Made by a program: the position numbers and the translations under genes
Virus record (IMG/VR): IMGVR_UViG_3300033388_001888
Span: 1 to 36,609 of that record
DNA length: 36,609 nt
Source: a virus
Reading direction: 5' to 3' (one strand)
The notes under the pieces: model-generated
What the model was told of the DNA's origin: nothing
The model's database searches: none
What the model saw: only the letters and a program-made list of their open reading frames with translations
Shown here: positions 1 to 36,609 of the stretch, piece by piece
Layout of the letters: each line of letters starts with the position of its first letter
How positions within the stretch are numbered: position 1 is the stretch's first letter

Positions 1-114
1 TTGGTTCGCTCGTTAAAGGCTACTTGGGCGAGAGATAGTGAAACGACAGAGGAAAAACTGATTAACTACTACACAAAAATTGATTTACTAGTTGTTGATG
101 AGGTTGGCTCACAA
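1..114. repeat. Contig-end direct repeat, left copy
   Basis: The first 114 bases are repeated exactly as the last 114 (36496-36609). They lie in the middle of a dnaC-like gene and rejoin it in frame. This is what a circular contig, or a circularly permuted headful-packaged genome, looks like after assembly. A true short terminal repeat is less likely because the cut falls inside a gene. Confidence 0.95.
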
Positions 115-309
115 TTTGGCAGTGATACCGAAAAACTATTTATCTTTGACATTATCGACGGAAGATACCAAAACATGAAGCCCACCGTATTAATCAGCAA
201 CCTTGATATTGATGGTATTAAAGACGCTATCGGAGAACGCTGTGTTGATAGATTGCGTGAAGGTGGTGGGATGATGGTGGCGTTTGATTGGTCAAGCTCT
301 CGCGTTTAA
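1..309 (+). CDS. dnaC: DnaC-like helicase loader, 3' part (gene split by contig ends)
   Basis: This is the C-terminal part of an AAA+ helicase loader whose 5' part is at 36052-36609. The TTG at base 1 is an internal Leu codon, not a start. When the 114-base overlap is merged the protein is 250 aa, close to the E. coli DnaC length. This part carries the Walker B segment LLVVDEVG (about residues 177-184 of the joined protein), a sensor-1-like LISNLD and a GERCVDRLREGG stretch typical of the arginine-finger region. The family loads the replicative DnaB helicase onto DNA, and no helicase is encoded here, so host DnaB is the likely partner. It follows the replication initiator (ends 36049) in one rightward operon. 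Confidence 0.9.
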   Translation: MVRSLKATWARDSETTEEKLINYYTKIDLLVVDEVGSQFGSDTEKLFIFDIIDGRYQNMKPTVLISNLDIDGIKDAIGERCVDRLREGGGMMVAFDWSSSRV

Positions 310-330
310 TAACAACAAGGATTAAATAAA

Positions 331-501
331 ATGATTGGACCAACAGACGCACAAATATTTAACCACATGGCACCGGCTGAGAACTATTGCGGCAAGTGTG
401 GGTGTGATGGTGTCGAGCCAGTGGAGCATGAAGATTATGAAACTTACATTTGCCTATCTTGTGACTATGAGCCGACACCCCCGGATGAAGATGATAGATA
501 A
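331..501 (+). CDS. Small zinc-ribbon-like protein (56 aa)
   Basis: An ORF of 56 aa directly after the helicase loader, preceded by an AAGGA ribosome site. It has two Cys pairs, CGKCGC at residues 20-25 and CLSC at 41-44, and an acidic tail (PPDEDDR). Paired CxxC knuckles suggest a structural zinc ribbon. The stop overlaps the next start as TAATG, so the two are translationally coupled. Small zinc proteins are common in phage replication operons but the role here is unknown. Confidence 0.75.
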   Translation: MIGPTDAQIFNHMAPAENYCGKCGCDGVEPVEHEDYETYICLSCDYEPTPPDEDDR

Positions 502-623
502 TGATTGATTTAATAAAAACAACGGTGATTGAAAATCAAAAACAACGCCGGGCTAGGGTTAGACGAGAATTAGAGCAGCGGGCGTTTGATAAAGAAATTA
601 AAAAAATAGAGGGTGAGAAATAA
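501..623 (+). CDS. Tiny charged helical protein (40 aa)
   Basis: Starts inside the stop codon of the zinc-ribbon gene (TAATG). The 40 residues are almost all helix formers with many Arg, Lys and Glu, for example QKQRRARVRRELEQR. Probably a single basic helix or coiled coil that binds nucleic acid or a partner protein. No family recognised; support is the coupling and operon position. Confidence 0.55.
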   Translation: MIDLIKTTVIENQKQRRARVRRELEQRAFDKEIKKIEGEK

Positions 624-639
624 ATATTAAAATATATAT

Positions 640-677
640 CGAAAACGCTATACATCCCGTATCGTTTTCGCTATAGT
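640..677 (+). promoter_or_regulatory. Putative promoter with inverted repeat
   Basis: An 8-bp inverted repeat, CGAAAACG (640-647) and CGTTTTCG (663-670), flanks a possible -35 (TATACA, 649-654). A good -10 (TATAGT, 672-677) lies 17 bases further on. Each arm is followed by CGCTATA. The arrangement suggests a regulated promoter for the genes from 710 onward. It is in the 86-base gap after the 40-aa gene. Confidence 0.4.
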
Positions 678-709
678 TAGTGAATCAACAACGCAACGAG
701 ATAACGAAC

Positions 710-898
710 ATGCAAGCAAGAGATCCTTTAAAGTACAACTTGACTAAAACAACAAAGACACATAACGGAATTAACTACGCTGTTATAACTCAAGCTTACA
801 ATAACAACGAAGTTACCGACATTAACTTTGAATGTAACTGCTCAATATTCAAAGCAGAAAACGAAGTAAAAGAATTTATTAATAAAGTGTTCTCATAA
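710..898 (+). CDS. Hypothetical protein (62 aa)
   Basis: The frame is open from a GTG at 680, but ATG 710 is the likelier start because a GAG site lies about nine bases upstream. It encodes 62 aa of mixed composition with one Cys pair (CNC) near residues 43-45 and a helical C-terminus (EVKEFINKVF). First gene after the putative promoter at 640-677. No family recognised. Confidence 0.6.
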   Translation: MQARDPLKYNLTKTTKTHNGINYAVITQAYNNNEVTDINFECNCSIFKAENEVKEFINKVFS

Positions 899-933
899 CT
901 AAACAAGCGCCGTAACTGGCGCAAGGAAATAAC

Positions 934-1389
934 ATGACAACAGCAAGCGCAACAACAAATGAGCAAGGCCACTTCTCTGTGATATGCATGACAATTGGCA
1001 CAGGTGGTCACGGTGACACGGACGACGCTTATACGCAGAATTATACGCTAAGACCTTCAATGGTAACGGCCTTTGATTACAGTGTGAGAACTGGTGAGTT
1101 TACCGAACATGGAGCTGCTAAATACAAGGCGTATTATAAAAAGGTGGCTAGGGTGTCTGAATTAGGCCAAGTGTTAAAGATGAGCTATATAGCGCATGAG
1201 TCGCTTTCTAAATTATCGTTTACAAATGATAAAACTCCGGTTGAATGTAACGACTTGATTAATGATAAAGGTGTTAAATCTGGACTGTCAATTGCTATCG
1301 GTAAATATGAAGTACGGGTTATTGGCGGTAAATGTCAATTGATGGATGATGGTGTTGCGGTGCGCTCATTTCGGGAGGTTAAGCAATGA
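934..1389 (+). CDS. Hypothetical early protein (151 aa)
   Basis: A 151-aa protein with a strong AAGGA site seven bases before its ATG. The N-terminal 30 residues are Thr/Gly rich, followed by a soluble alpha/beta pattern. There are no signal peptide, membrane segments or clear motifs. Its stop overlaps the start of the next gene (ATGA), so it is cotranslated with the small HTH protein. Unrecognised; likely an accessory early protein. Confidence 0.75.
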   Translation: MTTASATTNEQGHFSVICMTIGTGGHGDTDDAYTQNYTLRPSMVTAFDYSVRTGEFTEHGAAKYKAYYKKVARVSELGQVLKMSYIAHESLSKLSFTNDKTPVECNDLINDKGVKSGLSIAIGKYEVRVIGGKCQLMDDGVAVRSFREVKQ

Positions 1390-1556
1390 AATTAGAAAAC
1401 CATATCAAAAAGAATTACGACGGCAATAATAGCTACTTCGCCCGCTCGCAGGGTGTTAGCTCTAGCCAAGTACAAAGATGGTTAAAGCGTGGGTGCTTAA
1501 TTGAAAAGGGCGTTATTTACTGTAAGGCATCAAAGCAAGCTAAAGCTAAGGGTTAG
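1386..1556 (+). CDS. Small HTH DNA-binding protein (56 aa)
   Basis: Start overlaps the preceding stop (ATGA). The segment NSYFARSQGVSSSQVQRWLK (about residues 15-34) has the spacing of a helix-turn-helix: a first helix, a Gly-Val turn, then a recognition helix ending in QRWLK. This resembles small phage regulators of the NinH/Cro type. A strongly basic tail (KASKQAKAKG) fits DNA binding. Probable transcriptional or recombination accessory factor. Confidence 0.7.
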   Translation: MKLENHIKKNYDGNNSYFARSQGVSSSQVQRWLKRGCLIEKGVIYCKASKQAKAKG

Positions 1557-1559
1557 ATA

Positions 1560-2426
1560 ATGAAATATATAGTAACTTGCTCTGGCGGTAACGATTCAAT
1601 AGCGTTGTTGCAATTTATGACAGAGAATCACAAAGGTGAGTTTTCGGTTTTGTATAACGATACGGGTTGGGCAAGGTCTGACTGGCCAGCAAGAATTAAA
1701 AAGGTTGCTGATATCTGTTTTGGTTTGGGTGTTGCTTTTCACATCACTAAATCAATCGGATTAGAAGCGTTAGTTAGAAGTAAAAAGGGCTGGCCAATGC
1801 CAGCAAGCGCAATGCAATTTTGTACTAGTGAGCTAAAAGAAAAGCCAAGCAGTGAATTTTACGCCAAAACCGACCCTGACTGTGATGCGGTTATAGTTAC
1901 TGGTAGACGTAGAGCTGAAAGCCAAAACCGAGCTAACTTACCCAAGTGGCAATATGAAAGTAAAAAGCATGGTGGTCGTGATGTTTATAATCCGCTAGTT
2001 AACTTTGATGAGGATGAGCGAGATATTTATATTAGAAAGTTTGGCTTTGAGCCGCTACCTCATCAATCAATGGAGTGCTACCCTTGTGTTTGTGCTAATA
2101 AAACAGACTTGGCGCAAATGCCATTAGATGATGAGCGTATAAATTTGATTGAAAAAATTGAAATTGATATGGGATTCACTAGGAATAAAAAGCCTCGTGT
2201 AATGTTTCGGCCTTATCGCGTCGGTGGTGGTGTTGGTATACGTCAAGCGGTCGCTTGGGGTCGGGGTGAGAGAGGTTTTAAGAGTCATTACATACCTAAT
2301 CAATATAAGTTTAAGGGTGAGCAATGTGTAATGTTTGAAAGTGTTTCAGACGTTGCTTATGAGATAGAATCAAAGGCTGGCAAGGAATTTGCCAGACAGT
2401 GTGACGGTGGCTTTTGTGGTAACTAA
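1560..2426 (+). CDS. PP-loop ATPase, PAPS reductase-like family (288 aa)
   Basis: The N-terminus has the PP-loop SGGNDS (residues 8-13), the ATP-pyrophosphatase signature of PAPS reductases and related enzymes. Further family features are CTSELKEKP (88-96), TGRRRAESQNR (114-124) and a Cys cluster, ECYPCVCANK (172-181). A second Cys pair ends the protein (C281, C286). The sulfonucleotide-reductase ECGLH-type tail is absent, so simple PAPS reduction is doubtful. Phage members of this family are usually annotated 'phosphoadenosine phosphosulfate reductase' without proof. The Cys cluster could bind Fe-S or zinc, which would fit thiolation or adenylation of a base or nucleotide. It sits four bases after the HTH gene, with AAGGG as ribosome site. 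Confidence 0.85.
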   Translation: MKYIVTCSGGNDSIALLQFMTENHKGEFSVLYNDTGWARSDWPARIKKVADICFGLGVAFHITKSIGLEALVRSKKGWPMPASAMQFCTSELKEKPSSEFYAKTDPDCDAVIVTGRRRAESQNRANLPKWQYESKKHGGRDVYNPLVNFDEDERDIYIRKFGFEPLPHQSMECYPCVCANKTDLAQMPLDDERINLIEKIEIDMGFTRNKKPRVMFRPYRVGGGVGIRQAVAWGRGERGFKSHYIPNQYKFKGEQCVMFESVSDVAYEIESKAGKEFARQCDGGFCGN

Positions 2427-2598
2427 CAATAAAGATAAAGCTACTCGGGCGGCGGATTCTTAGGCGAAGCAGGACAATAAGCAGGCATCTTTTTGTTGAT
2501 TTTATATGTCATAATTAAATCTTAATATTAAGCATATTTAATCTACATATAGCGTATTTATTAATCAGAGTCAACTTTTGCATGGTAGGGTGAAATAA
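2427..2598. other. Intergenic region, 172 bases
   Basis: AT-rich gap between the PP-loop gene and the next small gene. It contains a perfect 12-bp palindrome, CTTAATATTAAG (2521-2532), and several -10-like hexamers, but no convincing promoter pair or terminator. No RNA gene was recognised. It may hold a promoter for the small-gene cluster downstream. Confidence 0.4.
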
Positions 2599-2772
2599 AT
2601 GTTTATAGAGTTAACTGACGAGTGGGGCGGTAAAGTTTTGCTAAATACAGACAACGTGAGGTTGATAACTGAGGCTAGTGTTATCCAATACAATAGCGGG
2701 TATAACGGCAGCGACACGATAAAGGTTAAAGAGTCTTACAACGAAATCAAACTAAAAATGGCAGGTAGATAA
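2599..2772 (+). CDS. FlbD-like small protein (57 aa)
   Basis: Starts at ATG 2599 after an AGGGTG site. The N-terminus MFIELTDEWGGKVLLNTDNV and the later KVKESYNEI segment match the layout of FlbD-type small beta proteins: a beta hairpin, LNxD, then a V-x-E-S-x-x-E motif near the C-terminus. The same fold occurs in many phages with unknown function. The stop is two bases before the next ATG. Confidence 0.65.
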   Translation: MFIELTDEWGGKVLLNTDNVRLITEASVIQYNSGYNGSDTIKVKESYNEIKLKMAGR

Positions 2773-2773
2773 A

Positions 2774-2995
2774 ATGATTAGAGGTTTAAAAATAGCATCA
2801 ACATTAGTGGTAATTAATTTGTGTTTGATGGTGGTACTTAGCTTTATAGGCTGGGACACATTCGAGTCAATCAGCCCTCAAATGTGGGGTGCTGCGGGTC
2901 GGTTTTATTGGTTGACGACTAATGCGGCTTGCTTGGTTATTTTGTTTAGAGTGTTTAAGCGGGGCGTATATGTACAAGCTGACAATAAAATATGA
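2774..2995 (+). CDS. Two-helix membrane protein (73 aa)
   Basis: Two hydrophobic stretches, about residues 8-25 (ASTLVVINLCLMVVLSFI) and 42-60 (including FYWLTTNAACLVILF), are separated by a short polar loop with WDTFES. The C-terminus is basic. This fits a small inner-membrane protein; a holin-like or superinfection role is possible but unproven. It overlaps the next gene by 26 bases. Confidence 0.65.
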   Translation: MIRGLKIASTLVVINLCLMVVLSFIGWDTFESISPQMWGAAGRFYWLTTNAACLVILFRVFKRGVYVQADNKI

Positions 2996-3173
2996 CACGT
3001 ATGAGGTTAAAGCGCCTTTCGGTAGTATTTACGACCTGGAAGTCTATCTAGAGGTCAACGACCTGCCGATGTTGTGCTTAGAAACAATTAAGAATATTAG
3101 AAAAAAAGGCGAGATATCTTGTATTACTAATGATGGTGATACTTTAACTGTAACTTATGAGAGTGATTACTAA
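2970..3173 (+). CDS. Hypothetical protein (67 aa)
   Basis: The frame is open further upstream, but ATG 2970, with GGGG seven bases before it, gives a sensible 67-aa protein. It begins MYKLTIKYDTYEVKAPFG, a beta-strand pattern, and ends with TLTVTYESDY. It overlaps the preceding membrane-protein gene and is immediately followed by the next ATG at 3174. Unrecognised. Confidence 0.65.
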   Translation: MYKLTIKYDTYEVKAPFGSIYDLEVYLEVNDLPMLCLETIKNIRKKGEISCITNDGDTLTVTYESDY

Positions 3174-3359
3174 ATGAAAAAATTAATATTGTTAGCTGTG
3201 CTTATCGGTGCGTCAATTCCGGCTCAGGCTGGTATGGCATTTTTTAAATATGAACGTATATCTGGAATGAATAAAATCTGTTTTTATAACCACCTGGGCA
3301 GCGAGGTTGCCATTACAATTACGTCCTATAAGTTGTGCCCTCTCAGCATAAATGTCTGA
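3174..3359 (+). CDS. Small exported protein with signal peptide (61 aa)
   Basis: The N-terminus MKKLILLAVLIGASIPAQA is a classic Sec signal peptide with an AQA cleavage site, leaving a mature chain of about 42 residues. Two Cys residues (in KICF and KLCP) could form one disulfide in the periplasm. Another unrelated exported phage protein is encoded at 30121-30375. Function unknown; envelope modification or superinfection exclusion are possibilities. Confidence 0.7.
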   Translation: MKKLILLAVLIGASIPAQAGMAFFKYERISGMNKICFYNHLGSEVAITITSYKLCPLSINV

Positions 3360-3374
3360 GGTCCAGTAATGAAA

Positions 3375-3400
3375 AAGCCTCACCGATTAAGATGAGGCTT
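3375..3400 (-). terminator. Hairpin, probable terminator on the minus strand
   Basis: Perfect 8-bp stem AAGCCTCA/TGAGGCTT with a 10-base loop. The U-tract is on the minus-strand side (TTTTTC after the stem), with none on the plus side. It would stop leftward read-through that passes the late-operon terminator; on the plus strand it may only be an RNA-stabilising hairpin. Confidence 0.45.
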
Positions 3401-3452
3401 GACACAACACAACAAAGAACTGGCCGTCCAAAGCCAGCGAGGGGACTATAGC

Positions 3453-3917
3453 ATGAAAGAATACCAGGTGAGTAGTCACAATTTAGAGTCGTTCATAGGT
3501 GTAATAGAAAGTGAGCTCGCCGAGGATAAGTTAATCATAGTTAATTCCCAACCAGCAGGAACTGGAAAGTGGGGAATGGCACGACTTTGGCGGGGATGGA
3601 TGGCGACAACGGCTAAATATATGGCAGGGCGTGGCGCTATAATGCCGCTGTACATAAAGCCTGATGGATCATGGCATGGTCAACGTCCGTTTGATGAGAA
3701 TGATGCCCATGAGTTATTCACTCGACAACATCTCGGGGTTGATGAAGAAGGTTATCGCTTGAGCTGGGCTAAATCTGGCGATAGACGAAAGGCCACGAAA
3801 GGTGAGAGGTTCGACGCACTGAGAAGACATGAAGAATGGGCGTCGACTAAAGGTATAACACTATTTAAGCCGCGCGGTTCTGAGTATGAAAAACTAGAGC
3901 AAAAACAAAATAAATAA
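3453..3917 (+). CDS. Conserved phage protein of unknown function (154 aa)
   Basis: The open frame begins at 3399 but ATG 3453, preceded by GAGGGGA, is the likely start. The sequence is rich in Trp and Arg: GKWGMARLWRGWMATTAKYM, then DGSWHGQRPF, DAHELFTRQHLGVDEEG, SWAKSG and ATKGERFDALRRHEEWA. The block pattern looks like a conserved phage recombination-region family located near Nin-type genes, but I cannot name it. Its position just upstream of Ref- and RusA-like nuclease genes fits a recombination accessory role. Confidence 0.75.
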   Translation: MKEYQVSSHNLESFIGVIESELAEDKLIIVNSQPAGTGKWGMARLWRGWMATTAKYMAGRGAIMPLYIKPDGSWHGQRPFDENDAHELFTRQHLGVDEEGYRLSWAKSGDRRKATKGERFDALRRHEEWASTKGITLFKPRGSEYEKLEQKQNK

Positions 3918-3929
3918 TAGGGAGTAATA

Positions 3930-4061
3930 ATGTCTTACAAGGAACGTCCGGCGGGTGCTTTTTGCACTTACGTGATAATAATTCCATGTTTATTATTATC
4001 AGTGATTGGTGGCTTAGATTTTATATTTACAGCACTACTAAGCGCAATAAATTCAATGTAA
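3930..4061 (+). CDS. Small single-pass membrane protein (43 aa)
   Basis: ATG 3930 has a GGGAG site six bases upstream. After a short polar head (MSYKERPAGAF) the rest is hydrophobic: CTYVIIIPCLLLSVIGG and FIFTALLSAI. It may form one long or two short membrane helices. Too short to classify. Confidence 0.55.
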   Translation: MSYKERPAGAFCTYVIIIPCLLLSVIGGLDFIFTALLSAINSM

Positions 4062-4076
4062 CAGAGAGTAATAACA

Positions 4077-4253
4077 ATGCTTAATAAATTACCAAAAGAC
4101 GCACCTGTAAGCGGCCGGGATGAGTTCGGCGACGATGATTGCGAGCATGGTCGGCGTGAAGCTTACAAGAAAAGAAAGAAATCTAAAAAGCTACTGCGTG
4201 AGTTGAGTCGCAGACAGCACAGGCTCAATAAAATTAAACAGGCCAACAAATGA
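4077..4253 (+). CDS. Small basic protein (58 aa)
   Basis: An acidic patch (DEFGDDDCEH) is followed by a very basic helical half (REAYKKRKKSKKLLRELSRRQHR and onward). Its TGA overlaps the start of the Ref-like gene (ATGA), so the two are coupled. A nucleic-acid-binding partner for recombination proteins is plausible. No family recognised. Confidence 0.65.
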   Translation: MLNKLPKDAPVSGRDEFGDDDCEHGRREAYKKRKKSKKLLRELSRRQHRLNKIKQANK

Positions 4254-4540
4254 CCAAAGATGATAAGCAACATTTAGACAAAGTGGCAAGTATGGGTTGT
4301 ATTGTGTGCTGTAACCTTGGGCTAGGTGAAACCCCGGCAGAGATACACCATATTGGTAACGGTACGATGGGTAAAAAGGCGGGCAATCATGAAGTAATAC
4401 CATTGTGTCATATTCACCACAGGACGGGCGGTAATGGCGTGGCGGTACACGCTGGCCGTAAATCATTTGAGGCTAATTTTGGCACTGAGCAAGAGTTGTT
4501 GACTCAAACGTTAAACTGGCTTGGTTTGTGGGGTAAGTAA
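4250..4540 (+). CDS. Ref-like HNH nuclease (RecA-dependent nuclease family)
   Basis: A 96-aa protein resembling the catalytic domain of phage P1 Ref. It has C17-x2-C20 (CIVC), the HH pair H33-H34 in EIHHIGNG, then IPLCHIHH (C53, H56, H57) and GVAVHAGRKSFEANFGTE, which matches the Ref C-terminal pattern. These residues form a zinc-braced beta-beta-alpha metal nuclease site. P1 Ref cuts at RecA-DNA displacement loops; this protein lacks Ref's long N-terminus, as many phage versions do. It is followed by RusA two bases later. Confidence 0.85.
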   Translation: MTKDDKQHLDKVASMGCIVCCNLGLGETPAEIHHIGNGTMGKKAGNHEVIPLCHIHHRTGGNGVAVHAGRKSFEANFGTEQELLTQTLNWLGLWGK

Positions 4541-4542
4541 TT

Positions 4543-4872
4543 ATGAGAATAAGCATCAAGCCCTTATCAGTAAATCAAGCATGGAAAGGCAAGCGGTTTA
4601 AAACTAATATATACAAGAAGTATGAGAAAGATTGCTTTACTTTGTTGCCAAAAATTACGGTGCCAGATGGCAGGCTAAAGGTTAATTTAGTTTTTGGTTT
4701 TAGCTCTAAATTGGCCGACGCAGACAACCCGGTTAAGTGTTTTATTGATATACTTCAAAAAAGATACGGGTTTAATGATAATAAGATTTATGAATATTCG
4801 ATTAAAAAAGTAGACGTTAAAAAGGGTTTTGAGTTTATTGATTTTGAAATTGTTTCATGTGAAACAAATTAA
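4543..4872 (+). CDS. rusA: RusA-family Holliday junction resolvase (109 aa)
   Basis: Length and layout match RusA (about 120 aa): an N-terminal PLSVNQAW motif and the acidic core ADADNPVKCFIDIL (D59, D61, D69) followed by FNDNKIYEY (D79). These are the metal-binding Asp positions of the family. RusA dimers cut four-way junctions made during recombination and replication, helping resolve branched DNA before packaging. Pairing with the Ref-like nuclease and the ERF protein encoded elsewhere makes a phage recombination set. Confidence 0.9.
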   Translation: MRISIKPLSVNQAWKGKRFKTNIYKKYEKDCFTLLPKITVPDGRLKVNLVFGFSSKLADADNPVKCFIDILQKRYGFNDNKIYEYSIKKVDVKKGFEFIDFEIVSCETN

Positions 4873-4884
4873 TTAAGGGATAAC

Positions 4885-5409
4885 ATGAAAATATTAATGA
4901 TGGTTTTGATTTTGTCGGGTTGTCAGGTTGATGACTATGCCAATTATGATGACGTAGATGCTGGTGATAACAGCGAGGCGGTTAAAGAGTCACCAGCTTA
5001 TCACTGTTCTGATTTAACGGAATATAGAGAGGTTATCGAGACCGCTAGCACCACATACCAACTCACTAAAAACGATTGTAACACCGTTAGCGAAGTTGTT
5101 TTTCGCCCTGATGGAACCATGGCAAGCGTTAGAAAAGATATAGGTCTTTATGACGGTTACGAGCAAGCGGTTATAACCTATAGTTTTACGGGGTTTTATT
5201 ACCGCGATAGAACTATAGGTCGTCGGAACGCCAACGCAACACAGCAAATTGATTATGATTATGTCAACGATAGTGACTTTATAACAATGACCTTGCGCCC
5301 GTCATACGTCATAAAATATATTTACAATGATGACCCTAAATTTAAAAGAATTATGGATGAGGCGCTATATAGCAACGTAATAGCAGAGGTTAACGACGCC
5401 ATAAGGTAG
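4885..5409 (+). CDS. Lipoprotein of unknown function (174 aa)
   Basis: The start MKILMMVLILSGC is a short lipoprotein signal with lipobox LSGC, so Cys13 is probably lipidated. An acidic linker (DDYANYDDVDAGDNSE) precedes a soluble domain of about 140 residues with a C42/C62-like Cys pair. It is the last gene of the rightward early block, ending just before a bidirectional terminator. Phage lipoproteins often block superinfection or act as outer spanins. The length and the absence of a neighbouring inner spanin make spanin less likely. Confidence 0.75.
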   Translation: MKILMMVLILSGCQVDDYANYDDVDAGDNSEAVKESPAYHCSDLTEYREVIETASTTYQLTKNDCNTVSEVVFRPDGTMASVRKDIGLYDGYEQAVITYSFTGFYYRDRTIGRRNANATQQIDYDYVNDSDFITMTLRPSYVIKYIYNDDPKFKRIMDEALYSNVIAEVNDAIR

Positions 5410-5419
5410 GTTAAAATAA

Positions 5420-5441
5420 CGGGCAAGATTGAACTTGCCCG
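5420..5441. terminator. Bidirectional terminator between converging operons
   Basis: Perfect 8-bp stem CGGGCAAG/CTTGCCCG with a 6-base loop (ATTGAA). T-rich sequence follows on both strands (GTTAATTTA rightward, TTATTTTAA leftward). It lies in the 38-base gap between the ends of the rightward early and leftward late blocks. Confidence 0.85.
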
Positions 5442-5447
5442 GTTAAT

Positions 5448-7832
5448 TTATGTCAGTATATTACCTCTTACATCACCAAAACTGTTACCTAATCCATCAG
5501 TTAAAGTGAGTCCGTTTTTATCTATAGCAGCACCAGCAACGCCGGGGTCTTTACCGCCACTACCTTCGGGCGCAAACTCTCCATCCTGCCCCAAGTCACC
5601 ACCATCACCGCCCTTGGTTCGTAGATTTTCCAATCCGACTTGTATTAACGCACTGCCACCAGTACCGCCATGCTCTAATGTTCCGTTGGTCGGGTTTGTT
5701 ACGGAGCCATTATCACCCCTGCTGTTAGTTGTATTGCCACCCCTAAAACCAGCACCACCACCAGCACCAGCAAAGGAAACGTCGGTACTTTCTGATGCTG
5801 ACTCGAACGAGTTACCACCAGCGCCACCACCACCACCGATTAAGCCATTATTAACTAATGTTACCGGGTGCCTCATAAAGATTGCCCCGCCACCATTGCC
5901 GGGTGTACTTAAAAATCCGCCACCGTCATCACTACCGCCATAACCAACAATTACACCACCATCATTGACCTGTATTGTCACTATTGCGCCAGCCGTCCAC
6001 AGCCCCGTATCTATGGTGTATGATGTCGCAACTTGCGAGCCAACTCTGACGCCATCTTCAATAATAAAAACAGCTTGCGTCAACGCTCCTTCTTGCTCTG
6101 GAAATTCTAACTCGTATATATCTCTTAGATTTATATTAAAGGACTCCGCTAGTTCGCTAGATGGCACAAATATAATATCGACTAAAGGGTCTCCCGCTCC
6201 TTGGTCTTGGTCTAACTCTTGGCCATAGGTAAACTCTAAAGCATTGTAAACGTAGTTTCTGCCCTCCTTAGAGCTTAATATCTGGTATACAGTATCAACG
6301 GGCAAGCCTGTAAAGTCCGTAATATCACGATGATTAACAACAGCCGTTTGACCGACCCAAAAATTAGAATCTTTAGCCTCTAATGAAAAGCTAATTTCTC
6401 TCGGAATGTCGGCAAACCGACGGCCAATTAAGGCTGCCAACTGTAAAGCTTGCGCCTTGCCATTGTTGGTTATCCATCGTGAATTAATTGTTTTGATTTC
6501 ACCAGCGCCATACTTAGCGATAGATTCTGTGTCGGTTCTTATTAGTGTTTGCTGATAATTACTAAAATCATCTAGGTTTTTTGTCGGGTCGAACTGTCCA
6601 AAATTCAAGAATATTGTTGAGCGTCTTAATTCTGGCTTGTCGGATGTTCTGAATGAATCGGCCACTATTCCGCTATCCATATTTATAGTGTTTCCGCTAG
6701 AATGTGGCGCCTTCAATGCGGTCATTTGTATTTTCTGTTTCTGCTCATCCCACCACAAATAATGTGGCATTGACTCGGCCAATTCCTTTAACAATTTGAA
6801 CACGTCAAAAGGCTTAACGATAATCCCGCTAAGGCCACCACTCAAGAAGTTATCAACCTCTACTTCCCATGAATCGAGCGGCATAAATGACGCGTCGACC
6901 GTGGTGTAGTTTGTTATTAAATCGTTAACGATAAAATCAACCTGTTTACCGATATATTCAAGGCATAACTGTACGGTGTCGTCCTCGTTATGTGCTGTGG
7001 CTGCGGTGTTGTTCTGCCCTCTACCACCCGTCAGCGTTAAGGTGTCGCCGCTCCTACTACTAAAAGCAATTACCTCTGAGTTAATCAAAACCTTTCCGCT
7101 TAGTGGGTATTCTGAACCAATCCCGGCAGGCTTTAATGTTAAAAATGCAGTTCCAGCACCCAGTCCGACGTCTAACTGACCGTTACTTGCTTTGGGTGCT
7201 TGTGCTTTTTTACTACTTACTAATTTAAGCGGGTCTTTAGCTGTGATTGAACATGTACCATTAGTCACGGTCATTTTATCAACGATATAATACCGGGTGG
7301 TAAAATTAGCCTCATCAAATACGCCATCAACTAAATAGCCAGATAAAACCCTTAGTTCTTTGTTTTGGTAATCAGGGTTCCTAGCTCTCAATTTAGTCCA
7401 AAAACTACCGCGTTCAGATGCTATATAGCTACGGCCGCTTAGGTATTTATCGACGCCTATATCGGAATGCGGGTGGTCGGTAAACGTACATGACACGCTA
7501 GCCCTAACACCTAATCCGCCAGCCAAATCTATTTTAGATGGTGATATGTTGACGGTTTTTAGGCTCGGGATTGGGTCAACAGTAGTCGAGCCAGCAAGGC
7601 CAATCGGCGCGGGTGAGCGTGACTGGTAAAATCTAAAGTGATTCAGTGAGCTGTCGACGGTATACGCTGATAAAAAGTTACATGTTTCTAGTGTGTTGAA
7701 GCATATATCGTCGCCCGTTTCGGTGGCGTTACATGGCGGTATACCTGAAAACTGAGTACAACCCGTTAAGAATAAATCAACTATATAAATATGTTCTTTG
7801 CCGAAAACTAGCTTTTCATTATTAAAACTCAT
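5448..7832 (-). CDS. Tail hub / receptor-binding tip protein (794 aa)
   Basis: Last late gene, starting inside the stop of the upstream tail gene (ATGA). The N-terminus has a conserved-looking Cys cluster: C25-x8-C34-x9-C44-x6-C51. The middle (about 130-560) looks like a baseplate hub, with a YLWWDEQKQKIQMTAL segment and a repeating strand pattern. From residue 627 on it is glycine-rich (runs such as GGGGGAGG, GAGGGAG, GGTGG, GGDGGD) and ends with LTDGLGNSFGDVRGNILT. Such polyglycine blocks form the host-binding tip in gp38-type adhesins. The role would be hub plus receptor recognition; the Cys cluster may bind an Fe-S centre, as in lambda L or GTA hub proteins, or form disulfides. Confidence 0.8.
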   Translation of the reverse strand: MSFNNEKLVFGKEHIYIVDLFLTGCTQFSGIPPCNATETGDDICFNTLETCNFLSAYTVDSSLNHFRFYQSRSPAPIGLAGSTTVDPIPSLKTVNISPSKIDLAGGLGVRASVSCTFTDHPHSDIGVDKYLSGRSYIASERGSFWTKLRARNPDYQNKELRVLSGYLVDGVFDEANFTTRYYIVDKMTVTNGTCSITAKDPLKLVSSKKAQAPKASNGQLDVGLGAGTAFLTLKPAGIGSEYPLSGKVLINSEVIAFSSRSGDTLTLTGGRGQNNTAATAHNEDDTVQLCLEYIGKQVDFIVNDLITNYTTVDASFMPLDSWEVEVDNFLSGGLSGIIVKPFDVFKLLKELAESMPHYLWWDEQKQKIQMTALKAPHSSGNTINMDSGIVADSFRTSDKPELRRSTIFLNFGQFDPTKNLDDFSNYQQTLIRTDTESIAKYGAGEIKTINSRWITNNGKAQALQLAALIGRRFADIPREISFSLEAKDSNFWVGQTAVVNHRDITDFTGLPVDTVYQILSSKEGRNYVYNALEFTYGQELDQDQGAGDPLVDIIFVPSSELAESFNINLRDIYELEFPEQEGALTQAVFIIEDGVRVGSQVATSYTIDTGLWTAGAIVTIQVNDGGVIVGYGGSDDGGGFLSTPGNGGGAIFMRHPVTLVNNGLIGGGGGAGGNSFESASESTDVSFAGAGGGAGFRGGNTTNSRGDNGSVTNPTNGTLEHGGTGGSALIQVGLENLRTKGGDGGDLGQDGEFAPEGSGGKDPGVAGAAIDKNGLTLTDGLGNSFGDVRGNILT

Positions 7833-8722
7833 GAGTCGGAATGCCCTTTAAAGTTAAATGATACTTCCATTAGGTCACTGCCGCCGCCCATATTGGTAGG
7901 TTTAATATCTCCCGTGGTATAGCCAAAGCTTGTATCTGATGGGTACTCGGCCGGATTCCACTTGATAAAAAATGGCGTGGTTACTGCCGAATCAACAAAC
8001 CTTTGAAAAACAGTGCGATACCAACCCGGCGTTAAGTGTCGCCAACTAAACTCTGTTGCTGTACCTCTACGGGTTACTGTGCGGCCTAAGAACTGGCCAC
8101 TATCAGACATTGTTGATTGATAGCTTGTTTTTTGTGATAGGCTGGCTGGACTATGGCCGCCATAAATTGAGCGTTCCATCTCCATAGCTTTTCCAGCATA
8201 CAGCACGCCCAATGTTGCACCAAAGTTGGGCGAATCAAAAGTAAATACTAGCTCGGCCACTACCACATCAAAACCAGAATAATCAAACATTATCGCGTTA
8301 TCAGTGTTAAAACTGAACGAATCAAAAAAGGTTAACGCCCCACCGACAGTGGTTGAGTATTCTATCGTTACAAATACCTGTCCGGCATCGTGCGACCCTA
8401 GTGTGTGAGCGCCGAATGCTATGAAATCAAATGTCGTTAGCGATTGAAATTGAAACCTAACAGGAGAACCAATGCCGCCCACCTCCCATCTTTCATAGGT
8501 GTTCGGGATTAAAGCTTTATCAGCAAAGATAAAATCAGATGAAACAAGTAAATTTTCATAGCCTATGCGGGCGTTGTTAGTGCTGCTTTCTGGCGGTGTA
8601 ATAGGTGTTAGCGTGTTTGGCACACCGATAACGCCGACCGTTTCAGGTGGTAGCGTGTTAGGTGTATCAATAGCGCCGACAGCCTCGGGCGCTAAAATAT
8701 TTGGTGGGTCTATCTTAGCCAT
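7829..8722 (-). CDS. Tail tip protein with N-terminal 14-residue repeats (297 aa)
   Basis: Residues 1-42 are three copies of the 14-residue PN-x-L repeat that fills the 283-aa protein encoded two genes upstream (10106-10957). The rest is one or two beta-rich domains. A conserved-looking C-terminal block runs from MERSIYGGHSPASL through GQFLGRTVTRRGTATEFSW, FFIKWNPAEYP and PTNMGGGSDLMEVSF. Its place between the fibre and hub genes and this composition suggest a distal-tail or tail-tip connector. The repeats may let it assemble with the repeat fibre. Confidence 0.75.
   Translation of the reverse strand: MAKIDPPNILAPEAVGAIDTPNTLPPETVGVIGVPNTLTPITPPESSTNNARIGYENLLVSSDFIFADKALIPNTYERWEVGGIGSPVRFQFQSLTTFDFIAFGAHTLGSHDAGQVFVTIEYSTTVGGALTFFDSFSFNTDNAIMFDYSGFDVVVAELVFTFDSPNFGATLGVLYAGKAMEMERSIYGGHSPASLSQKTSYQSTMSDSGQFLGRTVTRRGTATEFSWRHLTPGWYRTVFQRFVDSAVTTPFFIKWNPAEYPSDTSFGYTTGDIKPTNMGGGSDLMEVSFNFKGHSDS
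8597..8722 (-). repeat. Three copies of the 14-residue tail repeat
   Basis: Codons 1-42 of the 297-aa tail protein. Copies two and three read VGAIDTPNTLPPET and VGVIGVPNTLTPIT; the first (MAKIDPPNILAPEA) includes the start Met. All keep PN at positions 7-8 and L at 10, as in the 18-copy array at 10181-10936. Confidence 0.9.
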
Positions 8723-8760
8723 TAATCAAGCCTTTTTGTGTTGTAACCAAGCGCCTATTA

Positions 8761-10101
8761 TTAAATATTAGCCGCATCTAATCTAGCTATTAACGCGTTG
8801 ATTTGTATTTGCTGGTCATAGCAAAGCTGAACCAAATGCGGGACGGCTTTTGATTGGTCAACACCGCAAGGAGTAACTACTTTTTCAGGTTCGATAATCT
8901 CGGTTTTGAATTCACCAGTGCCAACGGGGTTTACTTTGCCTGTGGGTACTGATTTAAACTCACCAGTACCGATAGTTAAAGCCTCCGGCTCTCCGTCAGC
9001 ATTTAAAACTGTAACTTGCTTGGTCATTTCAACATCAGCCATCACGGCGACGCCTCTCATAATTTCCACTTGTTCGGTAACGGCTGGCTCATATATCGAA
9101 CCTATCTCAACGTTTAAATCTGTTGAACCCTTACCCTCTGTAACCATCCCGCCAGCACCACAAGAGATTAACCGTTGAGCAACAAAGCCCGGTACTTTTA
9201 CTGATGGGTCACTTTTAAAGTTAAAGTACTGTACCGCGTCACTCTCAACAATAGCCTTGACTAACTCAAAAGCGTCAGATATTGGCGCGAAATTATCTTT
9301 TAATCTTTCGTCGGATGATACGTTATAGCTGGTCGCTGCTCCGCTTGTTGATATGGTGCCAACGGTGCCGTTGTCGTTTCTAAAATCCATAGCAACCTTA
9401 ACGTCATTAGCATTCTGGCCTATTACGATTGTCGAGTCTGCCGTGCCACTTCGACCGATGGTAATGGCCTTTACACCGTTAGCAGCTGGAAATCCAAGCA
9501 TATTAATAATATCAACTTCCATTTTCGTCACATCAAAGACAGCCGTGCCATCGAGTTCGAATTTTACGTTGCTGGACGTGTCAAAGCTCGCAACGTTACC
9601 GAAAAACGACCCGGTAGTGTCAAAGCCCATTTGGGCAAATGCGGACGAGCTACTAAAAAGGTCGCTTAGTGTGAGCTTACCTTCCGTGGTTGACGCGCTA
9701 ACTATAGATACACCTGTAGCGGCACCCGTCATGCGTTGACCACCTAAATCTAGTGCGTTAATCTCTATGGTGTTACCGTCTATTATGGTGTCATTGTCAT
9801 TTTTAAATGAGATACCGTTATTGTTGCTTGGGTTTTCAAACCTAGCCCCGGCACTATCCCACGACGTTACTGCCTTTTGTACTGCTCCATTGTTATCCGT
9901 CATTATAACGTAACCATCAACGGCACTAGCTGTAACGATATTAAGTATTGCGCCACCAGCGGCAGAGTTTAGCTCTACATCCTCTATCTCTAGGCTGCCA
10001 TTTGACTTTATGCCAGTGTTATCTGTGCCTATAGAGATGGCTGCCTTGTCTAATGCTGCGTCAATTTCTACGCCTGATTTATCGCTCAAGTAGTTTGCCA
10101 T
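8761..10101 (-). CDS. Tail fibre with C-terminal S74 self-cleaving chaperone (446 aa)
   Basis: The N-terminus MANYLSDKSGVEIDAALDKA is typical of side or tip fibre attachment domains. A beta-rich repetitive shaft covers about 30-255. The intramolecular chaperone (peptidase S74) begins near 260 with YNVSSDERLKDN, then QYFNF and VKVPGFVAQRL. The Ser263/Lys268 pair is the expected self-cleavage dyad; the chaperone helps the shaft trimerise and is then released. The C-terminal part (about 184 aa) is longer than usual and contains two similar GTGEFK segments. Good GGAG ribosome site. Probable receptor-binding fibre of the tail tip. Confidence 0.88.
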   Translation of the reverse strand: MANYLSDKSGVEIDAALDKAAISIGTDNTGIKSNGSLEIEDVELNSAAGGAILNIVTASAVDGYVIMTDNNGAVQKAVTSWDSAGARFENPSNNNGISFKNDNDTIIDGNTIEINALDLGGQRMTGAATGVSIVSASTTEGKLTLSDLFSSSSAFAQMGFDTTGSFFGNVASFDTSSNVKFELDGTAVFDVTKMEVDIINMLGFPAANGVKAITIGRSGTADSTIVIGQNANDVKVAMDFRNDNGTVGTISTSGAATSYNVSSDERLKDNFAPISDAFELVKAIVESDAVQYFNFKSDPSVKVPGFVAQRLISCGAGGMVTEGKGSTDLNVEIGSIYEPAVTEQVEIMRGVAVMADVEMTKQVTVLNADGEPEALTIGTGEFKSVPTGKVNPVGTGEFKTEIIEPEKVVTPCGVDQSKAVPHLVQLCYDQQIQINALIARLDAANI

Positions 10102-10105
10102 TTTT

Positions 10106-10957
10106 CTAAATCTCCACTAAAAAGAATTCGCCGTCAGAGGTTTGAAAAAACTCACTGCCAGAGGTTAAAAAGTATTGTTTGCCCGATGGTAAAATATTAT
10201 TTGGCGGCTGTACTTCGCCAACACTATCGGGCGTTAATGTATTTGGTACGTCGATATTACCAATATTATCAGGTGTTAAAGTATTTGGCGCATTAATACC
10301 ACCGACATTTTCAGCGGTTAAAGTATTTGGTGTATTAATATCGCCGACAGCCTGAGAGCTTAATGCGTTGGGTGTATCAATATTACCTGCCGATTCTGCG
10401 CTTAATGCGTTAGGTGTGCTTATTTCGCCCAATGCTGACGCTGGCAATGTGTTTGGTGTGTTGATAGCTCCGGGCAGTTCAGGTGGCAGGTCGTTAGGTG
10501 GTAAAATATCACCTACGTTTTCGGCTCCTAATGAATTTGGTAAGCCTATTGCCCCGACACTTTGGGCGCCCAGTGAATTTGGCAAGCCAATGGCGCCCAC
10601 TGACTCAGGGTTTAGGTTGTTTGGTAGTTCAATATTGCCGACACTTTCGGCGCCAAGTGAATTCGGCGCATTAATCTCCCCGACACTTTGGGCTGGTAAC
10701 GCGTTGGGTAATCCTATGGCGCCAACCACCTCCGCTCCTAGCGTGTTTGGTGCCGTGATAATTCCGACACTTTCGGCGCCCAGTGCGTTAGGCGTTGCTA
10801 TTGCTCCGACGGTTTCGGCGCCTAAATTATTGGGCGCCACAACACTACCAACAGCCTTTGCTGGTAGGTTGTTTGGTGTTGATATATTACCCTCAGCGCT
10901 ACTGTTTAGCGTGTTGGGCGGGTCTATTGTTCCGGGGTCTTGCGGTGTAATTGACAT
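10106..10957 (-). CDS. Tail protein made of eighteen 14-residue repeats (283 aa)
   Basis: After seven residues (MSITPQD) the protein is 18 gapless copies of a 14-residue unit, for example VGAIGLPNSLGAQS. Position 2 is Gly, 7-8 are Pro-Asn and 10 is Leu (Ile once). It ends with a 24-residue tail containing a second short repeat (FLTSGS, FFQTSD, FFLVEI). The gene lies between tape measure and S74 fibre, with GGAG upstream, so it is a tail component. Gly/Pro-Asn turns at fixed spacing suggest an elongated beta-solenoid or similar rod. I do not recognise a named family. Confidence 0.85.
   Translation of the reverse strand: MSITPQDPGTIDPPNTLNSSAEGNISTPNNLPAKAVGSVVAPNNLGAETVGAIATPNALGAESVGIITAPNTLGAEVVGAIGLPNALPAQSVGEINAPNSLGAESVGNIELPNNLNPESVGAIGLPNSLGAQSVGAIGLPNSLGAENVGDILPPNDLPPELPGAINTPNTLPASALGEISTPNALSAESAGNIDTPNALSSQAVGDINTPNTLTAENVGGINAPNTLTPDNIGNIDVPNTLTPDSVGEVQPPNNILPSGKQYFLTSGSEFFQTSDGEFFLVEI
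10181..10936 (-). repeat. 42-bp coding repeat array (18 units)
   Basis: Eighteen tandem 42-base units, one per 14-residue repeat (residues 8-259), with no gaps. Units have diverged at third positions, though neighbours such as units 9 and 10 (VGAIGLPNSLGAQS and VGAIGLPNSLGAEN) are nearly identical. That points to past unit duplication. The regular composition also creates a long spurious antisense frame. Confidence 0.95.
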
Positions 10958-10958
10958 T

Positions 10959-12914
10959 TTAAGTTGCTCCGCCTACGTTTAATTCCATACCATCGCCCAA
11001 TGCGTCATTTATCTGACTGAATAAGCCACGCACTTGGTCGGTGGACATTAGGCCGTCGCCAGCTATATTTACATCGATAGTTCTATTTGGTGTTGCTGCG
11101 GGTGCTGAGCCTCCGCCACCAGCAGAGCGACCAGCGCCAGCGCCAGCACTTCCGCCACTACCGCCACTTGTTCCGCCCATGCTTTTTCCGCCTGATTTTA
11201 TGCTATTAATCATCCCGGCTGTTTGAGCTATAGACGCCGCCGCGTATGACGCCGCCGCAACAGGTGCCCAAGGTCCGCCAATTGACATACCAGCAGAGAA
11301 AGCAGCTACAGCAGCCTCTTTACCTTTGATTACAGCACTAACAATAGCTAAGCCTTGTTGGATTTTTTGAGCCTTTTTACCACCCAAAGATAAGGCTTTT
11401 GCCGTGGCATCTAGTATTGAAGTGGTTACGTTTAATTTTGCTTTTTCTGTTTTCTGAGAAAGGGCGACACTAGCGGAGGCGAATTGCTCTTCGGTGATTT
11501 GCTTCGTTTTTAGTGCGTTATCAAGTATTTGCTGCTCCCTCTCAAAGCGCCCCATCATGGTTTCCTCTTTGAGTACGCCTTGCTCTAGTAGTGCCGCTAA
11601 AATTTGTTCATTTTCGTCACGTATTCTTTTCGCTTCTGAACTTTCTGCGGGTGATTCTGCGCCATCGGCACTATCTGCCTTATCTGTTTCAGCTTTGGTG
11701 ACCGTTGCTGTTGCTATTCTATCAGCCTCAGCAATGGCAGCATCGGCAAAGTTTCTTATCTGGTCACTAGGCAATTCCTGCATTGCCAGCTCATGTAATT
11801 CGGCGTTAGTTTCTTTGACCAAGCCAATCATGTTATCAGCGACAGCGTTTACACCCGTGACAAATTTTGAGCTATTAACCTCTGGTAGCTCTTTTATGCC
11901 AGTGCCGAATACGCTATTAATAACCTTTACCGCGTCATTTATATCTTTTATTAAAAAATCAACAGAGCTAGATATTATTTTGGTGATACCTTGAAACACC
12001 TTGACGATTAATGCGGCAAACCCAATCGCCCCAACCTCTAAGGTTTTAAATACTAGCTGTATGCCATGTAATCCATCAGCAAAAGTACCAATGACAGCTA
12101 AAACACCATCGAATACCTTATCGATAGTGCCGCCAAATCCTTGAGTCTCGATAGCGGCATCAATAAATTGACTCGCTATGGCCTCAATAATTGGTGATAG
12201 TTTGACAGTTAGTTTATTGGCTAACCCGGTGACAACCTCTGACGCCTTAAACAGTGCGTCATTGGCGTTTTCAACTTTGGTGGTCTCAATCCTTGATAGT
12301 GAGATTCCCATTTCGTCAATTGACTTGACAGTGGGCGCTAACCCCTCATCCTTTAATTGGTCAAGCATCTTGAGCATACGAACACCAGAGCGGCCAAATA
12401 GGTCGTTAGATATTGAAGCTTTTGTTGCTTGGTTGTTTACGCCAGATAAGGCTATCGCTAGTTGTTCGATTTGCTTATCGGGTGCTAGGTTTACAATTTC
12501 ATTAACGTTCACGCCTAAATCAGCGAGAGCGTCAGCACTTGCGCCGCCATTCCTAGCCGCATTACCTAGATTTTTTTGCATCCTCTCAAGCGATTTGTTT
12601 ACCATTTCGTTAGAGGTACCTGTTAATTCACCTATGTGCTGTAACGCTTGTAATTTTTCTTGCTGAATACCTAAAGCGTCGGATGTTTTAGCTAATGAAT
12701 CGAGTGATTTTAGCTGGTTTTTAACTACGGCAGTGGTAACAGCAGTTACGGCGGTGACGGCAGCAGCGGCCCATTTACCCCACTGATTTGTGCTTGCTCT
12801 TAGTTGCTTGCCGCCCTCAGTTAGAGCCTTGCCAGATGCCGCAATTCCTTTTTTAACGCCTTTAGCGTCAACCGTTATTTCTACGCTTAACGCGCCAATT
12901 ACAGAACTAGCCAT
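10959..12914 (-). CDS. Tape measure protein (651 aa)
   Basis: A long helical protein directly downstream of the tail chaperone frames. It starts MASSVIGALSVEITVDAKGVKKG and has the A/T-rich hydrophobic segment KWAAAAVTAVTAVTTAVV, typical of tape measures, plus central hydrophobic stretches and long coiled coils. The C-terminus is Gly/Ser rich (GGTSGGSGGSAGAGAG) before a short folded end. Tape measures set tail length at roughly 1.5 angstrom per residue, so about 100 nm here, and can form a membrane conduit. ATG follows the frameshift ORF stop by one base. Confidence 0.92.
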   Translation of the reverse strand: MASSVIGALSVEITVDAKGVKKGIAASGKALTEGGKQLRASTNQWGKWAAAAVTAVTAVTTAVVKNQLKSLDSLAKTSDALGIQQEKLQALQHIGELTGTSNEMVNKSLERMQKNLGNAARNGGASADALADLGVNVNEIVNLAPDKQIEQLAIALSGVNNQATKASISNDLFGRSGVRMLKMLDQLKDEGLAPTVKSIDEMGISLSRIETTKVENANDALFKASEVVTGLANKLTVKLSPIIEAIASQFIDAAIETQGFGGTIDKVFDGVLAVIGTFADGLHGIQLVFKTLEVGAIGFAALIVKVFQGITKIISSSVDFLIKDINDAVKVINSVFGTGIKELPEVNSSKFVTGVNAVADNMIGLVKETNAELHELAMQELPSDQIRNFADAAIAEADRIATATVTKAETDKADSADGAESPAESSEAKRIRDENEQILAALLEQGVLKEETMMGRFEREQQILDNALKTKQITEEQFASASVALSQKTEKAKLNVTTSILDATAKALSLGGKKAQKIQQGLAIVSAVIKGKEAAVAAFSAGMSIGGPWAPVAAASYAAASIAQTAGMINSIKSGGKSMGGTSGGSGGSAGAGAGRSAGGGGSAPAATPNRTIDVNIAGDGLMSTDQVRGLFSQINDALGDGMELNVGGAT

Positions 12915-12915
12915 T

Positions 12916-13484
12916 TTATAAAACCTTAATACCTTGTTTTTCTAGTTCCCGGCGACGATGAAGCATACTGTCATAATCATCTTCATGGATGCCGTGAATT
13001 ACTTTAGGGCGGTGAGCCTCTAAGATAAGTCCAACTTCTGCCGGGGTCATACTCCAATAATCGCTTGACGATATATTGAAATCCCCGACCAGAAGTTGAT
13101 AAAAATCTTCCCACGGATGCTCTACTTCTTGCGGGTTGACTTTTTCTTCGGGACTATCGTAGTAGTTGGTTCTTTTTTTTTGGGTTCGGGAAAGAACGCC
13201 TCGAACACGCTACCCATGAATACGTGTAGGTTTTCGGCGGTAATATCGCCCTCCGTAAACATACCCGCATAAACTTCCTCTTGCGTAACTTCCGCACCCG
13301 CTTCATTTAGCAGGATTGAAAGAAAACGCGCCACATGACTAAATCTAACATCACCCGTGGCATGTTGAGCAAGTAGGCGGCCGATATTAATAGAGTCCTC
13401 GACTTTATCAATAACAGCCATTGTAACGAGCAATTTAAACTTATCGCCCTGCCAAGTTAGGACTAGTTCTTTACGCAGAGCCAT
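12916..13484 (-). CDS. Tail assembly chaperone, -1 frameshift (G-T) product (189 aa)
   Basis: Shares 104 residues with the unshifted protein, then shifts -1 on the A9 run at 13173-13181. It continues for 85 codons to a TAA two bases before the tape measure ATG. The added frame is a good protein with no internal start of its own, containing HPWEDFYQLLVGDF, WSMTPAEVGLILEAHRP and RRRELEKQGIKVL. The W-x-x-TPAE motif matches the small domain that follows GTA gp10-like proteins. Fusing G and T by frameshift is conserved in long-tailed phages: the T part binds the tape measure and recruits tube subunits. Confidence 0.88.
13122..13484 (-). CDS. Tail assembly chaperone, unshifted (G) product (120 aa)
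   Basis: A GTA gp10/TAC-like protein: MALRKELVLTWQGDKFKLLVTMAVIDKVED, then LARFL-type helices and EEVYAGMFTEGD. It lies between the tail tube and tape measure genes, the standard place. Its Lys-rich end (PKKKEPTTTIVPKKKSTRKK) is read only when ribosomes do not shift at the A9 run in codons 102-104. The unshifted form should be the major product. Confidence 0.88.
   Translation of the reverse strand: MALRKELVLTWQGDKFKLLVTMAVIDKVEDSINIGRLLAQHATGDVRFSHVARFLSILLNEAGAEVTQEEVYAGMFTEGDITAENLHVFMGSVFEAFFPEPKKKEPTTTIVPKKKSTRKK
13173..13181 (-). other. -1 ribosomal frameshift site
   Basis: Nine consecutive A on the minus strand, read in the zero frame as AAA AAA AAA after CCC and before GAA. This provides A AAA AAA followed by G, a strong bacterial slippery heptamer decoded by tRNA-Lys. 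Slippage joins the 120-aa frame to the 85-codon downstream frame. Confidence 0.85.
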
Positions 13485-13487
13485 TAA

Positions 13488-13883
13488 TTAAACTCCCGCC
13501 GTAAATACAACAACACCTGACGAGCTAAAGCTGGCATCGAATGTAGTTAAGCCAGCGGTTTCACCAGTGTTCGATATGTTATCCATGAAGGCGTCAAAAG
13601 CTAGTGTTGAGCCATCAGGATAAGCGACGGTAATCGGGAATATTTGACTTGTTCCGCTATATGCCGCAACTAATTCAAGGTTTTTAACTATGCCGCTAAA
13701 TGTAAATTCAACCGATTTTAAACCCGGTACGGCCAAGCGCTCTTGCCAGCCAGACGAATTATCGTCGGTGGTGTCAAGTGCTTCATTGTTAAAAGTAAAT
13801 CCTTTAGAGTTAACGCCAGTAATAGCCGCTCCGCCTAAAGTAAAAGTTATTTCTCTGCCGATTATGCCGATACCTACGCTCAT
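13488..13883 (-). CDS. Major tail tube protein (131 aa)
   Basis: Beta-rich 131-aa protein with an AGGTAGG ribosome site. It begins MSVGIGIIGREITFTLGGAAI and contains a loop with TTDDNSSGWQERLAVPGLKSVEFTFSG, the pattern of TP901-1/GTA-type major tail proteins. It then has PITVAYPDGS and ends FDASFSSSGVVVF. It should stack as hexameric rings around the tape measure. Neighbours (tail terminator before, chaperone after) agree. Confidence 0.88.
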   Translation of the reverse strand: MSVGIGIIGREITFTLGGAAITGVNSKGFTFNNEALDTTDDNSSGWQERLAVPGLKSVEFTFSGIVKNLELVAAYSGTSQIFPITVAYPDGSTLAFDAFMDNISNTGETAGLTTFDASFSSSGVVVFTAGV

Positions 13884-13938
13884 TTTATACCTACCTTTTA
13901 GTTTTAAAATTAATTGTTATGAGTTTAATCATAATTAT

Positions 13939-14349
13939 TTATGTAATAGTTTCTGCCACATATAGCGAAAACCTGCTAACACCATGACGGGTTAAGCCGT
14001 CGGGGTCTAATGTAGCATTGCTGAATTCAAATGTAATGCCAGCGATACCATAATCATTGTTAGGTAAAGCTATCGTTTGCCTGTTTAACAGGTCGTATAT
14101 ATTCGCCTGTAACTGCTTAGCTTCTAAAAAGCCTGAATATCTAGACCATACATGTATCGTTGAGGTTACGAAAAATCCACCCTCTGCGTCAGTTGAGCCC
14201 TCACTAAACGTATCGTCACCAATAACCACATAAGGAAAGCCCGCATCTGTAGCGGTTGCGTTTTGTGGCACATCATCATAAACAGGCACACTTAAACCAG
14301 CCGTTAATGCGTTAAAAATTGCCTCTTGTATATCAATCTGTACTTGCAT
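13939..14349 (-). CDS. Tail terminator / tail completion protein (136 aa, DUF3168-like)
   Basis: Pattern of DUF3168 proteins: IQEAIFNALTAGLSVPVYDDVPQ, then PYVVIGDD, STIHVWSRYSGFLEAKQLQANIYDLLNR and SRFSLYVAE at the C-terminus. This family caps the tail tube and joins it to the head. Its start overlaps the upstream gp10-like gene by 17 bases. Confidence 0.85.
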   Translation of the reverse strand: MQVQIDIQEAIFNALTAGLSVPVYDDVPQNATATDAGFPYVVIGDDTFSEGSTDAEGGFFVTSTIHVWSRYSGFLEAKQLQANIYDLLNRQTIALPNNDYGIAGITFEFSNATLDPDGLTRHGVSRFSLYVAETIT

Positions 14350-14779
14350 CTATCGCATCCTTAACCGCTTTAACAAACAAGCTGTTTATTTTTGATTGTT
14401 TAGCAATTAATGCTTTATGTAAAAATGGCCTAGGCTCCATATTCATAGTGCCGAATTCTAAAGCCTCTGAATATTCAGCAGACGAACCAACGAAAACCGA
14501 ATCGCCTCTAATTTCTGTAGCAATGCCTTTTATCAAGGTACCTGTATCTGTGTTTGGTGAGTCACCAGCTTTCGACGCAGTGTGGTTTTTCTTGCCGCCG
14601 CCATTTCTATATCTAACGACCCTATCGCCCGAACTAATCTCTTGTATATTTTGCTTTGCCTGTGATTCAACTAACAAACCACCAGTGATTAATGCGTCTT
14701 TTAATTCTTTGCCAAAGTTAACTTGTAGCTTGGCTAAATTACTTTCTAGCTCGGCCATACCTTTGACTTGTTCGGTCAT
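14333..14779 (-). CDS. HK97 gp10-like neck/tail completion protein (148 aa)
   Basis: Family layout: short N-terminal coil (MAELESNLAKLQVNFGKELKDALITGG), then AKQNIQEISSGDRVVRYRNGGGKKNHTASKAGDSPNTDTG with the expected basic loop, then SVFVGSSAEYSEALEFGTMNMEPRPFLHKAL. The EFGT-x-N/R-PRPFL block is diagnostic. It starts in the stop of the previous gene (ATGA). Acts in the head-tail joint. Confidence 0.88.
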   Translation of the reverse strand: MTEQVKGMAELESNLAKLQVNFGKELKDALITGGLLVESQAKQNIQEISSGDRVVRYRNGGGKKNHTASKAGDSPNTDTGTLIKGIATEIRGDSVFVGSSAEYSEALEFGTMNMEPRPFLHKALIAKQSKINSLFVKAVKDAIDASTD

Positions 14780-15114
14780 TGCGCAACACCTTCTTCACAA
14801 TGTAATTCAAGCCATTTATTTCTTTCTTCAATATTGATAATCGCTCTAATTTGAAAGTGACGGCCGTTATAATTGATACGGTCGGTGTTCAAAATGTCAG
14901 CAGTATATCGGATAAATACACGATGAGATAATTTTGCCTCAAGACGTTGACTGTGTAGCTTTTCGCTACCTGTTAGCGGCTTAATAAAGGCTTTAAGGTT
15001 TTTGTTAGTTATCCATATTTCAGAATTGCCGCCGATATCATCAGGCGATTTCATCAACCTATCAATAGCGATTGAGTTCCTAAGTTTTCCAGCGTAAATA
15101 TCACAGCATTTCAC
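14776..15114 (-). CDS. Head closure protein (112 aa, head-tail joining family)
   Basis: Resembles SPP1 gp16-type stoppers: AGKLRNSIAIDRLMKSPDDIGG, FIKPLTGSEKLHSQRLEAKLSHRVFIRYT, DRINYNGRHFQIRAIINIEERNKWLELHCEE. The likely start is a GTG that overlaps the preceding stop (GTGA), with only a weak ribosome site, so translation is probably coupled. Closes the portal channel after packaging. Confidence 0.85.
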   Translation of the reverse strand: MKCCDIYAGKLRNSIAIDRLMKSPDDIGGNSEIWITNKNLKAFIKPLTGSEKLHSQRLEAKLSHRVFIRYTADILNTDRINYNGRHFQIRAIINIEERNKWLELHCEEGVAQ

Positions 15115-15713
15115 AGGCTAAGTACCATAGCACTAACGCCCCATACAGAATTTGCCCCACTTTCTTTAGCGGCATTACCAATATCACAGGCTCCACGATG
15201 TTCGTACAAATACCCGGCCATCATATTAATACCCAAAATAACGTTAGCGGGAATGTCAGCAGGTAACGTGTAACCAGCAGTATAAGTGACTTCGATGTTT
15301 TCACCGTAGCTTTCAAAGAATATACGAGGCGGCTTGCTGTTTAAATCTGACGTAAAGGTCTCAGCGACACTATCAACGGTCACGCTACTAACTACGCTTA
15401 CCGGGTAAAGTGGTATATCAATCCAAGCATCTAAATTAGACGATACCGGGCTAAGGCCAGTAAATCTTGCGCCTATAGACGGATAACGGTCGAATTTAAG
15501 CAACCATTCGCGTGATAGTAACTCATTACTTGATTGCGCTATATACCATTCACAAACAGCTAATAAGAACGAATTCAATAAAACGTCATCAGCAGCGTTG
15601 TAATCCAAGCCTAGAAAATTAGAAAATTCTTCAGGAGTAACAGGGCTAATTAATGCCCCGCTAGTCGTGTTGCTTTTCTTGTTTTCTCTCGTTTTTTGGT
15701 TTCCGTATGACAT
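15111..15713 (-). CDS. Head-tail connector, gp6-like (200 aa)
   Basis: After a polar N-terminus comes the connector fold: ISPVTPEEFSNFLGLDYNAADDVLLNSFLLAVCEWYIAQ, DIPLYPVSVVSSVTV, then VTYTAGYTLPADIPANVILGINMMAGYLYEHRG, which is the hallmark of the family. It forms a ring below the portal. AAGGTG lies upstream; the start lies inside the preceding 65-aa gene (53-base overlap). Confidence 0.88.
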   Translation of the reverse strand: MSYGNQKTRENKKSNTTSGALISPVTPEEFSNFLGLDYNAADDVLLNSFLLAVCEWYIAQSSNELLSREWLLKFDRYPSIGARFTGLSPVSSNLDAWIDIPLYPVSVVSSVTVDSVAETFTSDLNSKPPRIFFESYGENIEVTYTAGYTLPADIPANVILGINMMAGYLYEHRGACDIGNAAKESGANSVWGVSAMVLSL

Positions 15714-15858
15714 TTTTTGTCACCTTTGTTACTTCGGGTTTAACAACTTTCACTTCGCGTATTAATCCACGCTCTAGCCGCTCATCATTATGCGGTAAAT
15801 TCTCTGGCACCTCGTCGCCCTCGCGATACTTGCCAAAGTTCATGTTTGCTATGTACAT
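15661..15858 (-). CDS. Small structural-region protein (65 aa)
   Basis: ATG 15858 has an excellent GGAGG site; the open frame reaches 15900 but without support. MYIANMNFGKYREGDEVPEN followed by NDERLERGLI resembles small proteins often found between capsid and connector genes. The C-terminal half is very basic (Lys/Arg/Val rich). First gene downstream of the rightward moron, so it probably uses the leftward promoter at 15903-15931. Confidence 0.75.
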   Translation of the reverse strand: MYIANMNFGKYREGDEVPENLPHNDERLERGLIREVKVVKPEVTKVTKNVIRKPKNERKQEKQHD

Positions 15859-15902
15859 TGTATGCCCTCCGTTTTTATTTATTTTAGCACTGATAAACAT
15901 TA

Positions 15903-15931
15903 AATGTAAATAAAGGTTGCGATGGTGTCAA
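15903..15931 (-). promoter_or_regulatory. Leftward promoter for connector/tail genes
   Basis: On the minus strand a consensus -35 TTGACA (15926-15931), 17 bases, then TACATT (15903-15908) as -10. The start would fall about 38 bases before the GGAGG-led gene at 15858. The -35 box is itself one of the TGTCAATT repeats, so the binding protein of those repeats should control it. Confidence 0.6.
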
Positions 15932-15944
15932 TTGATGTTAGAAT
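15917..15944 (+). promoter_or_regulatory. Rightward promoter of the moron
   Basis: TTGCGA (15917-15922), 16-base spacer, TAGAAT (15939-15944), five of six matches for the -10. The start would be near 15951, 26 bases before the HTH gene. The element overlaps the divergent leftward promoter and the operator repeats. Confidence 0.6.
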
Positions 15945-15966
15945 GATGTCAATTGATGTCAATTAC
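15926..15966. promoter_or_regulatory. Phased operator repeats (three TGTCAATT sites)
   Basis: TGTCAATTGATGT occurs exactly at 15926-15938 and 15947-15959, and a third TGTCAATT starts at 15957. Spacings are 21 and 10 bases, two and one helical turns, so the three sites face the same side of DNA. They cover the spacer and start of the rightward promoter and the -35 of the leftward one. Probably bound by the small HTH protein encoded just downstream. Confidence 0.7.
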
Positions 15967-15976
15967 TAGGGTTTAT

Positions 15977-16138
15977 ATGAATAGCACAACGCAAAAATTA
16001 AAGGCAAAAGGGTACAGTATTGGTCAGTTTCTAAAAAAGTCAGGGATTAGCCTGAGTTCATACCGCCGATATGAGAAAGAGGGGAACCCGAATAACGGAA
16101 TGCTTAACAGGCTGATTGATGGATTAGAGGCTAAGTAA
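15977..16138 (+). CDS. Small HTH-like regulator of the moron (53 aa)
   Basis: ATG 15977, after AGGG, gives MNSTTQKLKAKGYSIGQFLK..., 53 aa; the frame is open from 15953 but that would start within the operator repeats. YSIGQFLKKSGISLSSYRRYEK fits a helix-turn-helix: helix, G-I-S turn, recognition helix. First gene of a three-gene rightward unit inside the leftward late operon, next to phased repeats it may bind. Its stop overlaps the next start (TAATG). Confidence 0.75.
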   Translation: MNSTTQKLKAKGYSIGQFLKKSGISLSSYRRYEKEGNPNNGMLNRLIDGLEAK

Positions 16139-16593
16139 TGAGTAACATACTAAAACTAAAAAGAACCAAAGAGCATGACTACCAAGATAAAATCAAAGAT
16201 TTAATTTCCTTTGACGACAATAATATCAACGACCTTTTGAGTGACGCTAACCACATACAGGCTAACTTTAAGGCCATACGTGAGGAGGGTAACATAAAAA
16301 TAGAGATGTTTTTTAGTGAGGCTTATGAGGATATAACTATCGATTGTTATCTTGTTACGCTTACTGTTCTAGGTGTTGAGTATCACGAGGTGTCTAGCCT
16401 TGATACTACATTCAAAAGCTTTGTGGATGCTCTCGACTTTATTACTTGTGAGCTTTTATCACCGGAAAATAAAGGGCTTGGGTTACAGATTAGAATGGTC
16501 GATTGCGATAATGCCACCCCTGAGGATATGTGTAAGGATGATTTTACCGGGTCGGTGTCATTTATGGTTGGCTGTGAGTTAGAGGTTAAATAA
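16138..16593 (+). CDS. Moron protein of unknown function (151 aa)
   Basis: Soluble acidic 151-aa protein, coupled to the HTH gene by TAATG. A basic N-terminus (LKLKRTKEHDYQDKIKD) is followed by alternating strands and helices with many Asp/Glu and four Cys (in DCYLV, FITCELL, VDCDN, VGCELEV and MCKDD segments). No motif identified. As the central gene of an inserted unit it may be the cargo that affects the host or competing phages. Confidence 0.75.
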   Translation: MSNILKLKRTKEHDYQDKIKDLISFDDNNINDLLSDANHIQANFKAIREEGNIKIEMFFSEAYEDITIDCYLVTLTVLGVEYHEVSSLDTTFKSFVDALDFITCELLSPENKGLGLQIRMVDCDNATPEDMCKDDFTGSVSFMVGCELEVK

Positions 16594-16736
16594 TGGATAA
16601 AAGCACAATGGTTTGGGTTACTTTACTATCTATGTCCGTCATACACACCGCGCTTATGTATGTCACAGGTGATAGTGATTATTGGGTGTCCTCGCAATCG
16701 TTTTTGGCGGCATCTTTCATTGCTATATTGAAGTAG
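16593..16736 (+). CDS. Moron membrane protein (47 aa)
   Basis: Starts in the stop of the 151-aa gene (TAATG). Two short hydrophobic segments, VWVTLLSMSVIHTALMYV and WVSSQSFLAASFIAIL, flank a GDSDY turn, suggesting a two-pass inner-membrane peptide. Last gene of the moron, followed by a bidirectional terminator. Could anchor the partner protein or act as an exclusion factor. Confidence 0.65.
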   Translation: MDKSTMVWVTLLSMSVIHTALMYVTGDSDYWVSSQSFLAASFIAILK

Positions 16737-16749
16737 CATAACGCGCACC

Positions 16750-16776
16750 AAAAAGGCTCAATTAAGAGCCTTTTTT
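16750..16776. terminator. Bidirectional terminator between moron and capsid gene
   Basis: GGCTC/GAGCC stem extended by A5/T5, 6-base loop (AATTAA). T-runs exist on both strands. It ends the rightward moron transcript and the leftward capsid transcript, whose stop codon is at 16791. Leftward genes beyond it would then depend on read-through or on the promoter at 15903-15931. Confidence 0.88.
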
Positions 16777-16790
16777 ATTACAGCCAAATA

Positions 16791-17978
16791 CTAAGGAAGG
16801 GCAGGAGTTAACACGCCCTTAACGAATGCTAAAGGACGTTCGATAGCGAAAGCTAAGCGTTCTTCGGCAAGGATAGCGATACCATTCTTGATGAATAGGT
16901 CGGCATGTTGGTCAGCAGTGAATACTGATTTTTGCTGACGGTCATAGATAGTCGCGCCCATAGCGAAATCGCCCATCAAGAAAGTACCTTCTGGCATACC
17001 GTTTGAAACAACTACAGGGATGCGCCACATACGAGCCTCGCCACCTTGTGGAACTGTAGCCCAGATGTAATGACCATCAGTGCCTTTGCTGGTTTCCAAG
17101 ATTTCCCAATCAGCAGGGCTGACCACAACAGCAGTAGCCGCATAGTTTTTCAATTGTAAAGCTGTAACAGCCTTACGGATATGGTCTACCCAAATAGTAC
17201 CAGTTTCAGCACCAGAGGCACCAATAGTAGGAACAGCAGAATCAACCAATAAACCTTTTAAGTTATTGCCTGTGCCATCACCAAGTAAAAGCTGGCTATC
17301 AGATAATAAATCAAGGCCGTACATTAAACGGTTATCAATCTCAGCTTGTAAGCGTGGAACATCAGCTAAAATTTGACGAGAAGCAACGACATAATGCGCC
17401 ATTGTCTGTACTACATACGTTTCTTGCGTATATGTAATATCAGATTTGGCTTTATCGGCTAACTCGCCAGCTTGTGGTGCTGCTTGGTTGTCAAAAGCAT
17501 TTTCACGCATAACTTCAACAGCAGAATCGGCAATCGGAATCGTAGTCAATAAGTCACGGATTAATACTTGGCGATTAGGATCACGAAATATGGTCGGATT
17601 ACGGAATTGAGTAGTCAATGCGCCAGCACTACCGCCACCATTACTAATATCTTTAGTGATTAAGTTTAACTCACAGGCGTCAGTACGATTGCCGCTGCGG
17701 TTTTTAAACTCTTGAGACTCAATAAACTGTTGGCCAGCCGTTTTACGTTCCATCAATACACCTTCTACAGCGCGATTTGATTTAACTTCTAACTTGGTCA
17801 TGCGCTCATCAACTGATTTGATTTCTGTTGATACGTTAGCGATTGAGGTGCCTACTTCTTTGGCGTTAGCTTCGGCAGCTTCTTTGATTGATTTTACTTC
17901 GCCAGCTTGTGCGTCTAATGATTTTTTAATATCACCAGTAGCGTTAACAAGTGCGTCGTTTAATTCTTTGATTTCCAT
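16791..17978 (-). CDS. Major capsid protein, HK97 fold (395 aa)
   Basis: Start chosen at MEIKELNDALVNATGD (17978); an upstream in-frame ATG at 18014 overlaps the protease gene and adds a poor N-terminus. The first 100 residues are a helical scaffold-like delta domain (IKEAAEANAKEVGTSIANVSTEIKSVDERMTKLE). The capsid body follows: TRFRNP-like NPTIFRDPNRQVLIRDLLTTIPI, VQTMAHYVVASRQILADVPRL, LLLGDGTGNNLKGLL and FAIERPLAFVKGVL. The protease encoded just upstream probably removes the delta domain during maturation. Confidence 0.93.
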   Translation of the reverse strand: MEIKELNDALVNATGDIKKSLDAQAGEVKSIKEAAEANAKEVGTSIANVSTEIKSVDERMTKLEVKSNRAVEGVLMERKTAGQQFIESQEFKNRSGNRTDACELNLITKDISNGGGSAGALTTQFRNPTIFRDPNRQVLIRDLLTTIPIADSAVEVMRENAFDNQAAPQAGELADKAKSDITYTQETYVVQTMAHYVVASRQILADVPRLQAEIDNRLMYGLDLLSDSQLLLGDGTGNNLKGLLVDSAVPTIGASGAETGTIWVDHIRKAVTALQLKNYAATAVVVSPADWEILETSKGTDGHYIWATVPQGGEARMWRIPVVVSNGMPEGTFLMGDFAMGATIYDRQQKSVFTADQHADLFIKNGIAILAEERLAFAIERPLAFVKGVLTPALP

Positions 17979-17994
17979 TTTAATATCTCGCTTA

Positions 17995-18654
17995 TTAATT
18001 AAAGTTGTGAGCAATGCCGCTCATTTTTTGTATGATAGCTAATGTATCATCGTACAACGGCTTATCGTCTTTCTGAGTGATAATAATCGGCTCATCAATA
18101 TTAATAAGTGTTTTAAGTTCGTTCAACATGTGAACAAATTCGGTTTTATCCTTGGGATTAATGCCCTTGGATTTAGCAATAACTAGTTGCTCATGTAGTG
18201 ATTTGACGGCCAATATATGTGCCGCTTCATTGGCTGGGAATGTTACCGGGCTAAATTCAAATAATTTAACCTCAGATATAATCCTTACGCCATTTTCATT
18301 AATACCCGCTTTATTCTTTGGTATAGAAAAGCCGATACTCATGGTATTGACAACACCATCACGCATTAACTCAAGGGCGTCATCACCTAATTGTGTGCGG
18401 GATATTTTACCCTTAACGTACAACCCTGTGGAGTCCTCGAACATCTCCGTCGGCATACCAAGTGCTTGGTCATGTTGCCACAGCATTTTAATTCGCTTGG
18501 AGGTGAGACCCTCTTGAATTGTTTTCTTAAAGGCACCCTCTTGGATAATGTCGTTGGTCTGGTCTAAGTCCCACGTTGATGCGTAACCCTCAATAGTCCG
18601 GGCGCTCATATCAATTGCGGTTTCTTTTAGCTCGATACTTTTAAATTCTTTCAC
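17995..18654 (-). CDS. HK97-family prohead protease (219 aa)
   Basis: GTG start at 18654 with AGGG seven bases upstream. MSARTIEGYASTWDLDQTNDIIQEGAF is the family N-terminus. The catalytic His is in MLWQHD (H61) and the Ser in VNTMSIGFS (S106); FEFSPVTFPANEAAHI follows. It cleaves the scaffold domain of the capsid protein, and probably itself, in the prohead. The C-terminal 60 residues (from about 160) are extra and helical. Confidence 0.92.
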   Translation of the reverse strand: MKEFKSIELKETAIDMSARTIEGYASTWDLDQTNDIIQEGAFKKTIQEGLTSKRIKMLWQHDQALGMPTEMFEDSTGLYVKGKISRTQLGDDALELMRDGVVNTMSIGFSIPKNKAGINENGVRIISEVKLFEFSPVTFPANEAAHILAVKSLHEQLVIAKSKGINPKDKTEFVHMLNELKTLINIDEPIIITQKDDKPLYDDTLAIIQKMSGIAHNFN

Positions 18655-18714
18655 TTTAACGCCCTGTATTGTCTGATTTGTTTAATTCTACTACACAATT
18701 TTAGTGTTGGCTAA

Positions 18715-19470
18715 TTACGCCACATCATAACCGATTACGCACTTACAATTAATGACATTCCCCGCACTCCCTGAGCTGTCACCCGGATACCGTAACTGTT
18801 CACCATCAACATCAAAATCCTGCGATAACGCCCGCTTTTGTCCGTCGATATCCAGATGGGATTCCCTTGCTGTATCTGTCCTATCTGATAGCCAAATTTT
18901 GACCATCGGAATTTCTGTTTTTCTCGCTACATTTAGGCTAATACCTTGTGAGCTACCATGCGCCTCTGTACGTGCGATAGTCTGAGCCCTTGACGCTGAT
19001 AATGTCGGTGCAACTTCATGTATCAATCGGCCAATCTCGCGCTCTCCTAGCCCCTCGACCCTAGCATCAGCAGCTATTTTCAATGTGGCATCAAGTGTGG
19101 TGCCTGTAATGCTAACTATTTGCGTCCTGCCCTCTGTCAATATCCAATCAGCTATAGCTTGGTCAACAATTGGCGTGGTGATATCTCGCTTTAATTCCAT
19201 CTGTAAAAAGTGTTTAGCGATAGTAAACATGCCGCTAACTGATAACTTGCCCGACTCAGCCCATAGGCTAGTTAATATCTTGGTCATGTTTTCGGCGTGT
19301 TTATTTCTAACTCTATCGCTGGCTAGTGGGTCGCCTAAATTATTGGCGACCTCATTCATAGCCCGATTAATTTCACGCGCTATGGGTTGAGTATAGCGCC
19401 TAGCAATACGGGTTATTCTGACGTTTTGATAGCGTCGCTCTTGCTGTTGGTTTCGACCACTAATCAGCAT
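18715..19470 (-). CDS. MuF-like minor head protein (251 aa)
   Basis: Starts 11 bases before the portal stop. The C-terminal half has the Mu gpF pattern: ASRAQTIARTEAHGSSQGISLNVARKTEIPMVKIWLSDRTDTARESHLDIDGQKR, then GSAGNVINCKCVIGYDV with the two terminal Cys. MuF proteins bind the portal inside the head and may be ejected with DNA. No C-terminal toxin domain is fused here. Confidence 0.88.
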   Translation of the reverse strand: MLISGRNQQQERRYQNVRITRIARRYTQPIAREINRAMNEVANNLGDPLASDRVRNKHAENMTKILTSLWAESGKLSVSGMFTIAKHFLQMELKRDITTPIVDQAIADWILTEGRTQIVSITGTTLDATLKIAADARVEGLGEREIGRLIHEVAPTLSASRAQTIARTEAHGSSQGISLNVARKTEIPMVKIWLSDRTDTARESHLDIDGQKRALSQDFDVDGEQLRYPGDSSGSAGNVINCKCVIGYDVA

Positions 19471-20731
19471 TGATGGACTTCTTTAAAAGCTCATTGTAAA
19501 CGGCTTTTTTGCTCTCATCCGTCGTGCTGTCAAAATCGAAATTACTCGGAATGGCTGAACTAGGAAGATAACCAACGTCACCACCGTCAACATCATCAAA
19601 GCCAAGAGTAAACCTATTATTGAGAGTGTTAAACGGCACACCCATAGACCATAACTTGCTAGCGTTTTCAATTCGCTCTCCCATGTTAACTTGTAGTGCT
19701 GCTACGTTGGCAGTATCGTAAACCACTCGGATGGTTTCGCCATTTCTAGCAAAATCATGTACCAAGCAGCGGTTTAATTGGTCTTTCAACTCATCCATCA
19801 ATGGTAATATAGTATCTAGCCAGAACACCTTACGGGCTGTCTCTGCGTTAGATAAGTTAGCCTCGTTCATATCGGCGTATAGAGCAGACGGCACACCATA
19901 AACGGCGCTTATTTCTTCCCGGCTAAATTTACGGGTGTTCATAAAGTCCATTTCAATAGGGGATAAGCTCAGCTGTTGTACTTTGGCTTTTGATAAAATC
20001 AATGGCTCTTTTGCTGAACCTGTGCCCGTTTTCTTTCTGATAACTTCGCTGGCTTGGTCGTACTGGTCTGGCGTTAATTCACTGTCAAAACTAATAGCCA
20101 TATCAGGAACACATCTATTTTGCATCGATACTTTTTGCCATTCCTGCCCGGCATTATCAACATCGACCGCTTTACCTGCCGCCTGTAGTGGTGACTGACC
20201 AAAGTAATAATCATCAGGATTGACAAACTTAAATTGGCACATATCACCAGCATCAATAACTGTATTGTTATGTGTTTGCTTGTAATTTCTAATGGTTCCA
20301 TCAGAGCTTATATCAATACCAACTGAGTAGGGCATTACAGGCCATAACTCCATCGGTAAATCACCCATACCACCACGAATTTTACGCCAAAAGCCGTTAC
20401 CAGCTAAATCTAAATGGCATATCAATAAGCGCATTAACTCACCCGTTGACATTTCAGGGTTGGGGTTATCAAGTAACCGCTGCAATGGGTGACTAGGTGT
20501 CGCTTGCCATTCATCACCTACAAGCTGCTCAACAACCCACGGAATGGAACTAACAGCGTCATAGCGTTTTTTAATACAAGCAAATACAGGTACTGAGCTT
20601 TTAAACCCTTCCTCCACTGCTTTTTTAGCGTCCCATTTAGACCAACTAGCGACGGATGAATAATTATTTCTGTCACCGCCAAAGCCTTTGGCCTCTTTGA
20701 TTGGTTGAAATTTCTTTTTAAAAGGCCACAT
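19460..20731 (-). CDS. Portal protein, HK97 type (423 aa)
   Basis: AGGAG upstream of ATG. Family features include PVFACIKKRYDAVSSIPWVV, HPLQRLLDNPNPEMSTGELMRLLI, LDLAGNGFW, ELWPVMPYSV, MCQFKFVNPDDYYFGQSPLQAAGKAV and AVYGVPSALYADMNEANLSNAETARKVFWLDTILP. The dodecameric portal is the DNA entry and exit channel and docks the terminase. Located upstream of MuF-like, protease and capsid genes as usual, but one unusual gene separates it from terminase. Confidence 0.93.
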   Translation of the reverse strand: MWPFKKKFQPIKEAKGFGGDRNNYSSVASWSKWDAKKAVEEGFKSSVPVFACIKKRYDAVSSIPWVVEQLVGDEWQATPSHPLQRLLDNPNPEMSTGELMRLLICHLDLAGNGFWRKIRGGMGDLPMELWPVMPYSVGIDISSDGTIRNYKQTHNNTVIDAGDMCQFKFVNPDDYYFGQSPLQAAGKAVDVDNAGQEWQKVSMQNRCVPDMAISFDSELTPDQYDQASEVIRKKTGTGSAKEPLILSKAKVQQLSLSPIEMDFMNTRKFSREEISAVYGVPSALYADMNEANLSNAETARKVFWLDTILPLMDELKDQLNRCLVHDFARNGETIRVVYDTANVAALQVNMGERIENASKLWSMGVPFNTLNNRFTLGFDDVDGGDVGYLPSSAIPSNFDFDSTTDESKKAVYNELLKKSINAD

Positions 20732-20752
20732 TTAAACGGCTCCTGTAATTAG

Positions 20753-22237
20753 TTATAAATCTTCTAGGTATGTTATCACGCCGCTAAAGTCAGACGGGCT
20801 TCCGCCTGTTGTCCTAACCGCCAACGTAAAAACGCCATCACGCAGTAATTCAGCGTCTACATCATCCCTTATTAGCGTTTGAAAGCCTGTGACACTAACG
20901 CTCTGACCGCCTGTGAATGATACGGCGCTTGTATCTACTTGTATAGATGAGTTGCCTTTGTCTTTATATTGCCAGTTAGAGCCTACCAAAGCGGCGTCTT
21001 TAAGAATTACCGCCTCAATTGGCTTGCCTGAGTCACTAGCTATCTGGATGCTTTTTATTATAGCCTTGGCCTCGTTGATAACGCCATTTAATACGTTACC
21101 AACCCTGATACTGAATAGCGGCGTTAATGTGGTGTCTATGTTGGTTGCTGTGGCGCTTATTGAGTCAGTCGCTTTTGTTGGCGTGTTTTTACCTTCCCGA
21201 TACAACCCAGCAAAACTACCCTCAGTGCTTACATTGGTCGTTCCCGCCCTATTTAGTGCGTACCAAGTGTGTCCGAAAGTGGGGTTTTTAATTAATAAGC
21301 TGGTTTGTGAATTATTGGTATTGATTACATGAACCAATACATAATCATTTTTAGTTGCGCTGAATATAGAGAAGTAACCAACGCTAGCACCGAACTGAAT
21401 TTTATAATTATTAAGCATGCTAGGGTTAAGCTTTGGCATTGACTCACCATTCCAGCTAGCTTGCTTGTACCAAGAGTCGATAGGTAGCACTCCTTCGGTT
21501 ATCTGGTCAAAACTAGCTACAGCAGTTGCGCTTGTGAAATTGAATGCTCCAGGCATTGGTGCGGCGATTAGGCTTGTTGCTATTACTTGATTATCGACTT
21601 GCTCAAAGAACCATAATGGAACCTGAGCGGATAAGCTATTAGCAACCTCTGACGCATTGTGCTGAACATCGCCAGCAGTTAAATTGACAGGGTAATCATT
21701 GCCAGTAATTGTGACCGTTGCCGTCTCGCTACCCGTTGCCGCCGTGGTAATTGTTAGCTCTTGTATTTCAATAGCTCCGCCGAACCTCAGCAGAATACCA
21801 AACTCTGTACCGTTATAGCCCCAACCAGCGCCAGAGTTAGTGTTGATAGCTCCTGCGAATTGCTCGCTTCCAGCTTGGCCAGTAGTAAACCTAGCAGTAA
21901 ATAAATCTTTCTCACCTTGCCCGGGCCTAAATGCTAACGAGCCATTAAGGGAAATAGAGCCAAAACCACCCTGACTAGTGCCACTTTGGCAGCTGAATAA
22001 CGAGCCTACAGAGGTAGCAACTCCACCCAGTGACGATAGCGGGATAACTTCATTTAGCAACCCATATTGAGCAGAACCTTTATATACTGGGGTTGATTGA
22101 GTTACAGCTAAATCACCAAAAGCCGTTCTAGCCATTCCAGCTATACGAATTAGCGCATCTAGTTCAGGGCTACCCACCTGTTGGTCCTTAGTTCGCCATA
22201 CATTTTCTAGCTTTTGGTAGTCTTTGGGGTCTGCCAT
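20753..22237 (-). CDS. Putative virion structural protein between terminase and portal (494 aa)
   Basis: Beta-rich 494-aa protein with a helical N-terminus (YQKLENVWRTKDQQVGSPELDALIRIAGMARTAFGDLAV). It then shows strand-rich repeats such as SLAFRPGQGEKDLFTARFTTG, INTNSGAGWGYNGTEFGILLRFGG, TATVTITGNDYPVNLTAGD and LPIDSWYKQASWNGE. These segments recall putative virion proteins of other marine phages, but I cannot name the family. Likely a head decoration or fibre protein, perhaps lectin-like. AGG site upstream; its start follows the TerL stop by three bases. Confidence 0.7.
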   Translation of the reverse strand: MADPKDYQKLENVWRTKDQQVGSPELDALIRIAGMARTAFGDLAVTQSTPVYKGSAQYGLLNEVIPLSSLGGVATSVGSLFSCQSGTSQGGFGSISLNGSLAFRPGQGEKDLFTARFTTGQAGSEQFAGAINTNSGAGWGYNGTEFGILLRFGGAIEIQELTITTAATGSETATVTITGNDYPVNLTAGDVQHNASEVANSLSAQVPLWFFEQVDNQVIATSLIAAPMPGAFNFTSATAVASFDQITEGVLPIDSWYKQASWNGESMPKLNPSMLNNYKIQFGASVGYFSIFSATKNDYVLVHVINTNNSQTSLLIKNPTFGHTWYALNRAGTTNVSTEGSFAGLYREGKNTPTKATDSISATATNIDTTLTPLFSIRVGNVLNGVINEAKAIIKSIQIASDSGKPIEAVILKDAALVGSNWQYKDKGNSSIQVDTSAVSFTGGQSVSVTGFQTLIRDDVDAELLRDGVFTLAVRTTGGSPSDFSGVITYLEDL

Positions 22238-22240
22238 TTA

Positions 22241-23470
22241 TTAACCTATAAAGAATGTGTTTGTGTTTTTAAATAATCTTTCCACAGCATAGCGAAAACT
22301 ATCTATAAAGTGGTTAAAGTCATCAATCGGTTTGTTTGTTGGTTTATTTGTTTTCTTATCGACGCCCCAAGAGTAATTGTCAAACTCCGTCATGAATTCA
22401 ACTAGATGAGCGTTAACTATTATTTCATATTCTAACAGAAAATCGATACCTGTGTTAATTGAGTCGGCACCCTTTAGCGCACCAACAAGCCTAACGTTTT
22501 TACCTTTAATATAATCGATTGATTTAGGCTCAGAGCTATCAGCGGTTGTAATGTGCTTATGTGCCAGCATCTTTTTAATTTCATCAGCTATAACCTTGTT
22601 GGTCATACCTTTTTGATAGAACCCGTCATAAACATATATCTTTTTGTTTATATCATCAATGTACGATTGGCTAAAAGCGGTAGGGTCGTTTGTGTAACCA
22701 AAATCTAAGCCTTGATAGCATTCTAGGCCTTGAATTTCAGCCTCTTTTATTAGCCTCTGCGTTACGTTGTTAAATATAAGTCCCTCAGCAGTGCCCCACT
22801 TACCTAAAGCATAAATGCCATAATATCTAGGGTTGGATTTCTTTTTATTTTCCATTACCATTTTGTATTCGTCGTCGATAAATGAATTATCAAGATAGGT
22901 GGTATGTAATGTAAAAACGCCCTCGATAGGGTCATCAAAGAATATCTTTTTAATCCAGTGCTGGTCGCTGATAGGGTTAAAGGTAAGTATTATTTGCTTT
23001 ATACAGCCAAAATCACCCCGTAATCTTAAATCTAATTGCTCGAAATCTTCCTGTATTAGTTCGGTTGCCTCCTCTACCCATATAGACGTCACACCCTCGA
23101 TAGATTTTAGTTTTTCGGCATCATCCAAGCCTGAGAACATAAACTGTGAGCCTGTCGGCTTATAGGTCATTGTTCTGTCGGTTTGATTGAGGTGAAATTG
23201 CTTGCTCAACCCCCATAAAGAGATTAAGTTTTTCATCAGTGTCCATACTGATTTTTTAATCGTTCTATCGACTTTGCGTATTATTAAGAAGTTATGCTTT
23301 ACATGGGTTTCATTTAGCAGCCTGTATAGTAACTTTCTGGCAACCATGTGTGATTTACCAGAGCCAGCACCACCCCACGGGATTTGATATCTTGACTGGT
23401 CTTGGAATAAAGGCACAAAAGCGGGTGAATGCTTTTTTACATGCTGTTGGAATTTCCTTAAATCTACCAT
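22241..23470 (-). CDS. terL: Terminase large subunit, PBSX type (409 aa)
   Basis: N-terminal ATPase: Walker A GGAGSGKS (33-40), Walker B SIWVEEATE (129-137) and coupling motif TFNP (163-166). C-terminal RNase H-like nuclease: GLDFGYTNDPTA (D256), TADSSEPKSI (D311) and DDFNHFIDSFRYA (D384, D390). It translocates and cuts concatemeric DNA. PBSX-family enzymes usually package by headful, which agrees with the circular assembly. Overlaps the TerS stop by seven bases. Confidence 0.95.
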   Translation of the reverse strand: MVDLRKFQQHVKKHSPAFVPLFQDQSRYQIPWGGAGSGKSHMVARKLLYRLLNETHVKHNFLIIRKVDRTIKKSVWTLMKNLISLWGLSKQFHLNQTDRTMTYKPTGSQFMFSGLDDAEKLKSIEGVTSIWVEEATELIQEDFEQLDLRLRGDFGCIKQIILTFNPISDQHWIKKIFFDDPIEGVFTLHTTYLDNSFIDDEYKMVMENKKKSNPRYYGIYALGKWGTAEGLIFNNVTQRLIKEAEIQGLECYQGLDFGYTNDPTAFSQSYIDDINKKIYVYDGFYQKGMTNKVIADEIKKMLAHKHITTADSSEPKSIDYIKGKNVRLVGALKGADSINTGIDFLLEYEIIVNAHLVEFMTEFDNYSWGVDKKTNKPTNKPIDDFNHFIDSFRYAVERLFKNTNTFFIG

Positions 23471-23859
23471 TCATTATCATCAGTCTGAATTAAACTGAGC
23501 GTACTATTAGTTTCAAGCGGAGCATTGTCACCTTGCATGGCGTTATGCTCTTTAATGGCTGATATGGCAGCAGGGGCGTTAAGCATTCCCTTTTCACCGT
23601 CTGTCACCATACAAGCCGTTGCTATTTCCTCTAATAGCTTTAGCTTTTGTTCTTTAGTCTTAATAAACAACTTTAAATCAGTCTTTTTATAGTCTTTTAT
23701 TGCCTGCTTAACTTTAACATTTTTTAACAGCCTACTCGCTTGCTGTGAGGCTGTCTTTTCGCTGTAGTGCGCATCAATACAGGCCTGAGTGCCATCTTTA
23801 CACCCTGTTAAAATAAACTTTTTTATAAACAGTTCAACGGATGGTTTCGGCTTAGACAT
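23464..23859 (-). CDS. terS: Terminase small subunit (131 aa)
   Basis: Terminase_2-like pattern: FIKKFILTGCKDGTQACIDAHYSEKTASQQASRLLKNVKVKQAI, an HTH DNA-recognition domain followed by coils (TKEQKLKLLEEIATACM) and an Ala/Glu segment. It recognises phage DNA and regulates TerL. A TAGGAG site precedes ATG. A pac site may lie within or near this gene. Confidence 0.88.
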   Translation of the reverse strand: MSKPKPSVELFIKKFILTGCKDGTQACIDAHYSEKTASQQASRLLKNVKVKQAIKDYKKTDLKLFIKTKEQKLKLLEEIATACMVTDGEKGMLNAPAAISAIKEHNAMQGDNAPLETNSTLSLIQTDDNEW

Positions 23860-23867
23860 GTTTACTC

Positions 23868-24104
23868 CTAACCGCCTACTAAATTAATTTCGGCCACGGC
23901 ATCACCCACTAATACCGCATGAATATTACAGTCGGGCAATCTAAAGTTATCACCACTATCCTCTACGTAACTAGCACCGTTTAACAATACCGGGTCAAGT
24001 GAACCTGTAGCATAATAGACCGCGACTGAGCCAGTACCGGTTTGTGCCTGGATATTATAAGTGCCCGCTGTGATTGCTTGTGGTGTACCGTTCAAAATCG
24101 TCAT
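23868..24104 (-). CDS. Small beta-rich protein (78 aa)
   Basis: ATG 24104 with AGGGG upstream (the frame is open to a TTG at 24107). The pattern ITAGTYNIQAQTGTGSVAVYYATGS...VEDSGDNFRLPDCNIHAVLVGDAVAEINLVGG is all beta, like small capsid decoration or fibre-tip proteins. Its place just upstream of TerS and downstream of two likely virion proteins supports a structural role. Unrecognised. Confidence 0.65.
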   Translation of the reverse strand: MTILNGTPQAITAGTYNIQAQTGTGSVAVYYATGSLDPVLLNGASYVEDSGDNFRLPDCNIHAVLVGDAVAEINLVGG

Positions 24105-24107
24105 CAA

Positions 24108-24425
24108 TTATTCCCCTGTGTAAAATCGTGTTTCGTATATGTATGTGGATTGCTCAAGGTTTATTTGAACCTCTCGACCTGTTGGTGGCTCACTTGCTAG
24201 TTGGTCGATAGCTGCGTCTAGTTGCTTATTAGTTAAATTCATAGACGGTAAATCAATTATATTCGTTGCGGGTGTACCAGTGACTTCCTCTAATGGCTCG
24301 CAAAATAAAATAAAAATATGACCGTTAATGTTATATTCAGTCGCTCTCGGGTGCTTATCCCTCATTGCCTGCGGCGCGTGTGCTTTACTGTATATAGCGT
24401 ATATACCGTGATTGCCATTACTCAT
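24108..24425 (-). CDS. Hypothetical protein (105 aa)
   Basis: Sequence starts MSNGNHGIYAIYSKAHAPQAMRDKHPRATEYNINGHIFILFCEP and ends with an acidic strand pattern (REVQINLEQSTYIYETRFYTGE). No motifs recognised. It lies between the 349-aa beta protein and the 78-aa protein, all closely spaced, so probably an accessory of those virion proteins or a fibre chaperone. Confidence 0.65.
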   Translation of the reverse strand: MSNGNHGIYAIYSKAHAPQAMRDKHPRATEYNINGHIFILFCEPLEEVTGTPATNIIDLPSMNLTNKQLDAAIDQLASEPPTGREVQINLEQSTYIYETRFYTGE

Positions 24426-24435
24426 TTACTACCCC

Positions 24436-25485
24436 TTAGAATGCTATATTGATGATTGGCGTTAAACTACAAGTGCCAATTGAGCCGACAAAGTTAGTTT
24501 CACCCTGTATACCGCCCTCGTTAGGAAAGCCGGATACTGAGGTGCCGCTATATACGCCAGCCGCTAAAATGCCACCACTCAAGATTATACCACCTGATTT
24601 GATATTCACAGTACCTACGGATACCGACAAAACATCAATAACCCAATCAACATTGAAATCATAAAGTATATTAGCGCCTAATTGCGTGACACTAGTTGCC
24701 GCTACTTGTGAGCCGTTACAACTAACCTCACTAGCACCAAATAACCATTCACTAGCGTTATAATTCCACGCGTTGCCGTTATCCATTCCGGGGTCGGTGA
24801 TGGTTTCTTGATAGACGAACTTACTACCAGTTAATGTGAACAAATAACGCTGGCTATCAGGAAACCCACTATAAGTTAGTACCCTGTTGCCCTCTACCGT
24901 ATTTTCAACATTTCCCGTCAATGTGTTTATCGGGAATGTGTAATTAACGCCGCCACTGATATCTTCAAAAGCCATATTTGATATAGATAGGCCGTTGGTA
25001 TACGTCAATCCCGCTGTTTGTAAGAATGAATCGACTTCGAATTGTACGGCATTCGCTGGTGCTGGTTGTTGAGATACTGCGCCACCATCGACCGACGCGA
25101 ACATAGTGCCGTTATTACACCCAAGCGTTACCGTGTGTAAGTTTCTATCGATAAGGCCAGCGCCAAAAGTTAACACCTCGTTAGTGTCACCCTTTACCGA
25201 AAACTCTATCGTTCCGTCGTCAATCATCTTGACGAAATTATTAGTATTCATCGGGTCTTGAAATACCATTTTATTCTGATTTGCTCGCTGATAAAACTCA
25301 AAAGTAACCTGCCAATTAACACCCATAATTATAGGTGTATCAATCAAAAAGCTTTGACTTAACTGTACAATAGTGCGGTCAACAATTACTCGCGTTACTG
25401 GCGGTAATGGGTCGCCAGCAAATGACGGCGACATCATAGGCCTAAGTATTGAGGATTTCATCGACCTTAGAATATTAGTAATCAT
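24436..25485 (-). CDS. Putative lectin-like virion protein (349 aa)
   Basis: AGGT site upstream. From about residue 45 it shows a concanavalin/laminin-G-like strand pattern: PIIMGVNWQVTFEFYQRANQNKMVF, DDGTIEFSVKG, IDRNLHTVTLGCNNGTMFASVDGGAV, ISNMAFEDISGG. A second beta domain follows. Such folds bind glycans at the surface of phages. Product likely virion-associated although it is upstream of terminase. Not assigned to a family. Confidence 0.6.
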   Translation of the reverse strand: MITNILRSMKSSILRPMMSPSFAGDPLPPVTRVIVDRTIVQLSQSFLIDTPIIMGVNWQVTFEFYQRANQNKMVFQDPMNTNNFVKMIDDGTIEFSVKGDTNEVLTFGAGLIDRNLHTVTLGCNNGTMFASVDGGAVSQQPAPANAVQFEVDSFLQTAGLTYTNGLSISNMAFEDISGGVNYTFPINTLTGNVENTVEGNRVLTYSGFPDSQRYLFTLTGSKFVYQETITDPGMDNGNAWNYNASEWLFGASEVSCNGSQVAATSVTQLGANILYDFNVDWVIDVLSVSVGTVNIKSGGIILSGGILAAGVYSGTSVSGFPNEGGIQGETNFVGSIGTCSLTPIINIAF

Positions 25486-25502
25486 TATTTACCTATTTAG
25501 TT

Positions 25503-25874
25503 TTATTTCATCAACCGCTTAATTATACCCTCAGCAGCACCGCCGCCAAAGTAAAAGCCGATTATAAGAGTAACCATTAAAGATACGTTACCCTCTAATA
25601 GTTTATATAACGTATCTGTGTTTAATTCTTTGACAGTAAATATATCAATAACTTCAATTATAAACGTTAACACCCAGCAAGCAATGTAGGCCGGGCATAA
25701 TGTCATAGCAAGCAATCGCTGGCCTAATTTAAATGGTTCGTACAACCTTAAAAAAGTCAACTTTGCGTTTGATTGTTCTTCGCTGGTAAATACCATCGCG
25801 TCTATGCCTTTAATTCCGGCATCCATTATTTTACTACTACCAAATATTTTAGCTAAAAGACCCACACCAACCAC
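25503..25874 (-). CDS. Holin-like membrane protein (123 aa, GTA 3TM type)
   Basis: The layout fits the GTA three-TM holin family: MVGVGLLAKIFGSS start, a polar helix, then hydrophobic segments around RLLAMTLCPAYIACWVLTFIIEVI and VSLMVTLIIGFYFGGGAAEGIIKRLMK. The start is a GTG directly after the previous stop (TAG GTG); a second GTG nine bases on is possible. It would make inner-membrane holes that let the endolysin (encoded at 27771-28226) out. Confidence 0.7.
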   Translation of the reverse strand: MVGVGLLAKIFGSSKIMDAGIKGIDAMVFTSEEQSNAKLTFLRLYEPFKLGQRLLAMTLCPAYIACWVLTFIIEVIDIFTVKELNTDTLYKLLEGNVSLMVTLIIGFYFGGGAAEGIIKRLMK

Positions 25875-26219
25875 CTATAGAAAAAAGCCCGCGATAGCCT
25901 TGCCGATACTAGCGGCACCGACAACAATCTCGCTATCTGGATTTAGCTTTAGTACGTCCAGCCACAAAATAGCAAAAGTAACCATTACGGCAGTTATATT
26001 AATATAGCGCCTGTGCTTACTAACCTTTACCCATGCGTTATGATTGCTTTTCTTTTCTTCCAAAATATCAGAGTTCACCAGCAAGTTACCCTCTAAAGTG
26101 TCACATTGTGAGCAATTTAATTTTATCAATATATCTAGTTTTTCGTTTTGCTCTAGTGTTACTTCGGTAAGTATGGCAAATGGATTAGCCGCTTTTTTAA
26201 TATCGTCTGTTGTAGTCAT
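25875..26219 (-). CDS. Membrane protein next to holin, possible antiholin (114 aa)
   Basis: A cytoplasmic helical part with a CSQC pair (LIKLNCSQCDTLEGN), then one or two hydrophobic segments, INITAVMVTFAILWLDVL and IVVGAASIGKAIAGFFL. It ends immediately before the holin start, so the two are cotranslated. A coil-plus-membrane layout resembles XhlA-type lysis helpers or antiholins; this is inferred from context. Confidence 0.6.
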   Translation of the reverse strand: MTTTDDIKKAANPFAILTEVTLEQNEKLDILIKLNCSQCDTLEGNLLVNSDILEEKKSNHNAWVKVSKHRRYINITAVMVTFAILWLDVLKLNPDSEIVVGAASIGKAIAGFFL

Positions 26220-26267
26220 GTTACAGCCCGTAATTGTTGGCCAGCCCTATTAAGACTGGCCAATATT

Positions 26268-26669
26268 TTAACGCTTAAAACGTCTAATTAAATCTAACTC
26301 GATTAATGTAAAAGTTTTATCAGTAGCGTTTGCGTTACTGTTTAAAACCTGAATAGATTGCGGATGATCTAAATCAACCATAAAAATTTCTTCGAATTCT
26401 GGTTCGGCTGTTGGCTCTGGAATAACCTTATTAAACAATGGGCGCGATGGTTTGTCCGCCATTTGTTGCTGTTTTGTTCCCCAAAAATTTGCCGTGTAAG
26501 CGATCACATGAGAGCACACGCCCTCTGAATAGTTACCCTTACAATCATCAGACTCAAACGTATTTTGAGAGCTTTCCGACGCTGTGCGAATTGCCACAAG
26601 TGCTTGCGGGTAATCCCACCCAAGTTTATCTTCTACGTAAGCCGTGAAAGTTTTTATTGGTCTAGCCAT
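26268..26669 (-). CDS. Hypothetical protein (133 aa)
   Basis: AAGGTAG site upstream. N-terminal half MARPIKTFTAYVEDKLGWDYPQALVAIRTASESSQ, a C-x-nine-C pair (DDCKGNYSEGVC), a Pro/Glu-rich middle (IPEPTAEPEFEEI) and a basic end (RRFKR). No family recognised. Position before the holin cluster gives no clear role. Confidence 0.65.
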   Translation of the reverse strand: MARPIKTFTAYVEDKLGWDYPQALVAIRTASESSQNTFESDDCKGNYSEGVCSHVIAYTANFWGTKQQQMADKPSRPLFNKVIPEPTAEPEFEEIFMVDLDHPQSIQVLNSNANATDKTFTLIELDLIRRFKR

Positions 26670-26695
26670 TATTTTACTACCTTATTTTAATTAAA

Positions 26696-27187
26696 TTATG
26701 CGTTAGCGTTTGTTAGTGCGTCAGCGTCTAAACTATCCTGATTCAAGTTATCAATCAACGTATTGCCAGGCAATTCATGATCACCCACTTTGATAAGTGC
26801 CGCTTCTGCTTCGACTAAATCACGCGCCTTCTCAGCCTGTAGCATGTCGTCAAGAACATCAGCCAAGCAGCTAATTTCGCAGACTCTTTCGCCAACTCGT
26901 GAGCGAATACAGGGGTCGGTATCAATATCCATACTATCCAAGCCCCATAACAAATCAATATCCTGAGCTAGCTCGAGGTCATCAATGACGCGCTTGCGAT
27001 TATATGACAAGCCATAATTTGCCGCCAGTGTGATCATATCTTCGTATGTATCGCACAGCTCAACGCTTTCAACCTGGCTTTCACTTAATGCCATTAATTC
27101 AAATTCTATACCCTCTACGATAAAGGTTTGAATATTTAACGACGCACGATTTGCGAACCAATCGCTTACTATAAATTTTTCACTCAT
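26696..27187 (-). CDS. Hypothetical acidic protein (163 aa)
   Basis: Strongly acidic, helical 163-aa protein (for example DDLELAQDIDLLWGLDSMDIDTD) with five Cys. An N-terminal region, IVEGIEFELMALSESQVE, resembles domains of phage tail-assembly-chaperone type proteins, but the match is too weak to name. Preceded by a copy of the CTCTTAGTT-type leader motif seen before other leftward genes. Confidence 0.65.
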   Translation of the reverse strand: MSEKFIVSDWFANRASLNIQTFIVEGIEFELMALSESQVESVELCDTYEDMITLAANYGLSYNRKRVIDDLELAQDIDLLWGLDSMDIDTDPCIRSRVGERVCEISCLADVLDDMLQAEKARDLVEAEAALIKVGDHELPGNTLIDNLNQDSLDADALTNANA

Positions 27188-27229
27188 GTTTTTTCTCTTA
27201 GTTGTGTGTGTTTAATTACATTAATTAAA

Positions 27230-27493
27230 TCAGCCGCTTTTGTAAACAAGCCAGCGGTGATTTATATCTACAGGTTCGGCGCTCATTTGCTGAAACCTGC
27301 CCTTTTCACCTAAGCACTCCTGACAAATGCCGTGTACCCTGCGGTCGATATCTAAATCATCACGGCACAAGTCATAAGGTTTTCGGCGCACAGGTATCAA
27401 AAAATCAGCACTTTTAATAAGTGGTGGCTTTTTATCAACGCAGGTTTGACACCAAACTTGCTTACCTAGTAATCGCGATTTATCTTTAATCAT
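27230..27493 (-). CDS. Cys-rich putative zinc-binding protein (87 aa)
   Basis: Contains WCQTCVDKK near residues 14-22, a DLCRDD segment, then GICQECLGEKGRF. Two CxxC knuckles about 40 residues apart suggest a zinc ribbon. The remainder is basic and aromatic. One of three small zinc-type proteins in this phage. Function unknown. Confidence 0.65.
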   Translation of the reverse strand: MIKDKSRLLGKQVWCQTCVDKKPPLIKSADFLIPVRRKPYDLCRDDLDIDRRVHGICQECLGEKGRFQQMSAEPVDINHRWLVYKSG

Positions 27494-27522
27494 TCGCTAT
27501 TGTACATTCTATCGCCATAAAA

Positions 27523-27768
27523 TTAAAGTGTGGCGCATTTAGCTAGAATATTATCAACAACTTCAATCCGTTGTACCATGCTCCTAAATGAAAATGCCGT
27601 TTTTAATTCAAGGTCTATTTGCTCCATACTCTTACCATCATCTGGCGGATAAGGACAAAGGCACTCTACAATCTCGGCGGTTTCTGAGTGTTCGAGTCCC
27701 ATTCGTATTGTGTCGGTTTTCTCTAAATATAAATCCTGACTCAATAACCAGCTATACCATGACCGCAT
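27523..27768 (-). CDS. Hypothetical protein (81 aa)
   Basis: AAGGG site before ATG. MRSWYSWLLSQDLYLEKTD, an ECLCPYPPDD segment and a helical C-terminus (RSMVQRIEVVDNILAKCATL). Its ATG directly follows the endolysin stop. No family recognised; position suggests a lysis-related accessory, but nothing in the sequence proves it. Confidence 0.6.
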   Translation of the reverse strand: MRSWYSWLLSQDLYLEKTDTIRMGLEHSETAEIVECLCPYPPDDGKSMEQIDLELKTAFSFRSMVQRIEVVDNILAKCATL

Positions 27769-27770
27769 AA

Positions 27771-28226
27771 TTAACCCTTACGCATTATTTCGACCAACCT
27801 ACCAGACCGATTGACTAACTTTCTAGCCCATACGCTATCTAGCATTTCGAGTGCTGCCTCGTCATAATCGCCAAATTCCAAGGCTTTTATCATGTTTTTA
27901 AAACCTAGCAATCTGGTTAGTCCCATATTAAAGCACATGTTAATCAATACCCCTTGTCGTGGTGCGCTTAACATCACGAACCATTCAAAATTAGCGAGCA
28001 ATTCCTTTTGTGTGTTTTTGATATCATTGAGCAATAAGAATTCCGCTTCTTCTTCGCTTATTCCGTTATCTTCAATATTTCGCCCATATCCAATAGTAAA
28101 TTTATCAGCTGTACATTGATAAGGCTTTAAACTTAAACCCTCATCTAATTTAATCTGCTCAACTACGCTAGCCGGGATTATATTCATCTTTAACATTTTC
28201 AAATTGGTAATTATTGTTCTAAACAT
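27771..28226 (-). CDS. Endolysin, T4-type lysozyme (GH24) (151 aa)
   Basis: Contains the catalytic pattern EGLSLKPYQCTADKFTIGYG: Glu29, then eight residues, Cys38, five residues, Thr44. This is the E-8aa-C-5aa-T variant of the T4 E/D/T triad. Further family blocks are VLINMCFNMGLTRLLGFKNMI and VWARKLVNRSGRLVEIMRKG. It cleaves peptidoglycan glycan chains at lysis. The AGGGG site supports ATG 28226, giving a 13-residue lead before MNIIPAS. No signal peptide, so it needs the holin. Confidence 0.92.
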   Translation of the reverse strand: MFRTIITNLKMLKMNIIPASVVEQIKLDEGLSLKPYQCTADKFTIGYGRNIEDNGISEEEAEFLLLNDIKNTQKELLANFEWFVMLSAPRQGVLINMCFNMGLTRLLGFKNMIKALEFGDYDEAALEMLDSVWARKLVNRSGRLVEIMRKG

Positions 28227-28234
28227 TTTAACCC

Positions 28235-28654
28235 CTAAAATAATCTACTAAATAATGATTTAACTTCACCGAAAACATAGGTAGTTGATAGCCACGTATA
28301 ACGCCTAAACCAACGACCCTGTAACGCCAGCAAATCACCTAAAATAACAGACGCTTGCCAGTTTGAACACCTGGTTCCATCTTCAAAAGTACCGCAAACT
28401 TTTAGTTCGTCGTGAAACAACCAGCCAAAGCTATTGATATCTTTTGCGTATGTCGCACCGTCTGATTTGTCACCCCTTTCAACGCCTACCCATTTTTTAT
28501 AACGCTCACTATAATACGCTAAATTAGCTAGCACTGTATAACCTAGAATATCGCCTCCGTCTGATTTTATTTTCTCGACGTAATCCCAGACCCTAGATTT
28601 TTTTATATCGACAACAGTGTAAATACTATCGTTTAACTCTATTTCTTTTAACAT
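28235..28654 (-). CDS. DUF1353-like protein (139 aa)
   Basis: Diagnostic block SDGATYAKDINSFGWLFHDELKVCGTFEDGTRCSNWQASVILGDLL spans about residues 63-107, followed by GRWFRRYTWLSTTYVFG. This family occurs next to lysis or tail genes in many phages; its biochemical role is not established. GGGTGG site upstream. Lies just before the endolysin in the operon. Confidence 0.75.
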   Translation of the reverse strand: MLKEIELNDSIYTVVDIKKSRVWDYVEKIKSDGGDILGYTVLANLAYYSERYKKWVGVERGDKSDGATYAKDINSFGWLFHDELKVCGTFEDGTRCSNWQASVILGDLLALQGRWFRRYTWLSTTYVFGEVKSLFSRLF

Positions 28655-28663
28655 TTTACCACC

Positions 28664-28801
28664 CTATAAATCATCAACCTGTTTCGCTATAAATTCTTTC
28701 ACTTTGATTTCATCATCTAGCTGCCTTTTAACATCTAAAAACATAGCGGTCATTTCAGCGAGTGCCTTTTCTAACTCGCTATATTTTGGTTTTTTCTTCA
28801 T
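28664..28801 (-). CDS. Small coiled-coil protein (45 aa)
   Basis: Starts inside the methyltransferase gene (23-base overlap) after a GAGGCG site. MKKKPKYSELEKALAEMTAMFLDVKRQLDDEIKVKEF and so on forms a single heptad-like helix. It ends ten bases before the next ATG. No family; probably a real small gene given start signal and packing. Confidence 0.55.
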   Translation of the reverse strand: MKKKPKYSELEKALAEMTAMFLDVKRQLDDEIKVKEFIAKQVDDL

Positions 28802-29567
28802 TGGTCGCCTCAATTCTATCCTTGGCTATTTGAAAATAATCCGCATCAAGTTCAATACCGATAAATTTACGGTTTAGGTTTTTTGCTGCTACTCCCGTCG
28901 TTCCGCTGCCCATTGTAAAATCTAAAACCGTTTCGCTTTCGTTGGTGTATGTTTTTATTAGGTACTCCATTAGTGCTACTGGTTTTTGTGTTGGGTGCAA
29001 TCCTCGCTCACGGTTAAATCTCTGTATGCTTCTGGGGCATCTTAATTTATCAACACTTAGTTTTTTACCCCCTTCCTGTGTGCCGTAAACAGAGTCTTTT
29101 CTTCCACTATCAATAGTAGTTGTAACTTTACCTTTCCGGCTGCCAATTCTTTCCTGTTTAATTTGGTTGTATGTTGTTTTGCCTTTACCAAATATTAAAA
29201 CGCTTTCGTGCTCCTTCATTGGCTGATACTTTACCGTTGCAAAATTACTACCGCTATCTTTTTCCCATATCCACTCATACTTGAACATTTTTAAATTACT
29301 CGTTACAAGCACACTGGTAAACGGCTGGCTTGCTGTCATTACAATTGCCCCATTGGGCTTAATAATGCGCTTTAACTGCTCCCACATTGGCTCTAACGGT
29401 ATAATTGAATCCCATTTGCACGCCGTAGTTCCATAAGGGGGGTCAGCTAATATCATATCGACTGAGCCATCGGGAATTTCTTTCATTCGTTCCAGGCAAT
29501 CACCTAACATTAAATTGATATCGCTCTTTACTTGCTCCGCTTCTCGCTGTTCTGAATAATGACCCAT
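28779..29567 (-). CDS. DNA methyltransferase, N6-adenine/N4-cytosine type (262 aa)
   Basis: DPPY at 42-45 (ILADPPYGTTACKWD) is the catalytic motif IV; the AdoMet motif DFTMGSGTTGVAA (216-228) comes after it, giving beta-class order. HPTQKPVALMEYLIKTYTNE is the usual motif before it. Target recognition would be in about 105-185. No cognate endonuclease is nearby, so it is a solo enzyme, likely protecting phage DNA from host restriction or marking it. AGGG site upstream. Confidence 0.92.
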   Translation of the reverse strand: MGHYSEQREAEQVKSDINLMLGDCLERMKEIPDGSVDMILADPPYGTTACKWDSIIPLEPMWEQLKRIIKPNGAIVMTASQPFTSVLVTSNLKMFKYEWIWEKDSGSNFATVKYQPMKEHESVLIFGKGKTTYNQIKQERIGSRKGKVTTTIDSGRKDSVYGTQEGGKKLSVDKLRCPRSIQRFNRERGLHPTQKPVALMEYLIKTYTNESETVLDFTMGSGTTGVAAKNLNRKFIGIELDADYFQIAKDRIEATNEEKTKI

Positions 29568-29576
29568 TTTAAAACC

Positions 29577-29750
29577 CTAAATTAGTGCGATAAATGACGA
29601 CACAAGAACGATAGCAGCCGTAACCCAATATGCCACAAGATGCTGTTTTATCTTGATTGATACAGGTTCACAGCGGCGACCTAGTGCCATGATAAACAAA
29701 GTAAGTATCACCACTAGGAGCGATGACACTTCAAAGGCCTCAACAATCAT
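29577..29750 (-). CDS. Two-helix membrane protein (57 aa)
   Basis: SSLLVVILTLFIMAL and VAYWVTAAIVLVSSFIALI are two membrane segments joined by a basic loop (GRRCEPVSIKIKQH). Starts three bases after the SSB-like stop and ends before the methyltransferase. Small two-pass proteins of this size can be holins, but the position outside the lysis cluster leaves this open. Confidence 0.6.
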   Translation of the reverse strand: MIVEAFEVSSLLVVILTLFIMALGRRCEPVSIKIKQHLVAYWVTAAIVLVSSFIALI

Positions 29751-29753
29751 TTA

Positions 29754-30086
29754 TTAGCGCTGTTGCGGTTGGTAGTTGTTGTTATTTTGGAATCCGCCTT
29801 GCTGGTTTTGCTGTTGCTGCGGCGCTTGCTGTTGGCCTTGGTTGTTATTCTGGCCTTGATTGTCATCATCAAAGATTGAAATCATCACCATATCGCGCAT
29901 TTCTGTACCCGCCTTAAATGCCATTACATTTTGCTTTGCTAATACACCAGCCAATGAAATACTAGGGTCTAATAGCATATAATCGCCATTGTTATTGTTA
30001 AGCATTACACCTAACCTGGCGTACTCGCCTTTAGTTTGCCCGTCTTTCTCATAAGTTCCGATTTTTGCTACAATACGTTTAGCCAT
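29754..30086 (-). CDS. SSB-like protein with Gln/Asn-rich tail (110 aa)
   Basis: The N-terminal 72 residues (KRIVAKIGTYEKDGQTKGEYARLGVMLNNNNGDYMLLDPSISLAGVL) look like a small OB-fold protein of the kind annotated as phage single-strand binding. An acidic joint (FDDDNQ) then leads to 35 residues almost entirely Gln/Asn/Gly/Pro. The standard acidic SSB tip is missing. Co-operon with ERF fits a recombination role. Leader has an AAAGAGAG site. Confidence 0.6.
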   Translation of the reverse strand: MAKRIVAKIGTYEKDGQTKGEYARLGVMLNNNNGDYMLLDPSISLAGVLAKQNVMAFKAGTEMRDMVMISIFDDDNQGQNNNQGQQQAPQQQQNQQGGFQNNNNYQPQQR

Positions 30087-30120
30087 TTTTATTTACTCTC
30101 TTTAGTTGTGTTTAATTTAT

Positions 30121-30375
30121 TTACTTAACTACTTTCACGATGAAGTTTCCACCGACGTTTTCAATCGAATATCTATACCGCCAGTTATTACACCAGGCTG
30201 AGAAATCCCCGTCCCACTTTCTATTTGCTGCCGTTAGCGAGTTACATGTATAACCGCTGGCGATTATTAAAGCTGGCATTAGTCTTGCGATTTCAGGCGT
30301 AACTGAAATATCGTCGTTAGCGGTAGCTGTGACGCTAGCGGCTAATAATACAAATGATAATAGTGTTTTTTTCAT
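30121..30375 (-). CDS. Small exported protein (84 aa)
   Basis: Sec signal peptide MKKTLLSFVLLAASVTATA then a mature 65-residue chain with two Cys (YTCNSL, AWCNNW) and aromatic residues. A disulfide in the periplasm is likely. AGAGAG site in a leader almost identical to that of the next gene. Function unknown. Confidence 0.72.
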   Translation of the reverse strand: MKKTLLSFVLLAASVTATANDDISVTPEIARLMPALIIASGYTCNSLTAANRKWDGDFSAWCNNWRYRYSIENVGGNFIVKVVK

Positions 30376-30412
30376 GTCGTTTACTCTCTTTAGTTAATGT
30401 TGTTTTGTGTGT

Positions 30413-30553
30413 TTAGCCTAGTATTTCACGCGTGATTCTACCCAGCTCCGCTTGCTCTTTGGCTTTTTGTTCTTTATTGATTTTATCGACGCGCTTAGCC
30501 CAAGAAGAACCTCCCTTACCGCCGTTTTTGCGTTTATTTTTTGACTTTGGCAT
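30413..30553 (-). CDS. Small basic protein (46 aa)
   Basis: Excellent AGGAGTGG site before ATG 30553. MPKSKNKRKNGGKGGSSWAKRVDKINKEQKAKEQAELG is highly basic, disordered at first, then helical. Likely nucleic-acid or ribosome associated. No family recognised. Confidence 0.65.
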   Translation of the reverse strand: MPKSKNKRKNGGKGGSSWAKRVDKINKEQKAKEQAELGRITREILG

Positions 30554-30581
30554 TTCCACTCCTGTTTTGTGTGTTTATTTG

Positions 30582-30833
30582 TTATGACTTTGCTTGACCA
30601 TATAATTTATGTTCATTTATCTTTTCAACTATTTCAGCAACTTTATTCAGACTGACAATAGCAATCGATAAATTACCCTTTTTAACATCATTCAGCATTG
30701 CCGCATTCGATACTGAAAAGTTACGCACCAAATGGTCAATTATACCCGCTCTGATATTTTCCTTGGTGCTTGTTAGCTCCATCAATAAATTAATCTTAGT
30801 GGTGGTCTCTTGGCCTTGTGATAAGTATTTCAT
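30582..30833 (-). CDS. PapB/FocB-like regulator (83 aa)
   Basis: MKYLSQGQETTTKINLLMELTSTKENIRAGIIDHLVRNFSVSNAAMLNDVKKGNLSIAIVSLNKVAEIVEKI matches the layout of PapB adhesin regulators: LLxL, DHLV-x-x-FSVSxA, then the N-V/D-V...G-x-x-S-x-x-L-x-x-L DNA-binding helix. A longer frame starts at 30947 but belongs to another gene's overlap. The real ATG (30833) is inside the stop of the membrane protein (TAATG). PapB proteins bind AT-rich repeats; here it may regulate phage or host genes. Confidence 0.7.
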   Translation of the reverse strand: MKYLSQGQETTTKINLLMELTSTKENIRAGIIDHLVRNFSVSNAAMLNDVKKGNLSIAIVSLNKVAEIVEKINEHKLYGQAKS

Positions 30834-30994
30834 TATTGAAACCACAACCACGTACCATGTGCAAATGCCACCGGAAAGAATATGGCACCCGCCATTAAGA
30901 ATCCCCAAGTACCAGCGATAAAGCATGTTGTAACGTGAGTTATCCACGCCGCAGCCAACCAGAACATAAGCCCAAAACCTAAAAGATAACCCAT
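30833..30994 (-). CDS. Small membrane protein overlapping PapB-like gene (53 aa)
   Basis: ATG 30994 with an AAGGGG site; two hydrophobic segments (YLLGFGLMFWLAAAWI and AGTWGFLMAGAIFFPVAFAHG) rich in Trp, Phe and Gly. Its TAA overlaps the PapB-like ATG. This shows that the longer frame covering the region in another phase is spurious. Role unknown. Confidence 0.68.
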   Translation of the reverse strand: MGYLLGFGLMFWLAAAWITHVTTCFIAGTWGFLMAGAIFFPVAFAHGTWLWFQ

Positions 30995-30997
30995 GAT

Positions 30998-31198
30998 TTA
31001 CCCCTTTTTACTACGTGTATATTTGAATGAATGTTTGCGGCACTTTTCTAACAGTCTCGACACTTTACATTTAAGCTTTATGGCTATCTCGTCCAGTGTG
31101 TAAACTTTGACTAACTCCCGTAATTCCAGCGTCGTCTCGTCTGTCCATTGTACTTTGTCTTTTGGCCGCTTGTTGTTGGGTGATGATATCTCCCTCAT
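30998..31198 (-). CDS. Small HTH-like protein (66 aa)
   Basis: AAGGGTG upstream. KVQWTDETTLELRELVKVYTLDEIAIKLKCKVSRLLEKCRKHSFK reads as three helices with a DEIA-x-x-L-x-x-K turn, like Myb/SANT or sigma-like HTH domains. Basic C-terminus. Probable DNA-binding regulator in the early leftward operon. Confidence 0.65.
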   Translation of the reverse strand: MREISSPNNKRPKDKVQWTDETTLELRELVKVYTLDEIAIKLKCKVSRLLEKCRKHSFKYTRSKKG

Positions 31199-31207
31199 GT
31201 ATCACCC

Positions 31208-31915
31208 TTAATAATTAATAGTCAGGTTTGGCAGTTCTTTAATCGTCGCAAGGTGTATGACTGTTTTCGCATCCGTTGAACTTAGGCCGAATTGTACCAG
31301 CACTTTGTATATGCCTGTTTTAACTTCTTGGATATGCTCTTTGTTTGCTAGTCGTGCGTTTTCAGCGTTGATACGGTCGCGTTCTTCGGCATCAGAGATA
31401 GCTTTTTGCATCTCAACAGCTCTTGCTGCCGCCTGTTCTTCACGTAATTTAATCGCCGCCTCTTGTTCTGCTGCTGCTTTTTCCTTGTCAGCCTTGCGTT
31501 TGTCGATCTCTAAGTCCCATACCTGGTTCATTATTATGGCGTGATCATGTTCTGCCAGTAATTTTTCAGTATCAAGTATTAATTGTTTACGGGCCTTTTC
31601 TGTATCGAGTATTACTTTTCGCTCTAATGTGTATATGTCAATTAAAGCTTGAAACGGTTCGTTAGCTCCGTCTAATCTCTCGTGAATAGCTGCCGCCTGT
31701 TTTTCAACCTCGATTTTATAAGCTTTTGCCGCATCAACTCTTACACGTTCAACCTTCTTTTTAATCGTGCCAATTAGCGCCGCTTTATCTTTGACGTATT
31801 TACGTTCTGGCGCGTTATTCATATCAACGTATAAACCAGTGTACTTTTTGCCTTCTTCTTCTAGCTCATTTAATACACTCTCGATAACTACACTTTCAAA
31901 AACTGCTAATTCCAT
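31208..31915 (-). CDS. DUF1351-like coiled-coil recombination accessory (235 aa)
   Basis: Starts inside the ERF stop (TAATG). Long helical protein: VMxNAPERKYVKDKAALIGTIKKKVE-like start, then continuous coiled coil (AEQEAAIKLREEQAAARAVEMQKAISDAEERDRI) and a small globular end. Its layout resembles DUF1351, a family often found beside phage recombinases. Likely assists the annealing protein or links it to an exonuclease; no exonuclease was seen. Confidence 0.75.
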   Translation of the reverse strand: MELAVFESVVIESVLNELEEEGKKYTGLYVDMNNAPERKYVKDKAALIGTIKKKVERVRVDAAKAYKIEVEKQAAAIHERLDGANEPFQALIDIYTLERKVILDTEKARKQLILDTEKLLAEHDHAIIMNQVWDLEIDKRKADKEKAAAEQEAAIKLREEQAAARAVEMQKAISDAEERDRINAENARLANKEHIQEVKTGIYKVLVQFGLSSTDAKTVIHLATIKELPNLTINY

Positions 31916-32433
31916 TACAGTAATCCTTTTATATATGCTCTATATTTTTCGTCGTTGATATCTTCTAGCGTCGATTGATTGCCTTTTATAGCGTCTACCC
32001 AATCCATATCTTGACTAGTTGGTGCCTTGATAGTGGTGGTTTGCTTTTTGTTATCCATCGAATCAGCGTCTTTATTGTCGTCGATTAAAAACATACCATT
32101 AAGAGCGTATTTTCTAGCGTAAGAAGAACAAGCTCCTGTAATTTGACTCTCATCCATGCCCTTTTTAGTTAGTGCCTCACGCGCCAAAGCCGTGTTGGTA
32201 ATGCTATTTTCGCCATCAGTTAAAGTAACGGTAGCTTTCACATAAACCCTATCAGCAATAACTGTAATGTCATCGGAGATAGTTACCACTAAACCGTCAA
32301 GCACAAGCTTTAAACCTTCGAGAATATCCTCACAGCTACGATAATTGTACTTGCCAAAGTTGTTTCGTTGACTCTTTGGCGCAACTAGGTTTTTTTGTAT
32401 CTTGGCTAGTCGCTCAATTAGATTCTTACTCAT
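31915..32433 (-). CDS. erf: ERF-family single-strand annealing protein (172 aa)
   Basis: NNFGKYNYRSCEDILEGLKLVL (about 24-45) and KGMDESQITGACSSYARKYALNGMFLIDDNKDAD (91-124) are the ERF signature blocks. ERF proteins form rings on ssDNA and anneal strands, helping circularise and recombine phage DNA. GAGGA site; start overlaps the upstream stop (TAATG), and its stop overlaps the DUF1351-like gene. Confidence 0.9.
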   Translation of the reverse strand: MSKNLIERLAKIQKNLVAPKSQRNNFGKYNYRSCEDILEGLKLVLDGLVVTISDDITVIADRVYVKATVTLTDGENSITNTALAREALTKKGMDESQITGACSSYARKYALNGMFLIDDNKDADSMDNKKQTTTIKAPTSQDMDWVDAIKGNQSTLEDINDEKYRAYIKGLL

Positions 32434-32780
32434 TAGAATAATTCCTCGCTCTTGGCTAGTTGATGTATAAAAGCCTCTGCCTGATGTAACGGGCTAGTTA
32501 ACTCGTCACCCTTAAATACATTATCAACACCCTTAACCGTAACCGTCACGCCGTCTTTGTCGCGTGAGTCTTTCAAATACTTCTCAATATCAGGCACTAC
32601 AATGTGATTTAAAACTTCATCAACTCCAATTTTGGCGATAATTGAACATATCAACTCAAACGCTGGCACATCCTCTAAAAGCACTTTTAATGACGGTTCG
32701 CCCTGCGGGGTAATGTAACTACAAATATCCGTTACACCTCTACACTCTATTTTTATCACTGGGATTATTTCTGTTGTCAT
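32433..32780 (-). CDS. First gene of leftward operon, unknown (115 aa)
   Basis: Soluble mixed alpha/beta protein, IECRGVTDICSYITPQGEPSLKVLLEDVPAFELICSII and a helical C-terminus ending LAKSEELF. It is the first translated gene after the structured 110-base leader and is coupled to ERF. No family recognised; an early regulator or recombination helper is possible. Confidence 0.7.
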   Translation of the reverse strand: MTTEIIPVIKIECRGVTDICSYITPQGEPSLKVLLEDVPAFELICSIIAKIGVDEVLNHIVVPDIEKYLKDSRDKDGVTVTVKGVDNVFKGDELTSPLHQAEAFIHQLAKSEELF

Positions 32781-32812
32781 GTTATTACCTATTTATTTGG
32801 ACGTTAATTTAT

Positions 32813-32876
32813 CCAGTTACTAACGGCGCGCCGTTATTGGTCATTGCTATTTATTAATCGCTGTTAGGGTAACTGG
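32813..32876 (-). promoter_or_regulatory. Structured leader of ERF operon with nested hairpins
   Basis: CCAGTTAC (32813-32820) pairs with GTAACTGG (32869-32876). Directly inside the first arm is TAACGGCGCGCCGTTA (32821-32836), a perfect 16-bp palindrome. In the leftward RNA these would form a closing stem with an adjacent strong hairpin 45 bases before the first gene. No U-tract follows, so it is not a simple terminator. Confidence 0.6.
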
Positions 32877-32896
32877 TAAACGCTAGCGATGGGTTA

Positions 32897-32925
32897 ACAA
32901 TAGCAAAGGTGATTACCTCTGTAAA
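32897..32925 (-). promoter_or_regulatory. Leftward early promoter
   Basis: Minus strand TTTACA (32920-32925), 17-base spacer, TATTGT (32897-32902). The spacer holds a palindrome, AGGT-GATT-ACCT (32907-32918). Would transcribe the ERF operon with a leader of about 110 bases. Confidence 0.6.
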
Positions 32926-32937
32926 GTATTTCTTTAC
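32921..32937. promoter_or_regulatory. Operator palindrome over both -35 boxes
   Basis: GTAAAG-5-CTTTAC, a perfect 6-bp inverted repeat. The left arm lies in the leftward -35 and the right arm in the rightward -35. It is the natural site for the Xre protein encoded from 32993, allowing one protein to control both directions. Confidence 0.6.
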
Positions 32938-32962
32938 TTTATTTTAAAGTTTACTGTATAAT
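32933..32962 (+). promoter_or_regulatory. Rightward promoter of the Xre regulator
   Basis: TTTACT (32933-32938), 18-base spacer and a perfect TATAAT (32957-32962). The start would be about 24 bases before the Xre ATG. The overlapping palindrome suggests self-repression. Confidence 0.65.
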
Positions 32963-32992
32963 AAAATCAATCAAACACAACAAGGTTATAAA

Positions 32993-33217
32993 ATGAAACT
33001 ATTAGCAGATATGGACACGGGTAAATCACTTAGGTTATTAATGACTAAAAAGGAAATAGGCGCAGATGAGTTGGCAGACGATTTAGGCGTATCAAAACAA
33101 ACAATATCCACACTACGTAGAAACAAGTTTATTAGCGGTAGAAATATAGCTCTATTGGCTCGTTACTTTGATATGAAAGCGTCTGAGTTTATTCGCATGG
33201 GAGAGGGTGAAAATTAA
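32993..33217 (+). CDS. Xre/Cro-type regulator (74 aa)
   Basis: HTH-Xre domain: LRLLMTKKEIGADELADDLGVSKQTISTLRRNKFISGRNIALLARYFDMKASEFIRMG covers nearly the whole chain. The recognition helix SKQTISTLRRNK and the five-helix layout fit Cro or small repressors. Single rightward gene divergent from the ERF operon; AAGG site. No dimerisation or cleavage domain, so it is not a CI-like repressor. Probably represses the two divergent promoters. Confidence 0.88.
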   Translation: MKLLADMDTGKSLRLLMTKKEIGADELADDLGVSKQTISTLRRNKFISGRNIALLARYFDMKASEFIRMGEGEN

Positions 33218-33240
33218 CTAATACACCAGGTAAAAAAAAT

Positions 33241-33266
33241 GCCAGCAATTAAGCTGGCTTTTTTAT
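33241..33266. terminator. Bidirectional terminator after Xre gene
   Basis: GCCAGC/GCTGGC stem, 6-base AATTAA loop, T6 on the plus side and an A-run before it that gives a T-run on the minus strand. It ends the Xre transcript and the converging leftward dpdA-like operon. Confidence 0.88.
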
Positions 33267-33275
33267 GTGTGCTAT

Positions 33276-33464
33276 TTAATCTTTAGCGTCCAACCTATCG
33301 AACTCACGATGAAGCGCCACGTCAAGATCACTCATATTCAATAACTCCTGTGGCATTTCAACCCATAGATCATCACCTGGGATTTGATACTGTATAGCTT
33401 TCGTTTCTTTGTTTCGCCTGTAGTTCAAACCCCTGCATTCAACTATTTGACTCACCAATTCCAT
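33276..33464 (-). CDS. Hypothetical protein (62 aa)
   Basis: ATG 33464 with GAGGG upstream (an adjacent GTG extends the frame by one codon). MELVSQIVECRGLNYRRNKETKAIQYQIPGDDLWVEMPQELLNMSDLDVALHREFDRLD. No family known. Last gene of the leftward dpdA-like operon. Confidence 0.6.
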   Translation of the reverse strand: MELVSQIVECRGLNYRRNKETKAIQYQIPGDDLWVEMPQELLNMSDLDVALHREFDRLDAKD

Positions 33465-33475
33465 CACTTACCCTC

Positions 33476-33694
33476 TTATGTTGTGCTACTTATTGAGTGC
33501 TTGCTTTCAAACTCGGCTATTTTATTTGATAGCTTCATTAACTCAAAACAGGTTTGATAATCGTGATAATCCGGATCATCTAAATCCTGTGAAGTTATCG
33601 CGGCCTTTAGCTCTTTGTTCTTTTCGTCAATGTAAGATTCTAATTCAGTAGCTACACTAACCAAGAATTCAGCAACACCTTTTAATTCACTCAT
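33476..33694 (-). CDS. Hypothetical helical protein (72 aa)
   Basis: ATG 33694 is favoured: AAGGG lies at good distance, and it follows the zinc-ribbon stop by one base; an in-frame GTG at 33703 is less likely. SELKGVAEFLVSVATELESYIDEKNKELKAAI and so on forms two or three amphipathic helices, acidic. Unrecognised. Confidence 0.62.
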   Translation of the reverse strand: MSELKGVAEFLVSVATELESYIDEKNKELKAAITSQDLDDPDYHDYQTCFELMKLSNKIAEFESKHSISSTT

Positions 33695-33695
33695 A

Positions 33696-33809
33696 CTATC
33701 CACCCTTATTATCTAAACATTCATCACAAAAATAACCTTCGTCTCGGTCGTTATGTTCTTCCGGCTCGAATTCTTTTTCGCAGCTAAAGCATTCCTTTGA
33801 ATCTTCCAT
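33696..33809 (-). CDS. Tiny zinc-ribbon protein (37 aa)
   Basis: MEDSKECFSCEKEFEPEEHNDRDEGYFCDECLDNKGG has two CxxC pairs (7-10 and 28-31), a minimal zinc ribbon. Weak GGTGACAA site; its end carries the ribosome site of the next gene. Directly downstream of the TGT-like gene, so may work with it. Confidence 0.55.
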   Translation of the reverse strand: MEDSKECFSCEKEFEPEEHNDRDEGYFCDECLDNKGG

Positions 33810-33822
33810 TGTTGTCACCCTT

Positions 33823-34596
33823 TTAGTTATTAAACATTTCTTGTTGAGCTTCTGTGCCCTTTACTTTCTCAACTTCTTTGTTTTCATCAATCCAAATCGG
33901 CGCACAATTGTGCTGCTCAATGCGAGCTGCGATTATTTCAGCTCGCTGCGACCTTGTTGGCGGTTTATATATTCCATACCTGTCAATACTGCCACTATTT
34001 ACCGCTGCGTTCGTACTGTCGGCACTTGATAGCGGTAGCCTTGTAAATACTTTCGGGTTAAGCATACGTAGGCCGTGGAATTTGCAGCGCGGTCTACCAT
34101 TACTATCACAAGCAACACTCATTGCCTCAGTCATACGAACCCACCATGATTTTGTATTTGGTGTACCCCATTCGCCAGAGCTGCCAAACGCCACCCATTC
34201 AAAATTACTCACTAGGTAATCAAGATACTCAAGCGATTCGTGTAGATGCCAAACTGGAACGCCCTTTGCTCTATAGCCTCGTTTTACCCACTTGTGAACT
34301 AAGTCCAAATTATCCTGCTCGTTACCGTCGATTTTATCGGGTATCAAGCACCACTCAAAATTTGGGTGAGCTGCGTACTCGTTTACCCAATTCGCATAGT
34401 CCTCGAAATTAATCTCACCCTTTCCGGCTTTCCAGTGACTAAAAGCACCGTTATCTAAAACAAAGCTTTGGCAGTATTCAGCAACAATAGCTATATCGTC
34501 CTGGCGGTAAAAACTCACTAGGGCATGGCGACCAAGTAAAAATCTCGGTCTATCTGCTGCGGTTCCGCCCAATGGTGTGCCGTGATAGTGAATCAT
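33823..34596 (-). CDS. TGT/DpdA-like enzyme, putative 7-deazaguanine transferase (257 aa)
   Basis: TIM-barrel-like protein resembling tRNA-guanine transglycosylases and phage DpdA. Key blocks: FVLDNGAFSHWK (Asp48; compare DSGGFQ of TGT), CLIPDKIDGNE, VPVWHLHESLE, VAFGSSGEWGTP (138-141; compare the TGT GGLAVGE loop), GRPRCKFHGLRML (168-179) and PLSSADSTNAA with Asp193 as candidate nucleophile. DpdA enzymes swap guanine in DNA for preQ0-type bases, protecting phage DNA from restriction. No preQ0 synthesis genes are visible, so the host would have to supply the base. tRNA or another substrate remains possible. The C-terminal zinc site of TGT is absent. Confidence 0.75.
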   Translation of the reverse strand: MIHYHGTPLGGTAADRPRFLLGRHALVSFYRQDDIAIVAEYCQSFVLDNGAFSHWKAGKGEINFEDYANWVNEYAAHPNFEWCLIPDKIDGNEQDNLDLVHKWVKRGYRAKGVPVWHLHESLEYLDYLVSNFEWVAFGSSGEWGTPNTKSWWVRMTEAMSVACDSNGRPRCKFHGLRMLNPKVFTRLPLSSADSTNAAVNSGSIDRYGIYKPPTRSQRAEIIAARIEQHNCAPIWIDENKEVEKVKGTEAQQEMFNN

Positions 34597-34623
34597 TGTT
34601 GTTACTCTCTTAGTTATTTAAAA

Positions 34624-34797
34624 TTAGCTGTACTTTATTTGATTTAATAAGGTGTTTGCGAACCTGTGGTATTCCTGCGTATCTGGCATGCTCCCGTCAA
34701 ATTCAGAATCATCAATAATGTTCTGCTCTAAAAAGTCAGTTAGCATTTGTATTTCTTTCTCGCTCAATTTAATTGCCATGGTTCTTTCTATTTCCAT
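34624..34797 (-). CDS. Hypothetical protein (57 aa)
   Basis: First gene of the leftward dpdA-like operon. Two in-frame ATGs, 34797 and 34779, are possible; neither has a strong ribosome site. MAIKLSEKEIQMLTDFLEQNIIDDSEFDGSMPDTQEYHRFANTLLNQI is helical and acidic. No family recognised. Confidence 0.55.
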   Translation of the reverse strand: MEIERTMAIKLSEKEIQMLTDFLEQNIIDDSEFDGSMPDTQEYHRFANTLLNQIKYS

Positions 34798-34944
34798 TAT
34801 TTGTTTGCCCGTTTAGTTATTGATGAAACAAATGCTAGCAAAAGAGTGGATGTAAAACAATATAATATTTATATATATTTTATGTTGCGTTATATAAGTT
34901 ATGTATATAGAATTAGAGGCAGTTAAATAACTTTAGGAATAATT
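34798..34944. promoter_or_regulatory. Divergent AT-rich intergenic region
   Basis: 147 bases between the leftward dpdA-like operon and the rightward replication operon. Very AT-rich with several -10-like hexamers on both strands (TATAAT at about 34860-34865 rightward). It probably contains divergent early promoters, but exact boxes cannot be chosen by eye. The AT-rich block could also serve as a DNA-unwinding or RHH-binding element. Confidence 0.45.
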
Positions 34945-35112
34945 ATGGAAAAGGCAAAGAAGAAACCACTACTAGTTAGCTTTATAGAGTTGGAACATGA
35001 TTTTATTAGTTTGGCAGCGCGTTCAAAGGGTATTAGCAAAACATCATATATCAGATGGCTTGTTGTTAAGCAGTTGGTAAAGGAAGGTTACGATATAAAG
35101 GCACTGGCATAA
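34945..35112 (+). CDS. Ribbon-helix-helix protein (55 aa)
   Basis: AGGA site before ATG 34945. PLLVSFIELEHDFISLAARSKGISKTSYIRWLVVKQLVKEG matches the Arc/CopG layout: one beta strand with alternating residues, helix A, G-I-S turn and helix B. RHH dimers bind operators in the DNA major groove. First gene of the rightward operon, next to an AT-rich divergent region it may regulate. Confidence 0.75.
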   Translation: MEKAKKKPLLVSFIELEHDFISLAARSKGISKTSYIRWLVVKQLVKEGYDIKALA

Positions 35113-35136
35113 AAAAAGGCCGCCCGTCAGCGACCT
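35111..35136 (-). terminator. Possible minus-strand terminator hairpin
   Basis: Stem AGGCCGC/GCGACCT with one mismatch and a CCGTCA loop. The A7 run before it is a T7 run on the minus strand. No leftward gene lies upstream, so it might block antisense transcription; on the plus strand it lacks a U-tract. Confidence 0.35.
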
Positions 35137-35166
35137 AATTAACAACCCTATTTAGGAAATCATAAC

Positions 35167-35352
35167 ATGAACCAGAATTATATACAGATATTCAAAAACA
35201 AAGCAGGTGGAATAACCATTGGATATTCCAAACCTGATCTCGATAGTGAAACTAACGAAATGGAAGATATACAAATACTATCTATAGATATTGAAGATGC
35301 CGATTCAATAGGCCAAGCGCTACAAAATATAGACTTTGACGACGAGGACTAA
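35167..35352 (+). CDS. Hypothetical acidic protein (61 aa)
   Basis: TTAGGA site before ATG 35167. MNQNYIQIFKNKAGGITIGYSKPDL begins with beta strands; the end (IEDADSIGQALQNIDFDDED) is strongly acidic. Ends four bases before the replication initiator ATG, whose GAGGA site lies in its last codons. Unrecognised; could be a DNA mimic or replication accessory. Confidence 0.65.
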   Translation: MNQNYIQIFKNKAGGITIGYSKPDLDSETNEMEDIQILSIDIEDADSIGQALQNIDFDDED

Positions 35353-35356
35353 CATC

Positions 35357-36049
35357 ATGTCAGGCTGGCTAAAGCTACATAGGCAACTTAAAGATTGGGA
35401 ATGGTACGACGATATCAACACTTCGCGTTTGTTTATCCATTGCCTCATAAGAGCTAATTTTAAAGATACTAAATGGAAAGGCCAGGAGGTTTTAAAGGGG
35501 TCGTTTATAACGTCATTAGACACGTTAAGGCAAGAAACTAACTTAACAATAAGCCAATTAAGGACAGCATTTAGTAAACTTGAAAGCACAGGCGAGATAG
35601 AGATGAAATCGCAAGCCAGAAGCCGCACCGTTACTGTGGTTAGGTATGATTTATATCAAGGTGATAGCAAGCTCGATGAAGATGAGATCAATACGAAATC
35701 GCAAGCTAATCGAGATGAGATCGCAACAGGTATAGAACTTAATAACTTAATAACTAAAGAAGTTAAGAAAACAACACCTGATCGCTTCGCTGAATTTTGG
35801 AATTTGTACGGTAAGAAAACTGACTCATCCAAATGTAAATCAAAGTTTAGCAAGTTATCGGTTGCCGATATCGACCTGTTATTCGATAAGTTACCAGCTT
35901 ACATAAAATCCACACCTGACAAACAATATCGTAAAAACCCGATCACCTGGTTAAACGGTAAATGCTGGAATGATGAGATCATAAATAACAATCAAGCTAA
36001 ATCAACTCACACTTTTGAAACACAAAACTATACATCAGGGAAATTTTAA
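35357..36049 (+). CDS. Replication initiation protein (230 aa)
   Basis: Start at MSGWLKLHRQLKDWEWYDD (35357) with GAGGA; the frame is open from 35336. The N-terminal winged-helix domain has the SGW-x-KLHR-x-L-x-DWEWY pattern of phage replisome organisers, FIHCLIRANF, then SFITSLDTLRQETNLTISQLRTAFSKLESTGEI (HTH). A DnaD/O-like C-terminus follows (RFAEFWNLYGKKTDSSKCKSKFSKL, RKNPITWLNGKCW). It should bind the origin, perhaps within its own gene, and hand DNA to the DnaC-like loader encoded two bases later. Confidence 0.85.
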   Translation: MSGWLKLHRQLKDWEWYDDINTSRLFIHCLIRANFKDTKWKGQEVLKGSFITSLDTLRQETNLTISQLRTAFSKLESTGEIEMKSQARSRTVTVVRYDLYQGDSKLDEDEINTKSQANRDEIATGIELNNLITKEVKKTTPDRFAEFWNLYGKKTDSSKCKSKFSKLSVADIDLLFDKLPAYIKSTPDKQYRKNPITWLNGKCWNDEIINNNQAKSTHTFETQNYTSGKF

Positions 36050-36051
36050 TT

Positions 36052-36609
36052 ATGCCAGTAACAGACAGCAAAGAAGATCTACCGGAATACATGGAATGCG
36101 AAAAGCATGGAAGATACCTCATTAGATTTACTGAAATGAACAGTAAGTATTTTTATACGGATTACTGCCCAACTTGCGCACATGAAGAAAAACTAATCGA
36201 AAAAGCCAAAGATAAGGAGCATGCTGAAAAAATAAAGAGAGCCATATACGAAGATACACGATTAGATGCCGGTATATCGAAGCGCAACCTACATAAAACG
36301 TTCGAGGCATACCAATGTACCAGTGAAGGCCAAACTAAGGCTAAAAACGATTGTATGCGTTATGTTAACGAATTCCCACACGATAAAAGCATGCTAATGG
36401 TTGGCGGTGTTGGTACTGGCAAAACATTGCTAGCATCAGCAATGATTGATCAAATAGTTGATAAGCATAGTTGCGAGATAATCAAACTGATTGATTTGGT
36501 TCGCTCGTTAAAGGCTACTTGGGCGAGAGATAGTGAAACGACAGAGGAAAAACTGATTAACTACTACACAAAAATTGATTTACTAGTTGTTGATGAGGTT
36601 GGCTCACAA
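36052..36609 (+). CDS. dnaC: DnaC-like helicase loader, 5' part (continues at base 115)
   Basis: First 186 codons of the 250-aa loader. It has an N-terminal Cys/His group (C16, H19, C39, C42, H44), probably a small zinc site not found in E. coli DnaC. GISKRNLHKTFEAYQ is the family block before the ATPase, then Walker A GGVGTGKT (118-125) and Walker B VVDE (179-182). The gene runs into the contig end and continues in frame from base 115. It starts two bases after the initiator stop. Confidence 0.9.
   Translation, partial: MPVTDSKEDLPEYMECEKHGRYLIRFTEMNSKYFYTDYCPTCAHEEKLIEKAKDKEHAEKIKRAIYEDTRLDAGISKRNLHKTFEAYQCTSEGQTKAKNDCMRYVNEFPHDKSMLMVGGVGTGKTLLASAMIDQIVDKHSCEIIKLIDLVRSLKATWARDSETTEEKLINYYTKIDLLVVDEVGSQ
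36496..36609. repeat. Contig-end direct repeat, right copy
   Basis: Exact copy of bases 1-114. Collapsing the two copies gives a circle of about 36,495 bp and one uninterrupted 250-codon helicase-loader gene. Confidence 0.95.

Follow-up and report, generated by a model that had tools for sequence, protein, structure and literature searches.

We analysed a 36,609-nucleotide stretch of viral DNA (IMG/VR record IMGVR_UViG_3300033388_001888; hereafter the window) that carries a compact block of tail genes. On the minus strand, these are read in the order tape measure, a 283-aa protein built of short repeats (the rod), a fibre with an S74-type end, a 297-aa protein with the features of a distal tail protein (Dit) and a 794-aa hub—with gaps of at most 40 bases between neighbouring tail genes and a 4-base overlap between the 297-aa and hub genes (Table 1). 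Neither Rfam matches nor tRNA genes were found in the window. The S74-type fibre scored 18.8 bits (E 0.002) against PF13884, and its counterpart in the relative L024 scored 20.2 bits, with a cutoff of 22; the window protein also carries, at residue 262, the motif SSDERLK, which we take as the mark of an S74-type chaperone end.

Table 1. Features of the tail-gene block in the window.
Feature	Position	Strand	Basis
Tape measure protein, 651 aa	10959..12914	-	phrog_9483 tail length tape measure, E 5.7e-119
Array (rod) protein, 283 aa	10106..10957	-	ORF; begins 1 base past the tape measure stop
Rod array, 18 units of 14 residues, G-x-[IV]-x-x-P-N-x-L-x-x-E-x-V	10178..10933	-	Unit scan
Rod C-terminal tail, 23 residues, YFLTSGSEFFQTSDGEFF type	10109..10177	-	Strands predicted, low confidence
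Fibre gene with S74-type chaperone end, 446 aa, without array	8761..10101	-	phrog_19195, 22896, 5668
Dit-like protein, 297 aa	7829..8722	-	phrog_11633, E 7.8e-60; gene position; AlphaFold pLDDT 86
Dit N-terminal array, three units, residues 2-43	8594..8719	-	Unit scan; no regular structure predicted
CBM32/discoidin-like galactose-binding fold, Dit residues 53-179	8186..8566	-	VIA-align, Foldseek, profile match
Dit C-terminal half, presumed tail-tube fold, residues 180-297	7832..8185	-	Position and analogy with LSH1 gp24, from the accessible part of the source (PMC13243795)
Hub/adhesin, 794 aa	5448..7832	-	phrog_11439, E 2.7e-205
Gp38-type adhesin at hub C-terminus	about 5502-6029	-	Pfam PF05268, 30.9 bits, cutoff 25

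An earlier note on this DNA had described one 14-residue module in two tail genes kept apart by a fibre gene, and our analysis bears out that description. In the rod, the dipeptide PN recurs at residues 14, 28 and so on up to 252, in steps of exactly 14 with no slip, giving 18 units; the 297-aa protein opens with three further units in the same register (PN at residues 7, 21 and 35); the S74-type fibre gene does separate the two array genes; and the positions given earlier fit, with the exact limits now set in Table 1. Compared with itself, the rod gave a mean BLOSUM score of 2.66 at lag 14; lag 28 apart, the other lags tried lay at about -0.2 to -1.7. A position matrix made from the rod units scored +66 on the Dit triple, no higher than -23 in any of 2,000 shuffles of the 297-aa protein and about -40 on the S74, hub and tape-measure proteins, and at the DNA level positions 8603-8685 matched the rod gene with 76% identity over 83 bases (E 1.6e-11). 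The correspondence between rod and Dit units is far beyond chance. Across relatives, the consensus of 223 units from upstream arrays reads G-[SA]-[IV]-A-x-P-N-T-L-T-[AP]-E-[AST]-[AV], with the proline present in 97%, and in the 20 upstream arrays examined, 147 of 149 neighbouring units kept the 14-residue step, while about half of the DNA positions differ between rod units. The 14-residue period is also kept by the arrays of L077 and GJ44, few of whose units fit the upstream-array consensus, and no in-register unit pair was found in any of 156 Dit cores.

From a structural perspective, the rod matched no Pfam or PHROG family at E values up to 1, a result still compatible with a known fold. AlphaFold drew short strands in every 14-residue repeat at a pLDDT of 46, and a solenoid or spiral rod is a possible fold on this prediction. 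A sequence comparison of the rod with solved structures returned the designed Pizza propellers (E 3e-4), which we judged to be a probable composition effect. The repeat-bearing arm of the Dit (residues 1-50) had a pLDDT of 50-61 and was predicted without regular structure.

The assignment of the 297-aa protein as a putative Dit follows from its position and partial fold, the core being encoded between the tape measure and hub genes. This gene position holds in the window and in its relatives; 18 phage records of isolated relatives matched the protein, and in the 15 regions read the homologue is placed between the tape measure and the tail protein that follows, several times directly after the tape measure. 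The matched family, phrog_11633, is itself of unknown function. Within the model, residues 53-179 adopt a predicted CBM32/discoidin-like fold, with VIA-align Z scores up to 14.1, Foldseek matches to CBM32 domains and a profile match to the CBM32 of AlyQ (E 0.0018). This fold is of the carbohydrate-binding type that marks an evolved Dit, with putative sugar binding, and residues 1-48, carrying the three units, precede the core as an N-terminal extension. The VIA-align rows cover mainly the CBM32-like region and hardly the C-terminal half—scant coverage that is no evidence against the tail-tube fold presumed there—and a profile search against lambda gpM gave no match. The accessible text on the GJ44 homologue mentions its discoidin domain only, and gives the protein a possible role in recognition (PMC8451122).

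To gain a broader view of how the two arrays are distributed, we surveyed relatives with a visible tape-measure-to-Dit interval. Among 135 such rows, 22 have both arrays, 21 only the upstream one, three only the Dit one and 89 neither. A first part had contributed 106 rows with a tape measure out of 122 distinct Dit rows (both 9, upstream only 21, Dit only 3, neither 73), and a second scan 29 out of 38 further rows (both 13, neither 16); the remaining 16 of 122 and 9 of 38, for which no tape measure gene was found upstream, stand outside the 135, as do L034, L035, PB15, Pq0, L195 and L203, which carry Dit arrays in an incomplete interval. The naive Fisher test for co-occurrence, which ignores kinship among rows told apart by their last 200 residues only, so that near relatives count separately, gave p 1e-10. 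Four rows (L179, L183, L186 and L190), below the lag-14 score or too short for scoring, are classed as having both arrays from a reading of short peptides or of the Dit extension; with the 18 strictly scored rows, p is 8e-9. Two isolated phages of the group, Pseudoalteromonas phage PS_L5 and Idiomarinaceae phage 1N2-2, carry both arrays, with array peptides of 57-63 aa, and L187 and L190 are further cases of a short array peptide paired with a Dit. The earlier note had proposed co-assembly, with the short array as a socket for the long rod, and paired presence in relatives as one means of judging it. Pairing is indeed the rule among Dit-array genomes (22 of 25 have an upstream array gene too), and the two arrays share a consensus within a genome, as described below; however, the pattern named there as speaking against the proposal, repeats in one protein and not in the other, also exists. 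Because 21 genomes pair an upstream array with a bare Dit, array proteins do not in general need a Dit array as their socket.

The kind of upstream gene separates these cases further. In 16 of the 21 upstream-only genomes, the array opens a long protein that ends in a fibre or lectin-like part, and a Dit array accompanies 22 of 27 unfused upstream arrays vs none of 16 fused ones. A Pfam search of four of the 16 fused proteins found Laminin_G_3 in L025, L026 and L033 and not in L131, the other 12 being classed by their similar last residues, and the portion of the L025 protein after the array matches 53 phage records, including tail-fibre proteins of unrelated phages. By these sequence matches, the arrays lie N-terminal to exchangeable receptor-binding parts. 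L130 has a layout like that of the window, with a pure array protein and a separate fibre gene, yet its Dit is bare, and four short-array phages (L008, L009, L011 and L040) likewise combine an unfused array with a bare Dit. Finally, long arrays are fused to the Dit itself in XX1924, GJ44 and L077, and PB15 has a domain inserted inside such an array. By eye, an extra CBM-like stretch is seen inside the PB15 array.

Array states, assigned by hand, were placed on trees of the Dit cores, with the upstream state of L179 and L183 left open and with L208, one of the 22 rows with both arrays, having too short a core for inclusion. The 121-core tree has 10 changes of state for the Dit array and four for the upstream array; the 157-core tree has nine and three, respectively. 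The clade of the window has 22 rows and carries Dit arrays at three places (window/L024, L029 and L034/L035), with no lectin fusion seen at any of these, and the nearest relatives of the window pair a lectin-fused array gene with a bare Dit. L034 and L035 show by eye an apparent S74 fibre end upstream, at the contig edge, followed by a 145-aa gene and a three-unit Dit. A sign test of upstream vs Dit arrays had five independent pairs, mostly uninformative; the independent events on the tree are too few for such a test to reach significance.

We then compared the two arrays within genomes. In 16 genomes, the match of a Dit array to its own upstream array had a centred mean of 0.466, with a permutation standard deviation of 0.072, and none of 20,000 permutations was as high. 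Shuffling each Dit array with its composition kept reduced the match to a mean of 0.074 (maximum 0.149), so that composition does not explain it, whereas shuffling within each of the 14 phases kept 0.396 of the 0.466; since the match survives only the phase-keeping shuffles, it lies in a position-specific consensus. Each genome uses its own consensus of the unit—a dialect—in both genes. The own upstream array ranked first in eight of the 16 genomes and from 9 to 11 in three. This test replaced a smaller one of units from five clades, in which the identity pairing was the best of 120 permutations and the own array ranked 1 to 10 among all upstream arrays. Had the arrays simply been diverging since an old duplication, the partner array of another genome would match as well as the own one; gene conversion, repeated derivation or co-adaptation would each give matching within genomes.

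A repeat block present in a rod-like protein and in the putative ring protein of the tail tip, and matched within each virus, suggests that it couples exchangeable fibres to the tail tip. The accessible part of the JBD30 structural study numbers the fibre proteins gp47 and gp48 between tape measure gp46 and Dit gp49, places the fibre attachment sites on Dit and upper baseplate proteins, and has Dit residues 2-74 (N-terminal domain I) wrap the fibres (PMC11445458). With this precedent, the most likely reading, to which we give roughly an even chance, is that the tape-measure-to-Dit interval codes for an appendage whose proximal part is the array, engaged by the Dit arm. The recurrent fusion of arrays to fibre ends and to Dit itself also argues for a place of the array between fibre and Dit. 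In this siphophage group, the 14-residue array would couple such appendages to the tail as their part nearest the tip, and in most near relatives it is the N-terminal section of a tail fibre that ends in a lectin-like part. In the window, the fibre would be split, with the 283-aa protein as the proximal and the S74 gene product as the probable distal segment of what we infer to be one fibre. The three Dit units would act as an arm that contacts the rod array or the neighbouring fibre, and a module carried by both partners could hold an exchangeable fibre on the tail tip.

It is possible, though we think it doubtful, that the array is an easily duplicated spacer or flexible linker that sits in both genes through neighbourhood and gene conversion, with no protein contact. 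The within-genome matching could arise in this way, conversion being able to produce a common consensus, and the 9-10 changes of state of Dit arrays on the tree, against 3-4 for upstream arrays, also speak for this reading, as does the predicted disorder of the arm. Recent unit duplication is visible in L169, where an 84-base period of 3.4 copies has 99% identity; the arrays of L130 and L025 show 42- and 84-base periods. Array length can therefore change by whole units, and the earlier idea that recombination changes rod length finds an example among relatives, but not in the comparison of the window with L024, the one close relative, whose rod homologue is of equal length (18 units each) and 74% identical, with 14 of 18 window units best-paired at the same position; the tape measures are 36% identical. 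A free linker, however, would hardly need a 14-residue step kept so strictly through the DNA divergence noted above. Moreover, the array is under purifying selection, with dN/dS between window and L024 of 0.19/0.84 for the rod and a dN of 0 for the Dit arm, which also argues against a mere spacer.

A more specific and rather unlikely proposal makes the unit a homotypic coupling standard. Repeats of the fibre, or of an upstream array peptide of 32-71 aa, would pack with those of the Dit arm to form a common structure. A tail could then take up whatever fibre has the local dialect, and concerted evolution would keep the arrays matched.

We consider it improbable that an incoming S74 gene broke up a single long gene of the XX1924 kind, with array and Dit in one, to leave 18 units and a three-unit relic. 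Long Dit-fused arrays in XX1924, GJ44 and L077, and the domain inserted inside the PB15 array, speak for such a fission. The DNA alignment suggested earlier as a guide to the origin of the Dit triple found R14-R16 as the best rod triple (66% identity), near the 3' end of the rod gene as fission would have it. Rod-rod triples, however, equal that identity, and L024 does not reproduce the result (its units 15-17 and 4-6 tie), so that the alignment singles out no particular rod units as the source of the Dit triple. In addition, the nearest tree relatives combine a lectin-fused array gene with a bare Dit and show no array-Dit fusion, the rod has a C-terminal tail of its own, and the zero dN of the Dit arm does not suit a relic. 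That the array is a ruler or decoration along the tail tube, with one unit per ring, is barely credible and largely refuted: by a general-knowledge estimate, a unit of 14 residues in extended form would cover about one tail-tube ring, but total unit number and tape measure length gave a Spearman coefficient of -0.21 (p 0.27, n 30), and phages with tape measures of 640-670 aa carry from 3 to 21 units.

Returning to the array as the proximal part of a fibre held by the Dit arm, this reading bears on a general question. The attachment of side fibres to siphophage tail tips is often unresolved, and a repeat common to fibre and Dit, with its dialect matched per genome, is a candidate joint; if true, such coupling would explain the exchange of different fibre ends on one tail. 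Our literature search on 14-residue repeats in phage tails and on repeats or N-terminal extensions in Dit, which mostly excluded subscription papers, found no description of the array, and the paper on Alteromonas phage R7M, where PB15 is listed, does not contain the word "repeat". Repetitive trimeric fibre shafts with repeats of about 14-15 residues and a conserved turn are found in the adenovirus triple beta-spiral and in YadA-type rolls. The rod resembles these in repeat length and differs in having no Pfam match and a weak fold prediction.

Among tail proteins, the window Dit is like the evolved Dit of lactococcal and other phages in carrying a carbohydrate-binding-type domain; unlike them, as far as the accessible parts of those sources go, its addition is a repeat array common with another gene, while the CBM32-like domain belongs to the core of the family (PMC6669499, PMC10688798). 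By description, Alishewanella phage LSH1 comes close, with a Dit (gp24) that has a galactose-binding-like N-terminal domain and a hub (gp25) with a Gp38-type adhesin end; the accessible text mentions no array, with "repeat" occurring once in the main text, and its authors list side-fibre attachment to the tail tip under things not accomplished (PMC13243795). JBD30 differs in having a trimeric Dit whose cores are duplicated, and the accessible part of the paper describes no 14-residue array. Compared by description, it shares with the window both a Dit whose N-terminal extension stands ahead of the core and fibre genes placed between tape measure and Dit (PMC11445458).

The tape measure gene that adjoins the rod gene (the rod being the 283-aa protein built of 18 tandem 14-residue units) is only 36% identical between the window and its close relative L024, against 74% for the rod and 97% for the distal tail protein (Dit), the latter named by position and partial fold. 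Judged from these sequence identities, an exchange boundary is likely where the tape measure and rod genes meet. The opposite strand of the window holds a 204-aa ORF, but this merely mirrors the regularity of the repeat and does not count as a sign of a gene.

Among the relatives surveyed, the Dit array of L169 is a recent expansion that proceeded by two units per step; it has an 84-base period repeated 3.4 times at 99%. The 492-aa Dit of L082 carries approximately 230 residues inserted inside its core, which appear LamG-like by eye. In many relatives, a gene of 124-141 aa follows the one in which the array is fused to a lectin-like fibre end, and its position alone suggests that the product may be a fibre assembly chaperone.

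In Alteromonas phage PB15, the array ORF comprises two arrays with a CBM-like stretch between them and is preceded by a short array-like peptide, and part of it is covered in the database entry by a hypothetical protein annotated on the minus strand. The records of Pseudoalteromonas phages AL, SL25 and PHS3 hold no annotation for a 61-aa array ORF, and those of AL and PHS3 draw an opposite-strand hypothetical gene at its site.

Features in the window and in relatives (L-numbers)
Feature	Coordinates	Strand
Tape measure gene	window 10959-12914; L024:1840-3801	
204-aa shadow ORF of the repeat	window 10368-10982	+
3.8 tandem copies of the short unit TGTCAATTGA	window 15926-15964	
Four small genes between tape measure and Dit	L005:3496-4541 (PS_L5); L008:3905-4877 (AL)	opposite
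Dit array	L169:5772-6059	
492-aa Dit	L082:5808-7286	
124-141 aa gene, LQTFAGKKWIY-like motif at its end	L025:6566-6988; L026:6562-6987; L028:6620-6994; L112:4552-4974	
PB15 array ORF, spanning record ends	L003:4754-6037 + L004:1-986	+
61-aa array ORF before Dit	L008:4711-4896 (AL); L009:4711-4896 (SL25); L011:4711-4896 (PHS3)

What the first reader, a model, noticed from the sequence alone, without database searches (positions are those of the whole stretch)
10106..10957. A tail protein made of eighteen perfect-phase 14-residue repeats
The protein is 7 + 18x14 + 24 residues, with no gap in the repeat phase. Gly at position 2, Pro-Asn at 7-8 and Leu at 10 are nearly invariant, while other positions vary. 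I do not know a described fold with this unit. It lies between tape measure and S74 fibre, so it is likely a rod or ruler at the tail tip, perhaps a new type of beta-solenoid. A second, 8-residue repeat (FLTSGS, FFQTSD, FFLVEI) closes the chain and may be the cap or attachment end.
Basis: partly seen in the sequence, partly recalled or inferred. Interest (0 to 1): 0.85.

Follow-up and report, generated by a model that had tools for sequence, protein, structure and literature searches.

The report
14-residue repeat arms on phage tails
A marine phage carries a protein built from 18 copies of a 14-residue unit; related units form arms of very variable length on the tail-tip and sugar-binding proteins of many marine phages, and their sequence changes in step with the tail-tube protein, which suggests that they bind along the outside of the tail.

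Summary
The repeat matches nothing in Pfam or PHROGs; PDB sequence hits are spurious. It is not a one-off. The window's distal tail protein (7829-8722) starts with three more copies, and in about 40 marine-phage loci the same array sits at the N-terminus of that protein, at the N-terminus of lectin-domain proteins encoded just after the tape measure, or alone. Sequence drifts almost completely but the 14-residue phase is kept. It is not a length ruler: unit number is unrelated to tape-measure length (rho 0.08), and two genomes with identical tube and tape-measure proteins differ by exactly two units. The most telling result is statistical: array sequence tracks the major tail (tube) protein, also after controlling for Dit, tape measure, hub, chaperone and terminator (partial r about 0.45), and this repeats in a second sample. 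My best model is a chain cladding the outside of the tail tube, about one unit per ring, carrying adhesion domains. That contact is inferred, not shown. AlphaFold2 gives only a low-confidence solenoid (pLDDT 52), so the fold stays open.

The parts
10106..10957 (-). array protein gene, 283 aa
   Evidence: ORF list and translation; dN/dS 0.22 against L006
10181..10936 (-). 18 in-phase 14-residue units (residues 8-259)
   Evidence: cyclic-profile decode with 0 phase breaks
10109..10180 (-). C-terminal 24 residues, aromatic 8-residue periodicity; possible docking end
   Evidence: translation; similar aromatic segments in L006, L032, L172, L174 array proteins; function inferred
7829..8722 (-). distal tail protein (Dit), phrog_11633: 3 array units + CBM32-like domain + tail-tube fold
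   Evidence: AlphaFold2 pLDDT 84.9; Foldseek to CBM32 structures and to T1 and FCWL1 tail structures
8594..8713 (-). three further copies of the same unit at the Dit N-terminus (residues 4-43)
   Evidence: 52% identical to the array; decode; pLDDT mostly < 50
8761..10101 (-). S74-type tail fibre protein
   Evidence: Pfam PF13884 E 0.002, below the curated cut-off; PHROG tail/virion structural families
5448..7832 (-). hub/adhesin with GP38-like C-terminus
   Evidence: phrog_11439 E 2.7e-205 and Pfam GP38 3e-7
10959..12914 (-). tape measure protein, 651 aa
   Evidence: phrog_9483 E 5.7e-119
13488..13883 (-). major tail (tube) protein, 131 aa; inferred partner of the array
   Evidence: phrog_1407 E 5.4e-22; array distance tracks it

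Best explanation
The gene encodes a free-standing form of a repeat arm that these marine siphophages otherwise attach to the N-terminus of their distal tail protein or of lectin-domain adhesins. The arm lies, largely extended, along the outside of the tail tube, each 14-residue unit contacting one tube ring (14 x about 2.9-3.3 A = 40-46 A; ring rise about 40 A). It clads the tube and fixes adhesion domains to it: the CBM32-bearing Dit, lectin domains, or here probably the neighbouring S74 fibre through the aromatic C-terminal segment. Shown: the array, its carriers, constant phase, whole-unit length changes, purifying selection, covariation with the tube protein. Inferred: physical contact with the tube, one unit per ring, extended conformation, fibre docking.
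For: (1) The array travels between carriers at one locus, between tape measure and hub: alone (window, L006, L026 85 aa, phages PHS3/AL/SL25/PS_L5 61-63 aa), before Laminin_G_3/phrog_5939 lectin domains (L020-L029, L034, L036, L041), or fused to the Dit (XX1924, PB15, L054, L090, L129). (2) The phase is kept at 14 although sequence drifts to VAVPVTVTPETLGE, PAIPTSKTVVAEAS, IDSGSEISPASSAG. (3) Array profile distance follows tube-protein distance: Mantel r 0.60; partial 0.46 given Dit and tape measure; 0.44-0.46 with terminator, chaperone, hub, GC and fusion state added; 0.50 among Dit-fused and 0.60 among separate arrays; other genes about 0 or negative. (4) The same partial-correlation table also picks out Dit-hub (0.47) and tape measure-chaperone (0.40), pairs expected to touch. 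(5) Loci fetched through the tube protein repeat it (n=10, partial 0.49, p 0.001). (6) The array gene is not next to the tube gene (chaperone and tape measure lie between), so linkage is a poor explanation. (7) Units never exceed the estimated number of rings by more than 1% in 35 loci. (8) The tube proteins here are about 131-140 aa, which leaves little room for an added decoration domain; glycan-binding decoration of the tube is known in phage Douge (PMC13033339); ring rise is about 40 A in R4C (PMC10276861).
Against: No structure, complex model or virion proteomics for any array protein. Partial Mantel tests can overstate significance when sequences share ancestry, and the tube protein may simply be the least saturated proxy of shared ancestry; simple correlations with the other genes are also 0.33-0.45, and some pairs with near-identical tube proteins have different arrays (L073/L127, L077/L127). 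The fit of 14 residues to one ring is arithmetic only. AlphaFold2 prefers a compact coil, weakly. Arrays are dispensable at the family level: H105/1, P12026, Pan4 and the freshwater branch lack them.
Confidence: 0.4

Rival explanations
1. The units stack as a compact beta-solenoid rod, one 14-residue coil per unit (18 coils would be about 86 A), that holds adhesion domains away from the tail tip.
For: AlphaFold2 draws strands at unit positions 1, 4-5 and 9-10 in almost every unit, with V1, I4 and L10 as a plausible core; constant unit length with no indels.
Against: pLDDT 51.7, pTM 0.45, no PDB fold match; the three units on the Dit have pLDDT mostly below 50; some arrays have Lys at position 10 or Pro at position 4 in all units (L029, L026), which does not suit a buried core; does not predict covariation with the tube protein.
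Confidence: 0.22
2. The array is a flexible Pro/Ala/Thr/Ser-rich linker that lets adhesion domains reach the cell surface, with the 14-residue period a by-product of 42-bp duplications.
For: Low-complexity composition, low AlphaFold2 confidence, unit-wise length variation between near-identical genomes.
Against: Units are ancient (mean DNA identity 0.53) yet in phase with invariant G, P, N and no indels, and are under purifying selection; stand-alone arrays link nothing; tube covariation unexplained.
Confidence: 0.18
3. The array trimerises into a fibre shaft (triple beta-spiral or similar in principle), the window protein forming a fibre together with the S74 protein.
For: Neighbouring S74 gene; lectin domains at the C-terminus in relatives; fibre shafts often use short repeats (general knowledge).
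Against: It also sits on the Dit, whose relatives form hexameric rings (PMC13243795, PMC10276861); only two or three hydrophobic positions per 14; no multimer prediction could be run.
Confidence: 0.12

Closest known systems
Distal tail protein with N-terminal galactose-binding decoration, as LSH1 gp24 (PMC13243795)
   Same: Position after the tape measure, CBM32/galactose-binding domain plus tail-tube fold, followed by a hub with a GP38-like antireceptor
   Different: LSH1 is described without any 14-residue array; here arrays precede the CBM32 domain or stand as separate genes
Tail-tube decoration domains (Ig-like in lambda, T5; glycan-binding in Douge, PMC13033339)
   Same: Would place carbohydrate-binding domains on the tail tube
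   Different: Those are domains of the tube protein itself; here a separate repeat chain would do it in trans
Lectin-domain tail proteins of phrog_5939 (Laminin_G_3)
   Same: C-terminal parts of many array-bearing relatives match at E 1e-33 to 1e-93
   Different: The window protein has no such domain, and the array itself is not covered by the match
Tape measure proteins with 11-residue units (Belcaid 2011, PMC3271669)
   Same: Periodic tail protein whose unit may relate to the tube lattice
   Different: Inside the tube, length sets the tail; the array is Pro-rich and its length is unrelated to the tape measure

Membership tests
Tail-length ruler | Length scales with tail (tape-measure) length | tested here: not met
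   Spearman 0.08, p 0.65, n 35; L032 and L174 share identical MTP and TMP but differ by 2 units; L020/L147 differ by 1
Described repeat or beta-solenoid family (Pfam, PHROGs, PDB) | Profile or sequence match to a known family | tested here: not met
   Pfam 0, PHROGs 0; PDB hits only to the designed Pizza propeller at E 3e-4, with bias as large as the score
Beta-solenoid fold (any) | Confident coil model or fold match | tested here: inconclusive
   Regular strands but pLDDT 51.7, pTM 0.45; Foldseek PDB no match below E 3.6
Triple beta-spiral fibre shaft | Trimer with 15-residue repeats and several alternating hydrophobics | not testable with these tools
   No multimer prediction; 14 residues and two or three hydrophobic positions per unit
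Distal tail (Dit) family, for P0001 | Tail-tube fold after the tape measure gene, before the hub | tested here: met
   pLDDT 84.9; matches to T1 (9l0f) and FCWL1 (9jlf) tail proteins and to CBM32 structures; gene order
Virion component | Detected in purified virions | not testable with these tools
   No proteomics of an array-bearing phage was found in the papers searched
Tail-tube-bound chain (proposed) | Covariation with the tube protein beyond shared ancestry | tested here: met
   Partial Mantel 0.36-0.60 across subsets, repeated in a second sample; ancestry is only partly controlled

The most novel reading that the evidence does not exclude
A previously undescribed class of phage protein: an extended chain of 14-residue units that runs along the outside of a non-contractile tail, one unit per tube ring, and carries adhesion domains or fibres as exchangeable cargo, so that the tail is decorated in trans rather than by domains of the tube protein.
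Probability: 0.33. Interest if true: 0.85.

Novelty: new variant of a known kind. Interest (0 to 1): 0.6.

Why it matters
The array marks a widespread but unannotated module in marine siphophages (in PB15 the antisense frame was annotated instead). If it binds the tube, it explains how phages with small, undecorated tube proteins mount sugar-binding domains on the tail, and it gives a modular anchor whose length can change by whole units. The constant 14-residue spacing under near-total sequence turnover makes the question 'solenoid, linker or lattice-matched chain' directly testable.

Tried and rejected
Tape-measure-like ruler: rejected. Beta-propeller (Pizza/NHL) hit at E 3e-4: rejected, compositional, bias equals or exceeds score, 42-residue unit with no shared core pattern. 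Antisense ORF 10368-10982 (+): a by-product of the codon pattern of the array; similar antisense frames appear opposite other arrays. Array pattern in 84,980 bacterial and archaeal species genomes: 9 pattern hits, none an array by profile score, so the strict GxIxxPNxL form was found only in viral contigs. Flagellar FliK and DUF6324 weak Pfam hits of L032: below cut-off, composition. L099, L151 and L152 pattern hits are unrelated repeats. Array-only searches of the phage collection with other arrays found only XX1924 and PB15 or nothing; distant arrays were found through the Dit instead.

Full report
Observation. The ORF is on the minus strand, 10957 down to 10106, 283 aa. It is exactly 7 + 18x14 + 24 residues. 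G2, P7 and N8 are invariant in 18 units, L10 is L in 17, I4 is I/V in all. Self-identity at lag 14 is 0.48 against at most 0.17 in 2000 shuffles. Units share only 53% DNA identity on average and use mixed synonymous codons at the invariant residues, so this is not a recent DNA duplication. The nearest relative (L006, 74% identical) keeps 18 units without an indel, with dN/dS 0.22; the distal tail and major tail proteins of the same pair are 97% identical, whereas the tape measure has been replaced (24% identity, 651 and 653 aa).

Surroundings. Gene order on the minus strand is major tail protein, chaperone-like protein, tape measure, array protein, S74-type protein, P0001, hub/adhesin. P0001 (297 aa, phrog_11633) begins with three more copies of the unit. 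AlphaFold2 models the rest of P0001 with confidence (mean pLDDT 84.9) as a CBM32-like galactose-binding domain followed by a tail-tube fold, with Foldseek matches to CBM32 structures and to T1 and FCWL1 tail proteins. This is the arrangement described for the distal tail protein gp24 of Alishewanella phage LSH1, followed there too by a hub with a GP38-like antireceptor (PMC13243795). The array units on P0001 have pLDDT mostly below 50.

Family. No Pfam or PHROG model matches the array protein. Searching IMG/VR with the P0001 domain gave 80 loci, later extended with other queries. Arrays of period 14 occur (a) fused to the N-terminus of the distal tail protein, e.g. XX1924 about 16 units, L129 about 19, L054 and L090 about 10; (b) at the N-terminus of proteins encoded right after the tape measure that continue into Laminin_G_3/phrog_5939 lectin domains, e.g. 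L020-L029, L034, L036, L041; (c) alone, as in the window, L006, L026, and 61-63 aa genes of PHS3, AL, SL25 and PS_L5. A freshwater/cyanophage branch, Marinomonas P12026 and H105/1 have none. Across about 250 units the pattern reduces to I/V/P at 4, P at 7 (90%), L/I/V/K at 10, T/S at 11, small residues elsewhere; phase breaks are rare and lie mostly at array ends or at inserted segments.

Length. Unit number (about 3 to 24) is unrelated to tape-measure length (rho 0.08, p 0.65, n 35). L032 and L174 have identical tube and tape-measure proteins and differ by exactly two units; L020 and L147 differ by one with 98.5% identical tape measures. The ruler idea is therefore rejected, while change by whole units is confirmed.

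Partner. Before testing I noted that a chain lying along the tube should covary with the tube protein. In 26 loci the distance between array profiles correlates with major-tail-protein distance (Mantel 0.60), and still at 0.46 after controlling for distal tail protein and tape measure; those two drop to about 0. Adding chaperone, terminator, hub, GC and fusion state leaves 0.44-0.46. The signal holds within Dit-fused arrays (0.50), where the array and the Dit are one polypeptide, and within separate arrays (0.60). In the table of all partial correlations the other strong pairs are Dit-hub 0.47 and tape measure-chaperone 0.40, pairs that are expected to touch, though they are also near neighbours on the genome; the array gene is not a neighbour of the tube gene. 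Leave-one-out values stay between 0.36 and 0.50. A second set of 10 loci, fetched through the tube protein, gives 0.49 (p 0.001), the tape measure 0.04; the combined 38 loci give 0.36. Limits: Mantel tests do not fully remove shared ancestry, the rank-based value is lower (0.34), and some pairs with similar tube proteins have dissimilar arrays.

Geometry. The tail tube of the marine phage R4C has a rise of about 40 A per hexamer ring (PMC10276861). Fourteen residues in an extended chain span about 40-46 A (textbook backbone geometry). No array exceeds the estimated number of rings (tape-measure residues x 1.5 A / 40 A, my estimate) by more than 1%. This is arithmetic, not evidence of contact.

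Fold. AlphaFold2 with 21 array sequences gives a regular coil with strands at unit positions 1, 4-5 and 9-10, but at pLDDT 51.7 and pTM 0.45, and nothing in the PDB resembles it. Arrays with Lys at 10 or Pro at 4 in every unit do not fit one buried core. I leave the fold open.

Cargo. Array-only proteins of the window, L006, L032, L172 and L174 carry an aromatic segment of 8-12-residue periodicity after (or near) the end of the array and are followed by a fibre-like gene. I infer, without test, that this segment docks the fibre.

Conclusion. The finding is a real, ancient and widespread repeat module. That it is attached to, or is part of, tail-tip and adhesion proteins is shown by fusion; that it lies on the tail tube is a statistical inference at about 0.4 confidence.

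Noticed in passing
L004:5914-7035 and KX982260 record 754-1284: In Alteromonas phage PB15 the array gene is not annotated; an antisense ORF across it was called instead, and the gene runs over the record's arbitrary start.
   Followed up: partly
window 10959-12914 and L006:1840-3801: The tape measure protein has been exchanged between two otherwise very similar genomes (24% identity, 651 versus 653 aa) while neighbouring tail proteins are 97% identical.
   Followed up: partly
L012:5711-5896, L013 and L015 same position, L008:5687-5878: Stand-alone 61-63 aa arrays of about 3.5 units in Pseudoalteromonas phages; those of AL, SL25 and PHS3 carry a cysteine near each end, and these small genes are mostly unannotated.
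   Followed up: no
L101:336-1310: A 23-unit array with a higher-order repeat of about five units (70 residues).
   Followed up: no
window 33823-34596 (-), 1560-2426 (+), 28779-29567 (-): Queuine tRNA-ribosyltransferase-like, PAPS-reductase-like and DNA methyltransferase genes on the same phage.
   Followed up: no
L041:1642-5997 (same contig as L149): A 1451-aa protein in which arrays alternate with several lectin-like domains.
   Followed up: partly

Follow-up and report, generated by a model that had tools for sequence, protein, structure and literature searches.

We propose that a divergent promoter region in a 36,609-nt viral sequence (positions 1 to 36,609 of IMG/VR record IMGVR_UViG_3300033388_001888, hereinafter the window) is likely the control module of a self-regulated moron cassette, which lies antisense to the virion genes and carries a promoter that restarts the virion operon. 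A rightward extended −10 promoter would drive the gene for a 53-aa HTH protein together with small, variable cargo genes. The HTH protein would bind four phased TGTnA units, which stretch across the spacer, −10, start and leader of that promoter, and would thereby repress its own operon. A second, leftward promoter (TGCTAAAAT) would restart the virion genes that the cassette and a bidirectional terminator sever from the capsid gene.

Genomic context of the cassette

Leftward genes spanning 5448–25485 of the window code for terminase, portal, head morphogenesis, protease, capsid and connector proteins, and also for the tail terminator, major tail protein, tape measure and fibre (by PHROG assignment, with PHROGs 442, 25, 5, 176, 1407 and others in the connector/tail block). 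A rightward trio, comprising the genes for the HTH protein and for 151-aa and 47-aa cargo proteins, is flanked by the capsid gene on one side and, on the other, by a 65-aa gene, itself followed by the head–tail adaptor (Table 1). The 65-aa protein has no match in PHROG or Pfam, and counterparts of similar size and position occur in phages Pq0, AL, PHS21 and PHS3. Comparison of the window's cargo with Pfam, PHROG and PADLOC gave no match, and neither did a family search with the 47-aa protein.

The Pseudoalteromonas phages SL25, Pq0, AL, PHS21 and PHS3 share the window's capsid (46–47% for SL25 and Pq0) and have other rightward small genes in the capsid–connector slot. In the distant capsid relatives L004, L005, L008 and L010 the capsid gene is directly followed by co-directional small and connector genes. 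The trio thus separates genes that lie side by side in related phages and, judged from sequence, has its own predicted promoter and terminator, both of which are marks of a moron. The terminator that the original prediction had placed after the capsid gene is borne out as a hairpin of −13.9 / −17.8 kcal/mol (z −4.6 / −4.3), and a hairpin separates capsid and cassette in all five capsid-slot cassettes (the window, L049, L052, L058 and L085).

The capsid–connector slot of the Pseudoalteromonas phages holds varied antisense small genes, one of them coding for a small HTH-like protein and one for an HNH endonuclease (L031 8747–9532 and 11008–11181; L028 2098–3497; L029 2777–3312; L030 2981–3516). 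A second antisense slot lies two genes beyond it in these phages, marking this part of the genome as an accessory-gene hotspot.

Table 1. Features of the cassette, its control region and its neighbours in the window
Feature	Position	Strand	Remarks
Head–tail adaptor	15111..15713	−	followed by head closure, neck, tail terminator and tail genes to 5448
65-aa gene, first virion-operon gene leftward of the module	15661..15858	−	SD GGAGGG at 15865–15870
Leftward extended −10 TGCTAAAAT	15889–15881	−	predicted; start expected near 15874
Originally proposed leftward promoter TTGACA-17-TACATT	15903..15931	−	consensus match only, 10/12; probably no promoter
Rightward promoter TTGCGA-16-TAGAAT with TG extension	15917..15944	+	predicted; start expected near 15951
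Operator unit 1, TGTCA	15926..15930	+	candidate; motif scan
Operator unit 2, degenerate TGTTA	15936..15940	+	candidate; overlaps the rightward −10; TGTCA at this place in L022 and L023
Operator unit 3, TGTCA	15947..15951	+	candidate; motif scan
Operator unit 4, TGTCA	15957..15961	+	candidate; motif scan
Leader AGGGTTTATATG, ribosome-binding site and start codon	15968..15979	+	AGGGGTTTATA in most modules
53-aa HTH protein	15977..16138	+	recognition helix SLSSYRRYEK, residue 31 = Arg; 41 relatives
151-aa cargo protein	16138..16593	+	search for relatives found none
47-aa cargo protein	16593..16736	+	small, probably membrane, from its sequence
Bidirectional terminator	16750..16775	both	predicted; closes the cassette and the capsid-gene transcript
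Major capsid protein	16791..17993	−	right neighbour of the cassette; PHROG 10, 3.6e-63

A phased repeat array over the rightward promoter

The region was originally described as three TGTCAATT sites at 21- and 10-base spacing covering a rightward promoter. These are indeed present as exact copies on the + strand at 15926, 15947 and 15957. A degenerate fourth unit, TGTTA at 15936, completes a four-unit series with a spacing of 10/11/10, which occupies the spacer, −10, start and leader of this promoter. Scored as four TGTCA words, the array reaches 19/20 at 15926 and is the top site of the whole window; the runner-up score of 15 belongs to overlapping register shifts of the same site, and the maximum in each of 30 first-order Markov copies of the window is 13–16. 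A single TGTCAATT is ordinary, with 51 one-mismatch matches as against 48.6 expected. The TGTCA-type units are direct repeats; of the repeat types described below, the TGnCA...TGACA type alone lends itself to an inverted reading.

Two more exact TGTCAATT copies lie 47 bases apart on the + strand (1286–1293 and 1333–1340), inside a reading frame of 151 aa; the promoter profile finds no module there and the pair is probably due to chance.

The rightward promoter combines a TTGCGA −35 (15917–15922) and a TAGAAT −10 (15939–15944) across a 16-nt spacer, and the two elements and their spacing align across the family of related modules. Promoter-like sites as such are not in excess in the region (10, compared with 12.6 in shuffles). 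The leader AGGGGTTTATATG recurs in L021, L023 and L027 and takes the form GGGGTTTGTATG in L022, with unchanged spacing.

Recurrence of the module with a small HTH family

A divergent control module of ~100 bp is found in 42 loci, and behind each copy lies a gene of a small, uncurated HTH family. These 42 amount to about 39 distinct loci, since L044/L048, L068/L069 and L075/L078 are near-copy pairs; they are mostly metagenomic and comprise marine phage sequences and a Colwellia MAG. A protein search recovered L021, L022, L023 and L027, whose HTH proteins are 55–70% identical to that of the window and have the same operator, promoter and leader. The operator pattern alone recovered a sixth case, L042 in the Colwellia MAG, again with the same three elements. 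This MAG also codes for two distant HTH paralogues with the recognition helix SLRWYREH, which are accompanied by a different repeat, ATGCAAA, placed alike relative to promoter and leader; a search with these paralogues led to 23 further viral loci. A promoter profile detects the module in 31 of the 31 loci then known (weakest E 0.02). Finally, a skeleton scan using the leader and the leftward −10, and hence blind to both operator repeats and HTH, added 11 modules, all of 96–97 bp and each with a family HTH behind it; its chance hits have no family HTH.

The repeats accompany the HTH relatives, and SL25, Pq0 and the capsid relatives lack the module (E 1.5 or worse); the latter observation led us to reject the module as a general late promoter of these phages. 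Operator-pattern hits without an HTH in viral contigs fall in unrelated sequence and were taken as chance. Among bacteria sampled at one genome per species, the HTH protein search found none and the operator pattern one, namely the Colwellia MAG, which was also the only positive among 394 genomes of its order.

The family is predicted to adopt an HTH fold. The window's protein narrowly matches Pfam HTH_3 (6e-5, 23.4 bits with a cut-off of 23), and just 2 of 28 members match this model at E 0.01. Searches against named phages and plasmids gave weak matches only (RstR and others), the second HTH subfamily was not found among named phages, and solved structures returned no significant match.

The Colwellia MAG has three cassettes (L044 1501–1662, L045 1498–1692 and L042) with two repeat specificities, TGTCA and ATGCA. 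This is as expected if cassettes must avoid cross-talk; the MAG may also mix sources.

Covariation of the repeats with the recognition helix

The aligned modules show three repeat types, namely TGTCA, TGCAA and TGCCA/TGTCA/TGACA, and the difference among them tracks a single position of the HTH protein. Base 4 of the repeat is C in all 19 loci with Arg31; in the 23 loci with Glu, Asp, Thr or Ala at this position it is not C in most units, the repeat being mostly TGCAA. Residue 31 thus predicts base 4 without exception (42/42 loci); none of the other 34 aligned columns does so, the next best reaching 38/42. Counted per unit, 33/33 have C4 where residue 31 is Arg, as against 1/51 elsewhere; the probability of 1e-22 for these counts ignores relatedness, and we give more weight to the uniqueness and location of the column. 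On a tree from which the recognition helix was excluded, the operator label switches at three points, each accompanied by a change of residue 31; with three independent switches a sign test cannot reach 0.05. The cleanest switch separates L063/L065 (Ala31, TGCAA) from L064/L066/L067 (Arg31, TGnCA). As L042 alone was found through the repeat, the association of repeat and HTH is not a product of the search.

Residue 31 precedes the conserved Glu of the recognition helix by two positions, at a place that we take, from our own placing by the HTH_3 match, to be that of Gln33 in the 434 repressor. In the 933W repressor, an XRE protein, the residue in this position is Lys46, which contacts the guanine of a C–G pair (PMC3317979), and we propose that Arg31 acts alike. 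Given the fit in 42/42 loci, the single matching column of 34 and the three matched switches, the 53-aa protein very likely reads and binds these repeats. The original suggestion that they are HTH-binding sites is thereby strengthened: they behave as a probable operator that travels, and changes, with the recognition helix. That the repeats are a functionless remnant of a local duplication, as the near-perfect tandem copies formed by units 3 and 4 in the window might suggest, is hardly credible, given that they keep their position across proteins about 34–70% identical to that of the window and change in step with residue 31.

Predicted autorepression of the cassette

Because the units cover the spacer, −10, start and leader, the bound HTH protein probably represses the rightward promoter and with it its own synthesis. 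A point against this reading is that XRE-type repressors mostly bind inverted repeats as dimers, direct repeats being unusual. Small HTH activators also exist in phages, and the location of unit 1 within the promoter spacer would be in keeping with the protein switching the cassette on, perhaps as a late activator; we regard this as unlikely, as units over a −10, start and leader hold the usual positions of repressor sites, and the rightward promoter, with its extended −10 and fair −35, needs no activator.

A probable leftward promoter restarting the virion operon

The original prediction of divergent promoters in this region finds support; a leftward promoter reading into the connector and tail genes is plausible, and is needed where a terminator follows the capsid gene, but the element differs from the one proposed. 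The latter used the TTGACA read backwards from the TGTCAA of unit 1, paired over 17 nt with TACATT (15908–15903), so that the HTH protein would directly repress the connector and tail genes along with the moron. The combination matches 10 of 12 consensus positions, and 10 of 11 TGTCA-type modules contain the TTGACA. Its −10 is a 4/6 match in the window itself, is kept (at least 5/6) in only 1 of 42 modules and averages 3/6 in the TGTCA group; modules of the TGCAA type have no TTGACA at this place, yet keep the other leftward −10. The TTGACA itself is the operator unit in reverse, and we find this model quite improbable; direct action of the HTH protein on the tail genes through the unit-1 TTGACA was rejected, as the paired −10 is not conserved.

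The extended −10 TGCTAAAAT shows a different pattern. It is kept at 5/6 or better in 38 of 42 modules, with the TG in 35, and in many relatives takes the form TGATATAAT or TGCTATAAT; without the 11 loci whose search pattern contained the leftward −10, the figure is 27/31. The four exceptions include L064 and L070, the only loci with a + strand gene to their left, where a hairpin terminator takes its place; the other two, L045 and L059, have a leftward neighbour but no clear leftward −10. Among the 31 loci, the element is present in 27 of 29 with a leftward neighbour and in 0 of 2 without (probability about 0.013), counting L048, which is cut at its left edge, with the former as a near copy of L044. 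Usually 14–40 bases separate the module from the start of the virion gene. A GCTAAACT element precedes the same gene in the module-less SL25 and Pq0, and similar ones occur elsewhere, including before the Pq0 terminase. Since the −10 is conserved and is absent where no leftward gene follows, we think it highly probable that it is a restart promoter for the virion genes.

In SL25 and Pq0 a leftward element around GCTAAACTAAAC is repeated (L031 10695(−) and 4059(−); L032 6202(−) and 12849(−)) and is likely a late promoter of these Pseudoalteromonas phages, with a variant, GCTATACTAAAA, before the Pq0 terminase small subunit.

The repeats lie ~50–90 bp upstream of the leftward start and the operator does not overlap the leftward −10, so that a bound protein would not cover the core elements of this promoter. 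The expected starts of the back-to-back promoters are 77 bp apart, and the polymerases may therefore compete. An extension of, and compatible with, the restart reading is that the HTH protein, by repressing the rightward promoter, raises the leftward one, either by lifting the competition of overlapping polymerases or by contacting polymerase from sites upstream of the leftward start, which would inversely couple cassette and tail-gene levels. The start-to-start distance, which is less than two full polymerase footprints, and the near-fixed spacing from the leftward −10 to the operator (with the skeleton at 96–97 bp in the pattern-found modules) are in its favor. The fixed spacing may, however, reflect ancestry, and L064 and L070 keep operator and HTH without the leftward promoter, which indicates that the operator serves at least the rightward one. 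We consider such a switch possible but rather doubtful; likewise, any influence of the HTH protein on virion or tail genes, for example through relieved polymerase competition or activation, is a speculative possibility.

Insertion sites and cargo

Among neighbour-cluster representatives assigned by PHROG, the cassettes are antisense wherever their neighbours run leftward. They occupy the junctions of terminase and portal (two portal families), head morphogenesis and scaffold, capsid (two families) and connector, adaptor and head closure, and portal and a ~98-aa gene, and also occur at the terminase small-subunit gene. The HTH gene is the sole element common to all cassettes and is their first or second gene; other cargo families recur in 14, 13, 5 and 4 loci. 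The only named matches among the cargo families tested are a YopX-like protein and a weak zinc-ribbon (FmdB-like) one. As module and HTH recur at varied junctions with varied cargo, they behave as a portable chassis for accessory genes.

Two recurrent cargo families have no Pfam match: a small membrane protein bearing a REVxCWYFKIN-like motif (L060 3445–3657 and 12 other cassettes) and a ~157-aa protein (L068 3347–3820 and 13 other cassettes).

At the end of many terminase-slot cassettes, convergent stop codons overlap by 4 bp, and in the terminase/portal slot such an overlap is often without a terminator, which implies a weaker need for a restart promoter in these loci. The overlap with the next virion gene (TTAA or CTAA) packs the insert to the base; examples are L050 3141–3144, L055 3984–3987, L061 2598–2601, L068 4002–4005, L023 1874–1877, L027 7254–7257 and L042 2262–2265, and also L075, L084, L096 and L098.

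Comparison with known systems

Our search of the open-access literature found no description of this module. Tentatively, and with more doubt than conviction, we posit that phages of marine Gammaproteobacteria carry a hitherto undescribed class of portable chassis for accessory genes, exemplified by this module and combining a bidirectional promoter, a cassette-borne repressor and a virion-operon restart, with repressor specificities diversified against cross-regulation and cargo enriched for host-interaction or counter-defence functions. If the mechanism proposed for the module is right, it would explain how reversed accessory genes can settle at several sites among the essential capsid and packaging genes while these stay active, each insert bringing its own restart promoter and repressor. 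The Arg31–C4 pairing would then offer a ready-made specificity code, and the HTH gene with its 97-bp module a tag for mostly uncharacterised phage accessory genes, as aca is for anti-CRISPRs.

The HTH protein resembles the XRE/Cro-CI repressors (434, P22 C2, 933W; PMC3317979) in its HTH_3 match and in the position of its specificity residue, but differs in its length of 53 aa, in having no separate dimerization domain, in its direct repeats and in not evidently being a lysis–lysogeny switch. The nearest named repressor is RstR of CTX phage, with 41% over 43 residues at E 1; the match to the RstR NCBIfam model (E 0.0026, 18 bits with a cut-off of 80) is below every cut-off, and genome type and context are different.

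The acr–aca operons (Aca1, Aca2, Aca3; PMC8434428, PMC9765179) likewise have a small HTH protein in an accessory operon with sites over its own promoter, an arrangement to which covariation and position point here too. Aca1 and Aca2 bind inverted repeats and aca is usually downstream of acr (PMC8434428, PMC9765179); in our module, with Aca compared by description rather than sequence, the repeats are direct at 9–11 bp in place of an inverted-repeat operator, the HTH gene comes first or second, and no known anti-CRISPR was recognised in the cargo by Pfam, PHROG or PADLOC. The cassette is also like the P22 moron pid (PMC3573128) in being small, bringing its own control signals into the late region and running antisense to its neighbours, at a site where relatives hold no insert or another one; it differs from pid in uniting a conserved module and regulator, found at several junctions, with variable cargo and a second promoter.

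Follow-up and report, generated by a model that had tools for sequence, protein, structure and literature searches.

The gene on the minus strand at positions 33823–34596 of the window, the 36,609-bp virus contig that makes up the whole source record, encodes a stand-alone DpdA, and with a probability of about 0.75 this enzyme exchanges guanine in DNA for a 7-deazaguanine taken from the host, by way of an aspartate-linked intermediate. The analysis established that the protein belongs to a phage DpdA family, that its model has the TGT fold, that it carries an aspartate pair and two histidines as in the DpdA of Escherichia phage CAjan, that synthesis genes are missing from a complete-looking genome, and that the family is repeatedly paired with a Vut_1 transporter. 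From this we infer the activity of the protein, DNA as the target, host preQ0 as the precursor and the part played by each residue. The window protein is a fresh example of a described and widespread kind. Hutinet et al. (2019) defined the "DpdA only" phages and a gammaproteobacterial singleton cluster, listed 76 phages with DpdA that have no synthesis genes, and proposed host preQ0 as the precursor for such phages (PMC6884629), and the novelty implied by an earlier note on this DNA, made from the letters alone, is therefore not upheld.

The reading frame is intact, running from an ATG at 34596 to a stop codon at 33823 and encoding 257 residues, and a plausible ribosome-binding site is located in the sequence 5' of the gene, gagagtaacaacaATG. 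The blocks LDNGAF, GSSGE and SADSTN named in the earlier note, which gave no strand, are all present. In a profile search residues 1–230 match PHROG_887, annotated as queuine tRNA-ribosyltransferase, with an E value of 1.1e-66; tblastn finds homologues in 208 phage records, and a scan of IMG/VR for relatives gave at least 595 confirmed matches, so that the similarity of the frame to known phage proteins is far beyond chance. The nearest kin in bacterial genomes are found in Marinobacterium (69% identity) and in another Oceanospirillaceae genome (66%). Pfam and NCBIfam scans of the protein gave no family at E ≤5, including TIGR00430 and the Pfam TGT family, a PADLOC scan gave no match, and phmmer and profile searches of the PDB sequences returned chance matches only, with no TGT. 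The family is present in just 3 of 398 Pseudomonadota genomes, too few for a 2x2 test against QueC.

The AlphaFold2 model of the protein has a pLDDT of 91.8, and all 50 matches listed by VIA-align are arcTGT, TGT, bacterial DpdA (7ui4) or Cap10, with Z scores of 15.0–15.9 over 214–239 residues. The model aligns to arcTGT (1iq8) with Z 15.9, to the TGT-preQ0 complex (2qii) with Z 15.4 and to the DNA preQ0 insertase DpdA (7ui4) with Z 15.2 and an rmsd of 3.0 over 216 residues. TrpA and other barrels were ranked first by Foldseek; re-ranking with VIA-align put TGT and DpdA on top. The fold matches to arcTGT and Cap10 equal those to DpdA (Z within 1), as would be expected also of a TGT-fold enzyme acting on another target, which might be tRNA of the host or of the phage, or else a protein in the manner of Cap10 and CdnD. 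Such a target is nevertheless very unlikely, since the protein lacks the zinc motif as well as any TGT match in Pfam or NCBIfam and any PADLOC match, its sequence is akin to phage DpdA, and dADG has been found in the DNA of the phages of two family members. The C302/C304/C307/H333 site (CxCxxC...H) is invariant in bacterial TGT, and none of the five cysteines among the 257 residues of the window protein form a CxCxxC motif, in agreement with the missing tRNA-type zinc site proposed earlier. The chain is also short as described, ending about 60 residues past the putative nucleophile.

Five residues, D48, D87, H117, H174 and D193, are invariant in an alignment of 48 diverse family sequences with identities down to 33%, and all of them except D87 are conserved in CAjan DpdA. 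The codon of D48 (34453–34455, minus strand, like those that follow) lies in LDNGAF, and the residue is the putative counterpart of the aspartate in the DSGGF block of TGT, equivalent to D89 in the E. coli-type enzyme and D102 in that of Z. mobilis; CAjan DpdA has an aspartate here, and the alignment to DSGGF is weak. D87 (34336–34338; IPDxIDG) might take part in base recognition, and since it is absent from CAjan the base preference may differ. H117 (34246–34248) is located in VPVWH and H174 (34075–34077) in FHGLRML. A conserved histidine at position 196 of 9g, absent from DpdA2, is a criterion for DpdA, and H174 was compared with it via the CAjan histidine only. Comparison of the family profile with host TGTs by hhalign recovered one short, weak block, DNGAF/DSGGF, and for this reason the residues were mapped through CAjan DpdA. 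D193 (34018–34020), in SADSTN, is on this ground the putative catalytic nucleophile, its role being taken over from TGT by way of the CAjan match and the fold, as the profile comparison with TGT did not extend beyond the DNGAF/DSGGF block. Together D48 and D193 form a putative conserved catalytic pair, matched up by sequence alignment. The fold model, the kinship to CAjan DpdA and the conserved residues all support the base-exchange enzyme of TGT/DpdA type suggested in the earlier note. In the presumptive reaction the enzyme would remove guanine from DNA with formation of a covalent intermediate on D193, D48 might serve as general acid/base, and the incoming base would be a 7-deazaguanine, preQ0 or a relative, supplied by the queuosine pathway of the host.

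An exact 114-bp terminal repeat (positions 1–114 and 36496–36609), which is a contig overlap, closes the record to a circle of 36,495 bp when one copy is removed, and a DnaC-like helicase loader (phrog_50) crosses the join as a single frame of 261 codons. The size is close to that of Vibrio breoganii phages (36.3–37.8 kb), with a terminase that is 77–78% identical, and judging from the virion genes the host should be a marine gammaproteobacterium. The record is very probably complete. Profile searches found no match to FolE, QueD, QueC, a radical-SAM protein of QueE type or Vut_1 anywhere in it, which confirms the absence of FolE, QueD, QueE and QueC noted before; in view of the circular closure and the DnaC-like frame across the join, the lack of all these matches very probably extends to the entire phage genome. 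A search for a DpdC-type protein (PF03883) found none. The CDS at 1560–2426 on the plus strand was considered as a QueC and rejected, as it is PAPS-reductase-like (PF01507, phrog_424) and negative in the QueC search; the PAPS-reductase-like protein belongs to a superfamily common to QueC.

The use of a host precursor, which had also been suggested earlier, is supported from two sides. Each of the 48 host genomes tested that carry the family has a QueC scoring above the curated cut-off, a result with little power because the gene is nearly universal in the phylum (88–89 of 100 Pseudomonadota genomes). The pairing of genes is stronger evidence on the precursor supply than these counts. A gene of the Vut_1 (YhhQ) type is located within seven genes of DpdA in 7 of 102 dereplicated loci, and in all seven it is immediately adjacent (+1 or -1) and on the same strand (P about 2e-6 if the slots are independent). 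All seven products are above the Pfam Vut_1 cut-off, and several of the adjacent Vut_1 proteins show sub-threshold matches to the NCBIfam models of queuosine-precursor transporters. Loci with Vut_1 directly beside a singleton DpdA are L159, L161, L281, L291, L155, L229, L222 and L322. The family DpdA adjoins the transporter in 9 of the 11 isolate phages examined that have a Vut_1 gene, namely PEAT2, AB3P2, LHE71, Lg3, Phc, RCIP0319, Opt-719, Tbat1_6 and ECO111 5-P. QueC is absent from these nine, and from all 16 phages bearing the family or its transporter, with CAjan detected as the positive control. On the family tree the presence of Vut_1 requires at least 6–7 gains or losses and is found on several independent branches; an adjacent Vut_1 is missing throughout the subclade of the window gene. 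The recurrent pairing thus links the family independently to 7-deazaguanine salvage and is an addition to the known picture, one that may already have been described.

Exceptions to the pairing are mEp021 (L347, L349) and MagusPhagus (L346), in which a Vut_1 gene is found beside methyltransferase genes with no DpdA alongside; no DpdA was detected in 49.7 of the 54.7 kb of mEp021. The transporter may serve another modification in these phages. A small ORF lies on one side of it and a methyltransferase gene, which is of the cytosine type in mEp021, on the other, and a second methyltransferase lies just upstream of the transporter.

The window DpdA gene has phage replication and recombination genes as its neighbours. 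Small same-strand ORFs flank it on both sides, and downstream of it lie Erf and a DNA methyltransferase (phrog_67; 28779–29567, minus strand), a second DNA-modification gene of the phage. All of the small ORFs are on the minus strand. The one upstream (34624–34797) encodes 57 residues, or 51 from an ATG at 34779, and has no family match. Downstream are an ORF with a CxxC...CxxC pattern, a possible zinc ribbon (33696–33818; 37 residues from an ATG at 33809), and a likely helical one of 72–75 residues (33476–33703), both with no match in Pfam, followed by an ORF of 62–63 residues (33276–33467), the last before a terminator-like hairpin at 33258–33241. The earlier note had placed the gene in an early operon together with tiny proteins of zinc and helical type. 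The flanking same-strand ORFs are there; early expression is presumed, and no promoter stood out from shuffled sequences. No functional link of DpdA to the tiny proteins was found, and neither the CxxC...CxxC nor the helical one occurs in any recurrent neighbour cluster of the family loci. The recurrent neighbours of the family are integrases and methyltransferases of the Dam and C5 types. A small protein of about 80 residues is encoded directly upstream (-1) of the DpdA gene in 12 loci (e.g. L272). Phage BTP1 has a family member (L086, 6001–6756) in a P22-like early region, between an ead/Ea22-like gene and eaA and near abc2, erf and ral.

The amount of modified base bears on what the enzyme is for. 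Deletion of dpdA in Escherichia phage CAjan abolishes dPreQ0, and CAjan DpdA, in a phage that also makes preQ0, replaces about a third of the Gs (PMC6884629). Phage 7-11 has dADG at 0.02% of Gs and no modification was detected in Orion (PMC6884629), and in MED16, which has dpdA only, dADG makes up 0.13% of Gs, and the restriction enzymes tried were not noticeably affected by it (PMC8306585). Computed from these two papers, the modified bases per genome are about 9 in 7-11, about 33 in MED16 and about 8,400 in CAjan. The same enzyme could in principle put preQ0 in place of many guanines and so block restriction enzymes, as DpdA does in CAjan, and DNA methyltransferases are found near many family members, with one in the window. 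Against this stand the 9–33 sites per genome in the singleton phages assayed and the missing effect in MED16, so that bulk protection is a doubtful reading of the window gene, and a general restriction shield is unlikely for the singleton family under the conditions measured. The "light-weight anti-restriction strategy" of the earlier note is not supported, on the same grounds. The traces in the assayed relatives could also be due to contamination or a side reaction, and being near the detection floor they would suit a gene that at present has no enzymatic function, either a relic or an accessory "moron", as would the scattered occurrence of the family among temperate phages such as BTP1, in their accessory early regions. 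A relic is however extremely unlikely, considering the intact frame, the catalytic residues that are invariant in 48 sequences diverging down to 33% identity, and the repeated coupling to the Vut_1 transporter.

An active singleton DpdA remains the preferred reading, and its purpose is probably a sparse or conditional marking of the phage DNA rather than bulk protection. A more definite form of this, in which singleton DpdAs in general would act as site-specific or conditional markers of some tens of defined positions per genome and not as weak restriction shields, is a tentative and on balance unlikely proposal; the salvage module would then consist of the transglycosylase, sometimes together with its own precursor importer, and the 7-deazaguanine might be placed at, for example, packaging, replication or operator sites. 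The function of stand-alone DpdAs is named as an open question in both PMC6884629 and PMC8306585. The family is large, and since some of its phages, LHE71 among them, infect E. coli K-12, the question is testable in laboratory strains. The recurrent DpdA-Vut_1 pair is further and independent evidence for a handling of queuosine precursors by the family, and it points to salvage.

Among the known systems, Cap10 (9ntn, the Cap10-CdnD complex) has the TGT fold in common with the window protein (Z 15.7) but shows only 9% identity, and works with a CD-NTase protein, a partner not seen at the window locus. Bacterial TGT and arcTGT likewise share the fold and a DSGGF-like block, but the window protein is about 120 residues shorter than bacterial TGT, lacks its CxCxxC zinc motif and has no TGT family match. 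CAjan DpdA is a homologue with 25% identity (BLAST, E 4e-15); it has 306 residues and is encoded beside FolE, QueD, QueC, QueE and a preQ0 transporter, whereas the window record has no match to any of these. The closest likeness is to the gammaproteobacterial singleton DpdA cluster, the third group in PMC6884629, with which the window protein has active-site motifs in common and whose phages, like that of the window, are devoid of preQ0 genes. The DpdAs of MED16 and of Salmonella phage 7-11 are each 34% identical to the window protein (BLAST) and fall inside the same family tree, in another subclade than the window gene, whose nearest kin are those in Oceanospirillaceae genomes with 66–69% identity.
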